This document shows, piece after piece, positions 1 through 64,000 of a stretch of DNA of 64,000 nt (position 1 is its first letter; each line of letters opens with the position of its first letter). The notes below the pieces were generated by a model. The model had not been told where the DNA came from. It worked only from the letters and a program-made list of their open reading frames with translations, and ran no database searches. A program made the translations under genes and the position numbers. The stretch is taken from assembly GCF_022539405.1 (NCBI RefSeq), contig NZ_CP054394.1, positions 808,501 through 872,500 of the forward strand, in the 5' to 3' direction. This stretch comes from Natranaerofaba carboxydovora. GTDB taxonomy: Bacteria > Bacillota > Natranaerobiia > Natranaerobiales > Natranaerofabaceae.

Positions 1-641
1 AGATTACAATGAAACCTGCAGAAAAATTAAATTTTAGCTATGAGATCAAAATTCCAGGAGATTTTTCCTCGGCTGCCTTTTTGATTGCTTGTACTATACT
101 TAAAGAGGATAGTAATATTATTGTTGAAGAAGTAGGAATAAATCCTACTAGAACAGGATTTTTGCAGGTACTAGAAAAAATGGGGGTAAAGTTTAACATA
201 AAAAATGAAAGAATCAGCTGTAATGAGCCAATAGCCGATATTGAAGCCGAATATAATCCTACCCTAGAAGCATGTACCGTTGAAGGGGACCTTGTTGCCA
301 ACGTTATTGATGAATTGCCATTATTCGCAGTTCTAGCAACCCAGGCGCAAGGCACTACTGTACTTAAAGATGCCAAAGAGCTTAGATATAAAGAGACGGA
401 TAGAATTAAAGCAATTACATCTGAGCTTACCAAAATGGGAGCAAATATATCTGAAAAAGAAGATGGCTTCATAGTAAAAGGCCCAACTCCTTTAAAAGGA
501 GAAAGAGTAAAAAGCTTTGATGATCATAGAATTGCCATGGCTTTATCTGTGGCAGCCAAAATTTCCACAGGTAAAACATATATTGAAAACCCTGAATGTG
601 CTGACATATCATTTCCAGGATTTTACCAATACTTTAAGTAG
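1..641 (+). CDS. aroA: 3-phosphoshikimate 1-carboxyvinyltransferase (EPSP synthase), C-terminal part
   Basis: The gene runs in from the left edge; the readable frame starts at base 3 and about 212 residues remain. EPSP synthase joins phosphoenolpyruvate to shikimate-3-phosphate in the cytoplasmic shikimate pathway. Family motifs are visible: PGDFSSAAF near the start, DELP carrying the expected catalytic Asp, RYKETDRI, and DDHRIAMAL near the C terminus. The enolpyruvyl transferase relative MurA is excluded because a full murA lies at 40151 and these motifs are AroA-specific. A terminator follows at once, so this is the end of a transcription unit. aroC and aroB lie 10 kb downstream. Confidence 0.93.
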   Translation, partial: ITMKPAEKLNFSYEIKIPGDFSSAAFLIACTILKEDSNIIVEEVGINPTRTGFLQVLEKMGVKFNIKNERISCNEPIADIEAEYNPTLEACTVEGDLVANVIDELPLFAVLATQAQGTTVLKDAKELRYKETDRIKAITSELTKMGANISEKEDGFIVKGPTPLKGERVKSFDDHRIAMALSVAAKISTGKTYIENPECADISFPGFYQYFK

Positions 642-661
642 GTCTGCGGATTTTTTTTGCA

Positions 662-692
662 GGCAAGTTAAATCTTGCTTTTTTTCTTTTTT
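662..692 (+). terminator. Rho-independent terminator after aroA
   Basis: GCAAG (663-667) pairs with CTTGC (674-678) across a 6-base loop and is followed by a long run of T. It separates aroA from the bacillithiol genes. Confidence 0.75.
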
Positions 693-756
693 TGTGGGAT
701 TATAAACGGGACAACTTTAGTTTTTGATCTTTCTATTAAAGATTGGAGTGAATAAG

Positions 757-2382
757 TTGCAATATACTAAGTTTCTCTACCCTGAAATTTTCGTAGATTA
801 TCTAAACTTTAGCGATAAAATAGGAAATTTTTATAGATTAAATCCTTTTGAACAGGATTCATTTAGATCTAGATATCAAGAAATAGTAGCGGACTATCCT
901 CTTGATCGACGCAGAAAACTTGTTAACTGTCTATCTGCTTACAATAAAGAAATAAGCGATGATCCTCAGGTAATGAAGTCGATCGAAAAATTAAAAGATC
1001 CTGAAAGTGTTGTGGTAATTACAGGACAGCAGCCTGGGATTCTTAGTGGGCCTTTATATACTATTTATAAAGCGATTACAGCAATAAAACTGGCAAAAAA
1101 ACAGGAAAAACTACTAGGCAAAAATGTGGTGCCTATTTTTTGGCTAGCTTCTGAAGATCATGATATAGATGAAGTAAACAGTATAAATCTGAGAAATTTA
1201 AGGGGCAAAATAGAAAGTTTTAATTTGTTTACCCAAAAACCTAATTCTTCAATTGGAGAAGTTTTACTTAATGATGGAGCAACGAAGTTATTAAATAACA
1301 TTGAAAATTTTGTTTGCGGAACTGACTTAGAAGATAAGCCGGAGTATTTTGATAAATGGATGAAAAATTATAGAGATGCTGCTAAAAAGTCTAACTATCT
1401 ACCAGAATGGACTGCTAGAATTTTAATGAGTTTATTTTCCAAGTATGGACTTTTGATAGTAGATCCAATGCTAGAAGAGATGCGTGAGATGTCAAAAGAT
1501 ATTTTTTTGAAAGCTGTAGATTTTAAAAATGGAGTCTATGGAGAAGTGAATAAAAAAGAAAATCTTGTAAAAAAAGCAGGTTATAAGCCAGTTATTAACC
1601 TACAAAAAAACCACACTGGTCTATTTTATAATGAAAATAACAGAAAAGCTCTTATATATGAGGATGAAAAATATAAAACAAGAGATGAAGAATATAGTTT
1701 TTCAGAAAAAGAATTAAAAAACATAATTGAAAATAATCCAGCATGCTTTAGCCCTAATGTAGCTTTGAGACCTGCCTTGCAGGATTATATTTTTCCTACA
1801 CTATCGTATGTTGCAGGGCCAGGGGAAATAGGGTACTTTTCCCAGCTTAAGGGTGTATATGAATCCTTTGATATGAAAATGCCACTAATATATCCAAGGG
1901 AAAGATTTGTATTAATTGAACCTGAAATGAAAGAAATTATGGATAATTACGATATTAAGCTTGAAGATATCTTTTTTGAATGGCAGGCGAAAAAAGATAA
2001 GATAATTAATGAATGCTCTTCAATTGATATAGATGATTTGTTTGGGGATATTACGCAAAAAATAAAAGAAGAGCATGAAAATCTTCTTTTACAACTTGAA
2101 CAGGAGTTTTCGAAAATCAGACAGGTTGGAGAAAAAAATTGGAACCATATGAAAAAGCAGTTAGATTACTTGAAAGACAAATCAAAACACTATAATAAGC
2201 AAAACAATAAGGACTTGAATAATAAGTTAAGCAAACTGAAAATGAACATTTATCCTAATGATAAATTACAGGAAAGGTTTTATAGCATGGGAGAATATTT
2301 ATTATATTATGATGATAGGGTTGTTACGGAGTTGTTAGACAAAGAAGTAAATCCATGGAACTTACAAATTATTTCGCTCTAA
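757..2382 (+). CDS. bshC: Putative cysteine ligase BshC (bacillithiol synthesis)
   Basis: BshC is assigned the last step of bacillithiol synthesis, addition of cysteine to glucosaminyl-malate. The protein of about 541 residues has the family blocks ITGQQPGILSGPLYT (about residue 90) and FWLASEDHDIDEVN (about 130), and a lysine- and glutamate-rich probable coiled coil in the last third. The start is set at TTG 757 because GGAGTG lies about 8 bases upstream; the frame is open further upstream but without a ribosome site. bshB1 follows 38 bp later and bshA after that, so all three pathway genes are contiguous, which supports the call. Confidence 0.9.
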   Translation: MQYTKFLYPEIFVDYLNFSDKIGNFYRLNPFEQDSFRSRYQEIVADYPLDRRRKLVNCLSAYNKEISDDPQVMKSIEKLKDPESVVVITGQQPGILSGPLYTIYKAITAIKLAKKQEKLLGKNVVPIFWLASEDHDIDEVNSINLRNLRGKIESFNLFTQKPNSSIGEVLLNDGATKLLNNIENFVCGTDLEDKPEYFDKWMKNYRDAAKKSNYLPEWTARILMSLFSKYGLLIVDPMLEEMREMSKDIFLKAVDFKNGVYGEVNKKENLVKKAGYKPVINLQKNHTGLFYNENNRKALIYEDEKYKTRDEEYSFSEKELKNIIENNPACFSPNVALRPALQDYIFPTLSYVAGPGEIGYFSQLKGVYESFDMKMPLIYPRERFVLIEPEMKEIMDNYDIKLEDIFFEWQAKKDKIINECSSIDIDDLFGDITQKIKEEHENLLLQLEQEFSKIRQVGEKNWNHMKKQLDYLKDKSKHYNKQNNKDLNNKLSKLKMNIYPNDKLQERFYSMGEYLLYYDDRVVTELLDKEVNPWNLQIISL

Positions 2383-2420
2383 TTATCTGGCTCTAAAGAA
2401 AACTTGCGAGGTGAAAAAAC

Positions 2421-3122
2421 TTGGAATTAGATATTATGGCTTTTGGGGCACATCCTGACGACTGTGAGATTGGAATAGGAGGAGTTCTTGCTCTTCATGC
2501 TGATAAAGGTTATAAAGTAGGAATATGTGATCTGACACAGGGTGAAATGTCCACAAATGGTGATATAGAACTTCGAAAAGAAGAAGCAAATGAAGCAGCA
2601 AAAATTTTGAAGCTTGAGGTAAGAGAAAATGCCAAAATTCCAGATGGATTTGTCAGAGAAACTGATAAATATGTTGATATAGTTATTGGTATAATCAGAA
2701 AATATCGTCCCAGGATAGTTTTAGCACCGTTTTATGAAGACCATCACCCTGATCATATAAATGCAAGTAAATTGGTTAAAAGGGCTGCTCACTTATCAGG
2801 ACTTGAAAGATATCCGGTGGATGGGCAAAAATTTAGACCAAAAAACTTTTATTATTATTTTTTGGGTCAACCACAAAACCCTGGATTAGTTGTAGATACT
2901 ACAGGGTATGAAGAAACTAAATTAGAAAGTATAGCTGCCCACAGATCTCAGCTTGGCTTAATGGAAGAAGCAAAAATGACAAGGCTTACAGAGTTTGACC
3001 TGTTAAAGAGGATAGAAGCTAGAGATAGATATATGGGGTATTTTGTAGATTCTGAATTTGGGGAAGGGCTTGTTCCGGTTAAAGCCTGTAAGGCTAATGA
3101 TTTGACGCTGCTTGGGGGTTAG
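2421..3122 (+). CDS. bshB1: Bacillithiol deacetylase BshB1 (GlcNAc-malate deacetylase)
   Basis: This LmbE/PIG-L family enzyme removes acetate from N-acetylglucosaminyl-malate. The zinc motif AHPDD is at residues 10-14 and the second metal motif HHPDH is near residue 110, in a protein of 233 residues, the usual length. TTG at 2421 is preceded by GAGGTGA. The 3' end runs to within 5 bp of the bshA start, which indicates co-transcription. LmbE proteins also act in other pathways, but the position between bshC and bshA makes BshB1 the clear choice. Confidence 0.93.
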   Translation: MELDIMAFGAHPDDCEIGIGGVLALHADKGYKVGICDLTQGEMSTNGDIELRKEEANEAAKILKLEVRENAKIPDGFVRETDKYVDIVIGIIRKYRPRIVLAPFYEDHHPDHINASKLVKRAAHLSGLERYPVDGQKFRPKNFYYYFLGQPQNPGLVVDTTGYEETKLESIAAHRSQLGLMEEAKMTRLTEFDLLKRIEARDRYMGYFVDSEFGEGLVPVKACKANDLTLLGG

Positions 3123-3126
3123 AACT

Positions 3127-4251
3127 ATGAAGATTGCTATGATTTGTTATCCAACCCATGGAGGAAGTGGAGTAGTTGCTACTGAGCTTGGTAAACAGTT
3201 AGTTAAGAGAGGGCATGAGATTCACTTTGTTTCCTATCAACTGCCTTTTCGTTTGAATGATTTCTATCAAAATATTTATTTTCACGAAGTAGATGTCCCA
3301 TCTTACCCATTGTTCAAATATCCACCTTACTCCTTAGCTCTATCAAGTAGACTTGCTGAGCTAGTTAAAGAATACGAAATAGAAGTAATTCATTCTCATT
3401 ATGCGATACCTCATTCAATTTGTGCTAACCTGGCTAAGGATATGATACAGGAAAATAAGCCAAAAGTAGTAACTACTTTGCACGGAACTGATATAACCCT
3501 TGTAGGCAATGATCCATCTTTTTTTGAGATAACAAAGTATGGAATGGAAAAAAGTGATGCCTTGACCTGTGTTTCTAAGGATCTTAAAAATGTGACCAAA
3601 GATATATTTAAAATTAATCAGAACCCGGAAGTGATATATAACTTCATAGACCCTGAAGAATATAATCCTGTAGATGTGAACCCCGACTTGAAAGAAGAAC
3701 TTGATCTAGAGGATGAAAAATTAATAATACATATATCTAATTTTAGGCCAGTTAAAAGGGTTTTAGATGTAATAAAGATTTTTAACGAGATACAGAAAGA
3801 AGTGTCTAGCAAACTATTGATGGTTGGAGATGGAGTAGACAGGCGAAAAGCTGAGATGAAAGCTAAGGAATTTGGTATTGAACACAAAATTAAATTTTTA
3901 GGGAAACAGGACAAGATCAACTCACTTATGGCTATATCAGACTTGCTGCTTTTACCTTCAGAGAAAGAAAGTTTTGGCCTTGTTGCTTTAGAGGCAATGG
4001 CTTTTAATGTACCTGTGATAGCTACAAACTCAGGAGGTTTACCTGAAGTGATTGATGATGGTGTTACGGGTTATTTAGCTGATGTTGGTGATATAGATAA
4101 AATGGCAGATAGAGCTGTTTATATTTTGAAAAATTCTAAGATCCAAGAAGAAATGGGCAAAGGTTCTAGAAAGAGAGCACTTGACTTATTTAATGCGGAC
4201 AATGTAGTTCGCCAATATGAAAAGATGTATGAGCAAATAATAAATGAATAA
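3127..4251 (+). CDS. bshA: N-acetyl-alpha-D-glucosaminyl L-malate synthase BshA
   Basis: This GT4-family glycosyltransferase starts bacillithiol synthesis by joining UDP-GlcNAc to L-malate. In its 374 residues the N-terminal loop GGSGVVATELG and the C-terminal donor-site block EKESFGLVALE, an E-x7-E motif, are clear. The start is ATG 3127, after the G-rich ribosome site that ends bshB1; the frame extends five codons upstream but overlaps bshB1. In Bacillus bshA and bshB1 are also neighbours, although in the opposite order relative to bshC here. Confidence 0.93.
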   Translation: MKIAMICYPTHGGSGVVATELGKQLVKRGHEIHFVSYQLPFRLNDFYQNIYFHEVDVPSYPLFKYPPYSLALSSRLAELVKEYEIEVIHSHYAIPHSICANLAKDMIQENKPKVVTTLHGTDITLVGNDPSFFEITKYGMEKSDALTCVSKDLKNVTKDIFKINQNPEVIYNFIDPEEYNPVDVNPDLKEELDLEDEKLIIHISNFRPVKRVLDVIKIFNEIQKEVSSKLLMVGDGVDRRKAEMKAKEFGIEHKIKFLGKQDKINSLMAISDLLLLPSEKESFGLVALEAMAFNVPVIATNSGGLPEVIDDGVTGYLADVGDIDKMADRAVYILKNSKIQEEMGKGSRKRALDLFNADNVVRQYEKMYEQIINE

Positions 4252-4262
4252 ATGGAGGTTTG

Positions 4263-5486
4263 ATGATTACCATGAAGTTTTTGCAAAAACCAGAAGGTGT
4301 AGAGGATTATCTTTTTAATAAATCAAAGAAAATAAGGGAAATGGAAAACAAAGTTATAAAGACTTTTGAATTATGGGGCTATAATGAAGTTAAAGTTCCT
4401 ATGATAGAGTATGCTAAAACTTATCATGAGTCTCAAAAAGATTATAGAATGTTTCAGTTCTCAGACGAAAAGGGCTATACCCTTTCCCTTAGGCCTGACT
4501 TTACTCCTTCGGTAGCTAGGCTTGCCTCAACCTATTTTGGAAGGGAAGAGTCTTTGCCCCTTCGCCTTTGCTATCAAGGGCCTGTTTTTAGAATAACTAC
4601 ACCTAGAAAGGGAGAAAGAAAAGAATTTTTCCAGGCGGGGGTAGAATTAATCGGTGAAAAAGGTCCTTTCTGTGATGGCGAGATAGTTGCACTAGCGTGT
4701 GAAGGTCTACAAGTAATGGGTTTAGAGGACTTTATTATTTCTATTGGACACGTGGGATTTATGGATAATCTCCTTGAAGTTTTAGAGCTAGATGTAGAGA
4801 TTCAGGAGAAAATAAAAGATGTTTTAAACAGGCGAAACTTAGTTGAATATGAAAATATTGTTTCTGGGTTAGATCTTAGTAAGAAATTTAAATCCATCCT
4901 TGAAGAACTCCCTGAATATCAGGGAGACAGGCAAAAGCTTAGTGAATTAAAGAATAAATTTTCTGACAAAAAACTTTTGAAAAGCTTAGAAGAGCTGGAT
5001 GAAATTTTTGAAATTGTAGATAGATATGGTTTGTTAAATAAAGTTAGCTTTGATTTGTCCCTTCTTAGAAGGCCTGGTTATTATACAGGATTTTTGATGG
5101 AAGGGTATTCTAGTAAAACGGGCTTTCCCTTACTTGGTGGAGGAAGATATGATGAACTTATGAGTTTTTATGGTGAAAGCCTACCTGCAACCGGTTTTGC
5201 TTTCTTTATGGATAAGCTACTAGATGTTGCTACCTATGATAAAGAAGATAATAGAGAGGCGGATATCTATTTGAGTTATGAAAGCTATGTAAAAGGCTTA
5301 AAGAATGTAGCAATTTCGTATGCGAAAGATAAAAGAAATCAAAACCTCTCATTGATAATGGACTTATCTCCGGACAACTATGAAGGTGCAAAAGAAAGAG
5401 CCGCTAACTTGAATGCAAAAGAACTTCATTATATTAAACAGAATGACGTTAAAGTAGAACAAATAAAAAGGGGGAGCGGTTGTTGA
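4263..5486 (+). CDS. hisZ: ATP phosphoribosyltransferase regulatory subunit HisZ
   Basis: HisZ is a histidyl-tRNA synthetase paralogue that has no charging activity and forms the regulatory part of the HisZ-HisG complex. Synthetase-like motifs are visible (RPDFTPSVAR, CYQGPVFR, FQAGVELIG, LGGGRYDEL). It is distinct from the true hisS at 23906, which has the full HisS signature. ATG 4263 or ATG 4272 could be the start; TGGAGGT lies just upstream. It overlaps hisG by a few bases, and that hisG is of the short form that needs HisZ. Confidence 0.92.
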   Translation: MITMKFLQKPEGVEDYLFNKSKKIREMENKVIKTFELWGYNEVKVPMIEYAKTYHESQKDYRMFQFSDEKGYTLSLRPDFTPSVARLASTYFGREESLPLRLCYQGPVFRITTPRKGERKEFFQAGVELIGEKGPFCDGEIVALACEGLQVMGLEDFIISIGHVGFMDNLLEVLELDVEIQEKIKDVLNRRNLVEYENIVSGLDLSKKFKSILEELPEYQGDRQKLSELKNKFSDKKLLKSLEELDEIFEIVDRYGLLNKVSFDLSLLRRPGYYTGFLMEGYSSKTGFPLLGGGRYDELMSFYGESLPATGFAFFMDKLLDVATYDKEDNREADIYLSYESYVKGLKNVAISYAKDKRNQNLSLIMDLSPDNYEGAKERAANLNAKELHYIKQNDVKVEQIKRGSGC

Positions 5487-6106
5487 GAAATAATGATAGC
5501 TTTACCATAGCACTTACTAAAGGTAGAATACTAGAACCGACCATGGAGATATTAAAAAAAGTTGACTTTAATCTAGAGGAAATGGAAGACCCGGGTAGAA
5601 AGCTTATACTTAAAGATAAGGTTAATAATACTGATTTTATTCTGGCAAAGCCTGATGATGTGCCTATCTATGTCGAAAATGGAGCGGCTGACTTAGGTAT
5701 TGTGGGTAAAGATATACTTATTGAATCTGATTCACAATTTTATGAACTTTTAGATTTAAAAATCGGTTACTGTCGAATGGTTCTAGCTAAAGAAAAAGAT
5801 ATTACCCCGAAAGGGATTACAGTTGCTAGTAAATTTCCAAAGATTACAGAAAAATATTTCAAAGAAAAAGGTCAAAATGTAAATATCATAAAGTTACATG
5901 GCTCTATTGAACTTGCACCATTATTAAATTTGTCGGATCAAATAGTAGATCTTGTTTCTACGGGAAGTACTTTAAAGGAAAATAACCTTGAAGAGGTTGA
6001 GACTATAACTGAAATAACTACCAGGCTAATTGCAAATCAGGGTAGTTATCAAATTAAAAGGGATAGAATAAATAATCTTTTAAAACAGCTTAAAAAAGTT
6101 ATTTAG
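5483..6106 (+). CDS. hisG: ATP phosphoribosyltransferase, short form, catalytic subunit
   Basis: HisG catalyses the first step of histidine synthesis, condensing ATP with PRPP. At about 207 residues it is the short form without the C-terminal regulatory domain, which fits the hisZ gene directly upstream. ALTKGRILEPT at the N terminus and the PRPP-binding block DLVSTGSTLKENNL are family motifs. The start is TTG 5483, six bases after GGGGGAG, overlapping the hisZ stop. The next gene should be hisD in the common Firmicute order, but a 75-bp palindromic repeat and then hisB follow instead. Confidence 0.95.
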   Translation: MRNNDSFTIALTKGRILEPTMEILKKVDFNLEEMEDPGRKLILKDKVNNTDFILAKPDDVPIYVENGAADLGIVGKDILIESDSQFYELLDLKIGYCRMVLAKEKDITPKGITVASKFPKITEKYFKEKGQNVNIIKLHGSIELAPLLNLSDQIVDLVSTGSTLKENNLEEVETITEITTRLIANQGSYQIKRDRINNLLKQLKKVI

Positions 6107-6111
6107 TGAGT

Positions 6112-6186
6112 TGGTTCTACTGCAAAAAGTCTATTTACATAAGCATAGTGTTTTTATTTGTTCATATGACTTTTGCAGTAGAATCC
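6112..6186. repeat. Short palindromic derivative of the 223-bp repeat family
   Basis: This 75-bp element has ends TGGTTCTACTGC and GCAGTAGAATCC. The sequence inside matches the two ends of the 223-bp elements, in the orientation of the copy at 44736, but the structured core is missing. It begins six bases after the hisG stop. I see no clear flanking duplication (GAGT on the left, GCAT on the right). Its outer stem reads ACT/AGT where the 223-bp copies read GGT/ACC, so the two ends changed together. Confidence 0.8.
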
Positions 6187-6221
6187 GCATTGTGAATTGG
6201 TGTAAAAGGGAGGTTATAGTA

Positions 6222-6830
6222 ATGGAGCAAAAAGGTAACAAAAAAGAAAGAGACGCTAAAGTTGATAGAAAAACCAGTGAAACAGAAGTGTTTTTATACC
6301 TTTCTTTAGATAGAGAAAGAAAAGTTGATATTGAAACTCCCTCGGGGTTTTTTAACCATATGTTAGAGTTACTTTCCTATCATGCCAGGATGCATGTGAT
6401 GTTAAGAGCTAATGGGGATATAGAAGTTGATAATCATCATTTAGTTGAAGATGTTGGCCTTGTCATGGGAGAAGCTTTCAAGAAAGCCCTTGGGAAAAAA
6501 GAAAATATAAATAGATATGGCAGTATGATCTTACCAATGGATGAAGCTTTAGTTTTGGTGGCTTTGGATTTTTCAGGAAGGTCTTATTTGAATTTTGATG
6601 TTTCTTTTCCTACTGAGAAAATTGGTGATTTTGATGTAGAGCTAATCAGGGAGTTTTTCGAGGCTTTTGTAAGGGAAAGTGGTTTAACGTTGCATATCAA
6701 AAAACTAGACGGTGAAAATGGCCATCATATAGCAGAAGCTATTTTTAAAGGTTTTGGCAGAGCCATAAAAGAAGCTGTAAGCAAGAGTCTGGGTGATGAA
6801 GGGGTGCCTTCTACTAAAGGGAGGCTCTAA
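6222..6830 (+). CDS. hisB: Imidazoleglycerol-phosphate dehydratase
   Basis: This is the monofunctional dehydratase, about 202 residues, without the phosphatase domain of enterobacterial HisB. The manganese-binding histidine motifs are present: FFNHMLELLSYH, DNHHLVEDVG and GENGHHIAEA. ATG 6222 follows a good ribosome site (AAGGGAGG). The frame stays open upstream through the repeat element, but that stretch is not conserved protein. hisH normally follows hisB; here 187 bp of palindromic non-coding sequence leads straight to hisA. Confidence 0.95.
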   Translation: MEQKGNKKERDAKVDRKTSETEVFLYLSLDRERKVDIETPSGFFNHMLELLSYHARMHVMLRANGDIEVDNHHLVEDVGLVMGEAFKKALGKKENINRYGSMILPMDEALVLVALDFSGRSYLNFDVSFPTEKIGDFDVELIREFFEAFVRESGLTLHIKKLDGENGHHIAEAIFKGFGRAIKEAVSKSLGDEGVPSTKGRL

Positions 6831-6945
6831 CTGCAAAAAGGTCTATTCACATAAATTTATCACTCATACCAACGCCTCGTTAGAATTTGTAAAAAGATAC
6901 AAATTAAAAACTCGCTTATGGTATGAGAGATAAACTTTTGCCAGG
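6829..6945. repeat. Degenerate member of the palindromic repeat family
   Basis: The left end (CTGCAAAAAGGTCTATTCAC) matches the end of the 223-bp elements and overlaps the hisB stop; the right end (AAACTTTTGCCAG) is a weak inverted match. The inside is different from the other copies and forms its own nested hairpins. TTATCACTCATACCA (6857-6871) pairs with TGGTATGAGAGATAA (6919-6933), one mismatch, and within it AATTTGTA (6884-6891) pairs with TACAAATT (6898-6905). Confidence 0.6.
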
Positions 6946-7017
6946 GAACTACGGTGGCGTAACAAAAAATGATAGAGGACCCGTGGATTATATGATAAAG
7001 CTAGGAGGTTAAAACTA

Positions 7018-7743
7018 ATGGAATTAATACCAGCGATAGACTTGATGGATGGATGTTGTGTGCGTCTTTACAAAGGAAAAAAGGATAAAAAGCAGGTGTT
7101 TAGTGATAATCCTCCGGAGATGGCTTTGAACTTTCAGAAAAGAGGAGCAAGTAGGCTTCATATTGTGGATTTGGACGGAGCGTTTTCTGGTGATGTCAAA
7201 AACTTTCCGGTAATTGAAAATATAATTAAAAACATTGATATACCTATTCAGGTAGGTGGAGGTATTAGAGATAAAGAAAAAATAACTAAACTTGTTGATA
7301 TAGGTGTGGATAGAATTATACTTGGCACTAAAGCTTTTTCCGATGAAGGTTTTCTTAGAGATTGCCTTGAAGAATTTGGAGATAAAATTGTGGTTGGTGT
7401 TGATGTTAGGGATAGGAAGGTATCGATAAAAGGCTGGACAGAAACCTCAGATACAGAGATCAATGATTTTGTAACTAAACTTGAAAAATTAGGACTAGAA
7501 AGAATCATAGTTACTGATATAAGTAAAGACGGCTCGCTGCAGGGGCCAAATGTAGAGCTTATCAAAGAAATAATGTCCTCAACAGATATGAAAATAATTT
7601 TGTCAGGTGGGATAAGCAGTTTAGATGATTTAGAATCAGTCAAAAAAATTACCCATGATAATTTTGATGGAGTTATTGTAGGGACTTCATTATATAAGAA
7701 AAAATTTACTTTGGAACAGGCTTTGGAGGTGATTAACAATTGA
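7018..7743 (+). CDS. hisA: ProFAR isomerase HisA
   Basis: HisA is the (beta-alpha)8-barrel isomerase that opens the ribose of ProFAR. The 241-residue protein begins ELIPAIDLMDGCCVRL, with the N-terminal catalytic Asp. It has QVGGGIRD and, in the second half, the matching catalytic Asp in VTDISKDGSLQGPN and the phosphate motif LSGGISS. ATG 7018 follows TAGGAGG. The hisF start overlaps the hisA stop. Confidence 0.95.
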   Translation: MELIPAIDLMDGCCVRLYKGKKDKKQVFSDNPPEMALNFQKRGASRLHIVDLDGAFSGDVKNFPVIENIIKNIDIPIQVGGGIRDKEKITKLVDIGVDRIILGTKAFSDEGFLRDCLEEFGDKIVVGVDVRDRKVSIKGWTETSDTEINDFVTKLEKLGLERIIVTDISKDGSLQGPNVELIKEIMSSTDMKIILSGGISSLDDLESVKKITHDNFDGVIVGTSLYKKKFTLEQALEVINN

Positions 7744-8516
7744 GTGCGGATACGGATGCCAAAAACTATAAAAAGATAATACCTTGCCTTGATGTTAAAG
7801 ATGGTAAAGTAGTAAAGGGAGTAAAGTTCGTAGATCTAAAATTAGCAGGAGATCCTGTAGAATTATCTAAAAAGTATGAAGAAGAAGGGGCAGATGAGCT
7901 TGTATTTTTGGATATAGATGCTTCCTGGCAGGAGCGAAAAACAAGCCTTGAGATGGTAGAAAGGGTAGCAAAAAACGTATCACTTCCGTTCACAGTCGGT
8001 GGAGGAGTGGGTTCTATAGAGGATATGGAGAACATTTTTGCTGCCGGAGCTGACAAAGTGTCCATCAATACCGCCGCAGTTAAAGACCCTATGCTAATTG
8101 AAAAAGGGGCAGAAAAGTTCGGGAGTGAAAAAATAGTAGTAGCTATAGATGCCAAACGAGAAGCTGGGTCATTTGTAGTTTATACTTCAGGAGGAAGAAA
8201 AAGTACAGGCTTAAAGCTTGAAGAGTGGGCCAAAGAAGTGAAAGAAAAAGGAGCAGGGGAAGTACTTCTTACAAGCATTGACTGTGATGGTGGTAAGAAC
8301 GGATATGATCTTGAAATGACTGCTTTGACAGCTGATAAATCAACCCTTCCTGTAATAGCTTCAGGTGGAGCTGGGGAAATTGAAGACTTTTATTTAGCTT
8401 TTACTGAAGGAAAAGCTAAAGGTGCCCTTGCTGCTTCAGTTTTTCATTACGGCGAAATAAAAATTGAAGATTTAAAAAAATATCTGTATGACAAAGGGGT
8501 GAAAGTTAAGCTTTGA
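7740..8516 (+). CDS. hisF: Imidazole glycerol phosphate synthase, cyclase subunit HisF
   Basis: HisF forms the imidazole ring from PRFAR and ammonia. Catalytic motifs are present: [15 protein letters not shown] with the first Asp, FTVGGGVGS, and [15 protein letters not shown] with the second Asp, in 258 residues. It starts at TTG 7740, overlapping the hisA stop. Its normal partner, the glutaminase HisH, is not encoded anywhere in the window. Either hisH lies elsewhere or HisF works with free ammonia. Confidence 0.95.
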
Positions 8517-9181
8517 GTGATCAAAAAGATGCATTATTAAATAAAATAGACTTTTCTAAAGGCGGATTAGTACCTGCAATAGTTCAGGATAGTGAAACAG
8601 ATAAAGTGCTGATGTTAGCATATATGAATAAAGAAGCTGTAGAAAAGACAGTAGACACAGGGTACACTTGGTTTTACAGTAGATCCAGGGATAAACTGTG
8701 GAATAAAGGCGAGACTTCAGGCAACAAACAAAAAGTTACTTCTATAGCTGTTGATTGTGATAGTGATACTCTTCTTATTTATGTAAAACCCCTCGGGCCA
8801 GCTTGTCATACAGGAAAAGAGACCTGTTTTTTTGACAATCATGCTATAGATGTACATAATGATAAAGAAGGCGAAGCTATTAGTGAAAACTCTGAAGATA
8901 TGTTTTATTATCTAGAGAAAGTTATCAAAGATAGACTAGAAAAAAGACCTGAAAGCTCTTATGTAGTAAAATTAAATGATAAAGGGGAGAACAATGTATT
9001 AAAGAAAATCGGAGAAGAATCTGCAGAGCTTATAATGGCAATTAAAGATAAAAATGATACTGAAATTGTACATGAAGCAGCTGATTTAATTTTCCACTTA
9101 CTACTATCTTTAGAAGGTACAGATGTTTCTCTGGCAGATGTAATAGATGAATTAAAGAAAAGGCATAAAGATAAATCATAA
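8513..9181 (+). CDS. hisIE: Bifunctional phosphoribosyl-AMP cyclohydrolase / phosphoribosyl-ATP pyrophosphatase
   Basis: A fusion of the two enzymes for steps 2 and 3. Residues about 1-120 are HisI, with [19 protein letters not shown] and the metal-binding Cys and Asp residues in DCDSD and [13 protein letters not shown]. Residues about 130-222 are HisE, with [13 protein letters not shown] and [11 protein letters not shown]. It starts at TTG 8513, overlapping hisF. An end fragment of the repeat family touches its stop codon. Confidence 0.95.
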
Positions 9182-9223
9182 TTCTACTGCAAAAAGTCTA
9201 TTCACATAAGTAAGCATAGAAAA
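9180..9223. repeat. Single-end fragment of the palindromic repeat family
   Basis: ATTCTACTGCAAAAAGTCTA and the following CATAAG match one end of the longer elements, in the same variant as the repeat at 6112 (CTACTGC). No opposite end is visible before the next gene. It overlaps the hisIE stop codon. Confidence 0.65.
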
Positions 9224-9239
9224 AGAAATGAGGAGATCA

Positions 9240-10067
9240 ATGTTGTTTGACTATCATATTCACACTTCTAGATGTGGTCACGCTAACGGGAAGATGGAGG
9301 ACTATGTCAAAAAAGCTATAGATAAAGAACTGGTGGAGATAGGTTTTAGCGATCACTTTCCCATGGATGTATTAGGGTTTTCTGATGATACTATTTGTTC
9401 AATGAAGTATGAGGAGCTAGAAGAGTATTTTGCAGACATAAACGAGCTAAGAGACAAATATAAAGACAAAATTAAAATCAGAACCGGAATTGAAATGGAC
9501 TATCAGGAAGATATAGAAGATATGTTAAGAAAGTATACTAATGATAATAGGTGGGACTATATAATTGGTTCTATTCATTTTATAGATGGTTATGATTTTA
9601 GTAAGCCAGGGCAAGAAGAATTTTTTGCCGATAGATCTATAGATGATTTGTATATTAAGTATTTTGAAAAAGTTAAAAACCTTGCTAGTTCAGGTTTGTT
9701 TGATATAATAGCTCATATTGACCTGATCAAAAAATTTGGTTGTCATCCTGAAAAATTATCTTTGGATGAAATATATCGTGAGATAGCAAAGGTCTTATCT
9801 GGAGCAGACCTTGCTGTTGAAATAAATACGGCGGGGTGGAGGCACCCTGTGAAAGAGCAGTATCCTTCATTAACTTTTATTAAAGAACTTGTTAAAAGAA
9901 ACGTTCCTTTGACATTTGGCTCAGATGCCCATAGCCCTGATGATGTGGCTTATAATTTTAGCAATGTTTTTAAAGAGCTAAAACGTTTGGGACTAGAAAC
10001 AAATATAATTTATGGTTTTAGTAAAAGAAAACCTTTTTGTGTAGAAGATTTAGGAGGGATAAGATAA
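9240..10067 (+). CDS. hisK: Histidinol-phosphatase, PHP family
   Basis: The PHP metal motif DYHIHTSRCGHA opens the protein. Further metal ligands are visible in FSDHFPMD, IGSIHFID, IIAHIDLIKKFG and FGSDAHSP. The HisB here has no phosphatase domain, and this gene ends the histidine operon, so it most likely dephosphorylates histidinol phosphate. The start is ATG 9240, behind GAGGAGA. About 275 residues, the usual length. Confidence 0.88.
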   Translation: MLFDYHIHTSRCGHANGKMEDYVKKAIDKELVEIGFSDHFPMDVLGFSDDTICSMKYEELEEYFADINELRDKYKDKIKIRTGIEMDYQEDIEDMLRKYTNDNRWDYIIGSIHFIDGYDFSKPGQEEFFADRSIDDLYIKYFEKVKNLASSGLFDIIAHIDLIKKFGCHPEKLSLDEIYREIAKVLSGADLAVEINTAGWRHPVKEQYPSLTFIKELVKRNVPLTFGSDAHSPDDVAYNFSNVFKELKRLGLETNIIYGFSKRKPFCVEDLGGIR

Positions 10068-10068
10068 A

Positions 10069-10518
10069 TTGAAACTAACTCTCAGATCATACTGGGCTGT
10101 GAAATTTCTTCTTTATCTAGCGATTAATTTTGAAGAGGGGATTGTTCCTCTGAAAAAGGCTTCTAATGTTCTTGGTATCTCCGAAAAATACTTAGAACAG
10201 TTAGTTATTCCCTTAAAAAAGGAAAATCTAATTAGAAGCTCTAGAGGTGCTAGCGGTGGCTATCAACTAAATAGGCCGCCTGGAAAGATCTCTGTATGGG
10301 AAATAGTTGCTCCTTTTGAGACTTCGGATGCTTTCGTGGAGAAAAATAGTGAAGCCAAAAAGGAAGAGGAAAAAGACCCAGAAATAAGACAGGTGGTTGA
10401 AGAGATGTACTATGATCTGCAGGAGGAAATGAAAAAATCGCTAGAAAAGCTCGATCTTAATAAATTATGTGAGGACTACCAAAATAAAAAGCAGGATGGT
10501 TTTATGTATTATATTTAA
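10069..10518 (+). CDS. Rrf2 family transcriptional regulator without the usual cysteine cluster
   Basis: The N terminus (LRSYWAVKFLLYLA) and the winged-helix wing RGASGGYQLNRPPGKISVWEIV are typical of Rrf2 proteins. IscR and NsrR have three Cys after the wing for an iron-sulfur cluster. Here that region (residues about 85-110) is a charged EAKKEEEKD stretch with no Cys, and only one Cys occurs near the C terminus. It may sense something without a cluster, like CymR of Bacillus. It starts at TTG 10069, one base after hisK, so it could be co-transcribed. Its target genes are not evident. Confidence 0.82.
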   Translation: MKLTLRSYWAVKFLLYLAINFEEGIVPLKKASNVLGISEKYLEQLVIPLKKENLIRSSRGASGGYQLNRPPGKISVWEIVAPFETSDAFVEKNSEAKKEEEKDPEIRQVVEEMYYDLQEEMKKSLEKLDLNKLCEDYQNKKQDGFMYYI

Positions 10519-10559
10519 GAATATATTATATTCACTAGTGATGGTGGGTGAGGTCATAT

Positions 10560-11036
10560 ATGTATAAGTTAACTTATAACAGCCCCTTTGGGGTGATTAG
10601 TTTTATCCATGATAAAAATGTCTTGTATGAAGTAATCCTGCCTGGTCAAAGACCTGCAGGATGTTTTTCTTGTGAAGAGCTTGATGAAGCAGGTTTTCCA
10701 CAATTAGAAAAACAGCTAGAAGATTATTTTAACAAAAGGGAAAAAACTTTTACTATTGAATTAGCCTTTGATGGGACGTCTGATTTTACAAGGGAAGTAT
10801 TGTTAGAGTTAAAGAAAATATCTCTAGGAGAGCTAACCACGTACAAAGAGCTTTCTCTGAAGTTAAAAGGAAAGTCTTATTACTCTCGTGCCGTAGGAAA
10901 CGCTGTGGGTAAAAACCCACTACCTTTAGTAATCCCCTGTCATAGGGTGGTCAAAACAGATGGAAGTTTAGGAGGATTTTCCAGCGGAGTAGAGTTAAAA
11001 AGAAAAATATTAAGTTTTGAAGGGTATAGATTTTAG
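10560..11036 (+). CDS. ogt: Methylated-DNA--protein-cysteine methyltransferase
   Basis: This suicide repair protein would transfer the methyl group from O6-methylguanine to its own Cys. The active-site block IPCHRVVKTDGSLGGFSSG contains PCHRV, followed by the usual C-terminal helix. The helix-turn-helix region (TTYKELSLKLKG and AVGNAVGKNPLP) precedes it. About 158 residues with a reduced N-terminal domain. The start is ATG 10560, behind GGTGAGGT. The gene is not linked functionally to its neighbours. Confidence 0.93.
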   Translation: MYKLTYNSPFGVISFIHDKNVLYEVILPGQRPAGCFSCEELDEAGFPQLEKQLEDYFNKREKTFTIELAFDGTSDFTREVLLELKKISLGELTTYKELSLKLKGKSYYSRAVGNAVGKNPLPLVIPCHRVVKTDGSLGGFSSGVELKRKILSFEGYRF

Positions 11037-11078
11037 TTATAATGCAAATAAGATGATTAATATTAGGAGGACAAAAGT

Positions 11079-12257
11079 ATGAGCTTAAGATACCTTAGTG
11101 GAGGGGAATCCCACGGTCCGTGCTTGACAGCGATAATAGAAGGGTTTTGGTCAGGGGTGGAAATATCACCGGAAAATATAAATAATGAGCTAAAAAGAAG
11201 ACAGCAGGGTTACGGCAGAGGCGGACGAATGAAAATAGAAAGTGACGAAGTAGACATACTATCCGGTGTTAGGCTTAAAAAGACCCTTGGGACTCCCATT
11301 ACCCTTCAGATAAAAAACAAAGATTATGAAAACTGGAAGGAAGTTATGGACCCCGAAGGAGAAGAGGATGATAAGAGTAGAAGTTTAATAGAAGAAAAAA
11401 GTGTGACAAAACCAAGGCCCGGTCATGTTGATCTTTCCGGGGCTTTGAAATATGGTCATAAAGATATTAGAAATGTCCTAGAAAGAGCAAGTGCCAGGGA
11501 AACAGCAGTAAGAGTTGCCATTGGAGGGCTTTCTAAAGAGCTTCTAAATAAATTAAATATAAGCATTTCAAGTCATGTGTTGTCGATAGGATCTGTTTCT
11601 ATTAATGATATAGCTGGTGACAGCTTTTATGAATCAGCAGATGATTCTGAAACCAGATGTCTTGATAAAAATGTTACTGAAAAGATGAAAAAAGAAATAG
11701 ATACAGCAAAAGAACGAGGGGAATCCCTTGGAGGTACTTTTGAAGTTATAGTAAATGGTCTGCCACCTGGAATTGGAGATTATGTGCACTGGGATAAAAA
11801 ACTAGATGGAAGACTAAGTAGTGCTATTATGAGTATTCAAGGAGTTAAAGGAGTAGAGATTGGTTTAGGATTTGAAAGCAGTAGGCTTTTTGGTTCTAAA
11901 GTACATGATGAAATATATTATTCTAAAAGCGAAAAATCTTTTCGTAGGAAGACAAACAATGCTGGAGGATTAGAAGGAGGAGTAACTAATGGGGCACCTC
12001 TTATTATAAGAGGTGCAATGAAACCCATACCAACTCTTTATACCCCACTTAAAAGTGTTTCTTTAGATACCAAAGAAGCTTTTGAAGCAAGTGTTGAGAG
12101 ATCAGACTGCTGTGCTGTACCTGCATGCAGCGTAATCGCAGAGAATGTTATAGCCTGGGAAATATGTAAGGCAATTAAAGAAAAGTTTGGTGGAGATTCA
12201 TTTGAAGAACTTAAGCGCTCTTATGAAGCTTATCTGGCCTATTTAAGGGAGGTTTAA
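11079..12257 (+). CDS. aroC: Chorismate synthase
   Basis: Chorismate synthase removes phosphate from EPSP to give chorismate, using reduced FMN. The N terminus RYLSGGESHGPCLTAIIEG, RRQQGYGRGGRM, RASARETAVRVAIG and the C-terminal ERSDCCAVPACSVIAENVIA are signature blocks in a 392-residue protein. ATG 11079 follows TAGGAGG. aroB starts 3 bp after the stop, so the two genes form one unit. Confidence 0.96.
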   Translation: MSLRYLSGGESHGPCLTAIIEGFWSGVEISPENINNELKRRQQGYGRGGRMKIESDEVDILSGVRLKKTLGTPITLQIKNKDYENWKEVMDPEGEEDDKSRSLIEEKSVTKPRPGHVDLSGALKYGHKDIRNVLERASARETAVRVAIGGLSKELLNKLNISISSHVLSIGSVSINDIAGDSFYESADDSETRCLDKNVTEKMKKEIDTAKERGESLGGTFEVIVNGLPPGIGDYVHWDKKLDGRLSSAIMSIQGVKGVEIGLGFESSRLFGSKVHDEIYYSKSEKSFRRKTNNAGGLEGGVTNGAPLIIRGAMKPIPTLYTPLKSVSLDTKEAFEASVERSDCCAVPACSVIAENVIAWEICKAIKEKFGGDSFEELKRSYEAYLAYLREV

Positions 12258-12260
12258 TAA

Positions 12261-13349
12261 ATGGAGATTAATGTAAAAACACCTGAAAAAACCTATCCGA
12301 TTAAGATAGGCTTTGATAATTTATATTTACTTGAAGAATTATTAGAAGGTGCTTCTAAGGCCATAATTGTTACTGATGAAAATGTATACGGGTTGTATTA
12401 TAAAAAAGTAGAAGAGATTTTTTATAAGATTAAAGAGAAGAAAGGTTTAGAATTTAGGTGGAAGGTACTTACCGGCGGAGAAGAAACAAAAAACCTAAAA
12501 AATGCTAGTGAATTATATGATGAAGCCTGTGATTTTCAGATGGACAGGGATTCATTTTTTGTAGCTTTTGGCGGTGGTGTGATAGGTGATTTGTGCGGAT
12601 TTGTGGCTAGTACTTATATGCGGGGAACAAGATTTTTACAACTGCCAACTACACTATTAGCTCAGGTCGATAGCAGCGTAGGTGGAAAAGTTGCTATCAA
12701 TCATCCTATGCAAAAGAACTTAATAGGAAGTTTTTATCATCCTGAAGCTGTTTTAATGGATCTAAACTTTTTGTTAACCCTGCCAGAGAGAGAGTTTAAT
12801 GCCGGTTTGGCTGAGGTGGTTAAATCTGCTATACTAAGAGACCGGGATTATTTTTATTTTGTTAAGGACTACTTAGACAAATTTTCTTCTTTAGAAAGTA
12901 AAAAAAGCAAACAGGACCTTGTAAAGATAATTGGTAGGGCTTGTGAGATTAAGGCAGAGATAGTAAAGCAGGACGAAAAAGACCATGGTATAAGACAGCT
13001 TCTAAATCTTGGTCATACTTTTGGTCATGCCTTAGAAGGGATGACAGGGTACTCTTATTTTAAGCATGGAGAGGCTGTAATGTGGGGGATAATATTTGCT
13101 TCAAGGCTTTCTTTTGAACAGGGTATATTATCAGAAAATGATAAAAATGAGATCTATGAAATTATCAATGAACTTAACCCTCCTCCTTTGCCAGAGAAAT
13201 TTGTACCCCAAGATATGGAAAGATATTTTGCTACTGATAAAAAAAGACGGGGTAGTGTAATTCCTTTTATCCTGCCTTTGGAAATTGGTAAAGCGGAAAT
13301 TTTTAAAGAGATAGCTATATCAGATGCTATATCTGTGGTAGATGATTAA
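12261..13349 (+). CDS. aroB: 3-dehydroquinate synthase
   Basis: AroB cyclises DAHP to dehydroquinate with NAD and a divalent metal. FGGGVIGDLCGFVASTYMRG is the NAD and substrate block, VDSSVGGKVAINH follows, and the metal ligands are in FNAGLAEVVKSA and LLNLGHTFGHALE. 362 residues, normal length. It follows aroC with a 3-bp gap and precedes an ATPase gene by 36 bp. Confidence 0.96.
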   Translation: MEINVKTPEKTYPIKIGFDNLYLLEELLEGASKAIIVTDENVYGLYYKKVEEIFYKIKEKKGLEFRWKVLTGGEETKNLKNASELYDEACDFQMDRDSFFVAFGGGVIGDLCGFVASTYMRGTRFLQLPTTLLAQVDSSVGGKVAINHPMQKNLIGSFYHPEAVLMDLNFLLTLPEREFNAGLAEVVKSAILRDRDYFYFVKDYLDKFSSLESKKSKQDLVKIIGRACEIKAEIVKQDEKDHGIRQLLNLGHTFGHALEGMTGYSYFKHGEAVMWGIIFASRLSFEQGILSENDKNEIYEIINELNPPPLPEKFVPQDMERYFATDKKRRGSVIPFILPLEIGKAEIFKEIAISDAISVVDD

Positions 13350-13385
13350 AGTAAGCTATGAAAAAGCTGTAAGGAGGTGCTATTT

Positions 13386-15107
13386 ATGGCTGATTTAGAA
13401 TACTTACTTAAAACACTTAATCGGATAGATGGAAAAGGGTATAAAGCTTATAAGGATATCCAAGGTCAGTATGATTACCTTGAAGGCACGTTATATATAG
13501 ATTATGTCCAGGGGGATCCTTTTGCTAGCCCATCCAAGTTACGTTTCAGGGTTCCTATGAGTATAGCTAATTTTCCTGAGAAGCTTTTTGCCAACAAATC
13601 CAGAAAAGTTGCCCTTGAAGATTATTTGACCAGGGCTTTTTCTAAAGCGTGTAACAAATCAAAAGGAGGAAAAGGTACTGGTAAAAGCGGCATGATCGCT
13701 ATTGATTCTGGGAAACAGGAAGTTTTGGAGAGAACTTCAATGGTTGTGACAAATGAATATGTGGAAGCAAGATTTGTAGTTGGACTGCCTGCCAAAGGCA
13801 GGAAAATTCTAGGTAAAGTATGTGCCGAGATGTTTGAAAAAGAGATTACCGATATAGTTAAAGAATCTTTGCTTTATGAATCTTTTGAACCTCAAAAACT
13901 TGAAGAGCACGTAGCAGTTGTAGAAGATCAAGATTACCTGAGAGATTATCTAAAGAATAGTGGATATATAGCTTTTGTTGGTAATGGCGCAATTTTGCCA
14001 AGAAGAAGTGGAGTAGATGATAGGCCATTAACTAAAGGCGCTGTCAAATTTCAATCCCCTTCTAATTTGGAAGTTGAAATAGAACTGCCAAATCGTGGCA
14101 AAGTGAAAGGAATGGGTGTTAAAGAAGGAGTTACTTTGATAGTAGGTGGAGGTTATCACGGCAAATCCACACTTTTGAAAGCTATCGAAAGGGGAATATA
14201 TAATCACCTTCCCGGTGATGGACGAGAACTTGTGGTATCTTTAGAGGAATCTGTAAAAATAAGAGCTGAAGATGGACGCAAAGTTGAAAAAGTAAATATA
14301 AGTCCTTTTATAAACAATTTGCCTCATGGTGCAGATACCAAAAGCTTCTCAAGCGAAGATGCAAGTGGCTCAACCTCTCAGGCCGCAAACATTATGGAAG
14401 CCCTTGAGATGGGAGCTAAAGCTTTACTATTGGATGAGGATACCTCAGCAACAAATTTTATGATTAGAGATGTAAGGATGCAAAACCTAGTAGCTAAGGA
14501 TAAAGAGCCTATTACTCCCTTTATTGACAAAATTCGTTCAATGTATGCTGACCTGGGTGTTAGTACTGTGCTTGTTGTAGGTGGTTCAGGGGACTACTTT
14601 GATGTTTCTGATAGTGTTATAATGATGGATAATTATGAAGCATACGAAGTTACTAAAGAGGCAAAAGATATTGCTAAAGATTACGAAACTAAAAGATCTT
14701 TAGAAGGTGGAGATAATTTTGGTGAGGTATTATTTAGAACACCTGCAGCAGGCGGTCTTGATCCAAGAAAAGGTAAAAAGAAGAAAATAAAGCAAAGGGG
14801 ACTTCACCAGATTCAATATGGTATAGAAGAGATACTTCTTCAAGATGTAGAGCAACTGGTGGATGAGAGCCAGACCAGAGCCATAGGAGAAGCTATTTAT
14901 TATCTTTATAAAAATTATTTAAAAAATGGATGGTCGCTAAAAGAATCTATTGATAAAATAATGGAAGATATTGATAACAAAGGTTTAGATATTATATCGG
15001 AGTTTAAAGGAGGAGAACATCCAGGGGAGTATGCCAGATTTCGCCCTTTTGAAATTGCTTCTGCTCTAAACAGGCTTAGAAGCTTCTCTGTGAAAACACT
15101 AAAATAA
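13386..15107 (+). CDS. P-loop ATPase of the ABC-ATPase (PF09818-like) family, function unknown
   Basis: The protein of about 573 residues has a Walker A motif, GGGYHGKSTL, near residue 258, and a Walker B-like ALLLDEDTSATNFM near residue 355. In between lies FSSEDASGSTSQAANI, which resembles an ABC signature. The N-terminal 200 residues are typical of this family, which is widespread in Firmicutes without a defined job. There are no membrane segments. ATG 13386 is set by a perfect AAGGAGGTG seven bases upstream. A 223-bp repeat begins 3 bp after its stop. Confidence 0.85.
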   Translation: MADLEYLLKTLNRIDGKGYKAYKDIQGQYDYLEGTLYIDYVQGDPFASPSKLRFRVPMSIANFPEKLFANKSRKVALEDYLTRAFSKACNKSKGGKGTGKSGMIAIDSGKQEVLERTSMVVTNEYVEARFVVGLPAKGRKILGKVCAEMFEKEITDIVKESLLYESFEPQKLEEHVAVVEDQDYLRDYLKNSGYIAFVGNGAILPRRSGVDDRPLTKGAVKFQSPSNLEVEIELPNRGKVKGMGVKEGVTLIVGGGYHGKSTLLKAIERGIYNHLPGDGRELVVSLEESVKIRAEDGRKVEKVNISPFINNLPHGADTKSFSSEDASGSTSQAANIMEALEMGAKALLLDEDTSATNFMIRDVRMQNLVAKDKEPITPFIDKIRSMYADLGVSTVLVVGGSGDYFDVSDSVIMMDNYEAYEVTKEAKDIAKDYETKRSLEGGDNFGEVLFRTPAAGGLDPRKGKKKKIKQRGLHQIQYGIEEILLQDVEQLVDESQTRAIGEAIYYLYKNYLKNGWSLKESIDKIMEDIDNKGLDIISEFKGGEHPGEYARFRPFEIASALNRLRSFSVKTLK

Positions 15108-15110
15108 TAG

Positions 15111-15333
15111 TGATTCTGGTGCAAAAAGTCATATGAACAAAGTTTTGTTTTTAATTGCAATACATCTTGATGAAAAGCAGGAGAAATAAGGTCTAATGAC
15201 AGGATGTCATTAGCTAATCGAACTCAGGACGAGTTCTTTGATTAGGGAACCTTATTTCGACTGCTTACGAATCTTAGATGTATCAATTAAAAACACTATA
15301 GCTTATGTGAATAGACTTTTTGCACCAGAATCA
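15111..15333. repeat. 223-bp MITE-like palindromic element, copy 1
   Basis: Perfect 20-bp terminal inverted repeats: TGATTCTGGTGCAAAAAGTC on the left and its exact complement at 15314-15333. The element is flanked on both sides by ATAG (15107-15110 and 15334-15337), as expected of a 4-bp target duplication. The two halves pair over most of their length. The core forms three stems. P1 is GAAATAAGGT (15183-15192) with ACCTTATTTC (15249-15258). P2 is CTAATGACA (15193) with TGTCATTAG (15205). P3 is CTAATC-GAACTC (15214) with GAGTTC (15231) and GATTAG (15240). No protein is encoded. Confidence 0.9.
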
Positions 15334-15378
15334 ATAGCTAGTTTTAGATTAAAAATTAATTTGTAATGAGGTGTAAAT

Positions 15379-16683
15379 ATGATCAAGTGGAATAAGTTTT
15401 TTCTTTTAATCGTTATTTTAGCTTTGGTAGTAGGTCTTTTATATCCTACGTCATCTTATGTGAGGGATAATGCTAATCTTGGTCTTGATCTAGCTGGTGG
15501 GGTATATGTACTTCTTGAAGCAGAAGACGTAGATGATGAAGTAGATGAGGACGATGCTGTTGAAAGGGCTATGACTGTAATTAGAAGTAGAGTGGATGAA
15601 CTCGGTGTAAGTGAGCCTGTTCTACAAAGAGAAGGTAGAAACAGGATTAGGATCGAGCTTGCAGGCGAGGATTTGGACAGAGATGAAGCTATGGAAGTTA
15701 TTGGAAGGACTGCTCAGTTAAAATTTTTTGGTCCAGAAATTTTGGACGATCCTGACTTTGATGCAGATGTGATTAGAGAAGTGGAGGAAGAAGAGCAAAC
15801 AGAAGTTATTTCACAGGAAGTATTAGATAGACACGAGCCCCTTCTTACTGGAGATGACTTGGCGGATGCATCTGCGTCTTATGATCCTCAGGGTAGGCCT
15901 TTTGTGGGGATAGAATTTACTTCAGAAGGCAGAGATAAATTTGCTGAGGCAACTACTCAATATGTTAACCAACCTATATTAATGGTACTTGACAATGAAG
16001 TTATATCTGCTCCTAATGTTAATGAGCCTATAACAGGTGGTAATGCTTCAATAGAGAATGTAGGTGATATCAGTGAAGCAAGTAATATTGCACTGATGCT
16101 AAGGACAGGAGCCCTTCCTGTAACATTAAATGAACTAGAAACAAGAACGGTAGGCCCTACCCTTGGTGCTGAATTACTTGACAATAGTGTTGTTGCTGCA
16201 AGTATTGGCCTTGGCCTTGTGCTTTTATTCATGGTGGCTTTTTATCGCCTACCAGGTATAATGTCCTGTTTTGCCCTGGGATTATATTTAATAATATTAT
16301 TTATGGTTCTGATAGGTATAGGTGCAACCTTTACTCTACCCGGCATAGCTGGACTTGTGTTATCAATTGGGATGGCGGTTGATGCAAACGTTATTATTTT
16401 TGAACGTATTAAAGAAGAACTTCGGGATAAAAAGACTTTGAGGACATCTGTTGACTCTGGATTTAAAAAGGCACTTTCAACTATATTGGATTCTAATGTT
16501 ACAACCCTTATCGGTGCTTCTATACTATTTTATTTTGGTACAGGTCCGGTAAGAGGTTTTGCAGTTACATTAACAATAGGAATATTGGCCAGCATGTTCA
16601 CTGCTATAATATTTTCGAAGTTTATTTTAAAAACACTTGTTCAAACAAGAATGGTAAAAAACACAAAATATTTTGGTGTGTAA
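15379..16683 (+). CDS. secD: Protein translocase subunit SecD
   Basis: SecD works with SecF at the SecYEG channel and uses the membrane potential to pull exported proteins. The N-terminal membrane segment (residues about 5-25) is followed by NLGLDLAGGVYVLLEAE, a large extracytoplasmic domain, and five more membrane segments from about residue 268, with GIGATFTLPGIAGLVLSIGMAVDANVI. The 434-residue form is of Firmicute and clostridial size. The extracytoplasmic part is rich in Asp and Glu. secF follows 12 bp later. yajC, often next to secD, is not here. Confidence 0.95.
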   Translation: MIKWNKFFLLIVILALVVGLLYPTSSYVRDNANLGLDLAGGVYVLLEAEDVDDEVDEDDAVERAMTVIRSRVDELGVSEPVLQREGRNRIRIELAGEDLDRDEAMEVIGRTAQLKFFGPEILDDPDFDADVIREVEEEEQTEVISQEVLDRHEPLLTGDDLADASASYDPQGRPFVGIEFTSEGRDKFAEATTQYVNQPILMVLDNEVISAPNVNEPITGGNASIENVGDISEASNIALMLRTGALPVTLNELETRTVGPTLGAELLDNSVVAASIGLGLVLLFMVAFYRLPGIMSCFALGLYLIILFMVLIGIGATFTLPGIAGLVLSIGMAVDANVIIFERIKEELRDKKTLRTSVDSGFKKALSTILDSNVTTLIGASILFYFGTGPVRGFAVTLTIGILASMFTAIIFSKFILKTLVQTRMVKNTKYFGV

Positions 16684-16695
16684 AGGAGTTTTACA

Positions 16696-17613
16696 ATGAA
16701 TTTTATAGATCAGGTTATAGATAAAAGAAAAAACTGGATTTCTATTTCGGGTGTAATTATTGTTCTTACTTTGATTATGTTTTTGATTAGGGGGCTTAAC
16801 TTCGGGATTGATTTTACCGGTGGAAGTATTTTGCACTTTGAGATAGGTGAAGAGTTTGAAACACAAGAGATAAGAGAAGTACTTCAAAATCATGGCTTAG
16901 AGGACAGTGTAATTCAAAAAGCCGGAGGCGAAGGTGAAGAAAGCGAAGTGGTAATAAGGACAGTTTCTTTGGATGAAGATGAAAGAAATGAAATTTTTAA
17001 CAGTATGCAGCAGGTTTGGCCCCAGATGACTGAAGATTCTATATTGAGAAGTGACAATGTTGGTGGGGTTATTGGTGCAGAGTTAAGGCAGCAGGCGATT
17101 ATAGCCTTAAGCATTGCTGTGGTAGCTATAATCTTATATATAACCTTTAGATTTGAGTTTAATTTTGCTGTAAGTGCGATAATTGCTTTAATTAATGATG
17201 TTTTCTTTGTACTTTTATTATTTTCAATTTTTCAATTTGAAATTGAAACTGCATTTGTTGCTGCCCTCTTAACAATTATGGGTTATTCAATAAACGATAC
17301 TATTGTGATTTTTGATAGAATACGCGAGAATTTGAATCTATATAAAAATTATAAAAAAGAAGAAGTCGTTAAAATGAGTCTTAAACGAACTTTAACTAGA
17401 TCAATTAATACATCATTTACGACCTTAATTGTACTTGGAAGCTTATTTATATTTGGTGGAATTACTATTAGGCCTTTTGTTGCGGCTTTATTATTTGGTG
17501 TAATAATTGGGACTTATTCATCAATTTTTCTAGCGCCAAATGTTTGGTTGATTTTACAGGATAGGTTAGGCAGTAAGAAGAAATTTAATGCTTCTTCACA
17601 TTCTGAAGCATAG
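16696..17613 (+). CDS. secF: Protein translocase subunit SecF
   Basis: SecF is the partner of SecD, a six-pass membrane protein. NFGIDFTGGSILHFEI near residue 38, GYSINDTIVIFDRIREN near 195 and the last membrane pair with FGVIIGTYSSIFLAPNVW are family motifs. 305 residues. Separate secD and secF genes contrast with the fused secDF of Bacillus subtilis and fit a clostridial host. Confidence 0.95.
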   Translation: MNFIDQVIDKRKNWISISGVIIVLTLIMFLIRGLNFGIDFTGGSILHFEIGEEFETQEIREVLQNHGLEDSVIQKAGGEGEESEVVIRTVSLDEDERNEIFNSMQQVWPQMTEDSILRSDNVGGVIGAELRQQAIIALSIAVVAIILYITFRFEFNFAVSAIIALINDVFFVLLLFSIFQFEIETAFVAALLTIMGYSINDTIVIFDRIRENLNLYKNYKKEEVVKMSLKRTLTRSINTSFTTLIVLGSLFIFGGITIRPFVAALLFGVIIGTYSSIFLAPNVWLILQDRLGSKKKFNASSHSEA

Positions 17614-17655
17614 AAGATAAGCTTAAGGGATTAGTAGGGGAGAGGAGTTATTACT

Positions 17656-20091
17656 TTGCAACAACCAGGAAGACCTTATTCCAAATGGGAATTTAGCAAT
17701 GAATTATTGGATAAAACCATAGAAATGTCAGACAAAAATGGTTATTCTAGAATTCTTAATAAATTACTGGAAAATAGAAATATGCTTGATGAAAACGAAA
17801 TAGAAAAATTTTTGAATCCTGCCTGGGAAAACCTCCATGATCCTTTTTTATTAATAGATCTTGACAAAGGGGCAAAAAGGTTAAAGCAGGCACTAGAAAA
17901 TAAAGAAGATGTTCTGGTTTATGGAGATTATGACGCAGATGGTGTGAGTGCCACGTCTTTACTATGTAGTTTTATAAATAAAAATGGTGGTAAGGCACGT
18001 TATTTGATTCCAGATAGATTTTCTGAAGGGTACGGGCTCACCTTTGATGCCCTGAATAGAACCAGTGAATTTCCAGATTTATTAATAACGGTTGATTGTG
18101 GCATAAATTCTGTAGAAGAAGTTGAGTGGTTAAATGAAAATGGTACTGATGTTATAATAACAGATCATCACGAGCAACTTGGCGATCTACCTCCGGCTAT
18201 TGCAGTTATTAATCCCAAAAGAAAAGAATCAGACTACCCTTTTAAAGAACTTAGTGGAGTCGGTGTTTGTTTAAAACTGGTCTGGGCTGTGCTGGTTTAT
18301 CAAAATAATTCTTCTATAAGGGAAGAACTAGAATTTTACCTTGATCTTGTAGCCCTTGGTACCATAGCAGACCTCGTCCCCCTGGTTGACGAAAACAGGT
18401 TTTTTGTTATTAGAGGCTTGAAAAACTTTGGACAAAATAGAACAGGCCTTAAAGCTCTAACAGATATAGCGGGGCTCAATGATCAAAACCTTAATGTAGG
18501 GAATATTGCCTTTGTAATTGCGCCTAGAATAAATGCTGCGGGAAGACTTGAGAGCGGGGAACTGGCTGTTAAACTTTTGTTAGAGGAATCATCTTATGAT
18601 AAGGCTTATGAAAGAGCAGATTATTTATCTAAAGAAAATGATGAAAGGCGGGAGTTAGAGAAAAAAGTCTTTGAAGAAGCAAGGGAAGAAATACTTAAAA
18701 ATGACTATCATAGAGAAGACTATGTAATTGTAGTTGGCAAAGAGGATTGGCATGAAGGTGTTATTGGGATAGCCGCTTCAAAAATATTGGAAGAATTTTA
18801 TCAACCTGTTGTTTTACTTACTATAGACGGTGATGAAGCTAAAGGTTCTTGTCGTAGTATATCTTCGTTTAATATGGTTGAAGGACTTTCTAAATGTGAG
18901 GATTTATTAAAAAAGTATGGAGGACATAAGCTTGCGGCAGGTCTTACTTTAGAAACTTGCAAAATTGACATTTTTAGAGAAAAGTTAAATGATTACGCAA
19001 GAGAGAAACTCTCTAGCAATGACTTGATACCTTCGATAAATGTAGACATCTCTGTTCCTGCGTGTTATATTACTGACAAACTAGTTGAAGAGATAGATCT
19101 GCTTGCGCCCTTTGGAATAGGAAATCCAAAGCCGGTGTTAAGTTCTGTTATGAAAGTTGATCATTTACAAAGAGTCGGTAAAAACAAAGAGCATGTTAAA
19201 CTTTCTCTATATGATGGACAGTACAACTATGATGGGATATGGTTTAATGCTGTAACAAAACTTCCTAATGTTAAAAAAGATTCTTATATAAATGTTGCTT
19301 ATACCCCCAAAATTAATAATTTCAATCAAAAAAAATCAGTAGACTTACAAATTGTAGACATAAAGCATGATGAATGTGAAAAAATTATTGAAGACTATAG
19401 AAACTGTGATAAAAGAAAAGTTTTAGAGAAGTTAAAAGAAGGGTCAACATTTCTTGTGAACACGAAAGAGACTGAGAAAGTATTAAGAAGCAACCTTAAT
19501 AAAATTAAAAATAAAAAGGAAAATACCAATATTGTGAAGTTTAATAATTTGTCTAATACAGTTATTAAATCAGATACCTTAATTTTATTTGATCTTCCAT
19601 TTGATGGGGAAGCTTTGAGAAAAAATTTGAGAAAAATGCAGATTAAAAAAATATATTTGCTGTACTGCAATGAAGATAAGAACAAAAATGATTATTTATG
19701 GAAGGCTTCTATTCCGACAAAGGATAAACTTATTTGGGTATACAACAGAATTTTTCACTTAAACAATAGTAGTGAAATAGACATAGAAGAAATAAAAAAA
19801 TTATTTATCGAAAGCTCATTTCCAGGTACTACCTGGAGGCTCATTAATAAGTGTTTAGATATTTTCACAGAACTTGATGTTTTAAAAGAAAATAATAATT
19901 CTTATATGATAAAAAGAAAAAGAAAAAGTGAAAGTCTAGAACAAATTGATTTTAATGTGTCAAAGACGTATAAACAAGAAAAAAATAGGCTTACAAAGAT
20001 AAATTGGTGGGAAGACAAATTTTTGAACTCACCTGCTGCTTTAATATACCAAATATTTTTTGATGACATGAGTTTAGACTTACTTACTTAG
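17656..20091 (+). CDS. recJ: Single-stranded-DNA-specific exonuclease RecJ
   Basis: RecJ degrades single-stranded DNA 5' to 3' in recombination and repair. DHH-superfamily motifs are present: VYGDYDADGVSATSLL near residue 92, ITDHHEQL near 170, and GTIADLVPL near 235. The second domain GCGG-type motif is represented by KYGGHKLAAGLTL near 420, and an OB-fold-like part follows. Residues from about 580 to 811 form a lysine-rich C-terminal extension as in other Firmicute RecJ proteins. It starts at TTG 17656 behind GGGGAGAGGAG. relA follows. Confidence 0.93.
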   Translation: MQQPGRPYSKWEFSNELLDKTIEMSDKNGYSRILNKLLENRNMLDENEIEKFLNPAWENLHDPFLLIDLDKGAKRLKQALENKEDVLVYGDYDADGVSATSLLCSFINKNGGKARYLIPDRFSEGYGLTFDALNRTSEFPDLLITVDCGINSVEEVEWLNENGTDVIITDHHEQLGDLPPAIAVINPKRKESDYPFKELSGVGVCLKLVWAVLVYQNNSSIREELEFYLDLVALGTIADLVPLVDENRFFVIRGLKNFGQNRTGLKALTDIAGLNDQNLNVGNIAFVIAPRINAAGRLESGELAVKLLLEESSYDKAYERADYLSKENDERRELEKKVFEEAREEILKNDYHREDYVIVVGKEDWHEGVIGIAASKILEEFYQPVVLLTIDGDEAKGSCRSISSFNMVEGLSKCEDLLKKYGGHKLAAGLTLETCKIDIFREKLNDYAREKLSSNDLIPSINVDISVPACYITDKLVEEIDLLAPFGIGNPKPVLSSVMKVDHLQRVGKNKEHVKLSLYDGQYNYDGIWFNAVTKLPNVKKDSYINVAYTPKINNFNQKKSVDLQIVDIKHDECEKIIEDYRNCDKRKVLEKLKEGSTFLVNTKETEKVLRSNLNKIKNKKENTNIVKFNNLSNTVIKSDTLILFDLPFDGEALRKNLRKMQIKKIYLLYCNEDKNKNDYLWKASIPTKDKLIWVYNRIFHLNNSSEIDIEEIKKLFIESSFPGTTWRLINKCLDIFTELDVLKENNNSYMIKRKRKSESLEQIDFNVSKTYKQEKNRLTKINWWEDKFLNSPAALIYQIFFDDMSLDLLT

Positions 20092-20117
20092 TTAGTTCTG
20101 TTTGGAATGTAATTAAC

Positions 20118-20137
20118 ATTAGCTTGGCAAGCTTAAT
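20118..20137. other. Small hairpin upstream of relA
   Basis: ATTA-GCTTG pairs with CAAGC-TTAAT with a one-base bulge. There is no T run after it, so it is not a typical terminator. It could affect the relA ribosome site just downstream, or mean nothing. Confidence 0.35.
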
Positions 20138-20154
20138 ATTAAAGGATGATAAAA

Positions 20155-22344
20155 TTGACAGTAAAAAAGTATCGAAGGCTAAGAAGAAAAATTAAAAAGA
20201 ATTATACCTCTGACTCCGGTTTGGAGTTACTTGATGATGCGTATGAATTTGCTGAAAATGCTCATAGTGGTCAAAAAAGAGTATCTGGCATTGACTACTT
20301 TTATCATCCTTTGGAAGTTGCCTTTATATTGGCAGAATTAGAACTTGATTTGCCTACTGTTTGCGCTGGATTGTTACATGATGTGATTGAAGATACAGAA
20401 GTGACGAAGGAAGAGGTAGAGGAAAAATTCGGAAGCGAGATAGCCCTTCTGGTGGATGGTGTTACCAAATTAAGTAAACTAGAATTTAAATCCAAGGAAG
20501 AAAGACAGGCAGAAAATTTGCGAAAAATGTTTTTGGCTATGGCAGAAGATATCCGGGTCATACTTATAAAGCTGGCAGATAGAACTCATAATATGCGGAC
20601 TTTGGACCATCTACCAAAACGTAAACAGAAAAAAATAGCTAAAGAAACGCTTGAAATATATGCTCCTTTGGCGCACAGATTAGGTATATCAATGATCAAA
20701 TGGGAGTTAGAGGATAAGGCTTTTAGATATTTAGAACCGCAGCAGTATTTTCATCTTGCAAGGCAGATCGCTCACAAAAGGCAATCAAGAGAAGAATATC
20801 TTAAAAAGATCCAAGGTATCTTGAAAGAAAAACTAGATGAAATGGGAATTGAAGCTGAGATCCAGGGAAGGCCCAAGCATTTATACAGTATTTATACAAA
20901 GATGAAGCGCCAGGAAAAAGACCTTGATGAGATTTATGACCTTACTGCTGTAAGAATTATAGTAAACAACATAAAAGAATGTTACGAAGTGTTAGGGTCA
21001 CTTCATAATATGTGGAAACCTGTACCAGGACGCTTTAAAGATTATATAGCAGTCCCAAAGCCAAACATGTACCAATCTCTTCATACGACTCTGATCTGCC
21101 CTGAAGGGCAGCTATTAGAAATTCAGATAAGGACCTGGGAAATGCATAAAGTTGCTGAATATGGTATAGCAGCACACTGGTTATACAAAGACGAACAAGA
21201 AGGGGATCAAAAGTTTGCGGAAAAGTTATCCTGGTTACGTCAGCTTCTTGAATGGCAAAAGGATATGAAAGACGCCAAAGAATTTATGGAGAACCTAAAG
21301 ATAGATTTCTTTTCGGATGAGGTTTTTGTTTTTACCCCCAAAGGCGATGTTATAAACCTACCCCTTGGATCTACGCCTTTAGATTTTGCGTATAGGATTC
21401 ATACAGAGGTTGGCAACTCATGTATTGGAGCTAAAGTAAATGAGAGGATAGTGCCCCTTGATTATCAGTTAAAAAATGGTGATATTGTAGAAGTTTTGAC
21501 ATCTAAACAGGCTTCGCCCAGTAGAGACTGGTTAAATATTGTTAAATCATCTCAGGCAAGGAACAAAATAAGACAGTGGTTTAAACGAGAAAAAAGAGAT
21601 GAAAATATCCAAAAAGGTAAAGAGATGTTAGAAAAAGAGCTAAAAAGACTGAACTATACGCCATCTAAGGTTCTAAAAGAATCCTATTTAGAAGAGATAG
21701 GTACCAGGTATAATTTCAAGTCTTCAGAGGATCTACTAGCTGCTGTTGGTTATGGTGGGATTACTGTTAATTATGTTATAGGAAGGCTTGAAGATATAAT
21801 AGAAAGAGAAGAAGGAGAAGATCAAAAAGAAGAAAAGACAGAAGAAAAAGTTATTCAAGATGTCTTAACAGAAGAAAAACCGAGGCGAAAAACCAGGAAT
21901 TCAGTATCTGTTGAGGGTCTAGATAATATTGTGACAAGATTCGCGAAATGCTGCTGCCCTCTACCCGGTGAGGAAATCGTAGGTTTTATAACAAGGGGAA
22001 GAGGGATATCTGTTCACAAAAAGAACTGTCCTAATGCTAAAAATAGATTATCAAAAAACGAGACTACAGTTCCTGTCTATTGGGATAATGAAGAGGAAGA
22101 AGGTAATTTCCCTGTTGATATAATGGCATTTTCTATGGATCGACCGCATTTGATTAGAGATATAATGGATATGTTAGGAAGCCTTAAAGTGCCTGTGACA
22201 GCTATCCAAGGTAAATCTAACAGTAATGGAGCCGTAACTGTAAGTTTGACTGTTATTGTAAGAAATCATTCTCACCTGCAGCTTGTAATAGATAAATTAA
22301 GTGAAGTAAAAAATGTCTATAAAGTACAAAGAGTGGTGCCTTAG
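20155..22344 (+). CDS. relA: GTP pyrophosphokinase / (p)ppGpp hydrolase, RelA/SpoT family
   Basis: A long Rel protein that makes and breaks the alarmone (p)ppGpp. The HD hydrolase domain has HPLEVAFILAE and LLHDVIEDTE near residues 45-80, and the synthetase domain has YSIYTKMKRQ and YDLTAVRIIV near 245-280. A TGS domain (DEVFVFTPKGDVINLPLG, near 390), the Cys-rich segment RFAKCCCPLPGEEI near 605 and a C-terminal ACT domain follow. About 729 residues. AAGGATGA is best placed for TTG 20155; ATG 20146 lies inside that ribosome site but is possible. Confidence 0.95.
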   Translation: MTVKKYRRLRRKIKKNYTSDSGLELLDDAYEFAENAHSGQKRVSGIDYFYHPLEVAFILAELELDLPTVCAGLLHDVIEDTEVTKEEVEEKFGSEIALLVDGVTKLSKLEFKSKEERQAENLRKMFLAMAEDIRVILIKLADRTHNMRTLDHLPKRKQKKIAKETLEIYAPLAHRLGISMIKWELEDKAFRYLEPQQYFHLARQIAHKRQSREEYLKKIQGILKEKLDEMGIEAEIQGRPKHLYSIYTKMKRQEKDLDEIYDLTAVRIIVNNIKECYEVLGSLHNMWKPVPGRFKDYIAVPKPNMYQSLHTTLICPEGQLLEIQIRTWEMHKVAEYGIAAHWLYKDEQEGDQKFAEKLSWLRQLLEWQKDMKDAKEFMENLKIDFFSDEVFVFTPKGDVINLPLGSTPLDFAYRIHTEVGNSCIGAKVNERIVPLDYQLKNGDIVEVLTSKQASPSRDWLNIVKSSQARNKIRQWFKREKRDENIQKGKEMLEKELKRLNYTPSKVLKESYLEEIGTRYNFKSSEDLLAAVGYGGITVNYVIGRLEDIIEREEGEDQKEEKTEEKVIQDVLTEEKPRRKTRNSVSVEGLDNIVTRFAKCCCPLPGEEIVGFITRGRGISVHKKNCPNAKNRLSKNETTVPVYWDNEEEEGNFPVDIMAFSMDRPHLIRDIMDMLGSLKVPVTAIQGKSNSNGAVTVSLTVIVRNHSHLQLVIDKLSEVKNVYKVQRVVP

Positions 22345-22364
22345 GATAAAGGAGGAAATTTACC

Positions 22365-22817
22365 ATGAGAGCAGTATTACAGCGTGTTAAAAGATCTTCT
22401 GTAAAGGTTAACGATGAAGAAGTTGGAGAAGTAGGATATGGGTTAAATGTACTGTTAGGTATAGAAGAGGGGGATGATAAAGAGGATATTGAGTATATGG
22501 TAGACAAAGTAGTCAACCTGAGAATTTTTGAAGATGAGAATGGAAAAATGAACTTATCTGTCCTTGATGTTGAAGGTGAGCTACTTGTAATAAGTCAGTT
22601 TACTTTGCTAGGAGATGCTAGAAAAGGTAGAAGACCTAACTTTATGAAAGCTTTAAGTCCTGATGAATCTGAAAAAATATACCAGGTGTTTTGTGAGACG
22701 ATTAGAGAAAAATATAATTTGCCTGTAAAAACAGGAACATTTCAAGAATATATGGAAGTTGAAATTATTAACGATGGTCCTGTTACATTATTATTAGATA
22801 GCAACAAAAACTTTTGA
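22365..22817 (+). CDS. dtd: D-aminoacyl-tRNA deacylase
   Basis: Dtd frees tRNAs wrongly charged with D-amino acids. [15 protein letters not shown] at the start, [21 protein letters not shown] with the SQFTL active-site motif, and the C-terminal [11 protein letters not shown] (cis-Gly-Pro type motif, here DGPVT) identify it. 150 residues, normal. The order relA-dtd-MBL hydrolase-hisS is frequent in Firmicutes. Confidence 0.96.
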
Positions 22818-22836
22818 CAACGAAGGAGTGATTTAT

Positions 22837-23460
22837 GTGATAATTAAAAGAATTATGGCTGGCCCCCTTGGGGCAAACTGTTATGTTATTGGATGTGAAG
22901 AAACTAAAGAAGGAGCTATAATAGACCCGGGTGGTAGAGATAAAGAAATAATAGATCAAGTAGAAAAAGAAGGACTAGAAATAAAATGGGTTATTAATAC
23001 CCATGCACATAGTGACCACATAGCAGGAAATGAATATGTTTTAGATCATACTGGTGCGAAGCTTGTTATACATGAAGATGACGAAAAGTTTCTTATGAGT
23101 CCAAATCTTAACCTTTCTTCATTTACGGGAGATCATATAGAAGGGCCTGAACCTGACAGAAAAGTTGTTGATGGAGATGTTATTGAATTTGGGAATATAT
23201 CGCTAAAAGTTCTACATACGCCTGGTCATTCTCCGGGATGTATATGTCTATTAAAAGATGATGTTTTATTCTCCGGGGATACAATCTTTAGAGAAGGAAT
23301 TGGAAGGCCAGACCTTCCCGGAGGGAATCAAAACACTCTTCTGAACTCAATCAAAACAGTTCTTGACAAATTAGATGATGATACTGTCATATATCCTGGC
23401 CACGGAGAAGCAACTAGTGTTAAGCACGAGAAAAAGAACAATCCATTTTTGATGTTATAA
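22837..23460 (+). CDS. Metallo-beta-lactamase-fold hydrolase, glyoxalase II-like
   Basis: THAHSDHIAGN carries the HxHxDH zinc motif. Further ligands are in HTPGHSPGCI, FSGDTIFREGIGR and YPGHGEAT. About 207 residues, the short form often found between dtd and hisS. The substrate is unknown; a thioesterase such as a hydroxyacylglutathione-hydrolase-type enzyme is possible. With bacillithiol genes in this genome, a bacillithiol thioester is conceivable, but that is only inference. GTG 22837 is chosen because AAGGAGTGA lies seven bases upstream. Confidence 0.85.
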   Translation: MIIKRIMAGPLGANCYVIGCEETKEGAIIDPGGRDKEIIDQVEKEGLEIKWVINTHAHSDHIAGNEYVLDHTGAKLVIHEDDEKFLMSPNLNLSSFTGDHIEGPEPDRKVVDGDVIEFGNISLKVLHTPGHSPGCICLLKDDVLFSGDTIFREGIGRPDLPGGNQNTLLNSIKTVLDKLDDDTVIYPGHGEATSVKHEKKNNPFLML

Positions 23461-23479
23461 CTTTTTAAAAACAAAACTT

Positions 23480-23702
23480 TTAATCTGGTGCAAAAAGTTA
23501 TATGAACAAAGTTTAGTTTTTAATTGCAATACATCTTGGTGAGGCAGCAGGAGAAATAAGGTCTAATGACAGGAAGTCATTAGCTAATCGAACTCAGGAT
23601 GAGTTCATAGATTTGGAAGGCTTATCTCGATTGCTGACGAACCTTAGATGTATCAATTTAAAACATTTTACTTTTGTGAATAGACTTTTTGCACCAGAAT
23701 CA
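23480..23702. repeat. 223-bp MITE-like palindromic element, copy 2
   Basis: Same length and orientation as the copy at 15111. The right end is the perfect 20-bp terminus; the left end is slightly decayed (TTAATCTGGTGCAAAAAGTT). ACTT flanks it on both sides (23476-23479 and 23703-23706). The three-stem core is kept: the P2 arm CTAATGAC/GTCATTAG, P3 GAACTC/GAGTTC with a changed loop, and a P1 stem with one mismatch. It lies 20 bp after the hydrolase gene and just before the hisS promoter. Confidence 0.88.
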
Positions 23703-23724
23703 ACTTTTTGCTGTTGACTGAAGG

Positions 23725-23752
23725 TTGATTGACATTGATGTAAGATTATAAT
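23725..23752 (+). promoter_or_regulatory. Probable sigma-A promoter of hisS-aspS
   Basis: TTGATT (23725-23730), a 16-bp spacer and TATAAT (23747-23752). Transcription would start near 23759, giving a leader of about 147 nt. Confidence 0.65.
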
Positions 23753-23805
23753 ACAATTGAAAGGAATTTCAGGAACTTTTTTATGTAACTTTTCATGGGG
23801 TTTTT

Positions 23806-23859
23806 ACGAGAGTTTAACTCTCGTCCCCGGCGAAGTAAAGTCGGAGACGGGAGTTTTTT
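23806..23859 (+). promoter_or_regulatory. Attenuator-like leader with mutually exclusive hairpins upstream of hisS
   Basis: Hairpin 1 is ACGAGAGT-TTA-ACTCTCGT (23806-23824), a perfect 8-bp stem. Hairpin 2 is a strong terminator: CTCTCGTCCCCG (23818-23829) pairs with CGGAGACGGGAG (23842-23853), followed by six T. The two share 23818-23824, so they cannot form together. Hairpin 1 is made first and would act as an antiterminator. No T-box sequence (AGGGTGG-type) is present, so the signal that controls it is unknown. Confidence 0.7.
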
Positions 23860-23905
23860 ATTAATATATTGGTACCAAGTCCAAACAAGGAGGATGGGGA
23901 TAGTA

Positions 23906-25171
23906 ATGTTAACAAAAGCGCCAAAAGGTACCAGGGACATTTTACCAGGTGAAACTTCGAAATGGCAGTACTTTGAAAGAGTTGTGTCTAAATTAGCAGA
24001 AAATTACGGGTTTAATGAGCTTAGGGTGCCCATATTCGAACATACTGATTTGTTTGCCCGTGGGGTAGGCGAAAGCACAGATATTGTAACAAAGCAAATG
24101 TATACTTTTGAGGATAAAGCTGCGCGAAGTATAACTCTTCGCCCTGAAGGGACTGCTTCTACAGTTAGAGCTTTTATAGAGTACAAAATGTTTAATCAGC
24201 CTCAGCCGGTTAAAATGTATTATCTAGGGCCTATGTTTAGATATGAAAACCCTCAGGCTGGAAGGTATAGGCAATTTCATCAGTTTGGGGTAGAATATTT
24301 TGGTAGTATTGCTCCTGAAGCAGATGTGGAAACTATCCAACTTTGTATAAATATATTTAAAGAGCTTGGATTAAAAAACCTTTCCCTTGAAATAAATAGT
24401 GTAGGATGCCCTAACTGTCGTCAAAAATTTCAAGAAGAGTTAAAAAAGTATTTGGCAAATAATTTGGATGAACTTTGTAAGGACTGCAGATCAAGATATG
24501 AAACTAATCCTATGAGAATATTAGATTGTAAAAATAAAAAGTGTAATGATTTGTTAAAAGATGATATGCCGTTGCTGTTAGATAACCTGTGTAGTGAATG
24601 TGATGAACATTTTTATAATGTTAAAGAATTACTTACATATGTAGGTCTAGACTTTGAGGTTAATCCCAAAATGGTTAGAGGGCTAGACTATTATACAAAA
24701 ACTGCCTTTGAGGTTATAGTTGATGATATTGGAGCCCAGAGCTCTATAGGAGGGGGCGGCAGGTATGATGGTCTTGTAAAAGAATGTGGAGGCCCAGAAA
24801 CGCCAGCAGTTGGTTTTGCTGTAGGGATTGAAAGAGTGTTATTAGCACTTGAAAACCAAGGGGTAAAGATTCCAGAAGATAATGAAGCTGATGCATATTT
24901 GGTTTATGGAGGAAGTGAGGCAAAAAAAGAGTGTTTTAGAATGTTAGATAAGATTCGCAGCCTTGGGTACTTGGCATTAATGGATTTTGAAGATAAAAGT
25001 TTTAGAGCTCAATTAAAAAAAGCAGATAAATTAAATGCCAAATATGCTGTGATAATTGGAGAAGAGGAATTGAGTGAAGAGCATGTATTATTAAGGAATA
25101 TGAAAGATGGGAATCAAGAAAAAATTCCTATGAATAGTTTTTTGGATAAGATACAAGAATTAATTAGATAG
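23906..25171 (+). CDS. hisS: Histidine--tRNA ligase
   Basis: Class II synthetase that charges tRNA-His. Motif 2 (FRYENPQAGRYRQFHQFGVE), the HisA signature GLDYYTKTAFEV, the GGGGRYDGL loop and motif 3 GFAVGIERVL are all present, with a C-terminal anticodon-binding domain. About 421 residues. The frame is open 37 codons upstream, but that part is the leader terminator; AAGGAGG 11 bases before ATG 23906 and the family N terminus (KAPKGTRDILP) fix the start. aspS follows 39 bp later. Confidence 0.96.
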   Translation: MLTKAPKGTRDILPGETSKWQYFERVVSKLAENYGFNELRVPIFEHTDLFARGVGESTDIVTKQMYTFEDKAARSITLRPEGTASTVRAFIEYKMFNQPQPVKMYYLGPMFRYENPQAGRYRQFHQFGVEYFGSIAPEADVETIQLCINIFKELGLKNLSLEINSVGCPNCRQKFQEELKKYLANNLDELCKDCRSRYETNPMRILDCKNKKCNDLLKDDMPLLLDNLCSECDEHFYNVKELLTYVGLDFEVNPKMVRGLDYYTKTAFEVIVDDIGAQSSIGGGGRYDGLVKECGGPETPAVGFAVGIERVLLALENQGVKIPEDNEADAYLVYGGSEAKKECFRMLDKIRSLGYLALMDFEDKSFRAQLKKADKLNAKYAVIIGEEELSEEHVLLRNMKDGNQEKIPMNSFLDKIQELIR

Positions 25172-25195
25172 TCTGACAATAGATAGTCTGACAAT
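25166..25195. repeat. Perfect 15-bp tandem duplication at the end of hisS
   Basis: AGATAGTCTGACAAT occurs twice in a row. The first unit contains the hisS stop codon. It looks like a recent slippage duplication in the hisS-aspS gap. Confidence 0.85.
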
Positions 25196-25210
25196 ATAGG
25201 AGGAGATATA

Positions 25211-26983
25211 ATGCAAAGGTCTCATTACTGTGGAAAAATAACAACTAATGATATCGGTAAAAAGGTTAGTTTGATGGGTTGGGCTGATAATAGGAGAGAT
25301 CATGGGAAGTTGATTTTTATTGATCTAAGAGATTTAACCGGTTTAGTTCAGGTTGTATGTGATTTTGAAAGAAATAAAGAAGCTTTAGAAATTGCTGATT
25401 CAGTTCGAGGCGAATATGTCTTGTCAATAACTGGAAAGGTACAAGCAAGAAGTGAAGAAACCGTCAATCCAGACTTACATACAGGTGAGATTGAAATAGA
25501 ATGTGAAACTATAGAAGTTTTAAATCCTTCTAAAACACCTCCTTTTCTTATAGAAGAGGATATAGAGACAGACGAAAACTTAAGACTAAAGTACAGATAT
25601 TTAGACCTAAGACGCCCTGATATGCAAAAGAATTTAGAGTTAAGACATAAAGTTATTAAATCGATGAGAGACTTTTTGGACGGTGAAAACTTTCTTGAAA
25701 TAGAAACGCCGATTCTTACAAAAAGTACACCTGAGGGTGCAAGAGATTTCCTGGTTCCTAGTAGACTTCAGGAAAATAAATTTTATGCCTTGCCTCAATC
25801 CCCTCAACTTTTTAAACAGTTATTGATGGTGTCTGGATTTGATAGATACTTTCAGATTGCAAGATGCTTTAGAGACGAAGATTTAAGAGCTGACAGGCAG
25901 CCTGAGTTTACCCAGCTAGATATGGAGCTGTCATTTATTGAGGAAGAAGAACTGATCAATCTGGTAGAAAGAATGATAGTTTATGTATTTGAAAAGAATC
26001 TAGATATAAAAATGGAGACTTCTTTCAATCGTCTTTCCTATAGCGATGCAATATCAAAATATGGTTCGGATGCTCCTGATTTGAGGTTTGGGATGGAGCT
26101 AGTTGATGTAAGCGAAATAGTAAAAGACTCAGAATTTAAAGTTTTTAAATCAGCATTAGAAAAACAAGGAATGGTAAAAGGCATTGTTGTTCCTGGTGGA
26201 GGGGATTTTAGCAGAAAAGAGCTTGATGATCTTACAGAGTATGTCAAGGAGTTTGGTGCCAAGGGCCTAGCCTGGATGATATTGGAAGAAAATGGCGTAA
26301 AAAGCCCAATTGCCAAGTTCTTTACTGAGGAGCAGTTAAATCAATTAACAGAAGAAATGAACGCCAAAACTGGAGATTTGTTACTTTTTGTTGCTGATAA
26401 TACCTCAGTAGTGAATGAGAGCTTGTCAAATCTAAGACAAACTTTAGCTAGAAAACTTGATTTAATACCTGAAAATAAATTTGAATTATGCTGGATTGTG
26501 AAATTTCCATTACTTGAATATGACCCGGAAGAAAAGCGATACAAAGCGGCACATCATCCATTTACTTCACCTTATGAAAACGACCTGGAAAACTATGAGG
26601 ATGAACCTGAGAAAATTAGAGCCAAAGCTTATGATCTAGTGTTGAATGGAGTAGAAATAGGTGGTGGAAGTATAAGAAATCACAGAAAAGATGTACAGGA
26701 GAAAATGTTTGAAATCCTGGGTATAAATAAAGAAGAAGCAAGAGAAAAATTTGGGTTTTTATTAGAAGCGCTAGAATATGGGGCCCCTCCCCATGGTGGT
26801 ATTGCCTTTGGTTTAGATCGATTAATCATGTTAATGGCAGGTGCAGGTAGTATAAGGGAAGTTATTCCATTCCCGAAAACAGCAAACGCAAGCTGTTTAA
26901 TGACAGGTGCGCCTAGCGAAGTTGAGATTAAGCAGCTTAAAGAGTTAAATATTTCCCCCAAAACTAAAAGCAAAAAAGAGTAA
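25211..26983 (+). CDS. aspS: Aspartate--tRNA ligase, bacterial type
   Basis: An N-terminal OB-fold anticodon domain (VSLMGWADNRRDHGKLIFID) is followed by the class II core, with motif 2 CFRDEDLRADRQPEFTQLDME and motif 3 GIAFGLDRLIMLMAG. The bacterial-type GAD insertion lies between about residues 290 and 420. 590 residues. TAGGAGGAG precedes ATG 25211. It is co-transcribed with hisS. Whether it also charges tRNA-Asn cannot be told from sequence alone. Confidence 0.96.
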   Translation: MQRSHYCGKITTNDIGKKVSLMGWADNRRDHGKLIFIDLRDLTGLVQVVCDFERNKEALEIADSVRGEYVLSITGKVQARSEETVNPDLHTGEIEIECETIEVLNPSKTPPFLIEEDIETDENLRLKYRYLDLRRPDMQKNLELRHKVIKSMRDFLDGENFLEIETPILTKSTPEGARDFLVPSRLQENKFYALPQSPQLFKQLLMVSGFDRYFQIARCFRDEDLRADRQPEFTQLDMELSFIEEEELINLVERMIVYVFEKNLDIKMETSFNRLSYSDAISKYGSDAPDLRFGMELVDVSEIVKDSEFKVFKSALEKQGMVKGIVVPGGGDFSRKELDDLTEYVKEFGAKGLAWMILEENGVKSPIAKFFTEEQLNQLTEEMNAKTGDLLLFVADNTSVVNESLSNLRQTLARKLDLIPENKFELCWIVKFPLLEYDPEEKRYKAAHHPFTSPYENDLENYEDEPEKIRAKAYDLVLNGVEIGGGSIRNHRKDVQEKMFEILGINKEEAREKFGFLLEALEYGAPPHGGIAFGLDRLIMLMAGAGSIREVIPFPKTANASCLMTGAPSEVEIKQLKELNISPKTKSKKE

Positions 26984-27013
26984 GACATAGCTTTGAAGTG
27001 GTGATTTGTTTAT

Positions 27014-27042
27014 TTGCTTTATTGGATTATGTATGTTAATAT
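27014..27042 (+). promoter_or_regulatory. Probable promoter of the 6S RNA gene
   Basis: TTGCTT (27014-27019), a 17-bp spacer and TAATAT (27037-27042). The predicted start is near 27049, a few bases before the closing stem of the RNA. Confidence 0.5.
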
Positions 27043-27048
27043 GAACTT

Positions 27049-27250
27049 GCAAATCAAAAGTGAAGAAAATCCCTGCTGTGTCCGTATTGTTCGTCATGTT
27101 TTGACCCAACACTAACCACAATGGGAGCCTGGACTCTGTTCGTGTAGTATAAGCCTTACGAGGGACATACGAAGCGAACAGGAGGGCACCCACCTGAAGA
27201 AAAGAGGATCAAAGCATGCGAAAAAGATACGGCACAGTGGGGTTTTTATG
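27049..27250 (+). ncRNA. ssrS: 6S RNA
   Basis: 6S RNA binds RNA polymerase holoenzyme by imitating an open promoter. The whole gap of about 310 bp after aspS holds this RNA. The two ends form a long closing stem: AAAATCCCTGCTGTGTCCGT (from 27066) pairs with TACGGCACAGTGGGGTTTT (27228-27246). An internal arm pairs CTGTTCG (about 27136) with CGAACAG (about 27175). The 3' side has GGGCACCCACCTG and AGGATCAAAGCATGCG, close to what is seen in other Firmicute 6S RNAs. The unpaired stretches between would form the central bubble. I recognise it by structure and these segments; a covariance search would settle it. Confidence 0.82.
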
Positions 27251-27293
27251 TTTAGTTCTTGGCTGCTTTTAACTGCAGGGAGGGTCTTATAAT

Positions 27294-27557
27294 ATGGAAG
27301 ATGAAAGATATTTGGTTCTTAATCGACTTAAAAGAATAGAAGGTCAGATAAAAGGAATACAAAAAATGGTTGAAGAAGAAAAAACTTGTTCTGATATCTT
27401 AATGCAGGTGAATGCAGTTAGGTCTGCAGTTAATAATGTTGGAACTCTTATATTAGAAAATCACCTTAAAAATTGCTTGAATGAAGCGATAACGCATGAA
27501 GAACAGGATAAACTAATAAAAGAATTAAGTGAATTGATATCAAAATATGCAAAGTAG
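27294..27557 (+). CDS. CsoR/FrmR-type metal- or thiol-sensing repressor
   Basis: An 87-residue all-helical protein of the CsoR/RcnR/FrmR family. The ligand positions Cys32 (TCSDIL), His57 and Cys61 (NHLKNC) match the C-H-C set of copper-sensing CsoR. RLKRIEGQIKGIQKM at the N terminus is the DNA-binding face. No copper exporter or chaperone gene lies beside it, so copper as the ligand is only inferred from the residues; persulfide sensors such as CstR lack the His. A strong terminator follows. Confidence 0.88.
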   Translation: MEDERYLVLNRLKRIEGQIKGIQKMVEEEKTCSDILMQVNAVRSAVNNVGTLILENHLKNCLNEAITHEEQDKLIKELSELISKYAK

Positions 27558-27585
27558 TGCAAAATAAAATATAATGACAAAAAAA

Positions 27586-27619
27586 TAAAAAAACAACCTC
27601 TTTCGAGGTTGTTTTTTTA
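27586..27619. terminator. Strong, possibly bidirectional terminator
   Basis: AAAACAACCTC, a TTTC loop, then GAGGTTGTTTT, with A runs before and T runs after. It closes the csoR-like unit and isolates the dcw operon. Confidence 0.85.
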
Positions 27620-27634
27620 TTTTTTTTTGTAAAA

Positions 27635-27720
27635 GTGGAAGGATATTACGTGGAGAAGTAGAAGTTAATGAGTGGTGAAAAGTGGAGGCAAGTGGTTAAT
27701 ATGGGGTAAAAAGTGGTGGA
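27635..27720 (+). promoter_or_regulatory. MraZ operator: direct GTGG repeats phased by 10 bp
   Basis: AGTGG or ATGGG boxes start at 27671, 27681, 27691 and 27701, exactly 10 bp apart, and another follows at 27712. Two more GTGGA occur at 27635 and 27650. MraZ is known to bind short direct repeats with 10-bp phasing upstream of its own gene, and in Mollicutes the repeat is of the AAAGTG type, as here. The last box runs into the mraZ ribosome site, so autorepression of the dcw cluster is likely. Confidence 0.8.
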
Positions 27721-27724
27721 TGCT

Positions 27725-28156
27725 ATGTTTATGGGCGAGTATAATCATACAATCGATAATAAAGGAAGAATTATTGTTCCGGCCAAATTTAGAAAAGACC
27801 TAGGGGAGAGCTTTGTTCTCACCAGAGGTCTTGATAGTTGTATATTTATTTATCCCCAGAGCGAGTGGAAACAATTAGAGCAAAAACTAAAAGCTCTACC
27901 ACTTACCAAAGGAGATGCAAGAGCATTTAGTAGATTTTTTCTATCTGGAGCTACTGAATGTGCTTTAGATAACCAGGGGAGAATACAAATACCTGAGAAT
28001 CTTCGCTTCCATGCAGATTTAAAAAAAGAAGTTGTTGTTATTGGAGTGTCAAGTAGGGTCGAAATATGGAGCAAAGAAAACTGGAAAGACTATCAATCAG
28101 AAGCTGAAGAGTCTTTTGAAAATATAGCAGAAGAAATAGTTGATTTTGACATTTAA
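27725..28156 (+). CDS. mraZ: Transcriptional regulator MraZ
   Basis: MraZ is the first gene of the dcw cluster and usually its repressor, forming a ring that binds phased repeats. Two SpoVT/AbrB-like halves are seen: [22 protein letters not shown] (about 2-23) and [20 protein letters not shown] (about 78-97). 143 residues. ATG 27725 matches the family N terminus MFMGEY; GTG 27713 in the operator is a less likely start. rsmH follows 15 bp later. Confidence 0.96.
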
Positions 28157-28171
28157 TTCCGGAGGGATTTT

Positions 28172-29116
28172 TTGGGATATCACAAAGGGGTACTAGTTGA
28201 AGAAGTGATTAAAAAACTCGAGCCAAAACCTGACAAGATAATATTGGATGGAACTGTCGGAGGAGCAACTCATGCAAAAGAAATTGCGAAGCACATTTCA
28301 CCTTCGGGTTTTTTAATAGCTTTGGACAAGGATGAGAGGGCAATAAAGGAAGCTAAGAAAGTCTTAAATGATAGTGAGTGTAAAATTAAACTAATAAAAG
28401 CTGACTTTGTAGAAATAGACAAAACTTGTAACCAATTAGGTGTTGAGGGCCTTGATGGGATACTCTTAGACCTTGGTGTATCCTCCTATCAGTTAGATCA
28501 AGGTGAAAGAGGATTTAGCTATCAACATGATGGGCCTCTTGATATGAGAATGGATAGAGAACAGCAATATAGTGCTAAAGATGCAGTTAATGAACTTAGC
28601 GCTCAAGAATTAGCCAATATAATTTGGAAATATGGAGAAGAACGCTGGTCTAAGAGAATTGCTGAAAAAATTGTCGAAAATAGAAAAGGAAAAAGAATAG
28701 AAAAAACCTCTGAACTTACTCAAATTATAAAAAAAGCGATACCTGCAAAGGCAAGGCAGAAAGGGCCTCACCCGGCAAAAAGAACCTTTCAGGCCCTAAG
28801 GATATATGTTAATCAGGAAATAGAAAAAATAGAAACGGTACTAGATAAAGGTGTGAAACTTCTTAATCCTGGGGGACGATTTGTTGTAATCAGTTTTCAT
28901 TCACTAGAAGATAGGGTCGTGAAAAATAAATTCAAAGAATTTGAAAAAAATTGCTTTTGTCCTCCCAAAATACCGAAATGTATTTGTGGGGCAACTCCAT
29001 TAGGTAAAGTGCTGACACGAAAACCAGTACAGCCAACAAAAGAAGAGTTAGAGATAAACCATAGAGCAAGAAGTTCAAAATTAAGGGCTTTTTTGAAAGA
29101 AGGTTCTAAACAATAG
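28172..29116 (+). CDS. rsmH: 16S rRNA (cytosine(1402)-N(4))-methyltransferase
   Basis: RsmH (MraW) methylates C1402 in the decoding centre of 16S rRNA. Motifs include DGTVGGATHAKEIAK for S-adenosylmethionine binding, LLDLGVSSYQLDQGERGFSYQHDGPLDMRMD in two family blocks, and the end ISFHSLEDRVVK. 314 residues. It starts at TTG 28172 behind GGAGGGAT. The place between mraZ and ftsL is standard. Confidence 0.96.
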   Translation: MGYHKGVLVEEVIKKLEPKPDKIILDGTVGGATHAKEIAKHISPSGFLIALDKDERAIKEAKKVLNDSECKIKLIKADFVEIDKTCNQLGVEGLDGILLDLGVSSYQLDQGERGFSYQHDGPLDMRMDREQQYSAKDAVNELSAQELANIIWKYGEERWSKRIAEKIVENRKGKRIEKTSELTQIIKKAIPAKARQKGPHPAKRTFQALRIYVNQEIEKIETVLDKGVKLLNPGGRFVVISFHSLEDRVVKNKFKEFEKNCFCPPKIPKCICGATPLGKVLTRKPVQPTKEELEINHRARSSKLRAFLKEGSKQ

Positions 29117-29130
29117 AAAGGGTGAATATT

Positions 29131-29586
29131 TTGTTTAATAGTGAGCGACCTTTAAAAGAATATAATGTTCCTCTTCCTAATAGAAAAAGCATACCTAAGA
29201 AAAGACCATATGGACCTTATAGAAAAAGAAAATATAAAAACCAACCAAAAAGTCCTAATATCAAGCCTGTTAAAAAACCAGAAAAAAGAAAAGAAGAAGA
29301 ACAGCGTCGTGGTATATTACAAAAATTAAATAAATCTAAACCTGCTATCTTGTATGTAACTTTTGTAGCTACAGCACTGATTTTGGTTGCCCAATCTGCA
29401 ATAATTTCACAGTTGAACTATCAAATGATTCAAAAAGAAAACCAACTGGAATCTTTACATAATGAAAAAGTTCTTCTTGAAATGAAAGTCTTAGAACAAA
29501 AAACACCAGAAAGAATTGAGCGGATTGCGGTAGATGAACTAGAAATGAGTAATCCAGGAAGACAACAAGTAATAAATATAGATTAA
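29131..29586 (+). CDS. ftsL: Cell division protein FtsL
   Basis: FtsL bridges FtsB/DivIC, FtsQ/DivIB and the septal penicillin-binding protein. The protein of about 151 residues has a Lys/Arg/Pro-rich cytoplasmic N terminus, one membrane segment (ILYVTFVATALILVAQSAII, about residues 75-95), and an outside coiled coil (MIQKENQLESLHNEKVLLEM). Sequence similarity is weak, as usual for FtsL; the position and topology carry the call. TTG 29131 has a better placed ribosome site than GTG 29122. Confidence 0.85.
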   Translation: MFNSERPLKEYNVPLPNRKSIPKKRPYGPYRKRKYKNQPKSPNIKPVKKPEKRKEEEQRRGILQKLNKSKPAILYVTFVATALILVAQSAIISQLNYQMIQKENQLESLHNEKVLLEMKVLEQKTPERIERIAVDELEMSNPGRQQVINID

Positions 29587-29623
29587 GGAATTAAGAAATT
29601 TATTTAACTTGGGAGGTAAAGCC

Positions 29624-31549
29624 TTGGCTTTGAAAAAGCAGGAAATGTTAACCACCCGCAAAAGGCTAGTGTTTTTATTTTTTATAATACTATTGGCAAT
29701 GGTTTCTTTGTTAGGACGTCTTGGATGGCTTCAATTGGTAAGAGGTGAAGAACTGCATCAGCAGGCATGGGAACAGTGGAACAGGAGTCTTCCTGTTAGT
29801 TCTCCACGGGGGCAAATATTAGATCGAAACGGTGAGGTTTTGGTTGGAAGTGTAACAGCAGATAGTGTGATAGCTATTCCAAATCAAATAGAATCTAAAG
29901 AAGCTACAGCCCGCGAATTAAGCAGGATCCTTGAATTAGATTATGACGAAATTATGGAAAAGATAGAACAGGATACTTCCCAGGTTAGGTTAGCAAGAAC
30001 TGTTAGTAGAAGTAAAGCACAGCATTTAAGAGCACTGGCTATCCCTGGAATAGAGATCACCACAGAATCTGAAAGATACTATCCTCATGGTCGACTTGCA
30101 TCCCAGATATTGGGATTTGTTGGGGTTGATCAAGGTTGGGGAGGATTAGAGTTCCAATATGAGGATATACTTGCTGGAAAAGATGGTTGGATGGAATTTC
30201 AAGCTGATGGAACTATGAGGGGTGACCAATTACCTCACGGAGTACAGCGCTTCATACCGCCTGAAGATGGTTCTGACTTAAAGACTACCATTGATTTGAA
30301 TATACAGTACATTCTTGAGAGAGAACTAGAGAGGGCAATGGTTCAATATGAAGCTAACCAAATTATGGCAATGGCAATGGACCCCTATACAGGAGAGGTT
30401 TTGGCTATGGGTGCAAAGCCAGATTATTACCCTGGCGAATATGCCGAATTTAGTTCAGAAAAAATGAACATTCCTGTAATTAACAGTACTTTTGAACCTG
30501 GCTCAACCTTTAAGCTAGTTACTTTATCTGCTAGCATAGAAGAAAATAAATATAATCCAGATAGAGGTTTTCACTGTGATGGATCAATTGATGTAGCCGG
30601 TACTTCTATTGGGTGTTGGTCAGGAGGTCATGGTTCTATTGATTTCTTGGAAGTAGTTTATGGATCTTGTAATCCTGGTTTTGTAACATTAGGTCAGGAA
30701 ATAGGCAAAGAAACTCTTCTTAGATATATAAATGGCTTTGGTTTTGATACAAGAACGGGGATAGACCTCCCCGGTGAAACCACAGGCTTGATATTTACTG
30801 AAGAACAGATGGGCCCTACAGAACTTGCTACAACTTCTTTTGGTCAGGGGGTATCTGTTACCCCTATACAACAAGCCGTAGCTGTAAGCGCCATGGCTAA
30901 TGGCGGTAATCTTGTGAGGCCCTATATAGCCGAGGAATACTTTGAAAATGAGCACTCGAAAGAACTAGAAGACGAAGCAGAAGAGCTTGAAGAAGGAGAA
31001 AATATACGACAAGTTATATCTGAGAGCGCTTCGCAGCAGGTAAAGGAAATAATGGAAGGTGTCGTCGAAGAAGGAAGTGGACAGAATGCTTTTATAGAGG
31101 GATATAGAATTGCAGGCAAAACTGGTACTGCTCAAAAGGTTGGTCCGGATGGAGGATATATACCCGATGAACATATAGCTTCCTTTATAGGTTTTGGCCC
31201 TGTGGAAGACCCAGAAATTCTGATATATGTGGCTGTTGACAATCCGGCTAAAGGACCTGCGTGGGGAGGTCAGGTAGCTGCTCCGGTATTTAGAAATATT
31301 ATGGAAGATGTTATAGAGTACAAGGAAATTCCTCCAAGTTACTTGCCAGAAGAAGATGATAGAGCTGCAACAGAAGAAGTCGCGGTTCCAAACCTTATTA
31401 ATTTGGAAATAGATGAGGCAAGGACACTGATAGAGCAGAAAGGTTTAGAAATTCAGTTTTCAGGAGAAGGAGAGCAAATTTATGAACAGTTACCAGAACC
31501 AGGCACAACTGTCTCGCCAAGAAGCGAAATAACAGTATACTTAGAATAA
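29624..31549 (+). CDS. Class B penicillin-binding protein (FtsI/SpoVD type) with one PASTA domain
   Basis: This transpeptidase makes septal or spore-cortex peptidoglycan. A membrane anchor (residues about 15-35) is followed by the dimerisation domain (SPRGQILDRNGEVLVGS) and the transpeptidase domain with SxxK in PGSTFKL, SxN in GSCNPGF, and KTG in AGKTGTAQ. One PASTA domain ends the protein (about 580-641). In B. subtilis pbpB and spoVD sit side by side here; only one gene is present in this cluster, so it may serve division, or sporulation with the division enzyme elsewhere. TTG 29624 is six bases after GGGAGGT. Confidence 0.92.
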   Translation: MALKKQEMLTTRKRLVFLFFIILLAMVSLLGRLGWLQLVRGEELHQQAWEQWNRSLPVSSPRGQILDRNGEVLVGSVTADSVIAIPNQIESKEATARELSRILELDYDEIMEKIEQDTSQVRLARTVSRSKAQHLRALAIPGIEITTESERYYPHGRLASQILGFVGVDQGWGGLEFQYEDILAGKDGWMEFQADGTMRGDQLPHGVQRFIPPEDGSDLKTTIDLNIQYILERELERAMVQYEANQIMAMAMDPYTGEVLAMGAKPDYYPGEYAEFSSEKMNIPVINSTFEPGSTFKLVTLSASIEENKYNPDRGFHCDGSIDVAGTSIGCWSGGHGSIDFLEVVYGSCNPGFVTLGQEIGKETLLRYINGFGFDTRTGIDLPGETTGLIFTEEQMGPTELATTSFGQGVSVTPIQQAVAVSAMANGGNLVRPYIAEEYFENEHSKELEDEAEELEEGENIRQVISESASQQVKEIMEGVVEEGSGQNAFIEGYRIAGKTGTAQKVGPDGGYIPDEHIASFIGFGPVEDPEILIYVAVDNPAKGPAWGGQVAAPVFRNIMEDVIEYKEIPPSYLPEEDDRAATEEVAVPNLINLEIDEARTLIEQKGLEIQFSGEGEQIYEQLPEPGTTVSPRSEITVYLE

Positions 31550-31610
31550 AATAAAATTGAAGAGAATAGTTAATAATATTAAAAGAAGCCCGGAGAGGAG
31601 GCTTTTGGTT

Positions 31611-33086
31611 ATGATAACACTTGGATACTTGATAGAACCCTTGTTAATAAAGGAAATAAAAGGTGAAATAAACACTGAAATTACGGGTATCAGCTATGAC
31701 TCTAGAGATGTAAAAGAAGGTGACCTGTTTGTTTGTATACCGGGCTATAAATTTGATGGTCATGATTATGCTAATGATGCTGTGGTGAAAGGTGCCAAAG
31801 CTTTAATCGTGGAGGAGTGGCTAGATGTCAAAACTGTTACTCAGGTTAAGGTTTCTAACTCTAGAGAGGCCCTTGCAATTTTAGCTGCCCAATTTTATAA
31901 CTGTCCATCGAAGGATTTAAATTTGATTGGGGTTACAGGAACAAATGGAAAAACTACTGTAACGCATTTGATTAATTCAATTTATTCAGCAAGTTATGAC
32001 AAAACTGGATTAATAGGTACTGTAAGGTACAAGATAGGAGACGAGGAATACCCTGTTAAGACTACTACTCCTGAATCCTTTGACTTGCAGCAAATGATGG
32101 CTTCAATGGTTAAGAAAGCTGTTAGAGATTGTGTTATTGAAGTGAGTTCTCATGCAATTAAACAGAAGAGAATCCTTGGATGTGATTTTAATATTTGTGT
32201 TTTTACAAACCTAACACAGGACCATTTGGACTATCATCCCAGCATGGATGATTATAGAGCGGCTAAAGGTCGCTTGTTTTCTTTTTTAGGATTATCACAT
32301 AAAAAAAATAATATTCCAAAGGCTTCTGTAATAAACATAGATGATGAAAGTGCACAGTACATGATGGAACAGTCTGCCGTTCAGGTGATAACATATGGAA
32401 TATATAATGATGCGGACATAATGGCCAAAAATATAGAAATATTTCCAGAAGGATGTCAATTTGATGTTGAAAGTCCCTGGGGTAACTTTAACTTAAACAT
32501 AAAACTTACGGGAAGGTTTAGTATATATAATGCCCTTGCTGCTGTTAGTGTTGCATTATTAGAAGGTTTTAACCCTAATTTTATAAAAGAAGTCCTTGAA
32601 AAAGTAGAAAAGGTTCCTGGTAGGTTTGAAAAAGTAGATGCTGGACAGAATTTTTTAGTAATAGTTGATTATGCCCACACCTCTGACTCTCTTGAAAATG
32701 TATTAAGTACATTGAAAGAGTTTACTCCAGGTAGAATAGGAGTAGTATTTGGATGTGGAGGAGATAGAGACAAGGAAAAAAGACCGCTAATGGGGAAAGT
32801 GGCAGCTTCATATGGTGATAAGTTGTTTATTACTTCTGACAACCCTAGGACTGAAGACCCAGAAGAGATCATCAAAGATATTAAAAAAGGACTTGGTGAT
32901 GAGACATCATTTTTAATTGAACCTGATAGGAAGAAAGCTATTTCATTGGCTGTTGAGTGGGCCAAAGAAGGCGACTCTTTGTTAATTGCTGGCAAAGGGC
33001 ACGAAACTTATCAGGTTTTTAAAGATAAAACAGTAAACTTTGATGATCGTGAAGTTGCCTGGGAAGAAATAGTAAGGCAAAAATAA
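31611..33086 (+). CDS. murE: UDP-N-acetylmuramoyl-tripeptide synthetase MurE (meso-diaminopimelate type)
   Basis: MurE adds the third amino acid of the peptide stem. VTGTNGKTTVTHLI is the ATP loop. TSDNPRTEDP contains DNPR, the motif for meso-diaminopimelate rather than lysine, so the wall is of DAP type. HxLDYH (DHLDYHPSMDDYRAAKGRLF) is also typical. ATG 31611 follows GAGAGGAGG; the frame extends 18 codons upstream across that site. 491 residues. murF follows. Confidence 0.95.
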   Translation: MITLGYLIEPLLIKEIKGEINTEITGISYDSRDVKEGDLFVCIPGYKFDGHDYANDAVVKGAKALIVEEWLDVKTVTQVKVSNSREALAILAAQFYNCPSKDLNLIGVTGTNGKTTVTHLINSIYSASYDKTGLIGTVRYKIGDEEYPVKTTTPESFDLQQMMASMVKKAVRDCVIEVSSHAIKQKRILGCDFNICVFTNLTQDHLDYHPSMDDYRAAKGRLFSFLGLSHKKNNIPKASVINIDDESAQYMMEQSAVQVITYGIYNDADIMAKNIEIFPEGCQFDVESPWGNFNLNIKLTGRFSIYNALAAVSVALLEGFNPNFIKEVLEKVEKVPGRFEKVDAGQNFLVIVDYAHTSDSLENVLSTLKEFTPGRIGVVFGCGGDRDKEKRPLMGKVAASYGDKLFITSDNPRTEDPEEIIKDIKKGLGDETSFLIEPDRKKAISLAVEWAKEGDSLLIAGKGHETYQVFKDKTVNFDDREVAWEEIVRQK

Positions 33087-33112
33087 AAAGAAAATAGTTA
33101 AGAGGGGTAAAA

Positions 33113-34513
33113 ATGTGGACACTAAATAAATTGGCCGATTACTCGGGTGGAAAATTAATAAATGGTTATGGTGAAATAGAAGTTAAGGGATTTTCAATTG
33201 ACTCAAGAATGGTAAAAGATGGAGACTTATTTATTGCCCTCAAAGGTGAAAGAACTGATGGGCATTATTTTTTGAAGGACGCTTTGAAAAAAGGTGCATC
33301 TGCCTGCTTAGTTGAAAATGAGAAATATAACCAGGAGGATTTGGAGACTGGTCAGGCAATTATTGAAGTAAATAATTCCTTAGAAGCACTAAAAATGATT
33401 GCAATGAAACATAGAGAACAATATAATGTAAAAGTGATTGGAATTACAGGAAGTGTAGGAAAGACGACTACAAAGGATATGGTAGCAGAAGTTTTAAGAC
33501 AAAATTATAAAGTGTTAAAAACAGAGGGTAATTTAAATACTGGGATTGGGTTGCCGCTAACATTGCTAAATTTAAACGAACTGCATGAAGTTATTGTATT
33601 AGAGATGGGTATGAGGCAAATGGGAGAAATTGCTGAACTTTGCCGGATTGCAAGACCTGACATAGGTATTATTACAAATGTCGCAGAATCACATTTGGAA
33701 AATTTGAAAACTATTGAAAATATAGCAAAAGCAAAAGGAGAGCTGTTAGAAGGCTTAGCTAACGATGGTGTTGCAATAATTAATGGAGATGATGAAAGAG
33801 TTGTCAGGCTACAGTCAAAGGCGCCTAATAGGGTGGTAAGTTATGGCACAGGGGTAGATGCTAATTTGGTAATAAAGGATATAAAGCCACGTCAGGAAAG
33901 AATTGAATGTTTGTTGGAGCACAGGCCAAAGGGTGAGGAAAATGAAAAAGTAAAAATGAGCTTAAACTTTCCCGGAAAGCATAATCTAATGAATGCAATG
34001 GCTGCTTTGCTAGCCGGTGTAGAGCTTAATGTTTCTTTAACTAAAGGAGTAGAAAACCTAAAAAACTTTTACCCTACAGATATGAGAAATCAAATATTTA
34101 CAGGTAAGAAAGATATAACAGTGATTAATGATACTTATAATGCAAATGTCAAATCAACTAAAGCAGCCTTAGATATTTTGTCCGATGTGGCAACTAACCG
34201 AAAAGTAGCTATCTTAGGGGATATGTATGAGCTTGGAGATTATACTGATGACGCACATCTTGAAGTTGGAGAATACGTAGCAAGTAAGGAGGTTGAAGTT
34301 ATCATAGCTGTTGGGGACAAAGCTAAATTAATAAAAGATGGAGCCTTAAATGCAGGTCTAAATAACGACAATGTACTATTTTATAATAATAAAGAGGAAC
34401 TGATTAAACAAATTCAGGGTATTTTGAAACCAGGTGATACAATTTTGGTAAAAGGATCTAGAGGTATGGCTTTAGAAGATGTAGTCTATGCGATAATAGA
34501 CGAAGAAGGGTAG
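33113..34513 (+). CDS. murF: UDP-N-acetylmuramoyl-tripeptide--D-alanyl-D-alanine ligase
   Basis: MurF adds D-Ala-D-Ala to complete the precursor. ITGSVGKTTTKDMVAEVL is the P-loop, NTGIGLPLTLL and ITNVAESHLENL follow, and NDTYNANVKSTKAALDIL is the MurF-specific block. 466 residues. ATG 33113 behind AAGAGGGG. It is tightly packed between murE and mraY. Confidence 0.96.
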   Translation: MWTLNKLADYSGGKLINGYGEIEVKGFSIDSRMVKDGDLFIALKGERTDGHYFLKDALKKGASACLVENEKYNQEDLETGQAIIEVNNSLEALKMIAMKHREQYNVKVIGITGSVGKTTTKDMVAEVLRQNYKVLKTEGNLNTGIGLPLTLLNLNELHEVIVLEMGMRQMGEIAELCRIARPDIGIITNVAESHLENLKTIENIAKAKGELLEGLANDGVAIINGDDERVVRLQSKAPNRVVSYGTGVDANLVIKDIKPRQERIECLLEHRPKGEENEKVKMSLNFPGKHNLMNAMAALLAGVELNVSLTKGVENLKNFYPTDMRNQIFTGKKDITVINDTYNANVKSTKAALDILSDVATNRKVAILGDMYELGDYTDDAHLEVGEYVASKEVEVIIAVGDKAKLIKDGALNAGLNNDNVLFYNNKEELIKQIQGILKPGDTILVKGSRGMALEDVVYAIIDEEG

Positions 34514-34526
34514 GAGGGGAAGCTTT

Positions 34527-35495
34527 ATGGATTTAATATATATCCTTATTATTGTAAGTTTTATAATAAGTATTGCTTTGACCCCACTTTTAATTCCGCT
34601 GCTTACAAGGTTGAAATTTGGTCAGCAGATTAGAAATTTGGGGCCCAGGCGTCACATGGAAAAGTCAGGGACGCCTACAATGGGTGGTCTGGTTTTTCTT
34701 TTGGCATCTGTTATATCATTAATAATCTTAGTTCCTATTGAAGAATTTTCCGGTGTAGCGATTTTGATATTTGTAACAATAGCTATGGGGTTAATTGGAT
34801 TTGTAGATGATTATATAAAAGTTGTTAAAAAACAAAGCCTTGGGTTAAGAGCGAGGCAAAAAATAATTGGTCAATTATTAGTCGTAGCTATATTTGGTTT
34901 TTATTTATTAAGTATAGATCATTCTACTAAGTTATTTATTCCTTTTACTGATATAACAATTGAAATTGGATTTTTTTATTTTTTACTGGTGGCAATGATG
35001 ATTCTTGGTACTGCTAATGCTGTTAATTTAACTGACGGGTTAGATGGCCTTGCTGGTGGCATAGTTATTATTGGTTTGACAGCTTATATTATAGTTGCTC
35101 ACATGATGGGGTTAAATAACATTGCTTATTTCGGCAGTTCTTTAATGGGTGGAGTTGCTGGATTTTTAATCTTTAACCTTCATCCGGCTAAGATATTTAT
35201 GGGTGATGTTGGCAGTTTAAGCTTAGGAAGTGCATTGGCAGTGATGGCTATTTTGACAAAAACTGAATTGACTCTTATCATTGTCGGGATAGTATTAATA
35301 ACTGAAACTGTTAGCGTTATTTTGCAGGTATTATTTTATCAATTAACAGGAAAAAGAATATTATTGATGAGTCCATTACACCATCATTTTGAATTAAGCG
35401 GATGGAGTGAGTGGAAAGTTGTTACCACCTTTTGGTTAGTAAGCTTAATTGCTGCATTTGTTGGAGTTATCTCGATAAACAATATTGTATCATAA
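34527..35495 (+). CDS. mraY: Phospho-N-acetylmuramoyl-pentapeptide-transferase
   Basis: MraY moves the muramyl-pentapeptide onto undecaprenyl phosphate, forming lipid I in the membrane. It has about ten membrane segments in 322 residues. Conserved loops include KSGTPTMGGLVFLL, GFVDDYIKVVKKQSLGLRARQK, NLTDGLDGLAGG, GDVGSLSLG and PLHHHFELSG. It starts at ATG 34527. Confidence 0.97.
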   Translation: MDLIYILIIVSFIISIALTPLLIPLLTRLKFGQQIRNLGPRRHMEKSGTPTMGGLVFLLASVISLIILVPIEEFSGVAILIFVTIAMGLIGFVDDYIKVVKKQSLGLRARQKIIGQLLVVAIFGFYLLSIDHSTKLFIPFTDITIEIGFFYFLLVAMMILGTANAVNLTDGLDGLAGGIVIIGLTAYIIVAHMMGLNNIAYFGSSLMGGVAGFLIFNLHPAKIFMGDVGSLSLGSALAVMAILTKTELTLIIVGIVLITETVSVILQVLFYQLTGKRILLMSPLHHHFELSGWSEWKVVTTFWLVSLIAAFVGVISINNIVS

Positions 35496-35507
35496 GGAGA
35501 GTTAAAC

Positions 35508-36881
35508 ATGGGAAAATATCTAGTTTTAGGCTTAGGGAAAAGTGGCCTTTCCACACTAAAAGCATTACAGGAACTAAGTAAAGATGTTGTAGGTACAGAC
35601 AAACGTTCTATAGATGAAATAGATTTCGGAAATGAAACTAAAGAGGATATAGCAAGATTGAAGGAATCTATTATTAAAGAAGATAAAGTGAAAGAAAAAA
35701 TACATGAGTTTGATACCATTGTTAAAAGTCCAGGAATTTCTTATGAAAATGAAATTATCGAAGCAGGGCTATCAAAAAAAATACAGATAATTGATGAAAT
35801 TGAACTTACCTATAATTATCTAAAACCTTACATATCGTGTTTGATTGCAATTACAGGAACTAATGGAAAAACTACAACAACCACTTTGATAGGGGAGATA
35901 ATTAAATCTGCAGGTTACTTTTGTCACGTGGTTGGAAATATCGGTAACCCTATTAGCAGTTTGATTAGTCGGGTCAAAAAAGGTGATATAGTTGTATGTG
36001 AAGTTTCTAGTTTTCAACTTGAAGGGATAGTAAATTTTAAGCCTGATATAGCGCTTTTATTAAATATTGCTCCTGATCACTTAGATAGACATAAAACTTT
36101 TGAAAACTATATAAACGCAAAATTAAGGATTTTTGAAAATCAAAGTGAGGAAGACATAAAAGTTATAAATTATGATAATGAAAATTGTAAGGATATTTCA
36201 AAGAAATTGTCAGGTACTAAATTATTTTTTAGTACAAAAGAAAGTTTAGATGACGGTGCAAATGTTATTAAGGATAAATTAGTAATGAAACAGAAGGGTA
36301 ATAGCATAGAAGTTATAAAGAAAGATGAAATTAAAATACCTGGCGAGCATAATATTGAAAATATTCTAGCATCAATTTGTGTGGCTAAAACTTTAGACAT
36401 ATCACCAGATACAATTAGTAGTACAATAGCAAATTTTTATGGGGTAGAACACAGGCTAGAGAAAGTTGGTGAATATAAGGGGGTCACATTCTACAATGAC
36501 TCTAAAGCAACAAATATTGAAGCTTCTTTTACAGCTTTAGAAGCTGTAAAGTCAACAGGTTTTAAAGAACCATTAGTATTAATCTTAGGCGGTATGGATA
36601 AGGGTGAAGACTTTGATGAATTTGTGCAGAATTTGAAACAGTTTAATGCTAAAGCAATAATATTAGGAGAAACAAAATCCAGGTGGATAGAATCCATGAA
36701 TAAAAATAACTTTGAAGAATATACAAGTGTGGACACTTTAGAAGAAGCGGTAAAAAATGCATTTAGCCTTGGCAAAACAGTTTTGTTTTCACCGGGGTGT
36801 GCTAGTTGGGATATGTTTTCAAGCTATGAAGAAAGAGGAAGAATTTTCAAGGGGGAAGTGATTAAGTGGGGGAGGGATTAG
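35508..36881 (+). CDS. murD: UDP-N-acetylmuramoylalanine--D-glutamate ligase
   Basis: MurD adds D-glutamate. ITGTNGKTTTTTLIGEI is the P-loop, LNIAPDHLDRH and ATNIEASFTALEAV are family motifs, and GGMDKGEDF is near the end. 457 residues. ATG 35508 follows AAGGAGAG. ftsW starts 3 bp after its stop. Confidence 0.96.
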   Translation: MGKYLVLGLGKSGLSTLKALQELSKDVVGTDKRSIDEIDFGNETKEDIARLKESIIKEDKVKEKIHEFDTIVKSPGISYENEIIEAGLSKKIQIIDEIELTYNYLKPYISCLIAITGTNGKTTTTTLIGEIIKSAGYFCHVVGNIGNPISSLISRVKKGDIVVCEVSSFQLEGIVNFKPDIALLLNIAPDHLDRHKTFENYINAKLRIFENQSEEDIKVINYDNENCKDISKKLSGTKLFFSTKESLDDGANVIKDKLVMKQKGNSIEVIKKDEIKIPGEHNIENILASICVAKTLDISPDTISSTIANFYGVEHRLEKVGEYKGVTFYNDSKATNIEASFTALEAVKSTGFKEPLVLILGGMDKGEDFDEFVQNLKQFNAKAIILGETKSRWIESMNKNNFEEYTSVDTLEEAVKNAFSLGKTVLFSPGCASWDMFSSYEERGRIFKGEVIKWGRD

Positions 36882-36884
36882 ACA

Positions 36885-37982
36885 TTGGAGAAAGAAAATA
36901 AGTCCCCTGATTATATTTTGCTTATTGTAACAGCACTTTTACTTGGCATAGGAATTATCATGGTATTTAGTGCGAGCACCATTATATCACAGGTTCAATA
37001 TGGTGATTCATACTTCTTCCTAAAACGACAAACCTTCTGGGCTTTTGTTGGTTTACTGGGTTTGTTGTTAGCTAACAAAATTAACTATTGGAAATGGGAA
37101 AAATTAGCAGTTGCCTTCTTGATATTAAATTTTGTATTTTTAGCTTTGGTTTTTGTTCCGGGTCTTGGGAGGCAAGTATATGGGGCTTACAGATGGATAC
37201 AAATCGGTGGGATAAATTTTCAACCAACAGAATTTACTAAATTGGCTTTGATAATTTTTACTGCTGCACATGTGTCTAAAGGAGGAATTGTAAAAAGCTT
37301 TACTAAAGGAATATTACCTCCGATATTCTTCTTGGGTTTAAGCTTTATTTTGATTTTGAGGCAGCCTGATATGGGTACTGCTGTTGCAATATCGGCATGT
37401 ATTATTATCATGCTTTTTGTAGCAGGGATGAGAATAACTCACTTGGTAGGATTTTTAGCTGCTACGGTTCCGGTTGGTTTAGCTTTAATATTACAAAGTG
37501 ATTATAGAAGGGAACGATTATTATCATTTGTTAATCCCTGGGAAGATCACATGGAAACTGGATACCAGATAATTCAATCCTTATATGCTCTTGGCCCGGG
37601 CGGTCTAGCAGGTGTTGGTCTTGGTCAATCAAGACAAAAGTTTTTCTACCTTCCTGAGCCCCACAACGATTTTATATTTGCAATTATAGGTGAAGAGCTA
37701 GGTTTTTTGGGCGCCTCTTTTGTGTTAATATTGTTTTTTATATTTATATGGCGAGGATTCAGGATAGCAGCTTATTCGCCCGATCTTTTGGGAAGTTTGC
37801 TTGCGGCTGGGATCACATCTATTGTAGGGATTCAGGCGCTTATGAATATTGGAGTTGTTACTGCTTCGATCCCTGTTACAGGGATTAACTTACCACTTGT
37901 TAGCGCAGGAGGGTCATCTCTCTTTTTTACCCTAACGGGAATAGGAATATTGCTAAATATTTCAAAACATATAACAAAATAA
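36885..37982 (+). CDS. ftsW: Peptidoglycan glycosyltransferase FtsW/SpoVE
   Basis: A SEDS-family polymerase with about ten membrane segments in 365 residues. Motifs include GAYRWIQIGGINFQPTEFTKLALI, RQPDMGTAV, YQIIQSLYALGPGGLAGVGLGQS and HNDFIFAIIGEELG. The position between murD and murG equals both FtsW and SpoVE. With the SpoVD-like gene upstream, a sporulation role as SpoVE is possible; sequence alone does not decide. It starts at TTG 36885 behind GGGAGGGA. Confidence 0.93.
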   Translation: MEKENKSPDYILLIVTALLLGIGIIMVFSASTIISQVQYGDSYFFLKRQTFWAFVGLLGLLLANKINYWKWEKLAVAFLILNFVFLALVFVPGLGRQVYGAYRWIQIGGINFQPTEFTKLALIIFTAAHVSKGGIVKSFTKGILPPIFFLGLSFILILRQPDMGTAVAISACIIIMLFVAGMRITHLVGFLAATVPVGLALILQSDYRRERLLSFVNPWEDHMETGYQIIQSLYALGPGGLAGVGLGQSRQKFFYLPEPHNDFIFAIIGEELGFLGASFVLILFFIFIWRGFRIAAYSPDLLGSLLAAGITSIVGIQALMNIGVVTASIPVTGINLPLVSAGGSSLFFTLTGIGILLNISKHITK

Positions 37983-38004
37983 ATTGTTTTCCTGGAGGAT
38001 AAAT

Positions 38005-39105
38005 ATGAAATTTTTACTTACCGGAGGAGGAACAGGCGGGCATATATATCCAGCACTTTCTGTAGTAAGAGAAATTTATAAAAATAACGAAAATGCTGAG
38101 GTTATGTATGTAGGGACTTCCCGAGGCCTAGAATGTAAAGTGATTCCAAAAGAGAATATACCTTTTAAAACGATAGATATACAGGGATTACCAAGGAAGA
38201 TAGGCAAAGAAATGATTTATTTTTCGTCGAATTTTGCAAAGGGGTGCTATCAAGCAAGAAAAATAATAAGCGAATTTAACCCGAATGTTGTGCTTGGCAC
38301 AGGAGGTTATGTTTGTGGTCCGGTTATTCTTATGGCATGGTTATCTGGTATTCCTACAGCGATTCACGAACAAAATGTAGTACCTGGAATCACGAATAAA
38401 TTTTTGTCAAAACTAGCAAAAAAAACTATGGTTAGCTTTGAAGATTCAAAGGATTTTTTTAACACTAAGAATCTAATAGTTACAGGTAATCCTAGGGCAT
38501 CTGAAGTAAATGAACTAAGCCTAGATAAGGCAGCTCTTACCCTCGGTTTGGACAAAGATAAAAAAACTTTATTAGTAGTAAGTGGAAGTCAAGGTGCAGA
38601 GATTATAAATCATAATTTTATAAAAATAATTGAAGATCTTATAAAAAATAAATGGCTGCAAATAATATATGTAACCGGCGATAGGTACTACAATGAAGTT
38701 AATAAAAAAATATCAAGCTATGATAAGAGTAATATAAAAGTTTTTTCATATTTAAATGAGATGCCAATGGCATTAAGTCTAGCAGATCTTGTATTAAGTA
38801 GAGCTGGGGCTACTACTCTTGCCGAAATTACTGGATTTGGGATACCTTCTATTTTGGTACCATCTCCTAATGTAACCAATGATCACCAGCGGAAAAATGC
38901 TATGACTTTAGTTAAAAGAGATGCAGCAGAAATGATTGAAGAAAAGGATTTAAAGCCAGAAGTTTTAATGGAAAAAATAATTAAGTTATTGTTGGATGAT
39001 CAACTTTTAATTAATATGAAAAGCAATAGTAGAGAACTGGGTTACCTAGATGCTTCTTGTAAGGTATACAATGTACTAAAAGATATTGCAAAAACCAAAA
39101 AATAA
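38005..39105 (+). CDS. murG: UDP-GlcNAc--undecaprenyl-PP-MurNAc-pentapeptide GlcNAc transferase
   Basis: MurG turns lipid I into lipid II at the inner membrane face. FLLTGGGTGGHIYPALSV is the first glycine-rich loop, GTGGYVCGPVI the second, and SRAGATTLAEITGFGIPSILVPSP the UDP-GlcNAc site. About 366 residues. ATG 38005 is chosen for the CTGGAGGAT ahead of it and the family N terminus. A repeat-end fragment starts four bases after the stop. Confidence 0.96.
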   Translation: MKFLLTGGGTGGHIYPALSVVREIYKNNENAEVMYVGTSRGLECKVIPKENIPFKTIDIQGLPRKIGKEMIYFSSNFAKGCYQARKIISEFNPNVVLGTGGYVCGPVILMAWLSGIPTAIHEQNVVPGITNKFLSKLAKKTMVSFEDSKDFFNTKNLIVTGNPRASEVNELSLDKAALTLGLDKDKKTLLVVSGSQGAEIINHNFIKIIEDLIKNKWLQIIYVTGDRYYNEVNKKISSYDKSNIKVFSYLNEMPMALSLADLVLSRAGATTLAEITGFGIPSILVPSPNVTNDHQRKNAMTLVKRDAAEMIEEKDLKPEVLMEKIIKLLLDDQLLINMKSNSRELGYLDASCKVYNVLKDIAKTKK

Positions 39106-39108
39106 GCG

Positions 39109-39152
39109 TGTTCTGGTGCAAAAAATCATATGAACAATGTTATGTTTTTTAT
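39109..39152. repeat. Single-end fragment of the palindromic repeat family
   Basis: TTCTGGTGCAAAAAATCATA and the sequence after it match the left end of the 223-bp copies at 15111 and 23480. No right end follows within the 122-bp gap before murB. It begins four bases after the murG stop. Confidence 0.7.
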
Positions 39153-39227
39153 TTTGTAAACGGACAAGCTTTTTTCACGAAATTTGTTTAATTGCATAGA
39201 ATGGAATATAAAAAAGGGGCTAATAAC

Positions 39228-40154
39228 ATGAAAAAGGAACTATTTAGAGAGTTAACAGATAATATTAAAAGTTCTTTTGAATATAATACCAATCTAAGAA
39301 ACCATACCACCTTGAAAATAGGAGGCCCGTGTAAATTATTTATAGAAGTCGAAAACGATAACGATTTAATAAAAGCTTTGAATTATTTTAGGGAAAAAAG
39401 TATTCCTTACTTTTTGATAGGTAATGGTTCTAACTTATTAGTGAGTGACGAGGGTTTTAATGGTGTTGTAATAAAATTGGGGAAAAAGTATGACTTTATT
39501 AGGTTTGAAAACAGAAAAAATGGTAAATGCTTAGTAAATGTTGGTGCATCCAAAACTTTCCCTACTTTAACTAGAGAATTATCAAAAGAAAGCATTAGTG
39601 GAATAGAATGGGGATGTATGATACCTGGCACTATGGGAGGAGCAGCTATTATGAATGCGGGTGCACATGGAGGAGAAATATCACATGTAGTTAGTAGGGT
39701 TGAAGGTGTTGATATAAATAGTGGTAAAAAAGTCGTTTTGACAGAAGATGACTTAAAATTTGAATATCGGGGTCTAAATACTGGAGAGAAAGAAGTAATA
39801 ATAACTTCGATATGTTTAACCTTAAACCAGGGTGACATTAAAAAAATCACAGAAAAGATAAAAAAATATCAAGAACAAAGAAAAAATAAGCAACCTACTT
39901 TACCAAATGCAGGAAGCGTATTTAAAAATCCTCCCGGTGATTATGCGGGCCGTCTTCTGGAGGAATGCGGTATGAAAGGTTATCAAATTGGTGAAGTTAA
40001 ATTTTCCGAAAAGCATGCTAATTTTATTGTTAACACCAATAATGGTAAAGCAAAAGATGCCTGGAAATTGATTGAAATAGCAAAAGAAAAAGTTAAAGAA
40101 CTTTATGGTATAAATTTAGCCCTAGAATTAAATGTGTTGGGTGAGATGAAATGA
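39228..40154 (+). CDS. murB: UDP-N-acetylenolpyruvoylglucosamine reductase
   Basis: MurB reduces enolpyruvyl-UDP-GlcNAc to UDP-MurNAc using FAD and NADPH. FAD-binding motifs IGNGSNLLVSDEGF and GIEWGCMIPGTMGGAAIMNAGAHGGEI are present, and PNAGSVFKNP holds the catalytic Ser. About 308 residues. ATG 39228 follows AAAAGGGG; the frame upstream crosses that site. murA overlaps its stop (ATGA). Confidence 0.95.
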   Translation: MKKELFRELTDNIKSSFEYNTNLRNHTTLKIGGPCKLFIEVENDNDLIKALNYFREKSIPYFLIGNGSNLLVSDEGFNGVVIKLGKKYDFIRFENRKNGKCLVNVGASKTFPTLTRELSKESISGIEWGCMIPGTMGGAAIMNAGAHGGEISHVVSRVEGVDINSGKKVVLTEDDLKFEYRGLNTGEKEVIITSICLTLNQGDIKKITEKIKKYQEQRKNKQPTLPNAGSVFKNPPGDYAGRLLEECGMKGYQIGEVKFSEKHANFIVNTNNGKAKDAWKLIEIAKEKVKELYGINLALELNVLGEMK

Positions 40155-41440
40155 TGAATGACAAACTGGTTATTTCAGGAAACAAGAAGTTAAATGGAAC
40201 GCTTAATGTACAGGGAGCAAAAAATTCTGCTCTACCTTTGATAGCTGCTGCTATAATGGCTGAAGATGAAGTAGAGCTTATAGATGTCCCAAAATTAAAA
40301 GATGTAACAACTATGCTTGAAATATTAAAAAGACTTGGATGTAAAGTTGTAGAACGCGGGAATGTTCTTTTGATTGATAACAGAACGTTAACCTCAGTTA
40401 CTGTGCCTGAGGATTTAATGAAAGAGATGAGGTCAAGTATTGTTCTTTTAGGGGCACTTTTGGCGAAAAAGAATAAAGCGATGGTGTCTTATCCCGGTGG
40501 GTGTGCTATTGGAGAAAGACCAATAGAACTTCATTTAATGAACTTTCAAAGATTAGGTTGTGAAGTAGAAGAAAAGGAAAATAAGATAATTGCAAAAGCC
40601 CCCCTAGGCCTTAAAGGAACTGATATTGAGTTAGATTATCCAAGTGTTGGAGCAACTGAAAATTTAATGATGTCATCGGTTTTTGCACAAGGCATAACTA
40701 ATATTATTAACCCGGCAAAAGAACCAGAGATTGTTGATTTGCAGAATTTCTTAAATGCAATGGGAGCAAAGATTGAAGGAGCAGGCACAAATAATATAAA
40801 AATAATTGGTGTTAATAGACTCAAAGGAACGAAACATAGGATTAATCCTGACAGAATAGTTGCTGGAACTTATATGATTGCCGGGGCAATTACGGGAGGT
40901 AACGTAACCCTCAAAAATGTTATTCCAGAACATGTAAGTTCCTTGACTGATAAACTTAGAGAAGCAGGTGTAAATATCATTGAAGGGGACAGGAGCTTAA
41001 CTATTATTGCGCCAGAAAAATTTAATAAAATAGAATTAATAAAGACTAGTCCATATCCTGGTTTTCCTACAGATTTACAGCCTCAAATACTTGCATTATG
41101 TACGGTTTTAAATGGCTCATCGTTAATTGTTGAAAATATATTTGAAAGCAGGTTTAGACATGTGGAAGAACTAAAAAAGATGGGCGCAGACATTATGTTA
41201 GGTGATGGGATTGCACTTGTTAGAGGCCCTACAAAGCTTACAGGCACAAAAATAAAAGCTTCCGATCTTAGAGCGGGTGCTTCACTGGTTATAGCAGCTC
41301 TAGGCGCAGAAGGTGTAAGTGTAGTAGAAGGATTAGAGCATATTGATAGAGGTTACGAACAGATTGAAAACCAGCTTAGAAGATTAGGAGCAAAAGTAGA
41401 AAGAGTTAAATGGTTTGAGGATAAATATGAAAACGCCTAA
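40151..41440 (+). CDS. murA: UDP-N-acetylglucosamine 1-carboxyvinyltransferase
   Basis: MurA makes the first committed precursor of peptidoglycan. GAKNSALPLIAAAIMA at the N terminus and YPGGCAIGERPIELH with the Cys that fosfomycin alkylates are clear, as is FPTDLQPQILAL. 429 residues. It overlaps the murB stop by four bases, which suggests coupled translation. A perfect palindrome covers its stop codon. Confidence 0.96.
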   Translation: MMNDKLVISGNKKLNGTLNVQGAKNSALPLIAAAIMAEDEVELIDVPKLKDVTTMLEILKRLGCKVVERGNVLLIDNRTLTSVTVPEDLMKEMRSSIVLLGALLAKKNKAMVSYPGGCAIGERPIELHLMNFQRLGCEVEEKENKIIAKAPLGLKGTDIELDYPSVGATENLMMSSVFAQGITNIINPAKEPEIVDLQNFLNAMGAKIEGAGTNNIKIIGVNRLKGTKHRINPDRIVAGTYMIAGAITGGNVTLKNVIPEHVSSLTDKLREAGVNIIEGDRSLTIIAPEKFNKIELIKTSPYPGFPTDLQPQILALCTVLNGSSLIVENIFESRFRHVEELKKMGADIMLGDGIALVRGPTKLTGTKIKASDLRAGASLVIAALGAEGVSVVEGLEHIDRGYEQIENQLRRLGAKVERVKWFEDKYENA

Positions 41441-41455
41441 TTAGGCGTTTTCTTT
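41429..41455. terminator. 24-bp perfect palindrome over the murA stop codon
   Basis: GAAAACGCCTAA is followed directly by its complement TTAGGCGTTTTC (41429-41452), then TTT. The TAA of murA lies in the left arm. It looks like a terminator or attenuator placed inside the dcw operon just before ftsQ; the T run is short, so read-through is likely. Confidence 0.6.
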
Positions 41456-41466
41456 GGAGGGTTAAA

Positions 41467-42312
41467 ATGGACAAGCAGGTTGTAAAATTAAAGAACAAAA
41501 GAAGTAAAAAAATAGGCGAATCAAACAAAAATCACAAATTTAAAATCAAAAAAATAAGAATTTGGGTCCTTTTACTGCTTTGTCTAGGTCTTTTTACCCT
41601 TGTTTTTATGTCGAATTCTAGGTATTTTGAGATTAAAAATGTTAAAATTTCTGGAAATGAAAAAGTTAGCTCAGAAAGATTAATTAATGATATGGAATTA
41701 AAAGGCGAAAACATACTTTTTTTTGGTGAAAAAACCACTGAAGAGAGGATTTTAGAAAACAAATGGATTAAAAAAGTCGAAATTAATACTATCTTGCCAA
41801 ATAAAGTAGAAGTTGATATTGCTGAAAGGACTCCTATTGCTGTTTATGAAATAGAAGATAGTGATAAGTTAGTTTTGTCGAGTGATCTAGTTATACTTGA
41901 CGAATATGCCAGTAGAGAAGGGCTCCCTATAATTAATGGAATCAACTTGGATGCTGTGGTTGAATCATATGAACCAGGAGATTCTCTAAAGAAATTAACA
42001 TCAAAAGATGAAGAAATAGAAGTGTTGTCTAACGTTTTGGATAAACTAACATCATCTACATCTGTATTTATTAGTGAGATTGTGATAGTATCAGACAGTG
42101 AAATAAATTTATTTACAGAAAAAGGTTTAAAAGTAAAAATGGGCAAACCCGAAGAATTGGAGACAAAATATGCTCTTATAGAGAAAATTATACCTGAAGT
42201 AGAAGAAAAAAAAGGTCAACAAAATTTTAGGCATTTGGACCTAAGAGTTCCCAAATATCCTGTTCTTAAAGAATTAGATGAAAACAATAGTAGGAAAGAA
42301 GAGGAAAATTAG
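41467..42312 (+). CDS. ftsQ: Cell division protein FtsQ/DivIB
   Basis: A bitopic division protein that joins FtsL and FtsB/DivIC at the septum. A basic cytoplasmic N terminus is followed by one membrane segment (about residues 36-53: WVLLLLCLGLFTLVFM) and a POTRA domain starting FEIKNVKISGNEKVSSERL. A beta domain and a charged tail follow. 281 residues. ATG 41467 behind TGGAGGG. Confidence 0.9.
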   Translation: MDKQVVKLKNKRSKKIGESNKNHKFKIKKIRIWVLLLLCLGLFTLVFMSNSRYFEIKNVKISGNEKVSSERLINDMELKGENILFFGEKTTEERILENKWIKKVEINTILPNKVEVDIAERTPIAVYEIEDSDKLVLSSDLVILDEYASREGLPIINGINLDAVVESYEPGDSLKKLTSKDEEIEVLSNVLDKLTSSTSVFISEIVIVSDSEINLFTEKGLKVKMGKPEELETKYALIEKIIPEVEEKKGQQNFRHLDLRVPKYPVLKELDENNSRKEEEN

Positions 42313-42364
42313 TAATCAATGTTGAAATTATATAAGGGTCTTTTTATATCAGGAGGTGCTGTGA

Positions 42365-43585
42365 TTGACTAGAAAATCCTTGATAACAAGCTTAGATGTT
42401 GGGACAACCTATGTTAGGGCTATTATAGGAGAAGAAAGATCTCCTAATGAAATAAACATAATTGGAATCGGTACTTCGCCTTCTAAAGGAATGAAAGAAG
42501 GAGGCATAATAGATTTAGAGAAAACAATAGAAGCAATAGAGCATGCTGTTGAACAAGCTGAAAGGATGTCAGGAGTAGAAGTTCATGAAGTTTTTGTTAA
42601 CGTTGTGGCATCACATGTGAACTTGATAAATAATAAAGGTGTTGTAGCAGTTAACAATGAAGATAGAGAAATAACAGCAGAAGATGTAGAAAGGGTTACT
42701 CAGGCTGCAAAAGTCGTTAACCTTCCTCCTGATAAAGAAATTATTGATGTTATACCCCATCAATTTATTGTAGATGGATATGATGGGATTAAAGATCCGG
42801 TAGGAATGTTAGGAGTAAGGCTAGAAGTAGATGCACTAATTGTTGCTGGTAAGAGCACTACAATACATAACTTGTTAAGATGCGTTCAAAGGGCAGGTCT
42901 TGAAGTCAATGATCTTATTTTAAGTATCATGGCTAATGCTGAGACTTTGTTATCTGAAGAAGAGAGGAAGCTTGGTGTTGGCATTATTGATATAGGTGGG
43001 GGCACAGTAGAGATTGGTATTTTTAAAGATGGTTTTATGGAATGTCTTGATAGTATTAATATAGGTGGAGATTACATAACTAATGACCTTGCTGTTGGGC
43101 TTAAGATTTCTCAAGATGAAGCGGAAAAGTTAAAAATTAAATTTGGTGTAGCAAGCCCTGAATTGGCCGAGGATGGTTCTGTGGAGATTTTTAGTATAGG
43201 AGATAAAGAACCTAGACAAGTTAGCATAGAAGAGGTTGGGTCGATAATTGAGCCAAGAATCAGGGAAATTTTTGATTTTATTAATTCACGTCTTGATGAG
43301 TATGGTTATAGGGAAAAACTGGCTGCCGGTATTGTAATTACTGGTGGTGTCACAGAGTTAAAAGGCTTACAAGAGATAGCAGAACAGGAACTTGATGCTA
43401 ATGTAAGAATAGTGAAACCAAGGTTATTAGGTGTTAATAATCCAATTTATTCAACAGGTGTTGGAATGATACAATATGTAGTAAATAACAACTATGAAAG
43501 CGAATATTACGAAGAAGCAAGCAGTGGTAATGTATCTGGTTTATTTAATAGGATTAAAAATTGGTTCTTAGACTTTTTTGAATAG
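42365..43585 (+). CDS. ftsA: Cell division protein FtsA
   Basis: An actin-like ATPase that anchors FtsZ to the membrane. ITSLDVGTTYVRAIIGE opens the fold; GVGIIDIGGGTVEIGIF and GIVITGGVTELKGLQEIA are further nucleotide motifs. The C-terminal helix (GLFNRIKNWFLDFFE) is the amphipathic membrane anchor. 406 residues. It starts at TTG 42365 behind AGGAGGTG; ftsZ follows. Confidence 0.96.
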   Translation: MTRKSLITSLDVGTTYVRAIIGEERSPNEINIIGIGTSPSKGMKEGGIIDLEKTIEAIEHAVEQAERMSGVEVHEVFVNVVASHVNLINNKGVVAVNNEDREITAEDVERVTQAAKVVNLPPDKEIIDVIPHQFIVDGYDGIKDPVGMLGVRLEVDALIVAGKSTTIHNLLRCVQRAGLEVNDLILSIMANAETLLSEEERKLGVGIIDIGGGTVEIGIFKDGFMECLDSINIGGDYITNDLAVGLKISQDEAEKLKIKFGVASPELAEDGSVEIFSIGDKEPRQVSIEEVGSIIEPRIREIFDFINSRLDEYGYREKLAAGIVITGGVTELKGLQEIAEQELDANVRIVKPRLLGVNNPIYSTGVGMIQYVVNNNYESEYYEEASSGNVSGLFNRIKNWFLDFFE

Positions 43586-43626
43586 GCGTAGGAAAATAGG
43601 GTTAGCAAAAAGGAGGTATATTAGTG

Positions 43627-44727
43627 ATGTTGGAATTTGATCTTAATTCCGAACAGGTGGCACATATTAAAGTTGTTGGTGTTGGTGGTGGTGGTAGTAA
43701 TGCCGTTAATGGGATGATTGATTCAGGTCTTAAGGGTGTTGAATTCATAGCTGTTAATACAGATGCACAAGCGCTGAATACATCTAGGGCAAATGTTAAA
43801 ATACAGTTAGGTCAAAAACTAACTAAAGGTTTAGGTGCTGGTGCCGATCCCGAAATAGGGAAAAAAGCAGGCGAAGAAAGTAGAGAAGAAATACAGGAAA
43901 ATTTAAAAGGTGCCGATATGATATTTGTGACTGCTGGTATGGGTGGTGGTACTGGTACAGGTGCTGCCCCTGTAATGGCGGAAATGGCCAGGGAAGTTGG
44001 TGCTTTGACAGTAGGAGTTTGCACTAAACCATTTACTTTTGAAGGTAGAAAGAGAAAAAAGCAGGCTGAAGAAGGGATACAAGCTTTGAAGGAAAAAGTA
44101 GACTCGCTTATAGTTATCCCTAATGATAATTTGCTTCAAGTGGTAGAAAAGAACACTTCGATTACTGAAGCTTTTAAGGTGGCAGATGAAGTGTTAAGGC
44201 AAGGTGTACAGGGGATTTCGGACTTAATAGCTGTTCCTGGACTTATTAACCTGGATTTTGCAGACGTTAAAACGATCATGAATAACACAGGTACAGCCTT
44301 GATGGGGATAGGTAGAAGTAGTGGAGAAAGTCGTGCTGTTGAAGCAGCAAGGGAAGCCATAATGAGTCCTTTGTTAGAAACAAGTATAGATGGTGCAAAA
44401 GGTGTGCTGCTTAATATTACAGGAGGCTCGAACCTTGGACTTCATGAAGCAAATGAAGCGGCAGATATTATAGCTGAATCTGCAGATGAAGATGCTAACA
44501 TAATCTTTGGGGCAGTGATTAATGAGGATATGGGAGATGACGAAGTTAAAGTCACCGTTATAGCTACAGGCTTTGATGAAAAAAAAGAGGGTGAAAAATA
44601 TAATATGAATACACAAAATAACAATAGGTTAGATGATAATAGATCAGGTGATCTTGCGGATAAGTCGTTTGTTGGCGAAGATATTAATATTCCTGCCTTT
44701 TTGAGGCGCAAAAAGAAAAATGACTAA
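43627..44727 (+). CDS. ftsZ: Cell division protein FtsZ
   Basis: The tubulin-like GTPase of the division ring. [14 protein letters not shown], the tubulin signature [15 protein letters not shown], and the T7 region [15 protein letters not shown] are present. The C-terminal peptide [11 protein letters not shown] would bind FtsA and SepF. About 366 residues. ATG 43627 is set by AGGAGGT ahead of it; GTG 43624 is next to it. An inverted 223-bp repeat follows 8 bp after the stop. Confidence 0.97.
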
Positions 44728-44735
44728 CTAAACAT

Positions 44736-44958
44736 TGATTCTGGTGTAAAAAGTCTATTCACATAAATAAAATGTTTTTAATTGATACATCTAAGATTCG
44801 TCAGCAGTCGAAATAAGGCTACCTAACCCAAGAACTCATCGTGAGTCAGATTAGCTAATGACATCCTGTCATTAGACCTTATTTCTCCAGCTTCCTCATC
44901 AAGATGTATTGCAATTAAAAACAAAACTTTGCTCATATGACTTTTTGCACCAGAATCA
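44736..44958. repeat. 223-bp MITE-like palindromic element, copy 3 (inverted)
   Basis: Same length as the copies at 15111 and 23480 but in the opposite orientation. Ends TGATTCTGGTGTAAAAAGTC and GACTTTTTGCACCAGAATCA. ACAT flanks it on both sides (44732-44735 and 44959-44962). Read on the minus strand, the P2 arm CTAATGACA/TGTCATTAG is identical to copy 1, and P3 keeps CTAATC with GGTTAG, a pairing kept through a G-T change. The 456-bp gap between ftsZ and spoIIGA holds this element, a terminator and the spoIIG promoter. Confidence 0.9.
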
Positions 44959-44983
44959 ACATATTTCATATGACTATTGGTTA

Positions 44984-45020
44984 AGATGGCGCTTGTTTTA
45001 GAAGTGTCATCTTTTCTTTA
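44984..45020 (+). terminator. Terminator of the dcw operon
   Basis: AGATGGC-GCTT and AAGT-GTCATCT pair imperfectly around a short loop and are followed by TTTTCTTTATTTTT. It closes the transcription unit ending with ftsZ. Confidence 0.6.
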
Positions 45021-45047
45021 TTTTTGCATATTTTTTAAAATAATTGT

Positions 45048-45100
45048 TTTCGAAGTTAAGTGAGAAAGTGACAAATTTCTTAAGTTTAACTTGGTATACT
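45048..45100 (+). promoter_or_regulatory. Putative Spo0A-dependent spoIIG promoter with a long spacer
   Basis: GTGACA (45068-45073) and TATACT (45095-45100) are 21 bp apart, too far for an ordinary sigma-A promoter. The B. subtilis spoIIG promoter is known for a 22-bp spacer and activation by Spo0A bound over the -35. Here TGACAAA (45069-45075) overlaps the -35 and matches the 0A box TGNCGAA in six of seven positions. A partial box occurs near 45048 (TTCGAAG). Confidence 0.6.
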
Positions 45101-45183
45101 TTGCATAAGTTGTTTATTAGAGGCATATTCATACGGTGGCAGAGTTTGTCTAGGGGGCTAGCTCTAAGGAGGCAGGCAAAATT

Positions 45184-46044
45184 GTGTATGTTGTGGCTGA
45201 ATTTTTAATATTAATTAACTTCTTAATGAATGCTTTTATTATTTGGTTAACAGCCAAGGTTTTAAGCTATAGGTTATACAAACATAGATGGCTAATAGGT
45301 GCATTTATATCATCTTGGTATTTTATTTTGCCTTTTCAAAATAGTGTGTATGAGGCTCTATTTAAGATACTTTTTTCCTGGATTATAGTTATGCTGGTTT
45401 TTTTTCCGAAAAAAATAAAAGAGAGTATAGTAGCTCTTATGGTCTTTTATGGTATGTCTTTTTTTATTGGAGGAGGACTATTTGGAACAATCTTTTTATT
45501 CAACTCTTTAGATAATTTAGCTATTGGTAAAGTATCTTGGATGTATTTAATTTTATCAATAGTTATTGGGGGAGGTTTTTTATGGGGGATTAAAACCGTT
45601 GAAAAGAAAATAAGATGTAAAAACTATGAGGCGATCGTTGAAATACAGTTAAATAATAATAGCTCTTCGTTAAAAGTACTGGTGGATAGTGGGAATTTAT
45701 TAAAAACTTCAACTGGAACTCCATGTTGTGTGGTTGAAGGTGAAGCAGTAAAAAAAATACTTCCTTATGATCTTACAAACATAATATTTGAGGAAGATGA
45801 TATTTTTGATATTTATGACAGAATAGACCCCAGGCTTTTGAAACAATTAAAATTACAACCAGTATTTTTTAATACAGTAGGTAACGCAAAAGAAGCTTTA
45901 ATTGCTATGAGACCAGATAAAGTTTTAATTGGTGAATTGAATAGTGAGTCATTAAAAGAAGTAGATATGATGATTGCAATATCTAAAAGAAAATTAAATT
46001 TGCCAGAAGGTTATAACGGCTTGCTGCCTCCTGGGCTAGTTTGA
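45184..46044 (+). CDS. spoIIGA: Sporulation sigma-E factor-processing peptidase SpoIIGA
   Basis: A membrane aspartic protease that cuts the pro-sequence off sigma-E in the mother cell. Five hydrophobic segments fill the N-terminal 140 residues. The cytoplasmic half has VLVDSGNLLKTSTGTPC with the catalytic Asp in DSGN. 286 residues. GTG 45184 follows AAGGAGG. The sigE gene lies next to it, as in all spoIIG operons. Confidence 0.94.
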   Translation: MYVVAEFLILINFLMNAFIIWLTAKVLSYRLYKHRWLIGAFISSWYFILPFQNSVYEALFKILFSWIIVMLVFFPKKIKESIVALMVFYGMSFFIGGGLFGTIFLFNSLDNLAIGKVSWMYLILSIVIGGGFLWGIKTVEKKIRCKNYEAIVEIQLNNNSSSLKVLVDSGNLLKTSTGTPCCVVEGEAVKKILPYDLTNIIFEEDDIFDIYDRIDPRLLKQLKLQPVFFNTVGNAKEALIAMRPDKVLIGELNSESLKEVDMMIAISKRKLNLPEGYNGLLPPGLV

Positions 46045-46076
46045 GTTAGTAGTTATCAAAAAATAGGAGGGATTAT

Positions 46077-46808
46077 TTGATTAAGTCATGGTATAAAAGT
46101 AAGCTAGCTATAAGGATTTTTGTTATGAAGCTCCTGGAAAAACTAGGGGTGAAAGTTGATCCAGTACATTATATTGGTAGTAGCGAAGCTTTACCACCGC
46201 CACTTACAAAAGAAGAAGAAACCGAAATTTTGGAAAAGCTTAAAAATGGTGATACACACGTTAAAAGTGAGTTAATAGAACGAAATCTTAGATTAGTAGT
46301 ATATATAGCAAGAAAATTTGAAAATACAGGGATAAACATAGAAGATTTGATATCAATTGGCACAATAGGACTAATAAAAGCGGTTAATACATTCAAACCT
46401 CAAAAAAATATTAAGTTAGCCACGTATGCTTCAAAATGTATTGAAAATGAAATATTGATGTATTTAAGAAGAAATAATAAAGTGCGTCATGAAGTATCTT
46501 TAGATGAACCATTAAATGTTGATTGGGATGGCAATGAACTATTACTTTCAGATGTTCTTGGAACTGATAATGATATTATTCATAAAAGACTTGAAAAAGA
46601 AGTCAACAAAAGTTTGTTAAGTCAGGCTATGAAAAAGCTCTCAGATAGAGAAAAAGAGATAATGAGGCTTAGGTTTGGGCTTGGAAGTGGGAAAAGTAAA
46701 ACACAAAAAGAAGTGGCAGATTTACTTGGAATTTCTCAATCTTATATTTCGAGACTAGAAAAAAGAATAATAAGGAGGATGCAAAAGGAGATCAAAAAAA
46801 TGGAATAG
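46077..46808 (+). CDS. sigE: RNA polymerase sporulation sigma factor sigma-E (pro-form)
   Basis: The early mother-cell sigma factor. An amphipathic pro-sequence of about 30 residues precedes [18 protein letters not shown], the region around the processing site. Region 2 has [37 protein letters not shown]; region 4 ends with [19 protein letters not shown]. 243 residues, with near identity to other SigE proteins in region 2. It starts at TTG 46077 behind AGGAGGGA. Confidence 0.97.
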
Positions 46809-46837
46809 ATTTACAAAGAACGAGCTTTTTTATAAAA

Positions 46838-46866
46838 GTATAAAAACAGGTAGCTTGGAGATACTT
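46838..46866 (+). promoter_or_regulatory. Possible sigma-F/sigma-G-type promoter of sigG
   Basis: GTATA (46838-46842) resembles the -35, and GGAGATACTT (46857-46866) fits the GGNNANANTN form of forespore -10 elements. The spacer is 14 bp, one or two shorter than usual. sigG is forespore-expressed in Bacillus, which fits. Confidence 0.45.
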
Positions 46867-46901
46867 AATATAACAAAATAGTCTTTCAGGGGGCATAGTT
46901 A

Positions 46902-47678
46902 ATGACAGCAAATAAAGTTGAGATTTGCGGTGTTAATACATCCAAGTTGCCTGTTCTATCTAGCGAAGAGATGACAGAACTGTTTAAGCGATTAAGAGAT
47001 GGGGATGAATCGGCAAGAAGAGAGTTGATAAATGGTAACTTAAGGCTTGTTTTAAGCGTTATTCAAAGGTTTAATAATCGAGGAGAATATGTCGATGATT
47101 TATTTCAAATTGGATGTGTTGGACTAATTAAAGCCATAGATAATTTTGATTTAAATCAGAATGTCAAATTTTCTACTTATGCTGTCCCTATGATAATAGG
47201 TGAAATTAGAAGGTATTTACGAGATAATAATCCTATAAGAGTTAGTAGATCTTTAAGGGATATTGCTTATAAAGCATTACAGGTAAGAGATGAGTTGGTA
47301 GATAAGAATTCTAAGGAACCAACCCTTCAAGAAATTGCAAACAAACTTGATATTAGTAGGGAACAAATAGTCTTTGCCTTAGATGCGATACAAGAACCAA
47401 TCTCTCTTTTTGAGCCTATATACCATGATGGAGGAGATCCAATATTTGTTATGGATCAGATAAGTGATGAAAAGAACCAAGATAAAAATTGGCTTGAGGA
47501 TATTGCAATTAAGGAGGCCCTCCAAAAATTAGACCCAAGAGAAAAAATGATATTAACTATGAGATTTTTTAAAGGGAAAACACAGATGGAAGTGGCAGAA
47601 GAAATTAATATAAGTCAGGCCCAAGTATCTAGACTAGAAAAAGGGGCTTTAAAACAGTTAGAACAAAATGTCAAATAG
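46902..47678 (+). CDS. sigG: RNA polymerase sporulation sigma factor sigma-G
   Basis: The late forespore sigma factor. NKVEICGVNTSKLPVLS at the N terminus is the SigG signature. NLRLVLSVIQRFNNRGEYVDDLFQIGCVGLIKAIDNFDL is region 2, RYLRDNNPIRVSRSLRDIAYKALQVRD region 3, and INISQAQVSRLEKGALKQL region 4.2. 258 residues. It follows sigE with a 93-bp gap that holds its own promoter, and is closed by a terminator. Confidence 0.97.
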   Translation: MTANKVEICGVNTSKLPVLSSEEMTELFKRLRDGDESARRELINGNLRLVLSVIQRFNNRGEYVDDLFQIGCVGLIKAIDNFDLNQNVKFSTYAVPMIIGEIRRYLRDNNPIRVSRSLRDIAYKALQVRDELVDKNSKEPTLQEIANKLDISREQIVFALDAIQEPISLFEPIYHDGGDPIFVMDQISDEKNQDKNWLEDIAIKEALQKLDPREKMILTMRFFKGKTQMEVAEEINISQAQVSRLEKGALKQLEQNVK

Positions 47679-47691
47679 AATTGAATTTATA

Positions 47692-47719
47692 TTCCCAGGC
47701 TGTCTGGGAATTTTTTTAT
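47692..47719 (+). terminator. Terminator after sigG
   Basis: TTCCCAG, a GCTGT loop, CTGGGAA and seven T. A clear Rho-independent terminator that ends the spoIIG-sigG block. Confidence 0.88.
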
Positions 47720-47765
47720 TCAGTTTTTAAAAAAAGAAGCATAGGATAACTTAGGAGGGGTTATC

Positions 47766-48017
47766 TTGATTACTTCATCAGAATTAAAAAAAAGAGAGGT
47801 TATTAATATCCAGGATGGTAAAAGGCTTGGGTTTGTCCAGGATTTTGACATTGATCTATACCATGGAGAAATCAGAGCCTTGATTGTACCTGGGCCTAAT
47901 AAATTACTAGGATTTTTTGGTAAAGATAAAGACTATATAATAAAATGGGACGATATAGTAAAAATAGGAAGCGATGTTATATTAGTAGACCTAGTCATAA
48001 CGGGTGAAAGAAATTAA
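47766..48017 (+). CDS. YlmC/YmxH family PRC-barrel protein
   Basis: An 83-residue protein with a PRC-barrel fold (SSELKKREVINIQDGKRLGFVQDFDID, and IIKWDDIVKIGSDVILVD). The family is tied to sporulation and is almost always next to sigG or pgeF. The molecular role is not known. It starts at TTG 47766 behind TAGGAGGGG. pgeF follows. Confidence 0.9.
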   Translation: MITSSELKKREVINIQDGKRLGFVQDFDIDLYHGEIRALIVPGPNKLLGFFGKDKDYIIKWDDIVKIGSDVILVDLVITGERN

Positions 48018-48089
48018 TTAAGTTGTACTTTTAAAAATAAGTTGTTATTATATGATATAAGTTATAAAGTGTACAAGGAGGTAAGATCT

Positions 48090-48899
48090 ATTAAACTTAA
48101 ACTACGAGAAGGCAAAAATAAAAGTGTCTATTTAACCGATCCAGGTTTTTTTGGTGATGATGTAATAATGGCTTTTTCAACAAGATTTGGAGGGCATAGC
48201 TTATCTCCTTATAATAGCTTGAACCTTAGTTATCTTTCTGGAGATGAATATAAGAATGTTTTAAAGAATAGGATTAGCTTTTTAGAGGCACTTAATATAG
48301 ATGTTTTTGCGGGAGTACTTGCAGGACAGGTTCACGGTGATAGGATAGAATTCGTAAAGGAAAAGATTAGTGAATTTGGGATACTGCTTCCTGGTGTTAG
48401 TGTCGAAAATACAGATGGATTGATAACAACTTCTAAGAATTTACCTTTGGTAGGAACTTTTGCAGATTGTGTTCCGCTGTTTTTCTATGATAATGTAAAA
48501 AAAGTGGTTGCAATAAGTCATGCTGGTTGGAGGGGTACTAAAGAAAATATTGCAAAAAAAACCATAGATAATATAATAAAAGAAACCGGAGGAAAAGTTA
48601 GCGACATAAAAGTAATAATTGGACCATCAATAGGAAGTTGTTGTTATGAAGTGGGAGCAGAACTTCATGATGCTTTTAAAGATTATTCTTTTTATGAAAA
48701 TATCTGTAGGGTGAAAAACCAGAGACTATATCTTGATCTGTGGCTAGCTAATAGTATTCAACTAGAACAGGCAGGAGTGTTAAGTGAAAATATTCTAGTT
48801 AGTGAAATATGTACACATTGTAATAATGATTTTTTCTTTTCTTATAGAAAAGAAAAAGGGAATACTGGCAGAATGATGGGTCTTATTAAAATTATATAA
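48090..48899 (+). CDS. pgeF: Purine nucleoside phosphorylase / laccase-domain protein (YlmD, PgeF-like)
   Basis: Members hydrolyse or phosphorolyse purine nucleosides and help peptidoglycan editing. Metal motifs are QVHGDRIEF, FADCVPLFFYD, ISHAGWRGTKENI and CTHCNNDFFFSYRKEKG. A perfect AAGGAGGT lies at 48075-48082, and seven bases later the frame has ATT (48090), not ATG, GTG or TTG. The upstream candidates GTG 48069 and TTG 48042 have no ribosome site. The protein from ATT (about 269 residues) aligns with the usual YlmD N terminus, so a rare AUU start is proposed. Confidence 0.88.
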   Translation: MKLKLREGKNKSVYLTDPGFFGDDVIMAFSTRFGGHSLSPYNSLNLSYLSGDEYKNVLKNRISFLEALNIDVFAGVLAGQVHGDRIEFVKEKISEFGILLPGVSVENTDGLITTSKNLPLVGTFADCVPLFFYDNVKKVVAISHAGWRGTKENIAKKTIDNIIKETGGKVSDIKVIIGPSIGSCCYEVGAELHDAFKDYSFYENICRVKNQRLYLDLWLANSIQLEQAGVLSENILVSEICTHCNNDFFFSYRKEKGNTGRMMGLIKII

Positions 48900-48981
48900 T
48901 TTTGAGTATATTATTAAGGAAAATTAAGGAGGAAAATAGGGATCAAAAAAGAAATTGTAAAAGTGGATGGAGATGGGGTTT

Positions 48982-50229
48982 ATGAAAAAAAAGGAAAAAG
49001 ATACAACAAATAAGTATGGGACAAAAGTATATAATTTTTTTGAGAAAAAATGGGAAAAAGAAAGCTTTTCATTATTTCCTATTGCTGCTTTATTTATATT
49101 ATTATTGATGCTGGTGATCATTTTTTCTGGTCTTAGAGGATTTATTTTTCCAAGATTAGCTGATATAGAGATTATGGAAAAAGAAAGAGTGGAGTTTAAG
49201 GAAGAGTATAAAGGATTAATAGTTAGAGACGAAAGTGTAAGATATGCGCCTTTGTCGGGCAGAGCTGATAAATTAATAAAAGACGGCACTAGAGTTGCTA
49301 GAGGTGAGCCTGTTTTATCATACAATAATCAGGAGATGGGCAAAGAAGAAAGAGAGGATGATTATTTTGATTATAGTCTTACAGATGATAATAATAATTT
49401 GAAGAATAGCCTAGAATCAAAGCTTACTGAGATTGATACCAAAATTCAAGAACTTAGGCGAAACAAAATTAAAACAGGAGATCTTAAATCTGGTATTAGA
49501 AATGCATATGCAATTAAACAGGCTTACGATGATATAAATGACGAAGATACAGAAGAATCGGGGGATGCTAAAGAAGATGATACAAAAGAAGATGATACAA
49601 TAAAAAGCCCCAAACCTGGGATAGTAAGTTTTTTTTATGATGGTTATGAAAATATACTAAAACCCGAAAAAATATTAGATTTTTCGGTAGATGAGCTTGA
49701 AAGGTTTATTTCAAAAGAATATGAAGGGTTAAGTGAGTTGTCAGATGGAGAAATTATATTTAGTGGACAATCCCTTTTTAGAATTGTAGACAATTACACC
49801 TGGATAATGGTATTAGTAATGGATCAATCAGAATTAGAGAAAACTGTAGATGGAAAAAGTGTAGCGAAGTTTTCACTTAAAGAGGATGATGAATGGTATC
49901 ATGCTGGTATTATAGATTATAAATTTGAAAAAGATAAAGGGGCCTTATTCTTAGAAGTAAGAAGGGATTTAGGGGAATTTTGGAATGATCGTACAAAGGA
50001 TGTATCTATAGTAACTGAAACCAGGGAAGGTTTTGAAATACCTCCTCAGGCACTTGTAGAAAAAGATGGTGAAGAAGGCGTGTTTTTGGTAAAAAGAGGA
50101 ATAGTTCGCTTTTATCCGGTAGAGATTTTGTTTAGAAAAAATGATAAAATATATATTGAAGGCATTGAAGACGGGGATAACTTGATAAAAAACCCAAGGT
50201 TTATTGAAGATGGAGACAAAGTCAGATGA
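48982..50229 (+). CDS. HlyD-like membrane protein next to ylmE
   Basis: One membrane segment (about residues 25-45: LFPIAALFILLLMLVIIF) is followed by an outside part with two lipoyl-like halves (RYAPLSGRADKLIKDGTRVARGEPVLSY, and a later PGIVSFFYDGYENIL). Between them is an acidic coiled coil with a DDTKEDDT repeat near residue 205. This resembles membrane-fusion proteins, but no ABC or RND partner is nearby. Similar genes sit in front of ylmE in clostridia, suggesting a link to division or the cell envelope. ATG 48982 is preferred; ATG 48967 is possible. Confidence 0.8.
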   Translation: MKKKEKDTTNKYGTKVYNFFEKKWEKESFSLFPIAALFILLLMLVIIFSGLRGFIFPRLADIEIMEKERVEFKEEYKGLIVRDESVRYAPLSGRADKLIKDGTRVARGEPVLSYNNQEMGKEEREDDYFDYSLTDDNNNLKNSLESKLTEIDTKIQELRRNKIKTGDLKSGIRNAYAIKQAYDDINDEDTEESGDAKEDDTKEDDTIKSPKPGIVSFFYDGYENILKPEKILDFSVDELERFISKEYEGLSELSDGEIIFSGQSLFRIVDNYTWIMVLVMDQSELEKTVDGKSVAKFSLKEDDEWYHAGIIDYKFEKDKGALFLEVRRDLGEFWNDRTKDVSIVTETREGFEIPPQALVEKDGEEGVFLVKRGIVRFYPVEILFRKNDKIYIEGIEDGDNLIKNPRFIEDGDKVR

Positions 50230-50240
50230 GGTGAAAGCTT

Positions 50241-50927
50241 TTGTCAAGACTAAATGAAAATTTAAATGAAATATTAGAAAAAATAAATAATTCGTTGTCT
50301 ACTTCCTCCTATGAGCTTGACGATATAACCCTTGTTACTGTGACAAAAAATGCTACTATTGAACAAATAAAAGAAGCTAATGAGTTAGGTTTAAAGGATA
50401 TTGGTGAAAATAAAGTTCAAAAAGCTCTTCCCCAAATGAATGAACTAGAAGGCTTAAATATTAATTGGCATTTTATTGGTCATTTGCAAAGCAATAAAGT
50501 TAAATACATAATAGATAAAGTCCATTTGATACAATCCTTAGATCGTCACTCTTTGGCAAGCGAGATAAATAACAGGGCAAAAAACCTAGCCAGGAAGATA
50601 GATACTTTGGTACAAGTAAATATTGCTTTAGAAGAAACTAAATATGGCCTAGCACCAGATTATGTTCTGAATTTTGTTGAAGAAGTTTTAGAAAATTATC
50701 CTTTTATTAGAATAAGAGGTCTTATGACAATAGCCCCCTTTGATGAAAAACCTGAATCTTTAAGGCCTTATTTTACACGTATGAGGCAATTATTTGAAGA
50801 AACTGGTGAAAAATTTGACTTAAAAGATGATTTTAATATATTGTCTATGGGTATGAGTAATGACTATCAAATAGCATTAGAAGAGGGTTCAAACATGATT
50901 AGGATAGGTTCTTCGCTGTTTAAATGA
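50241..50927 (+). CDS. ylmE: YggS/YlmE family pyridoxal phosphate homeostasis protein
   Basis: A PLP-binding TIM barrel without known enzyme activity that keeps vitamin B6 and amino acid pools in balance. LVTVTKNATIEQIKEANELG holds the PLP lysine; IGENKVQKALPQM, WHFIGHLQSNKVKYI and LSMGMSNDYQIALEEGSNMIRIGSSLF are family blocks. 228 residues. TTG 50241 behind GAGGTGA. It is the standard neighbour of sepF. Confidence 0.94.
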   Translation: MSRLNENLNEILEKINNSLSTSSYELDDITLVTVTKNATIEQIKEANELGLKDIGENKVQKALPQMNELEGLNINWHFIGHLQSNKVKYIIDKVHLIQSLDRHSLASEINNRAKNLARKIDTLVQVNIALEETKYGLAPDYVLNFVEEVLENYPFIRIRGLMTIAPFDEKPESLRPYFTRMRQLFEETGEKFDLKDDFNILSMGMSNDYQIALEEGSNMIRIGSSLFK

Positions 50928-50966
50928 AAAATATAATTTATAAAATAAAAGGAGGAGTAGCTATAA

Positions 50967-51413
50967 ATGAATTTCTTTGAAAAAATACTAGTCACTCTGG
51001 GGCTAGCAGAGGAAACCACTGAAGAGGATGAGGAAGATAATACACCTGCACCTGTTGAAGAAAATAAATCTAAATCATCAAAAAAATCATATAACAAAAA
51101 ATCAGTAGTGGCTTTTCCATCCAAAACAAAAGGCTTTAATATAATGATCATGTCTCCTACAGAATATGAGGAAGCTCAAAGGATAGGAGAATTTTTAAAA
51201 AACGCCATGCCAGTTATAGTAAATTTGGAGAAACTAGGATTAGAAGAAGGAAAGCAGCTGATTGATTTTGTAAGTGGAACAGTTTTTGGGCTAGATGGCA
51301 CAGTACATAAAATAGGAAAACAAATTTTTTTGTTTTCCCCACCAGGAGTTGAAGTCATGGGAAATATAGAAACACAAGTAAATGAAAATGATTTGAATAG
51401 TTATGACGGATAA
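50967..51413 (+). CDS. sepF: Cell division protein SepF
   Basis: SepF ties FtsZ filaments together and to the membrane. It has an N-terminal amphipathic helix (MNFFEKILVTLGL), an acidic and Ser/Lys linker of about 40 residues, and a C-terminal domain with MSPTEYEEAQRIGEFLKN and DFVSGTVFGLDGTVHKIG. 148 residues. ATG 50967 behind AAGGAGGAG. Confidence 0.95.
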   Translation: MNFFEKILVTLGLAEETTEEDEEDNTPAPVEENKSKSSKKSYNKKSVVAFPSKTKGFNIMIMSPTEYEEAQRIGEFLKNAMPVIVNLEKLGLEEGKQLIDFVSGTVFGLDGTVHKIGKQIFLFSPPGVEVMGNIETQVNENDLNSYDG

Positions 51414-51437
51414 TTTTTCTAAAGGGAGATGTTTTTT

Positions 51438-51740
51438 ATGTTTAGTTTTTATCTAATTAGCTTAGTAGATATGCTTATAACTATTTTTTACTATTTGTTT
51501 ATAATCAGAGTGATTTTGTCTTTTGTATCAGTTAATGTACATGGCAACCCAACTCTGAAAAAAATTACAGAGATAATTTGGCTGGTAACAGAGCCAGTTT
51601 TAAAACCTTTTAGACGTTTGATTCCCCCAACAACAGTTGGTGGAGGAAGCTATGTAGATTTTTCTCCAATTGTTGCATTGATAGTACTTAATTTAATCCA
51701 AAGATTTATCATACAAAGGCTTTTAATTGGGTTAATGTAA
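51438..51740 (+). CDS. ylmG: YggT family membrane protein (YlmG)
   Basis: About 100 residues with two membrane hairpins (residues about 5-30 and 75-95) and the family motif LKPFRRLIPP with YVDFSPIVALIVLNLI. The family is linked to cell division and osmotic stress by position. ATG 51438 has GGGAGATG seven bases ahead; ATG 51429 lies inside that site. Confidence 0.92.
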   Translation: MFSFYLISLVDMLITIFYYLFIIRVILSFVSVNVHGNPTLKKITEIIWLVTEPVLKPFRRLIPPTTVGGGSYVDFSPIVALIVLNLIQRFIIQRLLIGLM

Positions 51741-51769
51741 ATACTTAGAAGGAGGCTTGGCTAATACCA

Positions 51770-52561
51770 GTGGATGACAAAAAGGCAAAAGTTTTAGAAC
51801 ATTACCAGGACCCATCAGATAAAGAACTCGTTAATTACTACTTTGAACAAATAGAAAAGGTTTCTGAAAATAACATCAAAAAAGAGACCAACTTCCTTGA
51901 TCCCCATAAGCTACAGATCGTTGAAAATATTTCAAATATATTTTCTGGTGTAGACACCTTAGCTTACGGTGGTTTTAAAGATTGTGAAAGAAAGAAGGTG
52001 TTATTAGCTCCTTCAGCGTGGAATATAACCAAAGAAATGGTTGGGGTCAATATTCTATCTATAGATGGAAATTTTGAATTTGAGCCAATTAGTCATAGAG
52101 ATGTACTTGGTGCTATATTAAGTCTGGGTCTCAAAAGAGAAAAGATTGGTGATATAATAATAAATAATGATACTATTAACGTTGCGGTAGACAGTCAAAT
52201 TTCAGATTATATCATTCAGAACTTAAACATGATTAAGAAGACTACTGTAAATATACAAGTGGTTGATGAACAAGAGATAGATTCAAGCGAAGATTATGTT
52301 AAAGAAATAAAAGGTACCGTAGCTAGCTTAAGATTAGATTCTGTAGCAAGTGTAGGATTTGGTGCATCAAGAAATAAAATGAAGGAACTTATTAAGGCTC
52401 AAAGGGTGAAACTTAATTGGAAGCAAGCTTTAGATCCAAAGTGTGAAATAAACGAAGATGATGTGATATCCCTTCAAGGAAAAGGTAGAATTCAAATTGC
52501 AAGTGTAGGTAAAAAGAGCAGAAAAGGTCGCAGGCATATCCTTATAAGGCGCTACAAATAG
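51770..52561 (+). CDS. ylmH: YlmH family RNA-binding protein with S4 domain
   Basis: YlmH proteins carry a C-terminal S4 domain (LRLDSVASVGFGASRNKMKELIKAQRVKLNWK, about residues 180-215) and bind ribosomal particles; a ribosome-rescue role has been reported in B. subtilis. The N-terminal part (YGGFKDCERKKVLLAP) is typical of the family. 263 residues. GTG 51770 behind GGAGG. Between ylmG and divIVA, as usual. Confidence 0.92.
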   Translation: MDDKKAKVLEHYQDPSDKELVNYYFEQIEKVSENNIKKETNFLDPHKLQIVENISNIFSGVDTLAYGGFKDCERKKVLLAPSAWNITKEMVGVNILSIDGNFEFEPISHRDVLGAILSLGLKREKIGDIIINNDTINVAVDSQISDYIIQNLNMIKKTTVNIQVVDEQEIDSSEDYVKEIKGTVASLRLDSVASVGFGASRNKMKELIKAQRVKLNWKQALDPKCEINEDDVISLQGKGRIQIASVGKKSRKGRRHILIRRYK

Positions 52562-52578
52562 AATGGAGGTGTTTTCTG

Positions 52579-53310
52579 ATGACTCTTACTCCCCTTGATA
52601 TTCATAATAAAGAGTTTAGTAAAAGTTTTAGGGGTTATAACAGAAATGAAGTAAATAATTTTCTAGAAAAAGTAGTGAAAGATTATGAAGGCACAATAAA
52701 AAATAATATAGAACTTAAAGAAAAATTAGAACAGCTAAATAATAAAATTGAACATTATCAAAACATGGAAAATACTTTGCATAATGCTATAGTTGTTGCC
52801 CAGGAAACTGCAGAAAAAGTAAAAGAAAATGCAGACAAAGAAGCGGAGTTGACAAAGGAAAAGGCTAAAGAGGAAAGTGAAAGAATGATAAAAGAAGCTA
52901 AAGAAGAAAGTGATAAAATGATAAGTGAGGCTAAAAAAGAAGTACAAAAAATAGAACGGGAATTGCATGATTTGAAGAATAAAGCTTATTCTTATAGAAC
53001 AAAATTAAAATCTATTCTTAACACACAGCTTGAAATGTTAGAAAAGGATTCGTGGGAACTAGCTGAAGAAATGGATGAGAAAGACGTGGATTTAAAAGAT
53101 CATAAAGAAAGTGAAAGGGATTTAGGTGAAAACGATCTAAACGAAGTTAGTATAAGTGAATTTGACCGAAGTTATTATGAAGTTGGTAGTACATCAGAAG
53201 AAAATAAAGACAACAGTATAGAAGAAAAAGATGTAATTAAAGAAAATGACAAAGAGGAAGAAGAGACAGATAAAGATAATGAAGAAAAAAGCGATAAAAA
53301 AGAATTATAA
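52579..53310 (+). CDS. divIVA: Cell pole and septum protein DivIVA
   Basis: DivIVA binds curved membrane and recruits division and pole proteins. The N-terminal domain LTPLDIHNKEFSKSFRGYNRNEVNNFLEKV is the membrane-binding part, followed by long coiled coils (about residues 35-170, with repeats of KEEAKEES type) and a strongly acidic tail of about 70 residues. At 243 residues it is longer than in B. subtilis because of that tail. A short repeat and a terminator follow. Confidence 0.93.
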   Translation: MTLTPLDIHNKEFSKSFRGYNRNEVNNFLEKVVKDYEGTIKNNIELKEKLEQLNNKIEHYQNMENTLHNAIVVAQETAEKVKENADKEAELTKEKAKEESERMIKEAKEESDKMISEAKKEVQKIERELHDLKNKAYSYRTKLKSILNTQLEMLEKDSWELAEEMDEKDVDLKDHKESERDLGENDLNEVSISEFDRSYYEVGSTSEENKDNSIEEKDVIKENDKEEEETDKDNEEKSDKKEL

Positions 53311-53323
53311 TATAACATTACAT

Positions 53324-53388
53324 TGATTCAACCCAAAAAGTCTATTAAAAACAAAATTTTGCTAATATGAATTTTTGCAGTTGAATCA
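53324..53388. repeat. 65-bp palindromic derivative of the repeat family
   Basis: Ends TGATTCAACC and GTTGAATCA. The inside (CAAAAAGTCTATT then AAAAACAAAA) joins the two ends of the 44736 copy with the core deleted. Outer stem reads AAC/GTT where other copies have GGT/ACC or ACT/AGT. It starts 13 bp after the divIVA stop. I see no flanking duplication (ACAT left, GACT right). Confidence 0.75.
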
Positions 53389-53420
53389 GACTTAATTTTA
53401 TTTTAAGGATAAAATCTTAG

Positions 53421-53446
53421 AAGGCCCATAATAATGGGCCTTTTTT
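53421..53446 (+). terminator. Terminator after divIVA
   Basis: AAGGCCCAT, AATA, ATGGGCC and six T. A strong hairpin that ends the ylm-divIVA unit. Confidence 0.9.
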
Positions 53447-53488
53447 GATTGGGCAAGTTTGTGAAAATTTTAATTTGCTCTAAATATG

Positions 53489-53517
53489 TTGACACATACG
53501 GTATGTTAATATATTAT
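53489..53517 (+). promoter_or_regulatory. Sigma-A promoter of fadR and the fad genes
   Basis: TTGACA (53489-53494), a 17-bp spacer and TATTAT (53512-53517). The spacer holds a second palindrome, ACATACGGTATGT (53494-53506), which could be another regulator's site. Confidence 0.78.
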
Positions 53518-53518
53518 T

Positions 53519-53538
53519 ATGAATGAATAGTCATTCAT
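53519..53538. promoter_or_regulatory. FadR-type operator at the fadR promoter
   Basis: ATGAATGAATAGTCATTCAT has perfect 8-bp half-sites and contains an exact match to the B. subtilis FadR consensus TGAATGAMTARTCATTCA. It covers the expected transcription start, so FadR should repress its own operon until acyl-CoA binds. Confidence 0.88.
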
Positions 53539-53589
53539 AAAGGAGGGGATGAGTTAAAAAGTTATTGTAAAGTAAAGGAGAGTTGAAAA

Positions 53590-54183
53590 GTGGCAATCAA
53601 AAAAGGTGAAAAGTATGAAGCTATAATAGAAGCCGCAACCAAGGTTATTGCACAAAATGGTTATTATGAAGCAAAAGTTTCGCAAATAGCAAAAGAAGCA
53701 GAACTTGGTGATGGTACAGTTTATTTATACTTTAAAAACAAACAAGATATACTGATTTCGGTAATGGAAGAAAAAATGGGGAACTTCTTGAATTTATTAG
53801 AAAAAAGACTTAAAACCAAAAGTAGCAGTTTGGATAAATTATACTTGTTAGTTGATACCCATTTTAATTTTTTGGCAGAAGATTTTAACCTTGCCCTTTT
53901 TACTCAGGTTGAATTAAGGCAGGCAAACAAAGAAATAAGGGCAGGCATAGAGCCTTCGCTTAAGACATATTACAACATTATTTTGCAAGTATTGGAGCAA
54001 GGGATTGAAGAAAAGGTGTTTTCAGAAAATTTGAACAAACGAGCCGCTGCAAGTATGATTTTTGGAACTTTAGATGAAACAGTAACTTCTTGGGTTATGG
54101 CTGATGGTAAGTTTGATATTTTAGCAAGGGTAGATCCTGTTTATAGCCTTTTAACAAATGGTTTAAAAGGAGAAATTAAATAG
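53590..54183 (+). CDS. fadR: TetR family fatty acid metabolism regulator FadR
   Basis: The N-terminal helix-turn-helix (KYEAIIEAATKVIAQNGYYEAKVSQIAKEAELGDGTVYLYFKNKQDIL) is close to Bacillus FadR. The C-terminal ligand domain keeps TQVELRQANKEIR and MIFGTLDETVTSWVM of that family. 197 residues. By family it is released from DNA by long-chain acyl-CoA. GTG 53590 behind AAGGAGAG. An exact consensus operator lies just upstream, and it leads a set of beta-oxidation genes. Confidence 0.93.
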   Translation: MAIKKGEKYEAIIEAATKVIAQNGYYEAKVSQIAKEAELGDGTVYLYFKNKQDILISVMEEKMGNFLNLLEKRLKTKSSSLDKLYLLVDTHFNFLAEDFNLALFTQVELRQANKEIRAGIEPSLKTYYNIILQVLEQGIEEKVFSENLNKRAAASMIFGTLDETVTSWVMADGKFDILARVDPVYSLLTNGLKGEIK

Positions 54184-54209
54184 TTAAACTCTAAAAGGAG
54201 GGTGGTTAT

Positions 54210-56585
54210 GTGAAACATATAAAAAGTGCAGCAGTTATCGGTGCAGGTGTAATGGGGGCATCAATTGCTGCTTTATTAGCTAGCACGGGAATTAAGACAT
54301 TATTATTAGACATTGTACCGGATGAAGCAAAAGATAGTGAAGATAAGTCAAAGCGAAATGCCTTGGCCGATAAAGGTCTTAAGCAGGCGACGAAAGCTTC
54401 GCCGGCGGCATTTTATAGCAAAAATGATGCTGCATTGGTTGAAACTGGGAACTTGGAAGATGATTTGGATAAACTTCAAGGCGTTGACTGGGTAGTTGAA
54501 GTTGTAGTCGAAAAGATGGATATCAAAAAGAAGCTGTTCAAACAGGTAGAAGAAAACTGGAACAAAGGAACGATTGTTTCGTCAAACACTTCAGGGCTAT
54601 CAATAAACGAGATGGTTTCTGAATGTAGTGAAGAATTTCAAAAGCATTTTATGGGGACACACTTTTTTAATCCGCCAAGATATATGAAGCTGTTTGAGGT
54701 TATTCCGACTCCTAAGACTGACCCCAAATTAGTGGAATTTATGAAAGACTTTGCTACAGAACGTCTTGGAAAAGGGGTAGTTTTGGCAAAGGATACACCA
54801 AACTTTATTGGTAATCGTATAGGTGTATTTAGCATGTTATCTACGACTAAAAGAATGGATGAGCATGGTCTAACAATAGAGGAAGTTGATACCCTGACAG
54901 GAAGACCTCTCGGTAGGCCAAAGAGTGCTACTTTTAGAACACTTGATCTTGTTGGAATTGATGTATTCTATCATGTGGCTAAAAACGTTGTAGATAGGGT
55001 TAGTGACGAAAAGGAAAAAGAGGCTTTTAGGGCACCTGATTACATTGAAAAACTTGTCGAAAAAGGCAGATTGGGCTCTAAGTCTGGAGAAGGTGCATAT
55101 AAGAAAACTAAAAAAGATGGGAAAAAAGAAATACTAACTTTAGACTTAGAAACTTTGGAGTATAGAGAACAGAAAAAAGCAAAGTTCTCTTCTTTAGCGC
55201 AACTTGAGATGCTTCCTTCAAGAAAGAAGAAAATAAAAGGGCTAGTTTATTCCGAAGATAAAGCTGGAAAATTCGCCTGGGATATAACAAAAGACCTGCT
55301 ACTTTATAGTGCAAATAAAATTCCTGAAATTTCAGATGACATAGTTAGTATAGATAGAGCAATGCGCTGGGGCTTTAACTGGGATTATGGACCCTTTGAA
55401 CTTTGGGATATTATAGGTGTAGAAGACTCTGTGAAAAAGATGGAAGCTGAAGGTGAAGAAGTACCCCAGATTGTAAAAGATGTTCTTGCTACAGAAAAAA
55501 AGAGTTTTTATTTTGAAGAAGATAATCAAACCTACTACTTTGATGTTGATACAAAAAAACACAAGACTGTTGAAATTGACAGGAAAATAATAAATATTGC
55601 AAATATCAAAAAAGATGAACAGAAAATTTACAAAAAAAGCGCTGGTGCAACAATACTAGACATGGGCGATGGGATAGCATGTTTTGAAATGCACTCACCT
55701 CAAAATGCAATTGGAGTAGATATAATTAATGTAATATTAGAGAATATGGAAGATATTGAAAAAGACTTCAGGGGTATGGTTCTTGGTAGTAGGGGTAGTA
55801 ACTTCTGCGTTGGAGCTAACCTAATGATGGTACTTTTAGAAGCTCAAAACAAAGAGTGGGATCTACTTGATAGGATGATAGATAGGTTCCAAAAAGCGAT
55901 GATGACCCTTAAATACTCTCAAATCCCTGTGGTTGCAGCTCCTTATAGTGTCACAGTTGGCGGAGGCTATGAAATAACTGCTCACTGTGATTATATACAG
56001 GCTGCGGCAGAAACTTATACCGGTCTTGTAGAAGTTGGAGTAGGTGTTATCCCTGCTGCTGGAGGTTGTAAAGAACAGCTTATTAGAAGAGCAGAAAATA
56101 TGCCAAAGGATGCTGATCTAACTAAAGGCGTTAATAAAGCCTTTGAAACAATTGCCATGGCAACAGTAGCTACAAGTGCCGAAGAAGCAAAAGATCACGG
56201 CTATCATAGGTTGTCAGATGGTATAAGCATTAATGGTGATCATCAGCTTTATCATGCTAAGCAGGCTGCAATTTCAATGGCTGAGAGAGGGTATAGACCT
56301 CCAAAACCAGCACGTATAAAAGCTGTTGGAGATGGTGGATTTGCGGCAATGAAACAGGGGATATACATTCTGCACAAAGGTGGATATATATCTGATTATG
56401 ATAAGCATATAGCAGAAAAGCTAGCTTATGTCTTAAGTGGTGGAAGAGTACAAGATGGTACAGAAGTTAGTGAGCAATTTATATTAGATCTTGAAAGAGA
56501 AGCATTCTTATCTTTACTTGGTGAACCAAAAACTCAGGAGAGAATGATTAGCATGATAAACACGGGTAAACCTAAGAGGAATTAA
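54210..56585 (+). CDS. fadN: 3-hydroxyacyl-CoA dehydrogenase / enoyl-CoA hydratase FadN
   Basis: A bifunctional beta-oxidation enzyme. The N-terminal NAD-binding fold (AAVIGAGVMGASIAALLASTG) and the dehydrogenase motifs SNTSGLSINEM and GTHFFNPPRYMKLFEVIPT are followed by a hydratase domain from about residue 480 (MVLGSRGSNFCVGANLMMV, VTVGGGYEITAHCDY). 791 residues, like B. subtilis FadN. This order, dehydrogenase first, is reversed from E. coli FadB. GTG 54210 behind AAGGAGGGT. fadA follows 12 bp later. Confidence 0.95.
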   Translation: MKHIKSAAVIGAGVMGASIAALLASTGIKTLLLDIVPDEAKDSEDKSKRNALADKGLKQATKASPAAFYSKNDAALVETGNLEDDLDKLQGVDWVVEVVVEKMDIKKKLFKQVEENWNKGTIVSSNTSGLSINEMVSECSEEFQKHFMGTHFFNPPRYMKLFEVIPTPKTDPKLVEFMKDFATERLGKGVVLAKDTPNFIGNRIGVFSMLSTTKRMDEHGLTIEEVDTLTGRPLGRPKSATFRTLDLVGIDVFYHVAKNVVDRVSDEKEKEAFRAPDYIEKLVEKGRLGSKSGEGAYKKTKKDGKKEILTLDLETLEYREQKKAKFSSLAQLEMLPSRKKKIKGLVYSEDKAGKFAWDITKDLLLYSANKIPEISDDIVSIDRAMRWGFNWDYGPFELWDIIGVEDSVKKMEAEGEEVPQIVKDVLATEKKSFYFEEDNQTYYFDVDTKKHKTVEIDRKIINIANIKKDEQKIYKKSAGATILDMGDGIACFEMHSPQNAIGVDIINVILENMEDIEKDFRGMVLGSRGSNFCVGANLMMVLLEAQNKEWDLLDRMIDRFQKAMMTLKYSQIPVVAAPYSVTVGGGYEITAHCDYIQAAAETYTGLVEVGVGVIPAAGGCKEQLIRRAENMPKDADLTKGVNKAFETIAMATVATSAEEAKDHGYHRLSDGISINGDHQLYHAKQAAISMAERGYRPPKPARIKAVGDGGFAAMKQGIYILHKGGYISDYDKHIAEKLAYVLSGGRVQDGTEVSEQFILDLEREAFLSLLGEPKTQERMISMINTGKPKRN

Positions 56586-56597
56586 GGAGGGGAGAAT

Positions 56598-57773
56598 ATG
56601 ACAGAAGTTGTTATTGCAACGGGAGCCAGAACTCCTGTAGGAAGAGCTCCTAAAGGAACCCTGTCGAGGGAGCGTCCAGAAGACTTGGCTGCCCTTGTTA
56701 TCAAGGAAGTTGTTAATAGATCGGGCATAGATCCTGTGCAAGTAGAAGATGTGATATTGGGCTGTTCCTTTCCTGAAGGGGAGCAGGGCATGAATATAGG
56801 TCGTGTAGCTAGCACGAGGGCAGGCCTACCAAATGATGTTCCCGGTCAAACGGTTAATAGATTTTGTTCTTCTGGACTTCAGTCCATTTCGATGGCTGCT
56901 GAAAGAATTATGGCTGGATTTGCCGATGTGATCATAGCAGGAGGAGTAGAAAGCATGAGTATGGTCCCTATGGGTGGAAACAAGATAGCTCCAAATCCGG
57001 GACTGATAGATAATATGCCTGAAGCTTATATTACTATGGGACTTACAGCAGAAGAAGTAGCAAAAAGATATAATATCAGCCGTGAAGAACAGGACGAATT
57101 TGCCTTAGCCAGTCACCAAAAAGCGGCAAAAGCAATTGAAGAGGGAAAATTCGAAGAAGAATGTGTGCCCGTTGAGGTAAATAAAAGAACTGTTAAAAAT
57201 GGTAAGATCAAAGAAGAAAAAATTGTTTTTGATAAGGATGAAGGAGTGAGACCGAATACGACTTTAGAGAAGTTAGGTCAATTGAAACCTGTTTTTGCTA
57301 AGGATGGTTCGGTTACACCTGGTAATTCATCTCAGATCAATGATGCTGCTGCTGCAGTATTGGTGACCACTAGAGAAAAGGCTGAAGAACTTGGACTTAC
57401 TCCACTGGCGATTTTTAAAGGCTTCGGAATTGCTGGAGTTGATCCAGATGTAATGGGGATAGGACCGGCGAAAGCTATACCAAAAGCATTAGAACTTACA
57501 GGACTTTCTAAAGATGATATAGATTTATTCGAGCTAAATGAGGCATTTGCTTCTCAGGCACTATATTGTATCAACGAGCTCGGTCTTGATAAGGATAAAG
57601 TAAATGTTAATGGAGGGGCTATAGCCCTTGGCCATCCTCTTGGCTGTACTGGTTCAAAATTAACTTTGACATTACTTCACGAGTTAAAGAGAAGAGGCGG
57701 TCGTTACGGAATAGTTTCTATGTGTATAGGCGGCGGCATGGGTGCTGCTGGTGTATTTGAAAACTGTAATTAA
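56598..57773 (+). CDS. fadA: Acetyl-CoA C-acyltransferase (3-ketoacyl-CoA thiolase) FadA
   Basis: Thiolase that cleaves 3-ketoacyl-CoA. The nucleophile Cys90 is in [11 protein letters not shown], the His in [16 protein letters not shown], and the second Cys in [13 protein letters not shown]. 391 residues. ATG 56598 behind AAGGAGGGGAG. It lies between fadN and fadE exactly as in the B. subtilis fadNAE operon. Confidence 0.95.
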
Positions 57774-57806
57774 TTTTTTAGAATTTGATAAAAGGGGTGA
57801 ATATTT

Positions 57807-59591
57807 GTGGCAAAAAAAGAATTGATTAAAGGTGGAGCTTATTTAATAGAAAAGATTGACCCGGAGCAGGTTTTTACACCGGAAGATTTTACTGATGAAC
57901 AAAAGATGATTTATAAAATGGCTAAAGACTTTGCTGAAGGAGAAGTTGCACCAAAAATTGAAGAACTTGAAAAGCAGGAAGAAGGGCTTGCAAAGTCCCT
58001 TGTACAAAAAGCAGGTGAGCTGGGGCTAGTTGGTGCTGATGTTCCTGAGGCTTATGAAGGAACAGAAACAGATAAAGTTAGCAGCTTTTTGATTGCTGAA
58101 GTGTTCTCTAAAGGTGGTTCATTTGCTCTTACCTATGGTGCCCATACAGGAATCGGAACCTTGCCGATAATTTATTTTGGTAACGAAGATCAGAAAAAGC
58201 GTTATCTCCCAGCTTTGGCTTCAGGAGAAAAAATGGCTGCTTATGCTTTGACAGAGCCTGGTGCTGGTTCAGATGCTATGAATATTAAAACTAAGGCTCA
58301 ATTAAGCGACGATGGTAATCATTATATCTTAAACGGATCAAAGCAGTGGATAACAAACGGTGGATGGGCAGATGTGTATGTGGTATTTGCTAAAGTAGAT
58401 GGCGAAAAGTTCTCAGCCTTTATTGTTGAGAGAGACTGGGAAGGCGTATCAACAGGTGAAGAAGAAGAAAAAATGGGGATTAAAGGTTCTTCAACTAGAA
58501 CAATAAACTTTGATGACGTAAAAGTTCCAAAAGAAAACCTATTATTTCATGAAGGTAAAGGTCATATTGTGGCGTTCAATGTGTTAAATATAGGTAGATT
58601 CAAGCTAGGGGTTGGATGCCTTGGTTCTGCTAAAGAAGCTTTAAGAGAATCAGTGAATTATTCGATGGAAAGAGAACAGTTTAAGACGCCAATTTGTAAG
58701 TTCCCAATGATAATGGAAAAAATAGCAAAAATGACCAGCAGAATTTATGCTTCTGAAAGTATGCTGTATCGTATAGCAGGGGATATTGAAGCAAATCTAG
58801 AAAATGTAGATAAAAATGCTGAAGATGCAGGAAAAGAAATTTCTAAAGCAATTGAAGAATATGCAATTGAATGTTCTATTGCGAAAACTGACGCGTCAGA
58901 AATGCTTGACTTTGTTGTAGATGAAGGTGTTCAGGTTCATGGTGGATATGGATTTAGCTCAGAATATCCAATTGAAAGGATGTATAGGGATTCAAGAATT
59001 AATAAAATTTTCGAAGGAACAAATGAAGTAAATAGGATGATAATTCCTGCAACTATTATGAGAAAAGCTCAAAAAGGCGAACTTCCTTTAATGGGAGCAG
59101 CACAAAAACTAAGAAAAGAATTAGCGTTGCCTATGGAAGCGCCAGAAAGTAATGAATTTCCTTATCCAGAAATTAAGTTATTAGAAAATGCAAAGAAAAT
59201 CTGCATGATGGTGTCTGGTGCTGCAGTTGAAAAATTCGGTGAAAAACTTCGTGACCAACAGGAAATCCTTTCTAGAATAGCGAACCTTATGATTGAAGTA
59301 TACATGATAGAAAGCAGTTTATTACGTGCTATTAAATCAGGTAAAAAAGACAAAGAAAAAGGTCAGTTAATGGCTGGAATGACCCAGTTGTATATCAATG
59401 ATAAGTGGCCATTGTTTATTGCAAATGCTAAGGAAGCTTTAAAAGCAACTGAAGAAGGAGACAATCTTGCTACCATGTTGGCTGCTCTTAAAAAATATTC
59501 TTATTACGAGGAAGAAAATATCGTAAAGTTACAGAGAGGAATAGCTAAAGGAGTTTATGAAGCTAAAGGGTATCCGTTTTCTTATCAATAA
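57807..59591 (+). CDS. fadE: Acyl-CoA dehydrogenase FadE
   Basis: A FAD flavoenzyme for the first oxidation of acyl-CoA. YALTEPGAGSDAMNIKTKA and ITNGGWADVYVVFAK bind flavin and substrate; VHGGYGFSSEYPIERMYRDSRINKIFEGTNEVNR holds the catalytic Glu region. At 594 residues it has the extra C-terminal domain of the FadE/very-long-chain type. GTG 57807 behind AAGGGGTGA. Electrons should pass to the EtfBA encoded just downstream. Confidence 0.95.
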   Translation: MAKKELIKGGAYLIEKIDPEQVFTPEDFTDEQKMIYKMAKDFAEGEVAPKIEELEKQEEGLAKSLVQKAGELGLVGADVPEAYEGTETDKVSSFLIAEVFSKGGSFALTYGAHTGIGTLPIIYFGNEDQKKRYLPALASGEKMAAYALTEPGAGSDAMNIKTKAQLSDDGNHYILNGSKQWITNGGWADVYVVFAKVDGEKFSAFIVERDWEGVSTGEEEEKMGIKGSSTRTINFDDVKVPKENLLFHEGKGHIVAFNVLNIGRFKLGVGCLGSAKEALRESVNYSMEREQFKTPICKFPMIMEKIAKMTSRIYASESMLYRIAGDIEANLENVDKNAEDAGKEISKAIEEYAIECSIAKTDASEMLDFVVDEGVQVHGGYGFSSEYPIERMYRDSRINKIFEGTNEVNRMIIPATIMRKAQKGELPLMGAAQKLRKELALPMEAPESNEFPYPEIKLLENAKKICMMVSGAAVEKFGEKLRDQQEILSRIANLMIEVYMIESSLLRAIKSGKKDKEKGQLMAGMTQLYINDKWPLFIANAKEALKATEEGDNLATMLAALKKYSYYEEENIVKLQRGIAKGVYEAKGYPFSYQ

Positions 59592-59638
59592 AGAAATAAA
59601 GAAATAAAAGGAAGAAAGTAAGCTTTGACCAAAAATTT

Positions 59639-59690
59639 TAGCCGGTTCTAATTTAAATTTAGAGCCGGCTCTTTAAAAAATCTACTTTTT
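59639..59690 (+). terminator. Probable terminator after fadE
   Basis: AGCCGGTTCTAA pairs with TTAGAGCCGGCT with one wobble; the T tract is interrupted (CTTTAAAAAATCTAC then eight T). It separates fadNAE from etfBA. Confidence 0.6.
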
Positions 59691-59702
59691 TTTATATAAT
59701 GG

Positions 59703-59730
59703 TATAATGAATGTTGTGAAATCTCATTCA
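59703..59730 (+). promoter_or_regulatory. etfBA -10 element with a degenerate FadR-like site
   Basis: TATAAT (59703-59708) lies about 65 bp before etfB; I see no good -35. TGAATG (59708-59713) and TCATTCA (59724-59730) are inverted FadR half-sites, but 10 bp apart instead of 4. In the normal 18-bp alignment only the right half is intact. A weak or altered site. Confidence 0.35.
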
Positions 59731-59774
59731 ATTAAAAAATTTTAATCAACATCAATGATTAGGGAGGTATCAAG

Positions 59775-60560
59775 ATGGATATTATCGTATGTGTAAAACA
59801 GGTGCCCGATACTACGGAAGTTCAGATCGACCCGGAAACTGGAACGCTAGTTAGGGAAGGTGTTCCAAGTATAGTTAACCCATTTGATTTAAATGCTGTA
59901 GAGGCTGCGCTGCAGCTAAAAGAAGAACATGGTGGCACGGTAACTGTTATAACAATGGGACCACCTCAGGCTAAAGATGCTTTAAAAGAATGTCTTGCCA
60001 TGGGGGCAGATGAAGCGGTCTTAATTTCTGACAAAGACTTTGCAGGGGCAGACACTTGGGCTACTTCTTATACCCTGGCAAAATCGGTGGAAGCTCTCGG
60101 AAATTACGATCTAGTTTTATGTGGAAAAGAGGCAATTGATGGGGATACTGCCCAAACAGGTCCAGGCATTGCAGAACACCTTGGAATTCCTCAGGTGACC
60201 TATCTACAAAAAATCGTTAAAGTAGAAGATGAAAAAATGCAAGTTGAAAGAGTTATTGATGGTGGAGCAGAGACAGTAGAGGTACCTCTGCCAGCGTTAA
60301 TGACTTGTGAAAAGAGCATGAACGAGCCGAGGTATGCAACTATAAAAGGTACTATGAAAGCAAATAAGAAAGAAATTCCTGAATATTCAGCACAAGACAT
60401 CAAGGCAGATCCTGAATGTATAGGGTTAAAAGGTTCTCCTACTAAAGTTAAGCGTGTATTTGCCCCGGAAAAGAAAACAGGCGGTGAAATAATAGAAGGA
60501 GAGCCAAAAGAAGCTGTACAGACACTTGTTAAAAAGCTTCAGGATGCAAATATAGTTTAA
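59775..60560 (+). CDS. etfB: Electron transfer flavoprotein subunit beta
   Basis: EtfB pairs with EtfA to carry electrons from acyl-CoA dehydrogenases. VCVKQVPDTTEVQIDPETGTL, VNPFDLNAVEAAL, GADEAVLISDKDFAGADTWATSYTLA and LCGKEAIDGDTAQTGPGIAEHLG are family blocks. 261 residues. The ADTWATSYTLA and DGDTAQTGP forms occur in clostridial ETFs of the bifurcating type, which have a second FAD here, but this cannot be proved from sequence by eye. ATG 59775 behind AGGGAGG. Confidence 0.94.
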   Translation: MDIIVCVKQVPDTTEVQIDPETGTLVREGVPSIVNPFDLNAVEAALQLKEEHGGTVTVITMGPPQAKDALKECLAMGADEAVLISDKDFAGADTWATSYTLAKSVEALGNYDLVLCGKEAIDGDTAQTGPGIAEHLGIPQVTYLQKIVKVEDEKMQVERVIDGGAETVEVPLPALMTCEKSMNEPRYATIKGTMKANKKEIPEYSAQDIKADPECIGLKGSPTKVKRVFAPEKKTGGEIIEGEPKEAVQTLVKKLQDANIV

Positions 60561-60607
60561 ATAAAAATATAACTCTTTAATTTTATAAACATCAAGGAGG
60601 GACGTAT

Positions 60608-61816
60608 ATGTCTGTTTGGATTAATGAAGAAGAATGTACGGGTTGCGAAATGTGTATTGATTCTTGCCCTTATCCGGGCGCGATAGTAATGGAAGATGAT
60701 GTAGCAAAGATAACAGAAAAATGTACTAGCTGTGGAGCATGTGAAGAAGAATGTCCTACAGGAGCTATCACTGTTGAGAAGGTAGAGGACACTAAAGCAG
60801 TAAATCTAGAAGACTATGAAGGTATCTGGGCTTATATTGAGCAGCGTGGAGGGAAAGTTAATCCTACTTCTTATGAAATACTTGGGGAAGCGAGAAGACT
60901 TGCTGATCAGCTTGGGACACATGTAGGGGCGGTAGTTATTGGTAGTGAGGTTTCCCATTTAACTGACGAAATAATTTCTTATGGAGCAGATAAAGTTTAC
61001 AAAGTAGAAGATAGCGTCTTTGAAAATTACAATACAGACCCATATACTAAAGCAATGGTTGAATTGATTCAAGAGTATAAACCAGAAATATTATTATTTG
61101 GTGCCACCTTTGATGGCAGAGATTTTGCTTCAAGAATAGCTGTAAGAATAGATACAGGACTTACAGCGGACTGTACAGAGCTATCAATAGACCCAGAGAC
61201 AAGAAACTTAGAACAAACAAGACCTGCATTTGGCGGAAACATTATGGCTACAATCCTGTGTCCGACCCGTCGCCCTCAGATGGCTACAGTTAGACCAAAA
61301 GTAATGGATGCAATAGAGCCTGATAGCAGTAGAGAGGGTGAAGTTATAGAATTTAACTCAAGTGCTTCAGAAAGTGACTTGAGAACAAAGATTTTGGATA
61401 TTGTTGAATATGCAGTTGAGACGGAAAAGCTAGAAGATGCAGATATAATTGTTTCAGGTGGTCGTGGATTAGGTAATCCTGATGGATTTGAGACTATTAA
61501 GGATCTTGCTCAAACAATAGGTGGAGCTATGGGAGCTTCAAGGGCTACAGTTGACGCTGGTTGGATACCTCACCATCATCAGGTTGGCCAGACAGGAAAA
61601 ACTGTTAAGCCTAAGCTTTATATCGCCTGTGGTATTTCAGGAGCTATTCAGCACCTAGCTGGTATGCAGACTTCAGATACAATTGTAGCAATTAACAAAG
61701 ATCCTGAAGCACCGATCTTTGAAGTTGCTGATTATGGTATAGTAGGTGATCTATACGAAGTCATTCCTATATTAAAAGCTGAATTGCAAAAGGCTTTAGG
61801 AAAAGAAGCCGGGTAA
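60608..61816 (+). CDS. etfA: Electron transfer flavoprotein subunit alpha with N-terminal two-cluster ferredoxin domain
   Basis: The first 60 residues are a ferredoxin: Cys10, 13, 16, 20 and Cys39, 42, 45, 49 fit two [4Fe-4S] clusters. A normal EtfA follows, with the FAD domain from about residue 280 (SGGRGLGNPDG, GGAMGASRATVDAGWIPHHHQVGQTGKTVKP, IACGISGAIQHLAG). 402 residues against about 320 for ordinary EtfA. Such fusions are known from anaerobes, for example CarE of Acetobacterium, and suggest electron exchange with ferredoxin. ATG 60608 behind AAGGAGGGA. Confidence 0.95.
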   Translation: MSVWINEEECTGCEMCIDSCPYPGAIVMEDDVAKITEKCTSCGACEEECPTGAITVEKVEDTKAVNLEDYEGIWAYIEQRGGKVNPTSYEILGEARRLADQLGTHVGAVVIGSEVSHLTDEIISYGADKVYKVEDSVFENYNTDPYTKAMVELIQEYKPEILLFGATFDGRDFASRIAVRIDTGLTADCTELSIDPETRNLEQTRPAFGGNIMATILCPTRRPQMATVRPKVMDAIEPDSSREGEVIEFNSSASESDLRTKILDIVEYAVETEKLEDADIIVSGGRGLGNPDGFETIKDLAQTIGGAMGASRATVDAGWIPHHHQVGQTGKTVKPKLYIACGISGAIQHLAGMQTSDTIVAINKDPEAPIFEVADYGIVGDLYEVIPILKAELQKALGKEAG

Positions 61817-61851
61817 TCTAGGCTGAAATAAAAGGGTGATATAACTAAATA

Positions 61852-61897
61852 GGGCAGTTCTCAAAAATTAGTTCGAGAATCTGCCCTTGTATTTTTA
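61852..61897 (+). terminator. Terminator after etfA
   Basis: GGGCAG-CTC pairs with GAG-CTGCCC across a bulged stem (61852-61886), followed by TTGTATTTTT. It ends the etfBA unit. Confidence 0.8.
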
Positions 61898-61907
61898 TGC
61901 CAGCGGC

Positions 61908-61925
61908 TGAATGATCGTTCAGTCA
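61908..61925. promoter_or_regulatory. FadR-like operator before the acyl-CoA ligase gene
   Basis: TGAATGA-TCGT-TCAGTCA has the 7-4-7 layout of the FadR site. The left half is exact; the right half differs at one base from TCATTCA. It lies about 90 bp before the ligase start, so the ligase should share control with fadR-fadNAE. Confidence 0.65.
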
Positions 61926-62017
61926 TTGGCAAAAAGAGCGCTAACAATAGAGTTAATGACGCGACCAGAATTATCGGAAAATTGGCAAATTTTTATATAA
62001 AAAGGGGAGATTGACAA

Positions 62018-63778
62018 TTGAATGATAATGCAAAACTATGGTTAAATAACTATCCGGAAGGTGTTCCGCCCTCGATAGATTATCCACAAATATCTTTGTA
62101 TGAGTTTTTGGAAAGAAGTGCTTCAAAATTTCCAAATAATAATGCTTTGATTTTCTTTGGAAATAAAATAAAATACAGGGACTTACTTAAATCTGTGGAT
62201 GCTTTTGCAGGAGCCCTAAAAAACCTTGGTTTATCTAAAGGAGATAGGTTATCAATAATGCTTCCTAACTCTCCTCAGATGGTAATAGCCTACTATGCAG
62301 CTCTGAAGATTGGTGCTATAGTTGTGCAAACAAACCCTCTTTATAAAGAAAAAGAATTATCACATCAGTTAGAAGATAGTGGTGCAGAGACTATAGTATG
62401 TCTTGATTTAGTTTATAACAATGTTAAGAAAGTTTTACCTAATACAAAATTGAAAAATATTATTGTAACTGCAATTAAAGACTACTTGCCTTTTCCTTTA
62501 AATTTAATATATCCACTTAAGCAGAAAAAGGAAGGTCAAAAACCTGATGTTCCGAAGAATGATGATTTTTTCTGGTTTAAAGATCTAATCAACTTGGAAA
62601 AGAGTGCTGATAAAGCTAATATTGACCCTGATGAAGATGTTGCTTTACTTCAGTATACTGGTGGAACAACAGGTCTTCCAAAGGGTACGATGTTAACTCA
62701 TAAAAACTTGGTTTCTAATACTATGCAGGTTAGTTCTTGGGTTCCGGATATTGAAGAAGGAAAAGAAGTTTTGATGGGTGCGCTGCCTTTCTTTCATGTA
62801 TACGGTATGACTGTAGGGATGAACCTAGCGGTTTATAACAGTTCGCCCCTTGTTTTAGTACCACGTTTTGATGTTGATCAGGTTATGAAACAAATTCAAA
62901 AATATAAAGTTACTTTGTTTCCTGGAGCTCCAACTATGTATGTAGCAGTAATTAATCATCCGAAAGTTAAAAATTATGACCTATCTTCTATTAAAGCGTG
63001 TATAAGTGGTGCTGCGCCTTTACCTGTTGAGGTGCAAAAGCAGTTTGAATCTTTAACTGGTGGTAAATTAGTTGAGGGTTATGGCTTGTCTGAGGCCTCC
63101 CCTGTTACACACGCCAACCCTCTTTATGGTGTTAGAAAAGAAGGCAGTATAGGTTTTCCAATGCCAGACACCGAATGTAAGTTGATAGATGCAGATAGTG
63201 GAGAAGAGGTTACTCTTGGTGAGCGTGGTGAGCTTGTTGTAAGCGGGCCTCAGGTTATGAAAGGATACTGGAATATGCCTGGAGAAACTTCTAATGTTTT
63301 ATCTAGCAGGTGGCTGTATACAGGAGATATTGCCGTCATGGATGAGGAAGGGTATTTTTATATTGTAGATAGGAAAAAAGATGTGATTTTAACTGGAGGC
63401 TTTTCTGTTTTTCCAAGGGATGTAGAGGAGGTTTTATATCAACATCCGGCAATTGAAGAAGCTGCTGTTGTTGGTGTCTCTGATGAATACAAAGGCGAGA
63501 CAGTAAAAGCTTGTATATCTGTGAAAGAAGGGGAAGAAGTAACTAAAGAAGAAATAAGAAAATTTTGCAAAGAACAGCTAGCCCCATATAAAGTGCCTAA
63601 AGTTGTTGAATTTATGGATGAGTTACCAAAAACACTGGTAGGAAAAATATCTAGAAGAATGTTGACTGGACAAGAAGTCGAAAGCTTTGATTCACAAAAG
63701 AAAGAAAATGAAAGTGATGAAAATGAAAGAGAAGAACAAGGACAAGAAGAAATAGAGAAAAAAGAAGAGGTTAATTAA
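62018..63778 (+). CDS. lcfA: Long-chain fatty acid--CoA ligase
   Basis: Activates fatty acids as acyl-CoA for beta-oxidation. The AMP-binding loop LLQYTGGTTGLPKGTMLTHKNL is near residue 210, VEGYGLSEASPVTH near 350, and YTGDIAVMDEEGYFYIVDRKKDVILTGG near 430; the catalytic Lys is in LPKTLVGKISRR. 586 residues including a very acidic tail of about 30 residues not seen in typical LcfA. TTG 62018 lies about 10 bases after AAAGGGGAG. It is preceded by a FadR-like operator. Confidence 0.93.
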   Translation: MNDNAKLWLNNYPEGVPPSIDYPQISLYEFLERSASKFPNNNALIFFGNKIKYRDLLKSVDAFAGALKNLGLSKGDRLSIMLPNSPQMVIAYYAALKIGAIVVQTNPLYKEKELSHQLEDSGAETIVCLDLVYNNVKKVLPNTKLKNIIVTAIKDYLPFPLNLIYPLKQKKEGQKPDVPKNDDFFWFKDLINLEKSADKANIDPDEDVALLQYTGGTTGLPKGTMLTHKNLVSNTMQVSSWVPDIEEGKEVLMGALPFFHVYGMTVGMNLAVYNSSPLVLVPRFDVDQVMKQIQKYKVTLFPGAPTMYVAVINHPKVKNYDLSSIKACISGAAPLPVEVQKQFESLTGGKLVEGYGLSEASPVTHANPLYGVRKEGSIGFPMPDTECKLIDADSGEEVTLGERGELVVSGPQVMKGYWNMPGETSNVLSSRWLYTGDIAVMDEEGYFYIVDRKKDVILTGGFSVFPRDVEEVLYQHPAIEEAAVVGVSDEYKGETVKACISVKEGEEVTKEEIRKFCKEQLAPYKVPKVVEFMDELPKTLVGKISRRMLTGQEVESFDSQKKENESDENEREEQGQEEIEKKEEVN

Positions 63779-63783
63779 TAAGT

Positions 63784-63812
63784 TTGCTATTATAATTGGT
63801 TTGTGTTATAAT
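63784..63812 (+). promoter_or_regulatory. Sigma-A promoter at the right edge
   Basis: TTGCTA (63784-63789), a 17-bp spacer and TATAAT (63807-63812), starting six bases after the ligase gene. Transcription should begin near 63819. Confidence 0.75.
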
Positions 63813-63818
63813 CTTCGT

Positions 63819-63993
63819 AGCAATTTACGTGTCTGAATAAGGTTAAGTGATTTGTAGCAGAATGCTAGAGTATGGACTATAATCGACTGTTTTTATAGAA
63901 CCTTCGAGCTCTTGCCCCAGAGGTGGGGTTCTTTTTTTATTATATTTCAGACTTTGCTATAACAAATATAACCAATTTATTGGAGGTGTATAT
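63819..63993 (+). ncRNA. Unidentified leader RNA of about 175 nt
   Basis: The stretch between a good promoter and the next start codon holds no protein frame. It has a small hairpin TAGCA-GAA-TGCTA near 63854, and near the end a terminator hairpin. I cannot match it to a riboswitch or T-box family by eye: no AGGGTGG, no purine, thiamine, FMN or SAM motifs. Confidence 0.5.
63897..63939 (+). terminator. Terminator in the leader of the last gene
   Basis: AGAACC (63897-63902) pairs with GGTTCT (63927-63932), with an inner CCCC/GGGG alternative, followed by a run of T. CTCT-TGCCCC-AGAG inside could form a competing hairpin. Since a gene starts 55 bp later, this may be an attenuator. Confidence 0.65.
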
Positions 63994-64000
63994 ATGAATT
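63994..64000 (+). CDS. Start of a further gene, cut by the window edge
   Basis: ATG 63994 lies five bases after TGGAGGTG, a strong ribosome site. Only two complete codons are in the window, so no product can be named. Confidence 0.6.

Follow-up and report, generated by a model that had tools for sequence, protein, structure and literature searches.

Intergenic palindromic repeats near gene ends, such as ERIC, NEMIS and REP/BIME, are well known, and MITEs are usually regarded as empty shells. The element analysed here is likewise an intergenic palindrome near gene ends, but its sequence is different and it contains a three-way junction, so that it is set apart from ERIC, NEMIS and REP/BIME by description. 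With IS1182-family insertion sequences and their MITEs it shares terminal repeats of the GATTCTGGTGCAAAAAG type and 6-7 bp duplications; unlike the insertion sequences, it has no transposase gene and carries a conserved structured module. The general kind is already known, as the Bacillus cereus group has bcr repeats that include both MITE-like families (bcr1-bcr3) and predicted RNA elements (bcr10 and bcr18) (PMC3446304). Like the element, bcr repeats are multi-copy and intergenic, some being MITE-like and some having conserved secondary structure, and they often lie in UTRs or between operon genes. Whereas bcr repeats are known from the B. cereus group, the module described here spans six families, two transposon shells and two conserved GGA loops, a comparison in which the sequences themselves were set against each other through Rfam only. 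We conclude that a MITE here carries a conserved structured module which travels independently and has no match in Rfam, and that this module is probably an RNA.

The genome of the host, Natranaerofaba carboxydovora, is a single contig of 3.26 Mb, of which the window, the whole stretch of DNA that was analysed, covers 64,000 nucleotides (G000:C1:808501-872500). The first copy of the element is non-coding and 221 bp long (15112-15332), with ends GATTCTGG...CCAGAATC and a flanking 6-bp duplication, AATAGT/AATAGC. Two covariance models were used, R1 describing the Y-shaped core of three stems (P1 to P3) and R2 covering 123 positions; the cores of copies 2 and 3 in the window were located by covariance model. 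The features are as follows, those of the ends and duplications of copy 1 being taken from the sequence.

15106..15111, no strand: left target-site duplication AATAGT, with 6-7 bp duplications at other copies
15112..15332, plus strand: element copy 1, complete, with IS1182-type terminal repeats GATTCTGGTGCAAAAAGTC...GACTTTTTGCACCAGAATC
15161..15282, plus strand: conserved module (region of model R2), outer helix TACATC/GATGTA and Y core, present in seven genomes
15183..15192, plus strand: P1, 5' strand, GAAATAAGGT
15193..15213, plus strand: P2 hairpin CTAATGAC-AGGAT-GTCATTAG, loop AGGAT at 15201-15205
15214..15245, plus strand: P3 hairpin CTAATC-GAACTC-AGGAC-GAGTTC-TTT-GATTAG, loop AGGAC at 15226-15230, TTT bulge on the 3' side
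15249..15258, plus strand: P1, 3' strand, ACCTTATTTC
15333..15338, no strand: right target-site duplication AATAGC, one mismatch relative to the left
23481..23701, plus strand: element copy 2 (L030), core 23553-23628, one mismatch in P3
44737..44957, minus strand: element copy 3 (L010), core 44810-44885

The positions that the initial annotation had given for P1 in copy 1 are correct; P2 lies at 15193-15213, and P3 at 15214-15245 with its TTT bulge. Its statement that in the other two copies CTAATC of P3 pairs with GATTAG or GGTTAG is right for copy 3, which reads GGTTAG, and needs correction for copy 2, where the 3' arm of P3 reads GATTTG rather than GATTAG, leaving a T-T mismatch, and where P1 has two mismatches. 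Compared with 100 dinucleotide shuffles, the predicted folding energy of the core, -29.3 kcal/mol, has a z of -7.0; the whole element folds at -101.3, with a z of -15.8 relative to shuffles.

The element has the properties of a MITE, being short, non-coding and multi-copy, with 19-bp terminal inverted repeats and a target-site duplication. A DNA search recovered about 40 near full-length copies in the host genome, 81-94% identical, and the genome also has about 50 decayed ones. With as many as two mismatches allowed, the terminal repeat GATTCTGGTGCAAAAAGTC has 160 matches there and a control pattern read backward has none; the surplus ends belong to decayed copies, either single ends or forms of 39-161 bp with both ends, whose breakpoints are nearly all different. 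Perfect 6-bp duplications flank several copies (AAAATT at L077, ATAATT at L078), and duplications of 6-7 bp are found at L207, L210, L214, L227, L228, L229 and L231. The same terminal repeat bounds insertion sequences of about 1.9 kb in distant Clostridia (L130, L131, L137, L138 and L149, with a shared 16-bp start); the transposases tested, those of L131 and L137, score above the cut-off for PF13751, and their best NCBIfam match is the IS1182 model NF033551, at 160 and 154 bits below its cut-off of 270. Searches of the host genome for an IS1182-type transposase gave no match to the L131 protein and none to PF13751, the latter with a working positive control. Because the ends are of IS1182 type and the genome has no such transposase, the element is almost certainly an orphan, non-autonomous and mobile MITE with IS1182-type ends. 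A MITE and a folded core had at first been treated as alternatives; that opposition falls away, as terminal repeats and 6-7 bp duplications make the element a MITE, with the fold as its cargo.

Two loci considered as insertion sequences were rejected: ends at 765168-767110 enclose an arginyl-tRNA synthetase gene, and inverted terminal repeats 1.1 kb apart at L085:1108-2254 enclose a molybdenum-cofactor gene, neither with a transposase. Nor does a deletion common to L083 and L161, at first read as a mobile form lacking the core, bear out that reading: these copies come from different subfamilies and the deletion junction falls within a direct repeat, GGAAGC, which makes parallel slippage likelier. 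At L080:1001-1161 the MITE ends surround a foreign terminator-like hairpin (AAAGCCCTTCTAT...ATAGAAGGGCTTT) that replaces the usual interior. Nearly the same terminal repeat bounds MITEs with a wholly different interior in Clostridia MAGs (L088:5388-5591, L093:3823-3993 and L097:4296-4497), consisting of six or seven consecutive hairpins that the terminal repeats enclose (z -12 to -15). Another genome, G262, contains a 227-bp element (L134:177-403, L136:183-409) with ends GATTCTGCTGCAAAAAGTA, a palindromic branched interior of its own, 56 terminal-repeat matches and no match in Rfam. Neither R1 nor R2 matched the other IS1182-type MITEs, L088, L093 and L097 included. In the host genome near 327500 (L057, about 2663-2900), a terminal-repeat remnant lies directly upstream of a glutaredoxin-like frame, whose active site contains a TGA in frame (TSPG-TGA-GFCDPVKELL) that looks like a selenocysteine codon.

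Several lines of evidence indicate that the fold is maintained. In an alignment of 38 copies from the host genome, both-sided changes affected 7 core pairs, against 2.3 in shuffles, and 21 pairs of the whole palindrome, against 10.1. Summed covariation was 164 against a null of -1 (sd 19); in the tree-based null, the substitutions of each column are kept and moved to other branches. The covariation score was 0.104 for the core and 0.103 for the whole, so the host genome alone would not single out the core. Alleles common to several copies kept pairing in the arms in 16 of 25 cases, whereas private alleles broke it in 33 of 46 and kept it in 13, which argues that resident copies decay while the spreading lineage does not. 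We infer that selection acts on the fold in the copies that spread, not on each resident copy.

Model R1 found 52 matches in the host genome and nine in Natranaerobius thermophilus, of the same order, where the module had been missed by blastn across 60 relatives and was detected by the covariance model. The shell is different there, with ends GGCTCT...AACACAGC, a length of about 255 bp and 8-bp duplications (TTTATATT at L189); the presence of the module in another transposon shell makes it a unit of its own. Run over a sample of the phylum that comprised 398 genomes, R2 yielded 7 carriers from six families, every one with several full-length copies, and best E-values in carriers from 1e-31 to 6e-11, which are rough owing to a short calibration. 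Elements in four genomes (G040, G341, G149 and G081) are 213-224 bp long and have the same end pattern, with 6-7 bp duplications at several copies. In G149, six copies (L206, L213, L219, L220, L221 and L222) lie within 38 kb (1943482-1981555), adjoining repeated rhs-like cassette genes with which they were probably duplicated together. Among plasmids and phages the module was found only on the N. thermophilus plasmid NC_010715.1; four IMG/VR pattern matches were rejected as carriers, since they lie in unrelated DNA and fail the covariance model. No Rfam family, those of CsrB/RsmZ included, matched the module at its gathering score, and relaxing the limit to an E-value of 1 gave no match either.

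Comparison between genomes reveals the same coupling of the arms. The host and N. thermophilus consensuses share 41 pairs, of which 32 are identical, none changed on one side and nine changed on both; by arithmetic, random placement of the 18 changed columns among the 82 paired ones would produce such an outcome less than once per hundred million draws. Over 26 sequences from seven genomes, both-sided changes affect 35 of 46 pairs, with 225 both-sided-change cells against 76 in shuffles and a covariation score of 0.481 against 0.190 when shuffled and at most 0.110 when slid. Judged by shuffled, slid and tree-based controls, the stems covary beyond phylogeny, as those of a structured RNA family do. 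The earlier concern that in a larger alignment stem changes might prove indifferent to pairing is thereby answered, since the stems covary in the host genome, between two genomes and over seven. The Y-shaped core is more than the MITE's own palindrome, and its fold is very likely kept by selection.

The initial annotation had left it open whether the core works as folded RNA or DNA; with selection on the fold now indicated, the choice leans to RNA of the top strand. The loops keep their letters in the seven genomes while their stems change. P3 loops mostly read C-AGGAN-G, with GGA in 25 of 26 sequences, and P2 loops follow A-N-G-A-N, with GGA in 19 of 26; it is gone from P2 in the two copies sampled from G341 and in some from G081. 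On the top strand G-U pairs exceed A-C mismatches by 66 to 23 cells, by 26 to 12 when counted by genome and pair (p 0.034) and by 16 to 6 when counted by pair (p 0.052); inside the host genome the excess is not significant (p 0.11-0.13). An excess of G-U over A-C points to a top strand that works single-stranded, for which RNA is the simplest form. We therefore think it reasonably probable that the module works as RNA rather than DNA, and on balance we prefer, by a slight degree of confidence, a MITE carrying a selected module that works as RNA.

An unlikely alternative, yet the one that survives best, is that the fold acts as single-stranded or cruciform DNA needed in copying or moving the element, for example by being recognised in transposition or replication. 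The mobility of the element and the maintenance of its fold in the spreading lineage are compatible with such a role, as is the strong internal folding of unrelated MITEs with IS1182-type ends (L088, L093, L097, L134 and L143), and centre-deleted copies with different breakpoints suggest that a DNA hairpin forms in the chromosome. However, the module occurs intact in another shell, one with 8-bp duplications, and so does not depend on a single transposase, and both the excess of G-U over A-C and loops conserved on one strand need a strand-specific reader. DDE-type transposition with target duplications is not known to require a folded strand, which also counts against a role as DNA.

The placement of the copies bears on a second alternative. 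Judged by open-reading-frame calls, 77 of the 88 sites in the host genome lie between co-directional genes, at a median of 8 nt past the stop codon. This would suit a transcription terminator acting in both directions, or an element of mRNA 3' ends: a long hairpin with CTTTTTG behind it on either strand would end the transcript that comes from upstream, or stabilise it. Both element ends do present a stem with five T after it, and in Bacillus cereus the bcr repeats are found transcribed as parts of UTRs (PMC3446304). We nevertheless regard a terminator as distinctly improbable, as the three-way junction and conserved GGA loops would be superfluous to it, purging of insertions close to start codons would lead to the same placement, and the five T belong to a terminal repeat that the transposase requires. 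Least probable is that the fold has no function and that imperfect palindromes correct themselves by template switching in replication, the arms changing together without selection: private double changes in single copies and the loss of P3 from L200-L203 of the host genome, which left perfect P1-P2 hairpins with the signature of fold-back copying, indicate that template switching does seem to occur and may contribute to the covariation. Private arm mutations, however, are mostly uncorrected (33/46), yet no uncorrected pair separates the consensuses of the two genomes; moreover, the process would abolish the branch of the Y and would not preserve the letters of the loops across six families in which the stems vary.

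If the selected module does work as RNA, its loops point to a tentative partner. CsrB repeats in hairpin loops have the sequence CAGGA(U/A/C)G (PMC5027483, PMC7652899), and CsrA bridges sites 10-63 nt apart (PMC7652899). The module presents GGA in hairpin loops in a CAGGANG context, and its two GGA loops are about 23 nt apart, inside this range. Counting against CsrA, its SELEX consensus, RUACARGGAUGU, has one base more before GGA than the module loops do (PMC7652899). CsrA is encoded in all seven carriers, and as it is also encoded in 49 of 73 non-carriers, its presence is consistent but weak evidence. In the host one csrA gene adjoins a FliW-like gene, named from its sequence and place, and there is a second csrA. 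CsrB/CsrC/RsmZ-type small RNAs resemble the module in their hairpins with CAGGANG loops, but have about 18-22 sites where the module has two, is mobile, occurs in about 50 copies in the host genome and has no Rfam match.

The orientation of the copies complicates a reading as RNA. The loop-bearing strand is antisense to its co-directional neighbours at 54 of the 77 host sites (p 0.0005), with antisense to sense ratios of 25:10 for full copies and 29:13 for decayed ones; orientation is roughly even in the other carrier genomes. The orientation gives no sign that the loop-bearing strand is preferentially transcribed, and no convincing promoter was found in the window copy. Read-through transcripts would often lack the loops, which counts against CsrA and RNA, and the CsrA idea was at first set aside on this ground, to be resumed once the loops proved to be conserved over genomes. 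The RNA may be made by antisense transcription or from promoters that escaped notice; alternatively, insertions in the sense orientation may be purged as the RNA acts in mRNAs, and such purging is one reading of the bias. In the mechanism we propose, the outer helix and the three-way junction with its two hairpins would form a 123-nt structured cargo of the orphan IS1182-type MITE, a CsrA dimer would bind both C-AGGAN-G hairpin loops, and a transcribed copy would serve either as a small RNA that binds CsrA or as a handle for CsrA on the mRNA that contains the copy. CsrA is the leading candidate for the partner of the module, although a tentative one that we would not expect to be right in most such cases. 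Whether FliW and small RNAs act jointly in any species is called undetermined in a review (PMC7652899).

The shape of this non-coding module, which is missing from Rfam, is the same in six bacterial families and in two transposon shells, which implies selection on its fold. The antagonist of CsrA known from Bacillus subtilis is a protein, FliW. It is conceivable, though doubtful, that a selfish transposon family is spreading CsrA-binding RNA hairpins through Clostridia, as a dispersed, mobile CsrA sponge in FliW-type bacteria built on an RNA module that can change its shell. Should the loops bind CsrA, the module would represent a Csr-type RNA among bacteria that are known to antagonise CsrA with the protein FliW.

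Follow-up and report, generated by a model that had tools for sequence, protein, structure and literature searches.

The sporulation locus of Natranaerofaba carboxydovora raises the question of how transcription of spoIIGA and sigE is switched on in this bacterium and how old that switch is; the spoIIG switch starts the mother-cell program of spore formation. In B. subtilis, the spoIIG promoter uses sigma-A and Spo0A~P and has a spacer of 22 bp between its -35 and -10 elements. The 0A boxes to which Spo0A~P binds there are weak, and the bound protein touches sigma-A; the claim that the long spacer makes Spo0A essential rests on work in B. subtilis. We analyzed a window, meaning the whole stretch of 64,000 nucleotides (35% GC), from the 3.26-Mb, single-contig genome of N. 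carboxydovora, for which the closest relatives in our comparison were two genomes of the same order. In this window, a candidate promoter lies directly upstream of spoIIGA-sigE (gene order spoIIGA-sigE-sigG), in the 456-bp interval between ftsZ and spoIIGA, and the locus has the following features.

43624-44727, coding strand: ftsZ, upstream of spoIIGA
44983-45013, plus strand: terminator-like hairpin, past ftsZ and ahead of the spoIIG promoter
45047-45054, plus strand: TTTTCGAA, a possible further 0A box, with a 6/7 match to TGTCGAA within it
45062-45063, minus strand: where the second half-site would lie, 10 bp farther upstream; GA in the window, degenerate
45067-45073, minus strand: weak 0A-like box TGTCACT over the -35
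45068-45073, plus strand: -35-like hexamer GTGACA, 5/6 to TTGACA
45074-45094, plus strand: 21-bp spacer between GTGACA and TATACT
45077-45078, plus strand: conserved TT at +4/+5 after the -35, within AATTTC
45095-45100, plus strand: -10 hexamer TATACT, 5/6 to TATAAT
45166-45172, plus strand: AAGGAGG, likely ribosome binding site of spoIIGA
45184-46044, plus strand: spoIIGA, pro-sigma-E processing peptidase, GTG start (TIGR02854, E value 2.8e-47)
46077-46808, plus strand: sigE (TIGR02835, 410.2 bits, over the cut-off)
46902-47678, plus strand: sigG (TIGR02850, 492.6 bits, over the cut-off)

The match of the SpoIIGA protein to the TIGR02854 profile is full-length and scores 161.5 bits, which is below the curated cut-off of 209.55. 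Among 41 genomes compared with this profile, 35 had a match and only 17 passed the cut-off, which suggests that automatic annotation may often miss SpoIIGA. An Rfam scan of positions 40000 to 50000 matched no family.

The initial annotation had described GTGACA and TATACT as lying 21 bp apart, and this is borne out by the positions listed above. It had also reported a 0A-like box covering the -35, and the minus strand does read TGTCACT there with its TGTC intact, but the box is weak, matching TGTCGAA at only four of seven positions. TATACT is separated by 83 bp from the GTG start of spoIIGA, and transcription is predicted to start near 45107, about 7 bp past this hexamer. The 0A-like word within TTTTCGAA begins at 45048, 20 bp before the -35. 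We considered TTTTCGAA as a kept upstream box and dropped it, as the offset of -20 was absent from the 12 best offsets in relatives.

The GTGACA-21-TATACT pair is not a product of chance; for the coding strand between ftsZ and spoIIGA (456 bp), an arithmetic estimate gives about 6e-4 chance sites with gap 21, and conservation is a stronger test than genome counts. On both strands of the 3.26-Mb genome, the pattern TGACA-N15..25-TATAMT occurred at 113 sites, compared to 71 for a reversed control. Among the 100 matches listed, 24 had gap 17, 14 had gap 22, and 8 had gap 21, and the prevalence of gap 17 indicates that ordinary promoters of this genome favor 17 bp. A 21-bp rule was rejected as a genome-wide finder of Spo0A targets, since gap 21 was not enriched among the listed sites (8 of 100). 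Addition of the TT to the pattern gave 40 sites genome-wide and 40 for the reversed control, with no excess; five of these 40 sites had gap 21, and two of the five are spoIIG and spoIIE. The 21-bp geometry marks particular promoters and on its own carries no genome-wide signal. One of the other three gap-21 sites of the TT-extended pattern reads GACAAATTTT...TATAAT (L271:1068-1098; C1:3229367-3229397 of this genome) and lies where an ECF-like sigma-factor open reading frame begins, after a lipoprotein-like one (both named by eye). It is doubtful as a promoter because the listed start of the reading frame overlaps the -10.

For the comparison with relatives, we used 181 regions upstream of spoIIGA, 101 from a set of genomes that includes the window and 80 from loci found through SigE. 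The 101-genome set, which is not random, consisted of the 35 that matched among 41 genomes (window included, 34 families), 26 further genomes that were the best scoring among the matches listed (341 of 398 genomes matched), and 40 picked from these listed matches, which favored the better scores, for family spread. The SigE-found set held the best 80 of 587 loci by SigE, mostly from Bacilli. At least one contig, of 194,357 bp, occurs in both sets (as L088 and as L154), so counts are given separately as well. When strict words were used (NNGACA, then at least five of six matches to TATAAT with A2 and T6, at spacings of 14 to 26 bp), we found a spacer of 21 bp in 106 and of 22 bp in 42 of the 181 regions, with 0 to 6 regions at each other spacing; the opposite strand and the spoIIGA coding sequence (330 bp) gave two or fewer at any spacing. 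We also scored the regions with a leave-one-out profile that had no spacing preference over 15 to 26 bp, from which look-alike sites were removed and for which the threshold was the 99% level of dinucleotide shuffles (905 shuffled sequences, five per region). This profile was seeded with spacers of 20 to 23 bp before the preference-free refinement; the strict-word count had no such seed. By this measure, 155 of the 181 regions were above the threshold, with 112 at 21 bp, 42 at 22 bp, and one at 16 bp. The corresponding values were 81 of 101 regions for the 101-genome set (69 at 21 bp and 12 at 22 bp) and 74 of 80 for the SigE-found set (43 at 21 bp, 30 at 22 bp, and the one at 16 bp), and the score of the window, 24.4 bits, was reached by none of the 905 shuffled sequences. 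The initial annotation had proposed an alignment of spoIIG promoters across clostridia; in the present comparison, all but one of the 155 regions with a hit have a long spacer. Within the SigE-found loci, the long-spacer promoter occurs in Bacillaceae, Paenibacillaceae, Thermoactinomycetaceae, Desulfallaceae, and Sporomusaceae, among others.

The remaining 26 of the 181 spoIIG regions scored below the profile threshold. Three families gave no profile hit in both of their examined members (f40, L030 and L117; f24, L034 and L111; f16, L035 and L119), and in at least four other misses (L037, L045, L047, and L048) spoIIGA appears by eye to lie close behind the apparent end of ftsZ. One contig titled "Deltaproteobacteria bacterium," from a metagenome-assembled genome (L208), has sigE together with a spoIIG promoter of the usual 21-bp type, suggesting that the genome bin is misnamed or mixed.

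The consensus of these promoters reads CA, then, 10 bp on, the CA of TTGACA, followed by three bases, TT, and finally TATA(A/C)T. In 157 aligned promoters, GACA is kept at 91 to 100% per base and the preceding T at 78%; the bases of the TT at +4/+5 are T in 88% and 93% of the aligned set, and the -10 form TATA(A/C)T is among the best-kept elements. The upstream CA, read on the coding strand, is present in 89% and 88% of relatives at its two positions and is replaced by GA in the window, and we regard it as a usual feature of these promoters that is not counted as defining. Read on the minus strand, GACA together with the upstream CA would fit tandem 0A half-sites with a 10-bp period, a period known for 0A half-sites from abrB. 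Over 154 promoters, the 0A box over the -35 matched TGTCGAA at three of seven positions in 6, four in 66, five in 44, and six in 38, so the four-of-seven score of the window is the commonest in the aligned set. The 0A core would have a C at a position where these promoters mostly have T, the base expected of a -35; the hexamer seems to reconcile both demands.

We examined the spoIIE promoter as well, using the upstream regions of 30 of the 56 genomes with a match. In the genome of the window, spoIIE is preceded by TAGACA-21-TATAAT (L127, C1:3070050-3070080), where GACTTT directly follows the hexamer and TGTCGAT precedes the -35 by 32 bp, and the spacer is also 21 bp in both genomes of the same order (L235 and L238). 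Among the 30 regions, the distance from NNGACA to the -10 was 21 bp in nine and 22 bp in two, with two or fewer regions at each other spacing, so that the strict words occurred in only 11 of the 30. In 10 of these 11 long-spacer promoters, a forward TGTC box lies 32 to 33 bp before the -35 (TGTCG in nine of them), and the spoIIG promoter of the window has no such box. If the -35 is ignored, TGTCG is found 59 to 61 bp before the -10 in 9 of the 30 regions and in one or none at each other distance printed.

Upstream boxes turn over among the spoIIG regions. Of the 181 regions, 23 have TGACA at a distance of 80 bp upstream of the -10, 5 of them in the 101-genome set and the rest in the SigE-found set, which makes this far-upstream reverse box mostly a feature of SigE-found loci. 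CGACA precedes the -10 by 60 bp in 12 regions, and forward TGTCG precedes a -10-like word by 59 to 61 bp in 11; for at least one of these 11 (L087), the word lies off the profile promoter. In the window, the TGACA (80 bp), CGACA (60 bp), and TGTCG (59 to 61 bp) boxes are absent at those positions.

We conclude that the spoIIG operon in the window very probably has a sigma-A promoter that is activated by Spo0A. The genome contains one Spo0A above the family cut-off (TIGR02875, 386.9 bits; open reading frame L274:248-1108, minus strand), the C-terminal domain of which aligns without gaps to chain 1lq1_A and is identical to it in the segment SRVERAIRHAIEVAW. With a good -10 and no -35 at 16 to 18 bp, polymerase carrying sigma-A should start poorly alone. 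The only -35-like hexamer is the one at 21 bp, which would double as a weak 0A box, and Spo0A~P placed over and just upstream of the -35 could touch sigma-A and so make the wide spacing usable. If so, spoIIGA and sigE would be turned on only at high Spo0A~P. By analogy with B. subtilis, Spo0A~P would bind at this promoter and contact sigma-A, and transcription would depend on Spo0A. The low match of the box over the -35 to the 0A core (four of seven) and the GA at the second half-site speak against this reading.

An ordinary sigma-A promoter, in which other hexamers at 16 to 18 bp are used and the 21-bp pair is coincidental, would be conceivable in AT-rich DNA, where promoter-like pairs are frequent; a scan of 1.4 kb on both strands gave 5 sites, compared to 6.8 in shuffles. 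However, all three plus-strand sites lie inside spoIIGA, and no pair with a 16- to 18-bp spacer reached the scan threshold on the plus strand between 44700 and 45183. With spacers of 16, 17, and 18 bp to the -10, the window offers 0, 1, and 1 of 6 matches to TTGACA, and the means for 154 promoters at these distances are 0.55, 1.13, and 1.01 of 6, lower than the value of about 1.6 predicted from base composition (arithmetic estimate), a shortfall that is due in part to the conserved TT block. Together with the presence of the 21/22-bp pair in most relatives, these data make an ordinary promoter very improbable. Transcription of the operon from a sigma-H promoter, as at spoIIA, with the sigma-A-like boxes idle, conflicts with the finding that the sigma-A form TATA(A/C)T is so well kept. 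In the available portion of one C. difficile study, other early sporulation genes are driven by sigma-H, but spoIIGA is assigned to sigma-A (PMC3789822), and we consider a sigma-H promoter here extremely unlikely.

It is also possible, though we think it unlikely, that the hexamer is a Spo0A site only, to which polymerase makes no -35 contact because Spo0A replaces the -35. Such an arrangement would be consistent with the distance of 21 to 22 bp between the hexamer and the -10, with a sequence at normal spacing that is unlike a -35, and with the fixed position of the spoIIE TGTC box relative to the hexamer. Against it, the C of the 0A core (TTCGACA) is a T in most of the 157 promoters, at the frequency given above, as TTGACA demands, which suggests selection for contact with sigma as well. 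The reading that we prefer remains that of a hexamer used by both Spo0A~P and sigma-A.

The spoIIE promoter, which uses sigma-A and Spo0A, has the 21/22-bp geometry in common with the spoIIG promoter of the window. We are somewhat inclined to the view that spoIIG and spoIIE form one promoter class, fixed in the common ancestor of the endospore-forming Bacillota. The core of this proposed class would be NNGACA, serving as -35 and 0A half-site alike, TT at +4/+5, a 21-bp spacer, and TATA(A/C)T; the spacer would occasionally be longer by a single base, and a -35 at the normal distance would be avoided. Since upstream 0A boxes turn over and the core is constant, the spacer itself would be the conserved regulatory device of the class. 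The geometry also offers a sequence test for spoIIG and spoIIE promoters in genomes of unculturable organisms that does not need a good match to the Spo0A consensus.

With regard to the history of the spacer, the initial annotation had suggested that the 22-bp length of B. subtilis is kept in the window. A long spacer is indeed kept, but it is 21 bp here, and 21 bp is the commoner length among relatives, with 22 bp recurring. We placed the two states on a SigE tree (FastTree, 180 rows) that is unrooted and has many weak forks; 1 of the 181 regions had no SigE row, and 27 of the 180 rows had no 21/22 state. At least 19 changes between the 21- and 22-bp states are needed on this tree. A single origin of the 22-bp spacer was rejected, as starred branches force at least six changes for the 22-bp label when rows with no hit are counted as not 22. 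In the SigE-found set, Paenibacillaceae have 21 bp in 14 of 14 loci, and Bacillaceae have 22 bp in 28, 21 bp in 17, and neither in 1; the 22-bp spacer is present in several further families. With the tree unrooted, the spread of the 21-bp spacer suggests that this may be the ancestral length. The proposal that the mechanism is ancient is supported by the spacing of 21 or 22 bp in 154 of the 155 profile hits from 181 regions, and the recurrence of this gap in most of the spore-forming relatives examined makes the switch look very old. The long-spacer geometry most likely dates from early endospore formers. If the spacer length has varied by no more than one base among spore formers, the long spacer is likely to be the original wiring of Spo0A to the sporulation cascade.

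The spoIIG promoter of B. subtilis and that of the window are alike in lying before spoIIGA-sigE and in having a -35 over a weak 0A box and a distant -10. Three Bacillus relatives in our set (L191, L211, and L054) read TTGACA-22-TATACT, compared to a spacer of 21 bp in the window. A 2025 paper cites earlier in vitro work according to which Spo0A~P exerts its effect once the closed complex has formed and does not act through the binding of polymerase (PMC12090719). In C. difficile, the accessible text of a study that mapped the spoIIGA promoter by RNA-seq describes a promoter for sigma-A, the boxes of which read GTGACA and TATAAT, and a 240-fold decrease of sigE in a spo0A mutant (PMC3789822). 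By that description, the two promoters share the -35 sequence GTGACA and differ at the -10, which is TATAAT in C. difficile and TATACT in the window. The excerpted results of another study report that the DNA-binding domain of C. difficile Spo0A binds weakly upstream of spoIIGA, with a shift only above 200 nM (PMC3485338), and for B. mycoides, the end of the spoIIGA RNA was mapped 97 bp before the ATG, according to the portion of the report at hand (PMC3762067). The promoter type is already known from B. subtilis, and a GTGACA/TATAAT promoter of spoIIGA has been published for C. difficile; what is new is the widespread geometry and its sharing with spoIIE. We found no published statement of a widespread 21/22-bp geometry, and an earlier one in the classical literature is possible.

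Between ftsZ and the spoIIG promoter, we also observed a palindromic element of about 225 bp (44735-44959) that resembles a MITE and has 21-nt terminal inverted repeats (TTGATTCTGGTGTAAAAAGTC) that are 95% complementary. It has no match in four other genomes (G001 to G004) and at least 40 long matches in its own genome, at 83 to 100% identity (40 of 235 first-look candidates were scored); 20 copies were aligned. As single-stranded DNA, the element folds far better than shuffled sequences, with a z score of -9.95.
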